20,313 nt of DNA, taken from an uncultured Oscillospiraceae bacterium. GTDB taxonomy: Bacteria; Bacillota; Clostridia; Oscillospirales; Oscillospiraceae. The stretch is taken from positions 1 to 20,313 of the forward strand of contig CAKTZP010000022.1 in NCBI GenBank assembly GCA_934636045.1, in the 5' to 3' direction. Below are positions 1-20,313 of this stretch, in pieces. The notes beneath the pieces were generated by a model. That model was given only the letters and a program-made list of their open reading frames with translations. It made no database searches and was not told the origin of the DNA. The translations under genes were made by a program, and so were the position numbers. Positions within the stretch are counted from its first letter, which is position 1. Each line of letters starts with the position of its first letter.

Positions 1-1222
1 TGTGGTATTTGCATTCGCCGGCAAATATCCGCTTGTTCTGCTGATCTACGGCCATGACATCAATTTCTGTATCGCCGTCAAAATCATTCAGCCAATAAGA
101 GCCGATGCGGGAAAGGGTAAATGACACCGTACCGTCTTTGCAGCGCTTTGCAAAGATGTCCTTGCAGATGTCCTCATAAGCAAACGCCACGAATTTCTCA
201 ATGAAGTCCTTTTGGATCTCATCCAGAACGATCTGCATATTGTCCAATTCCAGCTCGCCCTTGTACGGATACACATAGCGAAACCAAAAGCGGATAAAGT
301 TGTCTGCGATAAAGTACAGACCTTTTCTGGATTTCTCCGGGTTCTTTTCGGTGACGGGTGTCCGTTTTTCTACAAATCCCAGTTCCGAAAGCGTAGACAG
401 ATACGGCGTCAGCGCTGAGGTTTCCTGTCCCAGCACACCGGCGATCTTCCCCAGCTTATGGTTTCCATCTGCAATCGCCTTAATGATGGAGAAGTAGTTC
501 ACCGCCGTCATGGACTCGCTTTTCAGCAGGAAGTTCGGCTCCTCATACAGAAAGCCGTTTTTGGACAATACCACGTCCTTGATCTGGTCCAGCAGATCCC
601 GGTCATCCTGGAAGAACTCCAGATATTTCGGCACACCGCCGGTCACGGCATACTGTTCCACGGCCAGATCAAAGGGCCGCTTCTGAACGGCATAAATATC
701 TGTGAACGGCAGCGGAGCCAACCGCATCTGCGAGGTTCTGCGTCCGTACAAAGGGCTGTCATAGGAAAGTGCGTGCTTCTGCATCATGCCGATCAACGAT
801 CCGGAAAGGATCAGCATAATGTTGCTGTCCTTGAGCAGTTCATCCCAGGCATTTTGCAGAATGGAGGGGAAGGCTGGATTGGTCTTGACGAGATAGGGAA
901 ACTCGTCGATCACCAGCACCTTCTTTTGTCCCGGCTCATAGTCAGCGATCACTTGGAACAGATCCATCCAATCGGAAAAGGACGCCTTTTGCAGTAGGCT
1001 GTTTTTCGTCGTTCGTGCAATCACTCCGGCAAGGCGCTTCATGCTCTGCGTTTCAAGCTCTTCCGTTGCAAGGAAGTAAAACGCCGTTTTTTGTTTCAAA
1101 AATTCCTTGATCAATGTCGTTTTTCCGACTCTGCGGCGACCATAGATCACTACAAAGCTGCCGTCATGCTCGTATTCTGCGTTCAGTTTGGCCAGCTCCG
1201 TTTTTCTGCCGATGAATTTCAT
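1..1222 (-). CDS. AAA ATPase with C-terminal DUF234 nuclease-like domain (3' end cut by window edge)
   Basis: The 407 visible codons start at ATG 1222 behind a GAGGGGG ribosome site. The protein opens MKFIGRKTELAKL. Walker A is GRRRVGKTT (residues 28-36) and Walker B is VLVIDEF (102-108), as in the archaeal-type ATPase family (ATPase_2) found widely in gut Firmicutes and Bacteroidota. A winged-helix-like stretch follows at roughly 250-300. The visible end carries EIDVMA (386-391) and GECK (402-405), the D...ExK pattern of the DUF234 restriction-endonuclease-like fold. About 50-70 residues are probably missing beyond the left edge. The family is frequent on mobile DNA. Its physiological role is unsettled, and defence or toxin-like roles are only suspected. 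It is divergent from the adjacent RecG-like remnant and has its own very strong promoter. Confidence 0.88.
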   Translation of the reverse strand, partial: MKFIGRKTELAKLNAEYEHDGSFVVIYGRRRVGKTTLIKEFLKQKTAFYFLATEELETQSMKRLAGVIARTTKNSLLQKASFSDWMDLFQVIADYEPGQKKVLVIDEFPYLVKTNPAFPSILQNAWDELLKDSNIMLILSGSLIGMMQKHALSYDSPLYGRRTSQMRLAPLPFTDIYAVQKRPFDLAVEQYAVTGGVPKYLEFFQDDRDLLDQIKDVVLSKNGFLYEEPNFLLKSESMTAVNYFSIIKAIADGNHKLGKIAGVLGQETSALTPYLSTLSELGFVEKRTPVTEKNPEKSRKGLYFIADNFIRFWFRYVYPYKGELELDNMQIVLDEIQKDFIEKFVAFAYEDICKDIFAKRCKDGTVSFTLSRIGSYWLNDFDGDTEIDVMAVDQQNKRIFAGECKYH

Positions 1223-1270
1223 AGGCTCGCCCCCTCGTATGATAAACTATTTTATGATAATCTCGTTTAT

Positions 1271-1299
1271 ATTATACACAAAGGACGCAGAAATGTCAA
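1271..1299 (-). promoter_or_regulatory. Consensus sigma-A promoter of the DUF234 ATPase gene
   Basis: Read on the minus strand, TTGACA (1299-1294) and TATAAT (1276-1271) are separated by exactly 17 bases, a perfect match to the sigma-A consensus. It lies about 49 bases upstream of the ATPase ATG. Two direct copies of TATGATAA (1238-1245 and 1253-1260, 15 bp apart) sit between the -10 box and the ribosome site and could be an operator. A perfect promoter with downstream repeats suggests that the gene is held under repression; that is inference. Confidence 0.85.
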
Positions 1300-1311
1300 T
1301 CCCTTATCGGA

Positions 1312-1767
1312 ATGCTGGATCCGGCGCAATTCCGACCGTTTTCCAAAAACCCACCGATCGCAAAGGTGTTTCGCGAGGTATCCCTTGCCGACGAACTCGG
1401 CTCCGGTATGCGCAACACCTATAAATATACCAAGCTGTATTCCTGCGGAGCGCCGCAGTTCATCGAGGGGGATCTGTTCCGTACCATCATTCCGCCGAAG
1501 CCGATCGCGACCGCCAAGGTCGGTCCGGCGTCCGCGCAGGATACCACGCAAGATACCGTGCAGAATACCACGCAGGATCGTGAGCAAACGCTGTTGGACT
1601 ATTGCGCTGTTCCTCGTTCCCGCGAAGAAATCCAAAGGCATATTGGGATCGCAAATCGAGAATATTTCTGCCAAAGCATTCTGAATCCATTGCTTGATTC
1701 GGGCAAATTAAAACGGACGCTTCCCGATAAGCCAAGCAGCAAAAATCAAAAATATATCAAGGCATAA
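1312..1767 (+). pseudogene. C-terminal remnant of a RecG-like/AlbA_2 ATP-binding protein
   Basis: The 151-codon frame matches the C-terminal third of the ATP-binding proteins often labelled ATP-dependent DNA helicase RecG-like or AlbA_2 (Schlafen-type) regulators. KNPPIAKVFRE, LADELGSGMRNTYKYTK and PQFIEGDLFRTIIP are its hallmark segments. They are followed by a TTQD/TVQN repeat linker (about residues 76-90) and a winged-helix tail ending KPSSKNQKYIKA. Full-length members run about 450-550 residues. Here the entire N-terminal AlbA_2 domain is missing, and the sequence just upstream of residue 1 is the promoter of the divergent ATPase gene, so the break lies near 1300-1312. The first codon is probably an accidental start. 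A perfect terminator still follows it. I call it a pseudogene with no expected enzymatic role. Confidence 0.8.
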
Positions 1768-1906
1768 CCAAAGCCTGCGGAACTCGCTCCGCAGGCTTGT
1801 TTTTTGAGGTTGCCGCTTTTGATTTCGGCATAGCCCGGATGCCGCCCGTCCCGGCGGCCGAATCGTTCGGCTTGCTGCTCCAAAGGATGTGTTTTGGCTT
1901 CGTCAT
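1757..1906 (-). CDS. Possible 49-residue coupled ORF, likely a truncated third cassette gene
   Basis: The ORF starts at ATG 1906 inside the ATGA stop overlap of the DUF7007 gene and reads MTKPKHILWSSKPN at its start. I do not recognise it. The coupling suggests that a real third gene once stood here. The last third of the frame runs through the stem-loop that terminates the oppositely oriented RecG-like remnant, so its C-terminus is probably not authentic. It could be the 5' stub of a gene lost when the two segments were joined, or chance. Confidence 0.3.
   Translation of the reverse strand: MTKPKHILWSSKPNDSAAGTGGIRAMPKSKAATSKNKPAERVPQALVMP
1771..1805 (+). terminator. Rho-independent terminator after the RecG-like remnant
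   Basis: AAGCCTGCGGA (1771-1781) pairs with TCCGCAGGCTT (1788-1798) across a 6-base loop and is followed by GTTTTTT. This 11-bp stem with a U tract begins 3 bases after the remnant's stop codon. Confidence 0.92.
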
Positions 1907-2295
1907 CTTTCGTTTCCTCGATCTTTCGGTCGCTCGGCGGAGCGGCGCGCTTGTCTTGCCTGCCAATAGTCCGGATGCCAGCGCTGCAGGCTGCGGTCGA
2001 TGCAGGCCTCGTACGCACCGGGCGGGAAATAGCGGTCGGTTCGGGGCGAAATCAGGCCCCGGTCCAGCAGCTCGCGCAGCGCCACCGGCGCATCGCAGTC
2101 CTCCTCGAAGTGCAGATACCCGCCTTCGCAGAAGCCAACGGCCCGCGCCTCGGCGGACAGGAACTGCTCGGCCGCATCCAGCCGTACCATAATTCCGCCG
2201 TGGCTGGCGGTGCTGACCTCGTACACGCCGGGGCAGAGCAGGGCGCAATGCTCGACCGTACCCCATGGGGAAACTGTCGGTGCGCCGCCCATCAT
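1903..2295 (-). CDS. DUF7007-like mobile-element protein
   Basis: This is a 130-residue soluble protein. The start chosen is ATG 2295, which overlaps the TGA of the upstream PAPS-reductase-like gene as ATGA and lies behind AAAGGAG. The much longer open frame extending further upstream is only a shadow of that gene. The N-terminal core reads SPWG...PGVYEVSTASHGGI (about residues 8-32) and continues to a YLHFEEDCDAPVAL segment, the layout I associate with DUF7007 proteins of Firmicutes plasmids and integrative elements. The C-terminus is basic. Function is unknown. Overlap coupling implies co-expression with, and possibly a shared task with, the PP-loop enzyme upstream. Confidence 0.72.
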   Translation of the reverse strand: MMGGAPTVSPWGTVEHCALLCPGVYEVSTASHGGIMVRLDAAEQFLSAEARAVGFCEGGYLHFEEDCDAPVALRELLDRGLISPRTDRYFPPGAYEACIDRSLQRWHPDYWQARQARRSAERPKDRGNER

Positions 2296-3098
2296 CGTTC
2301 CCGCTCCTTTCCCGCCGCCGCAATGGTCAGCTGCCGCGCCTCCGCCGCAAAGCGCTGCTCCAGCCGCTCCACGGTCCAGTCCTTTTTGAATTGCCCCAAG
2401 GGATTGGAGCCGAACTGCTCCAATGCGCGTTTGTCCATCTCCCGCAGCCGCGCCCACAGTTCGGGATGGTGCTGCCGGAGCTTGCGCAGCGCCCCGATGC
2501 CCTGCAGCGGGCAGCACCAGCAGGAGCAGCGGCGGTAGATTTGATACAGCCCGCCAAAATCGTAGCCCCGGTCATAGCATATTTGCAGCGCTTTCTGTTC
2601 CGTAATGCCCCATTCCACCAGCGGATAGCGTTCGTTTTTGATGCGCTTCGGCTCGTCCGCGGCGATTCCGACATAGCTGACCGTCGTATATTGTCCCTTC
2701 AGGCGATTAAGTTCGCGGCGGATCAGATGCGTTTTGAGCTGACCGGTGCACCAGCGCACGCGGACGCCGGGCCAGCCGTTCCCGTAAAGCGAGGTGCCGC
2801 GCTGCTGCCGCCGCTCGATGCTGGACGGGCGCTGCTTCTTTTCCTCGAACATCAGCCATTCAAAGCCCTTCGGGTGGCGCAGCCAAGACAAATGCAGGCC
2901 GCGCTCCCGATACAGATGCTCGTCCAGCTTGTGAAGATGCTCGTACATTTCCGGGAATTCCATCCCCGTATCCGCGGTCAGTACCGCGTCGATCGGCAGC
3001 CCGCGCTCCATCATGAGCAGCAGCATCGCCGTGCTGTCCTTTCCGCCGGATAACGAGACGGCGTGAAAGATTTTCTTTTCTTCCGATTGAGTGTTCAA
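2292..3098 (-). CDS. PAPS reductase-family PP-loop protein (mobile-element type)
   Basis: This 268-residue protein of the adenine-nucleotide alpha-hydrolase fold carries the PP-loop SLSGGKDSTAM (SGGKDS at residues 17-22). It also has DTGMEFPEMYEHL, RWCTGQLK and a cysteine cluster RRCSCWCCPLQ near residues 189-199. That is the layout of phosphoadenosine-phosphosulfate-reductase-like proteins carried by phages and conjugative elements, rather than of assimilatory CysH. No sulfate-assimilation partner is nearby. An in-frame ATG lies at 3104, but AGGAGG would be only one base from it. TTG 3098 sits 8 bases after that ribosome site and is the better start. The gene ends in a 4-base ATGA overlap with the DUF7007 gene. 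Chemistry on a nucleic acid or a tRNA thiol is possible, but the substrate cannot be read from sequence. Confidence 0.85.
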   Translation of the reverse strand: MNTQSEEKKIFHAVSLSGGKDSTAMLLLMMERGLPIDAVLTADTGMEFPEMYEHLHKLDEHLYRERGLHLSWLRHPKGFEWLMFEEKKQRPSSIERRQQRGTSLYGNGWPGVRVRWCTGQLKTHLIRRELNRLKGQYTTVSYVGIAADEPKRIKNERYPLVEWGITEQKALQICYDRGYDFGGLYQIYRRCSCWCCPLQGIGALRKLRQHHPELWARLREMDKRALEQFGSNPLGQFKKDWTVERLEQRFAAEARQLTIAAAGKERER

Positions 3099-3126
3099 GA
3101 TCATTCCTCCTTGCTTTTGGCATAGA

Positions 3127-3156
3127 AAACGGGCGGCATGGGATTGCCGCCCGTTT
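3127..3156 (-). terminator. Stem-loop between the 28-residue peptide gene and the PAPS-like gene
   Basis: AAACGGGCGGCA (3127-3138) pairs perfectly with TGCCGCCCGTTT (3145-3156) around a 6-base loop. It follows the small membrane peptide's stop by 12 bases and precedes the PAPS-like start by 28. On the minus strand the stem ends in TTT then TCTATG, so the U tract is short. On the plus strand a looser GCGTGTTTTGTTTT follows. Confidence 0.7.
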
Positions 3157-3168
3157 GCGTGTTTTGTT

Positions 3169-3255
3169 TTACTTTTTGTTCCTGATTTTCAGGAAAACCA
3201 GCGCGCCGATGATGAAAAGCACCATCGCGATGCCGATGATCGTCTTTGCCTCCAT
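3169..3255 (-). CDS. 28-residue single-pass membrane peptide
   Basis: The ORF starts at ATG 3255 behind AAAGGAGG with good spacing. It begins MEAKTIIGIAMVLFI, runs through about 19 hydrophobic residues (roughly 5-23), and closes with the basic KIRNKK tail, which predicts an N-out/C-in single transmembrane helix. A longer open frame extends upstream but has no ribosome site and has composition unlike protein. Short membrane peptides of this kind are common on Clostridia conjugative elements and also occur as type I toxins; neither assignment can be decided here. It is followed by a perfect stem-loop. Confidence 0.6.
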   Translation of the reverse strand: MEAKTIIGIAMVLFIIGALVFLKIRNKK

Positions 3256-3694
3256 TGTTGCCGCCCTCCTTTCTTTTTCGGCTGGTAACAGGTAGTAACG
3301 GGGGAGAGGTGTGGAGAGGGGGCCGCTGCATCTGCCCGACCAAGCATCAAAAAACGGCAGACCTCCCCCTTGGCGGAAAATCCCACCGTCGCCGCCCCCG
3401 ATTTCCTGCGGTAAATTTTTCCGGGGGGACACGGGAAGCGAACCACCATCCCCCACCCGCCCTCCGGGCGTCCCCGGATTGGGAGGATTGATGATACGAG
3501 TCCGCGATGAGGGGCATTGCTATCATACTGCACGGCGCCGAGAGTGGGCAGCGCAATATTGCCTATAATTCTGATTGCTTCACGCCGACATTCGCATTCC
3601 TCGGCATCGTTGTATTGACATTGACACACGCTGTCCGTTATACTAAATATGTCAATATGTTCAGCTATGTAATTACATAAAGAGAAATTGAGGT
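3256..3694. other. Gene-poor leader between divergent genes
   Basis: I see no convincing coding sequence in this stretch. Positions 3,265-3,500 are unusually G-rich on the minus strand and form the leader of the 28-residue peptide gene, including a small CGCCC/GGGCG hairpin near 3,460-3,473. The right-hand 100 bases turn AT-rich and hold the promoter and inverted repeat of the KAP gene. Open frames here give low-complexity Gly/Arg/Pro products typical of non-coding GC-rich DNA. Confidence 0.5.
3615..3656 (+). promoter_or_regulatory. Probable promoter and inverted repeat of the KAP NTPase gene
   Basis: TTGACA occurs twice in tandem (3615-3620, 3621-3626). The first is 18 bases from TATACT (3639-3644), a good sigma-A arrangement. 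ATTGACAT (3614-3621) is repeated in inverted form as ATGTCAAT (3649-3656), bracketing the promoter, so a repressor could bridge or occlude it. The gene starts about 45 bases further on. Confidence 0.6.
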
Positions 3695-3700
3695 GTGCAA

Positions 3701-5071
3701 ATGGATAGGCTCGACATTCTTAACCGGGATGAATATGTTGAAAGACTGATGAAAATCACACAGAGCATTTCAGAGGCAAAGGCATCCACTTGCTTCGCGA
3801 TAAATGGTCAATGGGGATGCGGAAAGAGCTTTGTCCTAGATATGTTTGAGGAAAAGGTCAATGCGATTCGATCCGATGAGAGCGAAGGCAGCGGATATTT
3901 TGTCGTCCGTTATAATTGCTGGGAATACGACTATTATGAAGAACCCCTCGTGGCGATTGTTGCCGCCATGATTCCCATGATTGAAGAAAAAACAAAAATG
4001 TTTCCAGATAGCAAGGAAAAACAAGAAGTCTTAGGAATGTTAAAGGCGACCGGTGTTGCGCTGTTGTCTATGGCGAATTCCTTTGTAAAAACACGAACAG
4101 GGCTAGACATTTTCGGTGCTTATGAAACTGTGTGCAACGGGAAAAAGGAAGGTAGTGCAGCATTTGCGAACGCTCACGAGTTCGATGCCTATTTCGGATT
4201 CAAAAAGGTGATGGCCAAGCTCAAAGAGCTCTTGGCCAAAATTGCAGAGGAGCATACCCTCATTCTTATTGTAGATGAGTTGGACCGGTGTGCTCCGGAA
4301 TACGCCGTCAAAGTTTTGGAGCGCCTGCATCATTTGACGGAAAAGCAGCCCAACACCATTACTATTATCGCAATTGACAAACCGCAGCTTGTTGCCAGCG
4401 TACAGAACTTATTCGGCTTCGAAAACCCGGAAAAGTATCTCGAAAAATTTATCAGTTTTGAAATAATGCTGGATACCGGCACGGTTTCGGAACGGATAAC
4501 AGAAAAACACGCGGACTATATCGCCATGTTTGACAAAGATCTGTTCCCGTTTGATGATTCCGTAGAGGAATGTTTACAGGCCATTTTTAAAGACATTGAC
4601 GTCCGCACACAAGAACAGCTCGTGAAAAAAGCAACGATTGCACATAAACTACTTTTTAAGGAGAAACGAGATTATTCGTTTATGTGTATGGAACTGTTGA
4701 CGGCCGTGATGGTTTGCGTACATAAGTATTACGAATACTTTAATAGCAGATCATTCAGCACAAACCCACTTTCCGACGTATTTGTTAAAGGTCGTAAGGT
4801 TATTCCAGCGTTTGCCGATTATTTCAGGGAAAAGTTTGAATCGCTTGATCTGGCAAGCCTCCAATCTTCTTCATCTTTATATGTCCCATCACGGCATCAT
4901 AGATTACCAAATACGCCAAGTTTGTATGGTGTGATTATATTCACATGGTGGCAGATGCATAAGAAGAAAACTGCAGTCTTTTCTCAATCATTTGTTGATC
5001 TTCATGAACCGAGTAGTGAAAATCATAAAGAACTTCTCAAATTTGCTGAGACAATTGATCTCATGCAGTAG
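3701..5071 (+). CDS. KAP-family P-loop NTPase
   Basis: This is a 456-residue protein. ATG 3701 is preceded by GAGGTG at a 5-base spacing; a GTG two codons upstream overlaps that ribosome site and is unlikely. Walker A is GQWGCGKS (36-43). The Walker B and KAP signature is LILIVDELDRCAPEYAVKVLERL (from about 187), with the DELDRC segment typical of the KAP family named after Kidins220/ARMS and PifA. KAP proteins often carry transmembrane helices inserted in the NTPase domain; only a weak hydrophobic stretch near 115-128 is seen here, so this looks like the soluble bacterial type. F-plasmid PifA excludes phage T7, and several KAP NTPases occur in defence loci. A defence role here is inference. 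It stands alone, with no partner gene adjacent, and is visibly more AT-rich than the core genes. Confidence 0.87.
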   Translation: MDRLDILNRDEYVERLMKITQSISEAKASTCFAINGQWGCGKSFVLDMFEEKVNAIRSDESEGSGYFVVRYNCWEYDYYEEPLVAIVAAMIPMIEEKTKMFPDSKEKQEVLGMLKATGVALLSMANSFVKTRTGLDIFGAYETVCNGKKEGSAAFANAHEFDAYFGFKKVMAKLKELLAKIAEEHTLILIVDELDRCAPEYAVKVLERLHHLTEKQPNTITIIAIDKPQLVASVQNLFGFENPEKYLEKFISFEIMLDTGTVSERITEKHADYIAMFDKDLFPFDDSVEECLQAIFKDIDVRTQEQLVKKATIAHKLLFKEKRDYSFMCMELLTAVMVCVHKYYEYFNSRSFSTNPLSDVFVKGRKVIPAFADYFREKFESLDLASLQSSSSLYVPSRHHRLPNTPSLYGVIIFTWWQMHKKKTAVFSQSFVDLHEPSSENHKELLKFAETIDLMQ

Positions 5072-5237
5072 AAGGAAATACCGGCGAAATCATCGTTTGT
5101 GATGGTGCGCCATAGGCTAACGGTGGCAACGTCAGGCTGGCGCAGTCTCAGGTGGCTGAGATATATTAAATGTACTGTTCAAACGTTGTATGACATATTG
5201 TTCTCATTCATAATGGTGGAAAACTTGACGAAACCGC

Positions 5238-5262
5238 AACCTGTCGAGAATTCCGACAGGTT
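5238..5262. repeat. 9-bp inverted repeat
   Basis: AACCTGTCG (5238-5246) pairs with CGACAGGTT (5254-5262) around AGAATTC. No U tract follows on either strand. Its purpose is unknown. Confidence 0.6.
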
Positions 5263-5313
5263 CGCCAAACTGGAGTCTGGCAGGTGAACGCCTTTTCGAA
5301 AAGTGTGGCCTAG

Positions 5314-5349
5314 GAAAAAGCAGTTGTTCGGAAATTCCGAACAACTGCT
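5314..5349 (-). terminator. Near-perfect palindrome acting as a minus-strand terminator
   Basis: A 31-base palindrome at 5319-5349 has 15-base arms (AGCAGTTGTTCGGAA and its complement) around a single central base. Read on the minus strand the stem is followed directly by TTTTT (5318-5314), the form of an intrinsic terminator. The plus strand lacks a T tract. It would end leftward transcripts, although the nearest supported minus-strand frame ends more than 200 bases to the right. Confidence 0.7.
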
Positions 5350-5548
5350 ATAGGATCAGTCAGAGCAGGTATTGGCAGCGACCGCTGATTTTACACAGCG
5401 CACACTACAAGAATGACTCATTTGGTGGAAACACCAGCGCCTGTGTGGTGCATAGTCCTCCAATTTTTGCCATCCTGTAATTGAAGTTAGGCCCTTTCAA
5501 AAGTTAACCTCATTTTAAAAATCATTTCGTTTTACCATGATTTCAAAA

Positions 5549-5586
5549 ATGAGTTCAAGTTTTCTGGCCCAAAAAGTTGAACTCAT
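5549..5586 (-). terminator. Stem-loop at the end of the RecG-like tail remnant
   Basis: ATGAGTTCAA (5549-5558) pairs with TTGAACTCAT (5577-5586), and the stem can be extended by T/A pairs after one mismatch. On the minus strand the stem is followed by TTTTG and begins inside the last codon and stop of the remnant at 5583. It shares its outer bases with a second inverted repeat (5509-5525 with 5537-5553), so the two structures exclude each other. Confidence 0.6.
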
Positions 5587-5755
5587 GTTGTTCGCTTCAA
5601 TTCATACTTTTTATCCGCGCCCTTGCCGAGGATTTTGATCAGTCCGACCTCGTTCATTTGGCGGGTGAGAAGATAGGCTCTGGTTTTTTGATATTCAGCA
5701 ATTCCTGCAAATCTTCGTCGCTGATTTCACCATATTCGGCCAGATACGCTGTAAG
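5583..5755 (-). pseudogene. Decayed winged-helix tail of a second RecG-like/AlbA_2 protein
   Basis: Directly after the nucleotidyltransferase stop, and in the same frame, the minus strand reads TAYLAEYGEISDEDLQELLN. It resumes after a one-base shift as KTRAYLLTRQMNEVGLIKIL and ends ...KKYELKRTT. Together this is the C-terminal winged helix typical of AlbA_2/RecG-like ATP-binding proteins. The shift falls in a run of six A residues near 5681-5690 (seven would restore the frame), so either a real frameshift or a sequencing slip is possible. The N-terminal 400 or so residues are absent. A terminator-like stem-loop overlaps the stop. Confidence 0.62.
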
Positions 5756-6082
5756 TCATGCGATAGTATTCAGCTTCACTCTTTCTTTTAATACCGTTGC
5801 CGTAAAATCGGAATCGCTTTCCGCGGTTGACGGCTGCATAATGGAGCTGACGGTAATCAGGTCAATTGCTTTGCCGAAGGTATCTTCCAAGTCGCAGTAA
5901 AGCGCACCTAAGCGCAGCAGCGAGGTAAGTTCCGTCCCGGTCGTGTCTACCAGAAAATCCATGTCGCGGTCATCCGTGGCCTCGCCTCTGGCGTAGGAAC
6001 CGAACAAATACAGGGCGGGGATGCCATATTTCTTGATGAGCGGTGCAGCGCGCTGCTGAATTTCGTCAAAGGAATATATCAT
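5756..6082 (-). CDS. MNT-type minimal nucleotidyltransferase
   Basis: This 108-residue protein starts at ATG 6082 behind GAGGAGGG. It carries the polymerase-beta-like motif GSYARGEATDDRDMD (28-42) with metal-binding Asp40 and Asp42 and a third Asp74 in KAIDLITV. Its size is normal for MntA-like proteins. Such enzymes usually pair with a HEPN toxin and silence it by adenylylation, but no HEPN frame (RX4-6H) is present on either side. The usual C-terminus (a hydrophobic strand ending near IYG) is replaced by VKLNTIA, and the reading frame runs past its stop into the RecG-like tail. This suggests that the 3' end was altered by recombination and that the toxin partner was lost. It may be an orphan antitoxin. 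Confidence 0.8.
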   Translation of the reverse strand: MIYSFDEIQQRAAPLIKKYGIPALYLFGSYARGEATDDRDMDFLVDTTGTELTSLLRLGALYCDLEDTFGKAIDLITVSSIMQPSTAESDSDFTATVLKERVKLNTIA

Positions 6083-6162
6083 GTTTCGCCCTCCTCAATT
6101 CAGATTTGCCAAAAAAGCAATTGGTTTCGTATCATGCAGAATAACAGTTTTTCATAAGCAAA

Positions 6163-6206
6163 CACATTTTTCCGGCATTTTCTATGCTGGATTCGCACAT
6201 TTTTCC
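6163..6206. repeat. Two direct copies of CACATTTTTCC upstream of the nucleotidyltransferase gene
   Basis: Identical 11-mers lie at 6163-6173 and 6196-6206, 33 bases apart, in the upstream region of the minus-strand nucleotidyltransferase gene. They could be operator-like, but no clear promoter can be fixed relative to them. Confidence 0.4.
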
Positions 6207-6237
6207 AAATTTCTTTCCTTGGACGTAGGAGCACAAA

Positions 6238-6351
6238 GTGAAAATTCACTCCGCATTCACTTTCGAGGGTGAAAATTCACCCTTCGTTCACTCTAAACAG
6301 TGAAAATTCACTCTTCATTCACCCTCCGGAGTGAATTTTCACTCCGGAGGG
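6238..6351. repeat. Four palindromes at an exact 31-bp period downstream of parB
   Basis: GTGAAAATTCAC begins at 6238, 6269 and 6300, and its inverse GTGAATTTTCAC at 6331, spaced exactly 31, 31 and 31 bases. The 19-base intervals are also related and contain a further TTCAC half-site. The second copy is extended to an 18-base palindrome (6266-6283) and the last to a 30-base palindrome (6322-6351) with CCCTCCGGAGTGAA arms. The array lies 20 bases past the parB stop. Three helical turns per unit puts every site on nearly the same DNA face, as in iterons or partition centromeres. Confidence 0.85.
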
Positions 6352-6370
6352 CATCCGATTTCTGCCGCTA

Positions 6371-7237
6371 TCATCGCCGCTGCTCCCGTTGGCGGGTTTT
6401 TTGCCAGTTGGCTAGGAGTTTGAAGATCGTTTCTTCCATGCGCTGCGGGGTGTAGGAGCGGGGGAAGTAGGGTTTGATGCGGTCCATAGGGAGGGTCAGG
6501 TTCCAGTTTTCCGGTTTTTTCTGCTCCATCATGATGGCGAGCATGGAGTCGTCGGTGAGCTTGCCTGCCTGCGAGAGGCGTTTCATGCGCTGCGCCTGCG
6601 AGAGGGAAGGGGTCGCCTGTTCGCTGTCGATGGTGTCGAGGAGCAGCTTTTGCTCCGCGGGCTTCAGGTATGACAGCTCCACCGCAGGCGTCATGCCGAT
6701 TTTGCCGTCGTCCACCATCTGCTGAAGCTCCGGCTGCAGCTCGGTGAGGCGGATATAGCGCTGGATCTGGCGGCCGCTCTCGCCGGTCGTTTCCCCGACT
6801 TTGTCCGCTGCCTCCAACTTCCCGACAAGTTGTCGGGAAGTTAAATCGCGTCGCGCTCCCTGCCGCTTGATTGCTTCGAGCTTCATCTTATATGCCTTGG
6901 CCTTCTCGCTCGGCAGAATGTTTTCCCGCTGGATGTTGCTGTCCACCAGAATGATTATCGCGGCATCGCGATCAAGATTCCGCACGATGACCGGCATGGT
7001 CCTGCACCCCGTCAGCTCGCAGGCGCGCTTTCGCCGATGGCCGGAAACCAGCTCATAGCTGCCGTCGTCCAGCGGCCGTGCGAGCGCCGGGACAAGAATG
7101 CCGTATGTTCGGACGCTTTCGGTCAGCTCCGCCATTGCGGCATCGTCGCGCACGCCGAACGGATGGTCAGGGAACGGGCGGAGTTCCGCCAAATCGATTT
7201 CCCGGAATGTGAATTTTTCCTGCAAAGGCTGTTTCAT
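6371..7237 (-). CDS. ParB/Spo0J/Noc-family partition protein (mobile-element type)
   Basis: This 288-residue protein starts at ATG 7237 behind GAGGAGG. The N-terminal ParB/Srx CTPase domain contains FGVRDDAAMAELTESV, YGILVPALARP and SGHRRKRACELTG (about 65-77), followed by the arginine-containing NIQRENILPSEKAKAY box (101-116). A central helix-turn-helix region lies at RQIQRYIRLTEL and MTPAVELSYL. The C-terminus (LPMDRIKPYFPRSYTPQRMEETIFKLL) is the form I know from Clostridia conjugative elements rather than chromosomal Spo0J. No ParA gene is adjacent, and no canonical chromosomal parS site is visible. Two unusual structures go with it: a 27-base palindrome inside the coding sequence and the 31-bp repeat array just downstream. 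It probably serves partition or regulation of the element. Confidence 0.9.
   Translation of the reverse strand: MKQPLQEKFTFREIDLAELRPFPDHPFGVRDDAAMAELTESVRTYGILVPALARPLDDGSYELVSGHRRKRACELTGCRTMPVIVRNLDRDAAIIILVDSNIQRENILPSEKAKAYKMKLEAIKRQGARRDLTSRQLVGKLEAADKVGETTGESGRQIQRYIRLTELQPELQQMVDDGKIGMTPAVELSYLKPAEQKLLLDTIDSEQATPSLSQAQRMKRLSQAGKLTDDSMLAIMMEQKKPENWNLTLPMDRIKPYFPRSYTPQRMEETIFKLLANWQKTRQREQRR
6816..6842. repeat. Perfect 27-base palindrome inside parB
   Basis: The 13-base arms AACTTCCCGACAA and TTGTCGGGAAGTT flank a single central G (6829). It encodes LTSRQLVGKLE of ParB, between the ParB box and the helix-turn-helix. A ParB-binding or autoregulatory site is possible. Confidence 0.8.
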
Positions 7238-7265
7238 TTTTGCGCTTCCTCCTCGAATGTTCTGA

Positions 7266-7434
7266 CGGAAAAGCCTTGAACCGGCCGGTGCACTTTTACC
7301 TACTTAGCATACTTTTACAATACTTTTTGTATAATAGGACTGCCGCTCGGCTTTTCTGCCAAAAAACCGCAAAAAATCGCCGAAACCCTTGATTTTCAAG
7401 GCTTTGCCGTGTTGTCCCTATTATACCTCCTGAC
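7266..7434. other. Putative right end of an integrated element, with nested inverted repeats
   Basis: The region lies between the truncated spoIVB frame and parB. CGGAAAAGCCTTGAA (7266-7280) faces an inverted copy with one mismatch at 7395-7409. GTATAATAGG (7329-7338) faces a perfect inverted copy at 7417-7426. CCTTGA/TCAAGG at 7387-7401 makes a further small palindrome. Homology to SpoIVB stops at 7435. Together this looks like an attachment-site arm region for recombinase or excisionase binding. No integrase gene is adjacent, so it would be the integrase-distal end. Confidence 0.5.
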
Positions 7435-8277
7435 CATGCCCTGCACGATGCCGCCGGTTTTTTGCAGGAGGACGGGATCGGTCACCTCCAGAAGGAGGTT
7501 GCGGCCGCGCGCGTCATCGGAGCGGATCGCCGTGATGCGCACAGCGTATTCTCCGACCGATGAGCCCTCGACATTGGAGCGGATCGTCGCCGCGCCGGTA
7601 TGCACCTGCCCGGGCTTCGCGACCGGGACCTCCGCGCCCTCCGCCGAAGGAAACGTGCCGAAAATGCCGCAATCGGTGTTCTTTAAAATTTCACCGCAAG
7701 CGCCTCCGCGACGGATTGCTCCCTGCAGCGCGCCGGCCGCGCCCTTTTCTCCGCGCGTGACCGACGCGACCTGCGAGGCCAGCACCGTTCCCGCGCGCAT
7801 CGGCAGCAGCTCTCCGGAGGCGCCGTTGTTCACGCCGTGCCCCAGCGCACCGAACGTCCCGTCGGACGGATCGTAATACGTCACCGTGCCGATCCCTGTG
7901 ATGCCGTCGCGCACCAAAATACCCAGCCGCCAGACGCCGCCATCCTGCCGCGCCGCAATTTGAAAGGTCTTTTCCTTGCCGTCACGCCGCACGGTCAGCC
8001 GCAGCACCCGCCCGGCCGAGCGTTCCACACGCGATACGATGTCCGCGACGGACGCGACCGGCACGCCGTCGATTTTCTGCACCAGATCGCCACGGCGCAG
8101 GCCGGCGCTCTCCGGCGCCGGGTCGGAAAACTCAACGATCGCCACCCCCTCGAGCTTCAGCTCCAGTCCGATCGTGTTTCCGCCCGGAATGACCGTTTCC
8201 GGCGCGGCCGCCCACGCGCCGCCCGTCAGAAGCAGCAGCGCCAGCACCAACGCCGTCATTTTATTAAACAATTTCAT
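7396..8277 (-). CDS. spoIVB: SpoIVB-type S55 serine peptidase, cut at the catalytic-serine motif
   Basis: The start chosen is ATG 8277 behind GGGGAGG; the longer open frame upstream covers only leader. A signal or anchor segment (residues 1-24, MTALVLALLLLTGGAWA) is followed by VIPGGNTIGLELKLEGV, a PDZ domain (about 45-110) and the S55 domain with GALGHGVN (His148), a conserved Asp267 in LEVTDP, and LQKTGGIVQGM (271-281). In SpoIVB this last segment continues SGSP, whose first Ser is the catalytic residue. Here it turns into VRRYNRDNTAKP and stops. The protein therefore keeps His and Asp but lacks the nucleophile and about 45-60 C-terminal residues. SpoIVB is secreted from the forespore and triggers pro-sigma-K processing. 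As it stands the product should be inactive unless the inserted DNA excises. It could also be a paralogue of the main spoIVB. Confidence 0.85.
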   Translation of the reverse strand: MKLFNKMTALVLALLLLTGGAWAAAPETVIPGGNTIGLELKLEGVAIVEFSDPAPESAGLRRGDLVQKIDGVPVASVADIVSRVERSAGRVLRLTVRRDGKEKTFQIAARQDGGVWRLGILVRDGITGIGTVTYYDPSDGTFGALGHGVNNGASGELLPMRAGTVLASQVASVTRGEKGAAGALQGAIRRGGACGEILKNTDCGIFGTFPSAEGAEVPVAKPGQVHTGAATIRSNVEGSSVGEYAVRITAIRSDDARGRNLLLEVTDPVLLQKTGGIVQGMVRRYNRDNTAKP

Positions 8278-8296
8278 AGCTCGCCTCCCCGCACTT

Positions 8297-8332
8297 CGGC
8301 AAAAAATAAGCCATCCGCGCTGATTTTTGCCG
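8297..8332. repeat. Inverted repeat in the spoIVB leader
   Basis: CGGCAAAAA (8297-8305) and TTTTTGCCG (8324-8332) lie 20-55 bases upstream of the SpoIVB start codon. It could be an operator or a leader hairpin. No recognisable sporulation-sigma promoter was found with confidence here. Confidence 0.45.
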
Positions 8333-8406
8333 TCGCGATTACTTTGTGCGGAAATCGGCGATTTTCGCTTCCCAATTCCTTGCGCATTTTCCTTTCCAAA
8401 AATCAA

Positions 8407-8445
8407 CACCGGCTGCGAACGCAAGCTTTGCGTCCGCAGCCGGTG
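8407..8445 (-). terminator. Rho-independent terminator of the S26-like gene
   Basis: A 39-base hairpin with arms CACCGGCTGCG...CGCAGCCGGTG, one G-U wobble and inner ACGCAA/TTGCGT pairing is followed on the minus strand by TTGATTTTTGG. It lies 27 bases past the S26-like gene's stop and separates it from spoIVB. Confidence 0.88.
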
Positions 8446-8471
8446 CATTTCTTTCCTTTTTCGCCGAAATT

Positions 8472-9503
8472 TTATTGATACGCAATGCCAAAGGCGTCGC
8501 ACAGCGCCTGCGTCGTGGTCGCGTCGGAGACGAACCGCTCACCGGCCACGTACAGCTCGCCGTCGATCAGCTCAATGGGGTAGATGACGGTCGTCGCAGG
8601 AGTATCAAAAAACATGTCATAGTCAAAATTTATTGTGAGCTTGCCGTCTGCATAGCTCCACGTACCGGTACGGTATGGGAAGCCCATGGACGGAATGCTC
8701 CAGTACGTCCCCTCGACGAGGGAGCACGGGTCGCCCATCTGCCAGGTGTCCGGGTCGATGCGTATGTAATAAAAGCTCGTATCCTCCACCGTGCCGTCAG
8801 CGCGCAGGTCAAGTGCGTGCTGCGTCAACAGCTCCTCGTCCGGGCCGTCAAGCTCGAGCGGGCCGAAGGTCCGGCGCGCGTTCCGCCATGGCTTGGCCAA
8901 CGCCTCCGTCGTGATCTCCGCGGGCTGCGCGGCTGGTTCGGGCGGCACTTCCGTCGTGTCCGGCTGAGTCGCCGCCTCGGTCGTCACCGGCTGGGTCTGC
9001 GCGTCGGTCGCAGGCTCCGTGACCTCCTGCGTCGGCAGGGTCGCGTGCTCCGCGGTGCCGCCCGTTTCCCCCTCCTTCAGAAAGCCGAAGAGCGTGCCCG
9101 CCGCGGGCAACACCTTGTCATATTTTCCGAGAACATCATCATACAAGACTACATTCTCATCATCCTTGTCGCTTCCCGTTGCGTAAGTGACAAATCCGGG
9201 CTGACCTCCCGCAACGGTAGCGCTGCGGATCGCGTGCACCACGATGCGCCCGTCCGAGGAAAGAAAGGCGATAATATCGCCCGCGGCCAGCGTCGTCGGG
9301 TCGACCGGCTTGATCGCCAGCAGGTCACCGCTGTCAAATTCCCGCATTCCGTTGCTGTCGGAGAAGAACAGATGGTAGCCAAACAGCGTCCGGCCGGGGT
9401 CGTCGATGATGTTGCCGACGGCAACCAGCGCCAGCGCAAGGATCAGCACGATCCCCGCGATGGTGCAGATCGTCACGATCTGCTTGGTGCGGCTTTGTTT
9501 CAT
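8472..9503 (-). CDS. S26 signal-peptidase-like protein fused to a lipocalin-like C-terminal domain
   Basis: This 343-residue protein starts at ATG 9503 behind AGGAGG. One N-terminal membrane helix (about 9-30) is followed by a SipW/S26-type domain: FGYHLFFSDSNGMREFDSGDLLAIK (41-65), GDIIAF, VVHAI (His90) and a TGSDKDDEN stretch (109-117) matching the family's GD-N box. In active ER-type signal peptidases the catalytic Ser is followed directly by Met (S-M-x-P). Here N-G is interposed and the Pro is lost, so activity is doubtful. A Thr/Pro/Glu/Ala-rich linker (about 155-205) leads to a beta-rich extracellular module (about 240-340) that resembles lipocalin-like lipid- or ligand-binding domains: WSIPSMGFPYRTGTWSYADG, LIDGELYVAGERF. 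It is probably membrane-anchored with the C-terminal module outside. The exact role is unknown. Confidence 0.7.
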   Translation of the reverse strand: MKQSRTKQIVTICTIAGIVLILALALVAVGNIIDDPGRTLFGYHLFFSDSNGMREFDSGDLLAIKPVDPTTLAAGDIIAFLSSDGRIVVHAIRSATVAGGQPGFVTYATGSDKDDENVVLYDDVLGKYDKVLPAAGTLFGFLKEGETGGTAEHATLPTQEVTEPATDAQTQPVTTEAATQPDTTEVPPEPAAQPAEITTEALAKPWRNARRTFGPLELDGPDEELLTQHALDLRADGTVEDTSFYYIRIDPDTWQMGDPCSLVEGTYWSIPSMGFPYRTGTWSYADGKLTINFDYDMFFDTPATTVIYPIELIDGELYVAGERFVSDATTTQALCDAFGIAYQ

Positions 9504-9603
9504 GGCAGCCTCCTATGCTTTGAATCATTCTATTTTTATATTGTGTTTATGCGTTTTTGCTGTCATGCGGGCGCTCTCGCCGCCCGTTTTCTGCGCCTGC
9601 GGC

Positions 9604-10227
9604 TCAGCCCATGCGCTGCAAATAGCGCAGCAGCGGCAGCCAAGCCGAAAAGCTCCGTCGCACCTCGTCGACCAGCGCCTCGGAATACAGCAGGTCGTCC
9701 GGCGGGCAGTCCTTGTTGCCGTTCAGCCATTTTAAGCGATAAAATCGCTCCAATCTGGGGTCGGGGCAGGGCTTTGGCCGCGCGTATTCGTCGCCGTACA
9801 GCCGCACGCCGCTCTCACGCTCCGCCTTTTCGACGATCTTTAAAAATTCGTCGGGCCGTCCGCTGATCAGGCGGCGGAAATCTTCCATGTCACGCGGTCT
9901 GCAAAAGTGCAGGAAGCCATAGCGATAGCCCTCCGGCCGCACCTCAAAGCACAGGCTCGGCTGCTCCAGCCACGGCCCGCTCTTGCCCAAAAAGCACATC
10001 CACAGGCTGTCCTTATAGAATGTGGACGGGTGCATCCGCATATCCCGGTAAATTCTGGAAATATGCAGTCGCAGATCGTCCGGCATACTGGCCTGTAACG
10101 CTGCGCCGAGCTCCTTCATCGGCGCTAAAACCGCACGCTGATACTGCTGCTTATGCTCCGCGAACCACGCGCGGTTGTTGTTGAAGCGGATTCCCCAAAG
10201 AAAATCGATCGTCTCCGGACTAAACAT
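9604..10227 (-). CDS. DUF2461 family protein (TIGR02453)
   Basis: This is a 207-residue soluble protein of normal family length. It is recognised from FSPETIDFLWGIRFNNNRAWFAEHKQQY at the N-terminus (Asn and Trp of the NN+-WF motif), followed by ISRIYRDMRMHPSTFYKDSLW (about 57-77) and GFLHFCRPRDMEDFR. These are the signatures of DUF2461, a widespread family with no firmly known function. The start at ATG 10227 follows GAGG at about 10 bases. It lies 50 bases after hemW with no terminator between, so it is probably co-transcribed. Confidence 0.88.
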   Translation of the reverse strand: MFSPETIDFLWGIRFNNNRAWFAEHKQQYQRAVLAPMKELGAALQASMPDDLRLHISRIYRDMRMHPSTFYKDSLWMCFLGKSGPWLEQPSLCFEVRPEGYRYGFLHFCRPRDMEDFRRLISGRPDEFLKIVEKAERESGVRLYGDEYARPKPCPDPRLERFYRLKWLNGNKDCPPDDLLYSEALVDEVRRSFSAWLPLLRYLQRMG

Positions 10228-10277
10228 TTGCTGAAAACCTCATAGTGATAAAATGTTACATGCTGTTTAACGAAAGC

Positions 10278-11480
10278 TCAGCGCTTCTTCGTCAGCGGCG
10301 CCGAGCGCTCCTGCAGCTCCTGCAAAACAAGGATGATCTGATTTGAAACCAGCCAGCCGCGCTCCGTCAGGCGCCAGCGATCCTTTGCATATTCTGCGTA
10401 GCCCTTCTCGCGGAAGCGCTCCATCGCCTGCCCCAGCGTGTCAAACGGCATCAGATAGCTGCGCTCATACTCCTCGGCGCTGATGCCCTCGCTCGTCCGC
10501 AGGCGCAGCATCACGTATTCGCCCGCGCGCTCGCGCATCGGCACGTGCTCCACCTCGGAAAGCACCGATCCATGCTTGGCGATTCCCTGAACGTAACCGC
10601 GCAGGTCGCGAATCGCAGTAAATCGTTTCCCGTCAAAATCACTGGCAGCCGTCGGGCCGAAGCCGAGATACTCGCCGCCTGTCCAATACTTCATGTTGTG
10701 CTTTGAGGCAAAGCCGCGCTTGGCAAAATTTGAAATTTCGTAGTGCTCGAAGCCGTAGGACCGCAGAATTTCGCACGCATCGAGATACATGTCCGCCTGC
10801 ACATCGTCGCTCGGGAGGTTCACCGCGTCCTTGTATTCATACAGCGGCGTCCCCTCTTCGACCTTTAACGCATAACATGAAATATGCTCCGGCCGCATCC
10901 GCGCGATATGCTCCACCGTCTCCTGCCAGCCCGCGCGGGTCTGGTTCGGCAGACCGTACATCAGATCGAGCGAAATGTTTGCAAAGCCGACCTGCCGCGC
11001 CTTCTGCATCGCGGTCTGCGCCTGTTCAAAGTTATGTGGCCGTCCGAGCCTCTTTAACATTGCGTCGTCATCCGACTGCACGCCGAGCGACAGACGGTTG
11101 AAGCCCGCGCGCAGCATCCGCTTGAGCCCCTGCACATTCACGCTGTCCGGATTGGCCTCGACGGTGATCTCCGCCTCGACGCTCAGCCGGAAGCTGCGGT
11201 GGATCTCGTCGAGAATTTTCTCCAGATTCTCCGCGCCGAAGAAGCTCGGCGTGCCGCCGCCAAAGTAGACCGTGTCGACCAGATGGTTCGGAGCCAGCCG
11301 CCCGGATTCCCGGATGTGATCGGCCAGTGCCTGCAGATAATCGTCCGTCATTCGCCGGTCGCGCGCCCCGCCGATCGAGTAAAAATCGCAGTATTCGCAC
11401 TTGCTCTTGCAGAACGGAATGTGCACGTAGATGCCCAGCCGCGGCTCCTCGCCGGGCTGCCGTGAAAGGAAAAATGCCAT
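10278..11480 (-). CDS. hemW: Heme chaperone HemW (radical SAM, HemN-like)
   Basis: This is a 400-residue radical-SAM protein. The iron-sulfur motif CKSKCEYC is at residues 24-31 (Cys24, Cys28, Cys31, CX3CX2C). It is followed by YFGGGTPSFF, EITVEANPDS and RLSLGVQSDDDAMLKRLGRPHN, and the HemW C-terminal domain ends near TERGWLVSNQIILVLQEL. HemW transfers heme to acceptor proteins and is often misnamed oxygen-independent coproporphyrinogen oxidase. Its ribosome site (AGGAG) lies in the last codons of the upstream gene, with one base between TAA and this ATG, so translation is coupled to the YcxB-like gene. Function is assigned by family. Confidence 0.93.
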   Translation of the reverse strand: MAFFLSRQPGEEPRLGIYVHIPFCKSKCEYCDFYSIGGARDRRMTDDYLQALADHIRESGRLAPNHLVDTVYFGGGTPSFFGAENLEKILDEIHRSFRLSVEAEITVEANPDSVNVQGLKRMLRAGFNRLSLGVQSDDDAMLKRLGRPHNFEQAQTAMQKARQVGFANISLDLMYGLPNQTRAGWQETVEHIARMRPEHISCYALKVEEGTPLYEYKDAVNLPSDDVQADMYLDACEILRSYGFEHYEISNFAKRGFASKHNMKYWTGGEYLGFGPTAASDFDGKRFTAIRDLRGYVQGIAKHGSVLSEVEHVPMRERAGEYVMLRLRTSEGISAEEYERSYLMPFDTLGQAMERFREKGYAEYAKDRWRLTERGWLVSNQIILVLQELQERSAPLTKKR

Positions 11481-11481
11481 T

Positions 11482-12126
11482 TTATTTATCTCCTATGCGG
11501 GCGCGGATAAACTCTTTGAAGTCTTCCGCATTGCCGACCGTAAAGCCGTCCTTTGCGATGAAGAACCACTGCCGCGCGCTGCACCGCAGCAGCAGCAGGT
11601 GCTCGGTCTCGCGCAGCTCGGAAATTTTCGAGTAGCCCTCCACGAGGAAATCCTCGCTCTCCTCGACCGACTGTGCCAGAGAATGCTCAAAGAATTCGGT
11701 CGTCAGATGCAGCTGATTTGTCCCGTAAGTGCGCTGCATGCTGGTCTCCCAGCGCTTGAGCGCCTTCTTCGGCGCGGTCTTGCGGCTGTAGACGAAAAAT
11801 GCGATCACGAGCACCAGCAGCCCGGCCATCAACAGCCGGTCGGTCTGGAAGGTCGTGAAATATTGCCACAGCGTAACGCCCAGCAGCGCGACCATCAGGC
11901 CGATGCCAATGATCCCCGTAAAATTGCCGATCTTGGGCGCCAGTGTCTTTGACGCCTCCAGCTGCACCTCCGCGTCCAGCACCGTCTTGGCCGTAAACCT
12001 TGCAGGCTCCAGCTCCTCCGGCGCTTCGTTCTCCGCGTCGGCCACCGCCGTGACCTCCTCCGAGGTCATTTCTGTCGCATCGCGCGTTTCTTCTTCTGTT
12101 GGGGTCAGGTTTGTTTCGTTGTCCAT
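11482..12126 (-). CDS. YcxB-like membrane protein
   Basis: This 214-residue protein has an acidic cytosolic N-terminus (about 1-45, rich in Glu, Ala and Thr), two membrane helices (about 70-90 and 97-114) and a C-terminal domain. EHSLAQSVEESEDFLVEGYSKISELRETEHLLLL, WFFIAKDGFTVGNAEDFKEFI and its position match the YcxB-like C-terminal domain found in Firmicutes membrane proteins of unknown function. The start is ATG 12126 behind AGGAGAAGCT. It follows gyrA by 61 bases and is coupled to hemW. The intergenic gap to gyrA holds a GCCTGCG hairpin without a T tract, so read-through from gyrA is likely. Confidence 0.75.
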   Translation of the reverse strand: MDNETNLTPTEEETRDATEMTSEEVTAVADAENEAPEELEPARFTAKTVLDAEVQLEASKTLAPKIGNFTGIIGIGLMVALLGVTLWQYFTTFQTDRLLMAGLLVLVIAFFVYSRKTAPKKALKRWETSMQRTYGTNQLHLTTEFFEHSLAQSVEESEDFLVEGYSKISELRETEHLLLLRCSARQWFFIAKDGFTVGNAEDFKEFIRARIGDK

Positions 12127-12187
12127 AGCTTCTCCTATTCTGCCCGCCTGCGCGTGCGCAAATTCCCGCAGGCAAGCTCTTGATCGA

Positions 12188-14674
12188 TTACTCCTGCGGC
12201 TCCTCCTCGGCAGCCTCGGTGCGCTGCACGGCGATGACGCGCTTTGCGTCCTCGATGCGCATCATAATCACGCCCTGCGTATCTCTGCGGTACACGCTCA
12301 CGCCGCTGGCCGGCATGCGGATGACCACGCCGCCGGACTCGATGAGCAGAATGTCGTCCTCCTCGCTGACGACTGCCGCGCCCGCAACTAGACCGGTCTT
12401 TTCCGTCAGATGGTAGCCGCGCAGACCCTTGCCGCCGCGCGACTGCACGCTGTCGCCGCGCAGATATTCCTCCACCTGCGTACGTTTTCCGTAGCCGCGC
12501 TCCGTCACGGTCAGGAGGCATTTTCCGGGCTCCGCTACCGCCGCCGCTACGACGCAGTCGTCCTCGGCAAGACGAATTCCGCGCACGCCCGTCGCCGCGC
12601 GGCCCATGCAGCGCACGTCCTGCTCATTGAAGCAGATCGCCATGCCGCGGCGCGTTGCGAGCAGGATATCGTCCTCGCCGGTGGTCTTCATTACGGAAAT
12701 CAGCTCGTCGCCCTCGTCGAGATTCAGCACGCGGATGCCCGCCTTGCGGGCGGTGTATGCCTCGTCAAGCTGCAGACGCTTGACCGTACCGTTTCGCGTG
12801 ACCATCATCAGATATTCCTTGTCCGAGAACTCCCGCGTCAGCAGCATTGCCGTGACCCGTTCGCCGTTTTCCAACGGCAGGATGTTGACGATGTTCGTGC
12901 CCTTTGCCGTCCGTCCGGCCTCGGGAATGAGATAACCCTTACGCCGATGGACACGGCCGAGGTTCGTAAAGAAGAGCAGATAGTCATGTGTCGAGGCAAT
13001 GAAGAGGTTTTTGATGTAGTCCTCCTCCTTCAGCGTCTGGCCGGAGACGCCGCGGCCGCCGCGCCGCTGGCTGCGATAGGTATCGACCGGAAGACGCTTG
13101 ATGTAGCCCGCGTTCGAAAGCGTGTAGCAGCACGCCTCCTCCTCAATGAGGTCTTCGTCGTCGATCTCGTCCTCGACGTCCTGAATTTCGGTCCGGCGCT
13201 CGTCGCCATACTTGTCACGAATGGCGGTCAGCTCGTCGCGGACGATGCCCTTGACCAGCTCCATGTCGCCCAACACCTGATTGTAGTAGGCAATACGCGC
13301 CTCAAGCTCGTTGTATTCGGCTTGCAGCTTGTCTTTTTCGAGGCCCTGCAGGCGCTTGAGCTGCATGTCCAGAATGGCCTGTGCCTGCACGTCGCTCAGG
13401 CCGAAGCGCTCCATCAGCTTTTCCTTCGCGTCGTCGTAGGCGCTGCGGATGATATGGATGACCTCGTCGATATTGTCCTGCGCAATCAGCAAGCCCTCGA
13501 GCAGATGCGCGCGCTCCTGCGCCTTTTTAAGGTCGTAACGCGTCCTGCGAATGACGACCTCCTCCTGATGCGCCAGGTATTCGTCCAGAATCTCGCGCAG
13601 CGACAGCACCTTCGGCTGGCTCTGGTTCTTCACGAGCGCCAGCAGGTTCGCCGAGAAGGTCGTTTGCAGCGCGGTCTGCGCAAACAGGCGGTTTAACACG
13701 ACCTGCGCATTCGCGTCACGCTTCAGCTCAATAACGATGCGCATGCCGTTGCGGTCGGACTCGTCGCGGATGTCGGAAATGCCGTCCAGCCGCTTCTCAT
13801 TGACCTGGTCGGCCATGCTCTTGATGAGCATCCGCTTGTTGACCTGATACGGGATCTCGGTCACGATGATGCGCTGACGGTTTTGACCGAATTCCTCCAG
13901 CTCCGTCCGCGCGCGCATTGTAATGCGACCCTTGCCGGTCGCGTACATGCTGCGGATGCCCGCGCGGCCGAGGATCAGCCCCTTCGTCGGGAAGTCCGGG
14001 CCTGTGATGTGCTCCATCAGGTCGTACAGCGTAGCCTCCGGGTTTTCCAGGACGCAGAGGCAGGCGTTGATGACCTCTGTCAGATTATGCGGCGGAATAT
14101 TCGTCGCCATACCGACCGCGATGCCGGACGAGCCGTTGACCAGCAGGTTCGGAAAGCGGCAGGGCAGCACGCGCGGCTCCTTGCGCGATTCGTCGAAGTT
14201 CGGGTCCCAATCCACCGTGTCCTTCTCAAGGTCGCGCAGCATCTCGTTGGAGATTTTGGAAAGTCGTGCCTCCGTGTAACGGTACGCTGCAGGGGGATCG
14301 CCGTCGACCGAGCCAAAGTTTCCGTGACCGTCGACCAGCATATACCGCATGGAAAAATCCTGTGCCAGACGCACCAGCGCGTCATAAACCGACGCATCGC
14401 CGTGGGGATGATAACGACCCAGCACGTCGCCGACGCAGGTCGCCGACTTTTTAAAGGGCTTATCTGACGTCAGGTTGTCTTCGTACATTGCATATAGAAT
14501 TCGGCGGTGTACCGGCTTCAGGCCGTCCCGTACGTCCGGGAGCGCGCGCCCGATAATTACCGACATCGCGTATTCCATATAGCTGGTTTTCATCTCGTGG
14601 ACAAGCTCCGACGTCACGATCGCCTGCTCCGGGAACATGATGTCTTCCGGCTTGTAATCCTTCTTATGTGCCAA
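12188..14674 (-). CDS. gyrA: DNA gyrase subunit A
   Basis: This is an 828-residue GyrA, the cleavage-religation subunit that forms the A2B2 enzyme introducing negative supercoils. The start is TTG 14674, seven bases after AAGGAGG; no ATG lies between. The winged-helix and active site are intact: [20 protein letters not shown] (88-107) and the catalytic Tyr133 in [10 protein letters not shown]. The GyrA box QRRGGRG is present near residue 535 at the start of the C-terminal beta-pinwheel. The residue aligned with E. coli Ser83 is Ala94 and the Asp87 equivalent is Asp98. The gene is 723 bases from gyrB, separated by repeat elements, so it may rely on its own promoter, which I could not fix. Confidence 0.97.
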
Positions 14675-14775
14675 GGTGGTTCCTCCTTGATTTAGTTTTT
14701 CCGTTTGTTATCCTTTCGTTCCTCGCAGGGACATAAGGGTGAGACCTTCAAAAGAACCATAATTCTACCGAATTT

Positions 14776-14838
14776 GTCATTGTGAACGCGCGGTCACCCC
14801 ATTTTTGTCATTGCGAGGAGGGCGCCCGTTGTGGCAAT
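14776..14838. repeat. Two REP-like copies upstream of gyrA
   Basis: TTTGTCATTGTGAAC (from about 14774) is a degenerate copy, and TTGTCATTGCGAGGAGGGC (from 14805) ending in TGGCAAT is a better one. Both resemble the unit at the ends of the GIY-YIG cassette. Each folds into a small hairpin (GGGC/GCCC inner arms). Confidence 0.7.
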
Positions 14839-14846
14839 TTCTCAGC

Positions 14847-15237
14847 CCTGTCATTGCGAGGAGGGCAAAGCCCGACGTGGCAATCTGTCCTCTTATCACC
14901 TTTACTCCCACGCCAATGACAAATCCTCCCATTTGGGATTCCTTCCATTGACCAGAGCATTCTTTTTCGCTCGAGACCAGCTCTTTATCTGCTTTTCACG
15001 TTCAATCGCCGCCATAGCGTCCGACGTCGTTTCAAAATACACTAATTTGTGAATATGATAGCGTTTCGTGAACCCGTCGGCGAGTTCGTTTTTGTGTTCA
15101 AATAACCGCCGCTGTAGGTTTCCTGTCACACCCACATATAATACTGTATTTGTCGTGTTTGTTAGAAAATAAACATAAAACTGTTTCATTTCTCTTTTGA
15201 GATTACCACGGTTCTTTCAGAACCTCGCAATGACAGG
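14847..15237. mobile_element. 391-bp inverted-repeat cassette carrying a GIY-YIG gene
   Basis: CCTGTCATTGCGAGG (14847-14861) and CCTCGCAATGACAGG (15223-15237) are perfect 15-bp terminal inverted repeats. Each is followed inward by a REP-like hairpin ending near GGCAATC on the left and GATTACC on the right. The only gene inside, a GIY-YIG nuclease, fills almost the whole interior, starting 11 bases from one repeat unit and overlapping a further TTTGTCATTGGCG motif with its last codons. No clear target-site duplication is seen. Confidence 0.72.
14902..15189 (-). CDS. Small GIY-YIG nuclease
   Basis: This is a 95-residue single-domain GIY-YIG protein. VYF (6-8) and YVG (18-20) stand for GIY and YIG. 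They are followed by the conserved Arg27, His32 and the catalytic Glu64 in IEREKQIK, with the family ending NPKWEDLSLAWE. Its length matches the YhbQ/UPF0213-like group of stand-alone domains. It starts at ATG 15189 with only a weak GAGA site directly ahead, immediately beside a REP-like unit, and its last codons lie in a partial copy of the repeat motif. It sits alone between gyrB and gyrA. YhbQ-type domains are described as possible repair nucleases, but its position inside inverted repeats points to a role in moving or maintaining those repeats, which is inference. Confidence 0.85.
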   Translation of the reverse strand: MKQFYVYFLTNTTNTVLYVGVTGNLQRRLFEHKNELADGFTKRYHIHKLVYFETTSDAMAAIEREKQIKSWSRAKKNALVNGRNPKWEDLSLAWE

Positions 15238-15255
15238 CTCGAAAAATTTTCCCTT

Positions 15256-15381
15256 TTTGTCATTGCGAGGAGGGCAAAGCCCGACGCGGCAATCCGTTCT
15301 CCTTTGCTTCATTTATAAAAGAAAGCCTCTGCAAGGGAAGCGGATTGCCACGGTTTGCTGCGCAAACCTCGCAATGACAAA
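15256..15381. mobile_element. 126-bp MITE-like inverted-repeat element
   Basis: TTTGTCATTGCGAGG (15256-15270) and CCTCGCAATGACAAA (15367-15381) are perfect 15-bp terminal inverted repeats. Both arms continue to GGCAATCCG or its complement (to about 15295 and from 15341), with different small hairpins inside each arm. There is no gene in it. The ends share TGTCATTGCGAGG with the GIY-YIG cassette 20 bases away, as expected for a non-autonomous relative. It ends 17 bases from the gyrB stop. Confidence 0.72.
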
Positions 15382-15397
15382 TTTGGTAGGTTGTACG

Positions 15398-17338
15398 TTA
15401 ATAATCCAAATTCGCGACGTATTTGGCGTTTTGTTCGATATATTCCTTGCGGGGTTCGACCTTTTCGCCCATCAGGAGCGTAAAAATCTCGTCGGCCTTG
15501 ATCGCGTCCTGCAGCTCAATGCGCTTGAGCGTGCGGCGCTCGGGGTCCATCGTCGTCTCCCAAAGCTCGTGCGGGTTCATTTCGCCGAGACCCTTAAACC
15601 GTGAAATGTCAATTTTTGCGTTCGGATTGTCCGCGCGCAGCTCGGCCGAAATCTCGTCGCGCTCCTCGTCGGAGAACGCCACGCGCGTGGTCTTGCCGCG
15701 GATCAGCTTGTACAGCGGCGGCATCGCAGAATATACGTAACCCTTCTCGATCAGCGGCCGCATATAGCGGAAGAAGAATGTCAGCAGCAGCGTCCGGATG
15801 TGGGCGCCGTCCACGTCCGCATCGGCCATGATGACAATCTTGTGATAGCGCAGCTTGTCGAGGTTAAATTCCTCGCCGATGCCCGCGCCCAGCGCCGTGA
15901 TGACCGGTTGTAACTTGTCATTGCCAATGACCTTGTCCTCGCGGACGCGCTCGACATTTAACATTTTACCCCAAAGCGGCAGGATCGCTTGGAATCGCGA
16001 ATCGCGTCCCTGCGTCGCGGAGCCGCCGGCGGAGTCGCCCTCGACGATGTAAATTTCGGTGAGCGAGGGATCGGTCTCGTTGCAGTCGCGCAGCTTGTCC
16101 GGCATCGCCGCGCCGCCCAGCGCGGTCTTGCGGCGGATGGATTCGCGCGCCTTGCGCGCCGCTTCGCGCGCGCGGTTGGCGGTCATCGCCTTTTCCAGAA
16201 TCACACGCGCCACCGCGGGATGCTCCTCAAAATATTCCGCCAATTGATTCGTTACAACACTATCCACCAGCGTCCGGATATACGCGTTACCTAACTTTGC
16301 CTTAGTCTGGCCTTCAAACTGCGCGTCCGTCAGCTTGACGGAGATAACCGCGGTCAGACCCTCGCGGCAGTCCTCGCCGGAAACCTTGTCGCTGTCGCCT
16401 TTAATGACGCCGATCTTCGTTCCGTAGGCGTTCATTACGCGCGTCAGTGCGGTCTTGAAGCCCGTTTCGTGCATGCCGCCCTCAGGCGTGTGAATGTTGT
16501 TTGCAAACGAAACCAATGTCTCGTTATAACTATCCGTATATTGCAGCGCGACCTCGGCCTGCGCGTCGTTTTTCGTGCCGGACATATACACGACCTCACC
16601 GTGCAGCTCGGTCTTGTGGCGGTTATGCCAGCGCACGAATTCACGGATGCCACCCTCGTAGCACATGGCCTCCGAGGGGCCGTCCTCGCTCCGACGATCC
16701 GAAATTGTGATGTGTAACCCGGCATTCAGAAATGCCTGCTCGCGCATGCGCGCATGCAGAAGCTCGTAGTCGTATTCCAGCGTATCGAACATTTCCGGAT
16801 CCGGTTTGAATGTCACACTGGTTCCGTGCCGCTCGGTATCGCCGATAATTTTCATTTCCTGCGTAATATGTCCGCGGGAAAATTTCATCTGATAAATTTT
16901 GCCTTCCTTGTGCACCTCAACCGTCAGCCACTCGGAAAGCGCATTGACGACCGATGCGCCCACGCCATGCAGACCGCCGGAAACCTTATAGCCGCCGCCG
17001 CCGAACTTGCCGCCTGCGTGCAGGACGGTGTAAACGACCTCAAGCGCCGGCCGGCCGGTCTGTGCCTGAATGTCCACGGGGATGCCGCGGCCGTCGTCGG
17101 TCACGGTAATCGTGTTGCCGGGGTTGATCGTCACGGTGATGTGCTTGCAGTAGCCCGCCAACGCCTCGTCAATCGAGTTATCCACGATCTCATATACCAG
17201 ATGGTGCAGACCGCTCGACGAGGTCGAGCCGATATACATACCCGGGCGCTTGCGCACGGCCTCCAGTCCCTCCAGAACTTGGATTTGTGAAGCGTCATAC
17301 TCTTCTTGTACTGTCGTATTCATCAATTCTTCGGACAT
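15398..17338 (-). CDS. gyrB: DNA gyrase subunit B
   Basis: This 646-residue GyrB is of the compact Gram-positive type. ATG 17338 follows AAGGAG at 8 bases. The GHKL ATPase domain shows [15 protein letters not shown] (24-38), [18 protein letters not shown] and [15 protein letters not shown]. The Toprim metal-binding site appears as EGDSAGGSA and [18 protein letters not shown], with [10 protein letters not shown] between. The protein ends KYVANLDY, a usual GyrB end. It hydrolyses ATP to drive strand passage by GyrA. It lies 156 bases downstream of remB and is likely transcribed partly from that gap. Confidence 0.97.
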
Positions 17339-17385
17339 ACAACGTTCTCCTTAAAACAAATCAATCGCCAATTTTTCAAAAACCC

Positions 17386-17399
17386 GCCGGGATTCCGGC
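17386..17399 (-). terminator. Possible weak terminator or attenuator ahead of gyrB
   Basis: GCCGG (17386-17390) and CCGGC (17395-17399) form a short GC stem with a 4-base loop. On the minus strand it is followed by GGGTTTTTG. It lies in the remB-gyrB gap, 48 bases before the gyrB start. The stem is short, so partial termination at best. Confidence 0.35.
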
Positions 17400-17494
17400 A
17401 AAGCTCCGCCGGCACCGCCTGCCGCAGAGAGCAAAGGCACTGCCATTAGAAGTAAATTTACAAACAAATATTCGGGGAGAGGCAATAAAACCGC

Positions 17495-17752
17495 TCAAAA
17501 CTCCGCCTTCTGCACCCGTTTTTCCAGCGCGGCCGCGTTGAACTGCGTCAGATAAACGCGGCTCATGCCGAATTCCTCCGTCAGCAAAAAGCTCTTCGGC
17601 AGCGCGCCGGACACATCGACGACCTCTCCCTGCCGCTCGGCCTCCGCCAAAAACGACCGCGTGTGCCGCGACCAGCTGGTGTTGTCGAGATCAAAGATCC
17701 CAATCACCGCCCGATCCCGCACCGCCATATCGCCTCCGATGGAAAGATACAT
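17495..17752 (-). CDS. remB: Extracellular matrix/regulatory protein RemB (DUF370)
   Basis: This is an 85-residue protein. ATG 17752 follows AAAGGAG; the frame's earlier ATG lacks a ribosome site. MYLSIGGDMAVRDRAVIGIFDLDNTS and SRVYLTQFNAAALEKR match the RemB/YaaB family in the DUF370 group, small DNA-binding-like proteins linked in Bacillus subtilis to biofilm-matrix gene activation. The location between recF and gyrB is the same as yaaB in B. subtilis, which supports the call. The function in this organism is inferred. Confidence 0.88.
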   Translation of the reverse strand: MYLSIGGDMAVRDRAVIGIFDLDNTSWSRHTRSFLAEAERQGEVVDVSGALPKSFLLTEEFGMSRVYLTQFNAAALEKRVQKAEF

Positions 17753-17799
17753 AACAGTGCTCCTTTGCAGCATTTTTTCGTCGCCCACAGCGGGTCGGT

Positions 17800-18894
17800 C
17801 TACAGGATTTTTCCGTCTTCGATCCGCAGCACCTGTCCCAGCTCGGTCAGGCGGTCGGTCTCGCAGCAGGTGATGAACACCTGACCGCCTTGAAGGTGAT
17901 TCAGCACAAAATCCTGCCGCCCGACGTCGAGCTCCGAGAGCACGTCGTCCAGCAGCAGCAGCGGCTCTTCGTCCGTGTCGCGCCGCAGCAGCTCGCGCTG
18001 CGCCAGCTTGACCGAAATCGCCGCCGTCCGCGTCTGCCCCTGAGAGGCAAACGCCGCCACGGGCAGCCCGTTGATCGCCGCGAGAAAATCGTCCTTATGC
18101 GGGCCGGAAAGACACTGCCGACTCTCCAATTCCGCCCGCGCGTGCGTCTCCTGATGCTCCGTTAATTGACCTCTCAGCACCTCCGGCGTCACAAACGGGT
18201 CGTCCACCGTCGAAACGGTCTGATACGTCAGCGTCAGCGTCTCCTTATCGCCGGAAAATTCCTTGTGATAGGCCGCAGAGACCTCGCCGAGCGCCTGCAA
18301 AAACCGCGCGCGGTAAGAAATAATCAGCGCGCCCAGCTGCGCCATTCTTGCATTGTAATCCGGCAAAACAGCCAGCATCGCCGGGTCGCCATCGCGCAGC
18401 GCTGCCGATTTTTGCTCCAAAATTCGCGAATATTCGCTCAAAACTGCGTCATAATTCGGCCGCAGCTGGCAGATCACGCTGTCCAGCAGCTTCCGCCGCG
18501 GCGCGGCGCCCTTTTTCAGCACCAACAGATCCTCCGGACAGAACAGCACGCTCGTCAGCGTTCCGGCAATGCCCGCAGCCGTTTTCTGCTTTACGCCGTT
18601 GAGCCACAGCTGCCGCGGCCGCCGTCCGGAAAACAGAACGGCGCGCAGCGTTTGCTCGCGGTCGTGCGACTGTAGCGCGGCGGAAATCTCGGCAAATTCC
18701 GCACCGAAGCGGATCAGCTCCTGCTCCCGCCGCGTGCGGAACGAGCCGCTCGCCGAAAGGTACACGATGGCCTCCAAAAGATTCGTCTTGCCGTTGGCAT
18801 TGTCGCCCACGAGCAGATTCACCCCGGGAACAAACCGCGCTGTTGCCTCCTCATAGTTGCGAAATCCGCGTAAATATAGCTCATTGAGCTGCAT
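17800..18894 (-). CDS. recF: DNA replication and repair protein RecF
   Basis: This 364-residue SMC-like ATPase loads RecA at gaps with RecO and RecR. It begins MQLNELYLRGFRNYEEA. Walker A is GDNANGKT (30-37), the signature is near CLSGPHKDDF, and Walker B is LLLLDDVLSELD near 310-320. Its length is normal for the family. The start codon lies inside the end of the S4 gene, a 14-base overlap, so translation is coupled and no separate ribosome site is obvious. Confidence 0.96.
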   Translation of the reverse strand: MQLNELYLRGFRNYEEATARFVPGVNLLVGDNANGKTNLLEAIVYLSASGSFRTRREQELIRFGAEFAEISAALQSHDREQTLRAVLFSGRRPRQLWLNGVKQKTAAGIAGTLTSVLFCPEDLLVLKKGAAPRRKLLDSVICQLRPNYDAVLSEYSRILEQKSAALRDGDPAMLAVLPDYNARMAQLGALIISYRARFLQALGEVSAAYHKEFSGDKETLTLTYQTVSTVDDPFVTPEVLRGQLTEHQETHARAELESRQCLSGPHKDDFLAAINGLPVAAFASQGQTRTAAISVKLAQRELLRRDTDEEPLLLLDDVLSELDVGRQDFVLNHLQGGQVFITCCETDRLTELGQVLRIEDGKIL

Positions 18895-19132
18895 GCTTCA
18901 CCTGATAGGTCACGCCGTCAAAGCAGATCCTGTCGCCGTCATACAGCTTCTTGCCGCGCATCGTGCAGACCTCGCCGTTGACGGTGACCTCCTCATTCTG
19001 GATAAAATTTTTCGCCATGCCGCCGGAGGAAACGGCGTTTGCCAGCTTCAAAAAGCTTTCCAGCTTAATAAATTCCGTAGTGATCTCCACCGGAACCGTC
19101 TCGGCGGACACCCGCCGCACCCGAACCTTCAT
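18881..19132 (-). CDS. yaaA: S4-domain RNA-binding protein, YaaA type
   Basis: This is an 83-residue S4-like protein. The RNA-binding S4 fold is visible in ITTEFIKLESFLKLANAVSSGGMAKNFI and EVTVNGEVCTMRGKKLYDGDRI (about 17-70). Location between dnaN and recF is the standard place of the B. subtilis yaaA (S4) gene in Firmicutes origin regions. Its RNA target is not known. ATG 19132 lies ten bases after the dnaN stop, with a GGAGA-like site (AAGGAGATCAGC) overlapping that stop. It overlaps recF by 14 bases. Confidence 0.93.
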   Translation of the reverse strand: MKVRVRRVSAETVPVEITTEFIKLESFLKLANAVSSGGMAKNFIQNEEVTVNGEVCTMRGKKLYDGDRICFDGVTYQVKHAAQ

Positions 19133-19142
19133 GCTGATCTCC

Positions 19143-20246
19143 TTAGTGCAATCTTACGGGAAGAACCATGTACGCAAAGTCCTTCTTGTCGTCAACCGGC
19201 GTGAACACGATGGGGCTCAGGCCGTTTTTCAGCTCCAGCGTGACGACCTCGCTCGGCACGGCACGCAGCGCATCGAGCAGATACCGGCAGTTGAAGCCGA
19301 TCTCCAGCTCTCCGCCGTTGCCGGCCACGGGACAGGTATCGTGCGCCGAGCCGATCGTATTGATCGTCCGCAAATCGGCCACGTTTTCGCCGAACACGCA
19401 CCGTACCGGGCTCTTGATCTTTTCGGAAACGATCAGGCTCACGCGCTCGATGGAGGCCGTCAGCTCTGCTACGTTGGCCGTCAGGATTGTCTCGCTGTTC
19501 GTCGGCACCACGCGCCGCCAATCAATAAATTCGCCTTCAAGAATGCGGCAGACCAGCGTTGCGTCGCCGATGGTAAACAGGATGTGCTTCGTACCGAGCA
19601 AAAACGTCACTTTATCATCTGTATCCGTCAGAATTTTCTCTACCTCGCGCAGCCCGGTGGCCGGCACGACGAATTTCAGCTCCCGCTCGATCGGCTCCTC
19701 CGCATGCCACGTCCGGCGCGCAAGGCGGAAGCTGTCGACCGCAACCATCGTGATCGTGCTGTCGCTGACCTCCATCAGGCAGCCGGTGTGGATCGGCCGC
19801 GCCTGATTTTCCGAAACCGAGAAGATCGTTCCGCCGATCATCTCGCGCAGTGCGCTCTGCGGCATGGAGATGCCCTTTTCCGCGTTGACGTCCGGCAGCT
19901 CTGGATAGTCCTCCGCGTCCATCGCCGTGATGGTGAACGACGATGCGCCGCCGCGGATAGAGACTTGTAATTTGTCATCCACCGTCACCGTGACTTCCTC
20001 GTCCGGCAGCTTGCGCACGATGTCGAAGAACAGCCGCGCCGGCATGACGCACGCGCCGGCCTCGGTCACCGCCGCGCCGACTTTGACGGTGATGCCGGTC
20101 TCGAGATTGAAGCCGGTCAGACTGATGCCCACGCCCGCGCGCAGCAGGATGCCCTCCAGACAGGGGATCGTGCTCTTGGGCGACACGGTGCGGCCGGCCA
20201 CGGACAGCGCCGAAACCAGCAGCGCTTTTTCACAGGTAAACTTCAT
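19143..20246 (-). CDS. dnaN: DNA polymerase III sliding clamp (beta subunit)
   Basis: This is a 367-residue beta clamp. It begins MKFTCEKALLVSALSVAGRTVSPKSTIPCLEGILL, the N-terminal domain signature, and has domain markers FSVSENQARPIHTGCLMEV and RLARRTWHAEEPIERE in the middle domain and the C-terminal VLPVRLH, matching the family's usual MPMRL ending. It forms the ring that tethers DNA polymerase III and other proteins to DNA. The start at ATG 20246 follows AGAGAGG at 9 bases. The 67 bases to the right are the expected dnaA-dnaN gap, and dnaA should begin beyond the window. Confidence 0.97.
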   Translation of the reverse strand: MKFTCEKALLVSALSVAGRTVSPKSTIPCLEGILLRAGVGISLTGFNLETGITVKVGAAVTEAGACVMPARLFFDIVRKLPDEEVTVTVDDKLQVSIRGGASSFTITAMDAEDYPELPDVNAEKGISMPQSALREMIGGTIFSVSENQARPIHTGCLMEVSDSTITMVAVDSFRLARRTWHAEEPIERELKFVVPATGLREVEKILTDTDDKVTFLLGTKHILFTIGDATLVCRILEGEFIDWRRVVPTNSETILTANVAELTASIERVSLIVSEKIKSPVRCVFGENVADLRTINTIGSAHDTCPVAGNGGELEIGFNCRYLLDALRAVPSEVVTLELKNGLSPIVFTPVDDKKDFAYMVLPVRLH

Positions 20247-20313
20247 GGAAAACGCCTCTCTTTCTTTCTATCTATATAGACAGGTAGGATAAATATCGTC
20301 GTAATCGTAGGCT
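20247..20313. promoter_or_regulatory. Partial dnaA-dnaN intergenic region
   Basis: These 67 bases hold the dnaN ribosome site and an AT-rich stretch with CTATCTATATAGACAGG, a weak dyad. No DnaA box (TTATCCACA) with a good match is present; TTTATCC occurs once on the minus strand near 20285-20291. No promoter can be fixed with confidence. Confidence 0.35.

Follow-up and report, generated by a model that had tools for sequence, protein, structure and literature searches.

In the stretch of DNA analyzed here (20,313 nucleotides, hereafter the window), the sporulation gene spoIVB, without which spore formers do not complete their spores, is broken at its active-site codons by an integrated mobile element. 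Taken as a whole, we consider it very probable that the window holds the left attachment site (attL) of a probably conjugative element lodged in an attB site within spoIVB, that a trio of serine recombinases mediated the insertion, and that excision restores the gene. The left junction is observed in the window; the far end of the element, its excision and the timing of that excision are what we infer.

The open reading frame at 7396-8277 on the minus strand (293 aa, with its ATG at 8277) matched Peptidase_S55 in a Pfam profile search (PF05580; E value of 4e-48, profile positions 3 to 175 of 210) and also TIGR02860, the NCBI SpoIVB model, with an E value of 3e-59 and an alignment reaching position 361 of 402, a match under the cut-off of that model. 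The frame is SpoIVB until GIVQGM (residue 281), where, inside a single codon, it gives way to VRRYNRDNTAKP followed by a stop. The 5' fragment of the gene, codons 1 to 281, occupies 7435..8277 and the chimeric tail with its stop, coded by the end of the element, 7396..7434, both on the minus strand. The intact continuation is provided by homologue P0001 (319 aa, 99% identity across 96% of the query), which reads on as SGSPILQDGRLVGAVTHV (SGSP...VTHV); because it continues uninterrupted, a near-identical strain has the site empty. The first residue missing after the break falls at the position of the catalytic serine, Ser378 in Bacillus subtilis SpoIVB (PMC6581720), and the insertion lies within the coding sequence of a sporulation gene. 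The initial annotation had described a switch from SpoIVB to foreign residues within one codon at the catalytic-serine site, which the profiles, P0001 and the recurrence of the junction all confirm.

The element arm of attL covers 26 bp (7409..7434, minus strand) and includes TATAATAGGGACAACAC, a 17-mer also present at the spoIVB junctions of other species; it matched once in the window, where shuffling predicts 0.01 matches at up to 3 mismatches. Directly next to it, at 7435..7436 on the minus strand, lies the presumed crossover dinucleotide TG, which would be common to attB and attP and is present in attL, attR and the intact genes of relatives. A second copy of GTATAATAGGAC, inverted, is found at 7326-7345, ∼65 to 80 bp inside attL, and genome G300 has a comparable extra arm close to its own attL.

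The same break was found elsewhere. Eight of 120 listed SpoIVB homologues (120 of 2456 found) lacked SGSP: P0002, P0004 and P0119 carry a ..YNRDNT.. tail past GM that is similar to that of the window, and P0008, P0014 and P0019 terminate exactly at GM, via a stop or a contig end. The remaining two appear to be a frameshift (P0007) and something resembling adapter read-through (P0011). In three genomes (G589, G591, and G413) a TGA immediately follows the ATG, which offers an explanation for proteins ending at GM. Short SpoIVB proteins in relatives free of any element would have spoken against the proposal; the three truncated homologues with element-like tails are not of this kind.

Among GTDB contigs the junction pattern was present at nine loci, seven of which read spoIVB GIVQGM|; one further locus breaks off at the junction, its bin (G006) having an intact spoIVB as well, and one (L008) lies at another site in G002, whose spoIVB is intact. 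A looser pattern allowing up to 2 mismatches, which passes over more diverged arms, matched in seven of the 394 genomes scanned from the G009 order, five times at spoIVB and in two genomes (G652 and G551, three places) outside it; the reversed pattern gave no match among the 394 genomes. Altogether, the same-codon break, which we call class A, is present in 12 genomes besides the window (G001, G003, G004, G005, G007, G008, G009, G300, G589, G591, G344, and G413), with G591, G344 and G413 placed in the class by the attL junction pattern alone; some of the truncated homologue proteins may derive from these genomes. We take the family of G004 (strain 1xD42-67) as Oscillospiraceae and the order as Oscillospirales. 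A second, intact spoIVB, which would make the broken gene a decayed paralogue, was also sought, and the nine class A genomes searched, mostly drafts, gave no PF05580 match over the full length.

Since the same junction recurs in other homologues and assemblies, chance or an error in a single contig is excluded as its source. An assembly chimera or frameshift in the window contig is almost certainly not the explanation and is already contradicted by the same junction in other assemblies, including a single-contig chromosome. The element-arm sequence TATAATAGGGACAACACATTT also occurs outside spoIVB, at L008, L113, L114 and L117, suggesting a related family whose target is different or less strict; these occurrences count against the main explanation.

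The missing 3' end of SpoIVB, which the initial annotation had expected together with a large serine or tyrosine recombinase gene, is present in relatives. Of the nine genomes carrying the junction pattern, seven have PF05580 5' halves that end at profile position 175/176 and four have 3' halves starting at 175; both halves are also present in G300 and G589. In all, the 3' half was located in six class A genomes (G004, G007, G008, G009, G300, and G589). Only in G300, a single contig of 3,156,307 bp, are the halves on one contig, where they start at 1,092,036 and 1,187,235 and are separated by an insert of 94.7 kb; in the other five they are on separate contigs. Joined in silico, the halves gave an in-frame gene in all five cases tried (G300, G004, G009, G007, and G008), coding for 338 to 379 residues and reading GIVQGM|SGSP. 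This rejoining is seen in relatives only, the window's own 3' half lying beyond the window. G008 has a further spoIVB fragment, L029, at the start of contig G008:C152, in which TGGIVQGMSGSP is kept and preceded by unrelated DNA; this may be a third break ∼8 codons upstream or a contaminant contig.

In class A relatives attL typically reads GGNATG|GTAGTGAGTTATAATAGGGACAACAC and attR typically GTGTTGTCCCATATTGACATCACTCGTG|AGC, with TG common to attL, attR and the intact genes. Put together, the two ends of the element make up an imperfect palindrome of 54 bp centered on the TG core. The two attP arms, inverted repeats about TG, match at 14 to 17 of 26 positions, while shuffled arms have means of ∼7 and maxima of 15 to 16; the symmetry exceeds the shuffle maximum in four of five sites, G004 and G007 having identical sequences, and in G300 it is 14/26, under its shuffle maximum of 15. 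The attP of a serine integrase usually has such inverted repeats about its core (PMC5595907). The excised form was not encountered: the attP and attR patterns had no match in viral contigs, PLSDB gave no good match (one weak 25-base match), and attP was found in none of 10 genomes. The 17-mer arm did match six loci in viral contigs, which look like chance and contain no spoIVB.

We propose the following scheme for the insertion. The DNA coding GIVQGM|SGSP in spoIVB serves as attB and the window junction is attL; three tandem large serine recombinases at the opposite end, as in relatives, would join attP to attB at TG, splitting the gene directly ahead of the catalytic serine codon. At the far end of the window's element we would expect the recombinase trio and the 3' half (SGSP...THV), the latter following directly on an arm that resembles GTTGTCCC...TG. 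In the integrated state the cell would make only a dead SpoIVB of 281 residues plus 12 foreign ones, so that integration would be harmless in growth yet block late sporulation, and excision would restore spoIVB to the base.

All five elements that can be read at attR (G004, G007, G009, G300, and G589) have three tandem recombinases of ∼550 residues each at that end. The first of them is cut by the contig end in G007, and in G589 one ∼1-kb gene lies between the trio and attR; the contig of G008 stops within 100 bases at attR, and the trio is not readable there. No recombinase was recognised in positions 1-7395 of the window, whose attR and recombinases fall beyond it, the trio being known from relatives. 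The domains of the G300 trio are Resolvase, Recombinase and a zinc ribbon, the zinc-ribbon match of the third member being under the cut-off. Orthology within the trio follows position, with identities among G004, G009 and G300 of 59 to 60% for the first recombinase (R1), 48 to 50% for the second (R2) and 48 to 52% for the third (R3), and G004 and G007 are 99% identical. A search of 394 genomes of the order, with up to 3 candidates scored per genome, gave R3 relatives of at least 48% identity only in G004, G009 and G589, each beside a spoIVB 3' end, the next best being 36%. No such relative was found in G591 (best E value of 4e-53) or in G344 and G413 (none at E 1e-40), and the 18.6 kb inside the attL of G591 hold no recombinase; the trio of these three genomes may lie at the unseen end, may have gone unscored or may be absent.

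Directly upstream of the trio, a gene for a DUF6870 protein was present in four of four elements (G004, G009, G589, and, at L046 13860-14066, G300). It is only a candidate directionality factor, because DUF6870 genes are also found near other recombinases. The DNA upstream of the trio in the same four genomes has a conserved sigma-A-like promoter, TTGACA-17-[GC]ATA[AC]T, and this vegetative-type promoter speaks weakly against excision timed to sporulation. Judged by consensus motifs of the sporulation sigma factors, no convincing sporulation promoter precedes the trio in these four genomes; two sigma-K-like motifs in G009 and G589 overlap the conserved promoter and were taken as chance.

Two other kinds of insertion affect spoIVB. 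In class B, seven of the 300 genomes sampled from the G004 family have a PF05580 match split near profile positions 190 to 196. Six of the seven carry GAVTHV| at the 5' junction and five have a 3' half that begins again at THV, the remainder not being recovered; THV corresponds to the motif described as TXV in SpoIVB (PMC6581720). A single recombinase of ∼510 to 525 residues ends at attR in four of the seven (G241, G161, G297, and, by eye, G266); in G225 and G051 no recombinase was noticed next to attR. The two halves are 27.5 kb apart in G241 (L048/L049) and 16.8 kb apart in G161 (L050), the other class B loci being L092-L101. We rejected the idea that this is the class A element, given the different site and a recombinase only 21 to 26% identical to the trio. 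Class C comprises 8 of 300 genomes with a full-length spoIVB and an extra 3' fragment starting at profile position 175 (L051-L059; G097, G149, G202, G254, G103, G179, G168, and G070), preceded by a similar arm, for example TGTTGTCCCTAATGACAATCACTCGTG; G157 is perhaps a ninth, weaker case. Six of the extra 3' ends lie 0.4 to 3.6 kb downstream of spoIVB, and those of G168 and G070 are on another contig. The intervening cargo includes, for example, a cyclase, a DUF1275 protein, or a TetR-like regulator paired with a short-chain dehydrogenase, and no recombinase was noticed in these cassettes. Several displaced 3' copies, some of them decayed, are present in G097, G254 and G168. This fits serial gene-restoring insertions or cassettes bringing a new 3' end, much as SCC elements bring a new gene end at rlmH. 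Serial insertions, if that is what they are, would imply selection for an intact spoIVB. Recombination of attB with an arm plus 3' end would, however, pair sites that serine integrases reportedly do not combine (PMC3783163).

The counts of 7 and 8 in 300 rest on 258 matching genomes, 50 of which were re-examined; of the remaining 208, G004 is split and the others were taken as intact on a single match of about E 1e-66 or better in a scan giving its best 150 matches, and since a split gene with an unassembled half could hide among the latter, both counts are lower bounds. The 3' halves are undecayed in 6/6 class A genomes and in five of seven class B genomes, the other two having been missed by the regular expression, and ∼5 of 11 displaced class C copies are intact as judged by eye; as a test of relative age, this comparison is suggestive only.

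In the window, the first element gene inside attL codes for a ParB-family protein (6371..7237, minus strand; ParB_N, E value of 6e-16), and G300 has a ParA together with a ParB_N protein in the corresponding place. Beyond it the cargo includes an MntA-like nucleotidyltransferase (5756..6082, minus), a KAP P-loop NTPase corresponding to the candidate defence protein PDC-S20 (3695..5071, plus; PADLOC E value of 1e-148), an SspD-like protein resembling PAPS reductases (2292..3104, minus), a DUF7007 protein (1903..2517, minus) and an AAA ATPase with DUF234 (PDC-S27; 2..1222, minus), which extends off the window. The genes for PDC-S20, PDC-S27 and the SspD-like protein are candidate defence genes. 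No conjugation genes were seen in the window. At the attL end of the G004 element, the only one given a profile check for this, a TraG-like ATPase and a coupling protein were found, and the element is probably ICE-like, that is, integrative and conjugative.

Comparison of hosts and elements points to mobility across species. For G001 and G007, identity is 62% across 500 host bases but 100% across the initial 64 bases of the element; for G004 and G007 it is 65% in the host and 98% at the element end, and the attR side is 98.7% identical across 5062 bp, mostly element. Because element ends are 98 to 100% alike while hosts are 62 to 65% alike, each of these pairs appears to represent recent entries into different hosts at the same site. 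The element of the window is more distant (66 to 70% across its initial 64 bases), and the ends of its arms are conserved.

The hosts have kept sporulation genes: SpoIVA was found in all 15 genomes with a split spoIVB (eight of class A, seven of class B) and SASP in 12, the class A subset accounting for 8/8 and 7/8. Hosts with a split spoIVB can probably finish spores only after removal of the element. We regard it as most likely, with about half of the probability, that excision is a low-level vegetative event of the ICE type and that only the excised subpopulation completes spores. Reversible insertion with basal excision is favored because of the sigma-A-like promoter, the missing circle, the forespore origin of SpoIVB, which in B. 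subtilis is a forespore product (PMC6581720) secreted to and acting in the intermembrane space (PMC3808539), and the regularity that known intervening elements are almost always in genes of the mother cell, which is finally discarded (PMC6957869).

An unlikely alternative is that the insertion simply abolishes sporulation of the host and that such lineages are short-lived. Some insertions do look recent, with ends 98 to 100% identical against 62 to 65% for the spoIVB region of the host, and the site is empty in P0001 and occupied in the window although the two proteins are 99% identical, but the break recurs in at least 12 genomes, SpoIVA and SASP are retained in the class A hosts as given above, the 3' halves are undecayed, and serine-integrase elements such as gin (PMC5595907) are reversible by kind.

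The initial annotation had raised the possibility of a skin-like element. Its first part, an integrated element at the catalytic-serine codons, stands and is strengthened by the 3' halves and serine recombinases of relatives; its second part, a switch timed to sporulation, stays conjectural, as an insertion that is reversible but under no developmental control is no less probable given the sigma-A-like promoter, the lack of an excised form and the look of a mobile ICE. We hold it quite improbable that the element is excised in the mother cell during sporulation, as for skin, with SpoIVB reaching the intermembrane space from there and the spore chromosome keeping the element. Retention of SpoIVA and SASP and the undecayed class A 3' halves agree with such excision, and the intermembrane space, the site of SpoIVB (PMC3808539), would border both cells, but the conserved trio promoter is sigma-A-like and spoIVB is a forespore gene in B. 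subtilis. A split sigK-like gene in some of the same genomes, for example G300 and G004, might also be counted in its favor; both pieces were found in 4 of 15 spoIVB-split genomes, with partial pieces, some at contig ends, in four more. However, the gene was likewise split in 4 of 15 controls with intact spoIVB, chosen for long contigs, and co-splitting of the two genes is not convincing. No sigK-like gene attained the cut-off of TIGR02846. Split genes of this kind in the same family include those of G300 (L102, 13 kb), G004 (contig G004:C10), G087 and G041, and that of G300 contains an insert of ∼11 kb coding for a type I restriction system and a single serine recombinase.

Excision could also take place in the forespore or before septation, with the circle entering the spore as a ParAB plasmid and re-integrating after germination. 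The ParB gene just inside the attL of the window, the ParA and ParB_N protein of G300 and the synthesis of SpoIVB in the forespore of B. subtilis (PMC6581720) are in line with this. ParAB genes are common on mobile elements in general, though, and no circle was detected in viral contigs, PLSDB or 10 genomes, leaving the idea decidedly unlikely. A stronger version, in which spoIVB is a developmental rearrangement locus where excision in sporulation rebuilds the forespore protease and the circle rides into the spore by its own partition system before re-integrating after germination, we rate as very unlikely; if true, the chromosome reversibly rearranged would be the one that is inherited and not that of a discarded mother cell.

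Several known systems come close to the favored reading, an ICE-like element with basal excision. The gin element in gerE of Bacillus cereus ATCC10987 (PMC5595907) is likewise not a phage, has three serine recombinase genes, splits a sporulation gene, uses inverted-repeat att sites and restores the gene by precise excision. It differs in that its target is a mother-cell gene, that it has no conjugation genes, and that two of its recombinases form an operon with girC apart, whereas the three of the spoIVB element are adjacent; gin has been shown by experiment to excise during sporulation, while the spoIVB element is known from sequence, in one case with conjugation genes. Streptococcal ICEs with a serine-integrase triplet (PMC4701971) share the positional orthology of external, middle and internal recombinases, which our relatives also display in the three large serine recombinases found together at one element end, and these ICEs have a conjugation module, 2- to 8-bp repeats and insertions inside genes; the targets it names for triplets are mutT, traG and hsdM, with no sporulation gene among them. 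The skin element in sigK (PMC6957869 and PMC5025042) is also a serine-recombinase element in a late sporulation gene, but one of the mother cell, where its excision was shown experimentally. SP-beta in spsM (PMC4191935) and yin in yabG (PMC10747680) are alike in site-specific insertion into a sporulation gene that excision restores, yin existing in mixed integrated and circular populations with one recombinase discussed; they differ as a prophage or prophage-like elements with other target genes. No description of an element in spoIVB was found among the best-matching titles and abstract openings (up to 15 to 20 for long lists) of the open PMC literature, and the word spoIVB does not occur in the main text of a survey of serine recombinases (PMC10083194).

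With two integrase families and two functional motifs hit, the catalytic serine and TXV, spoIVB is an apparent integration hot spot, and the trio is a candidate tool for recombination aimed at spoIVB. The recurrent splitting of spoIVB goes against the rule of mother-cell genes (PMC6957869), because the B. subtilis product is made by the cell that is to become the spore, the forespore, and this makes the rule testable. Either the mother cell supplies SpoIVB, or the element survives excision by way of the spore, or the hosts give up sporulation in exchange for the element. An ICE able to turn sporulation off and on would be ecologically relevant, provided that sporulation is important in the transmission of these bacteria.
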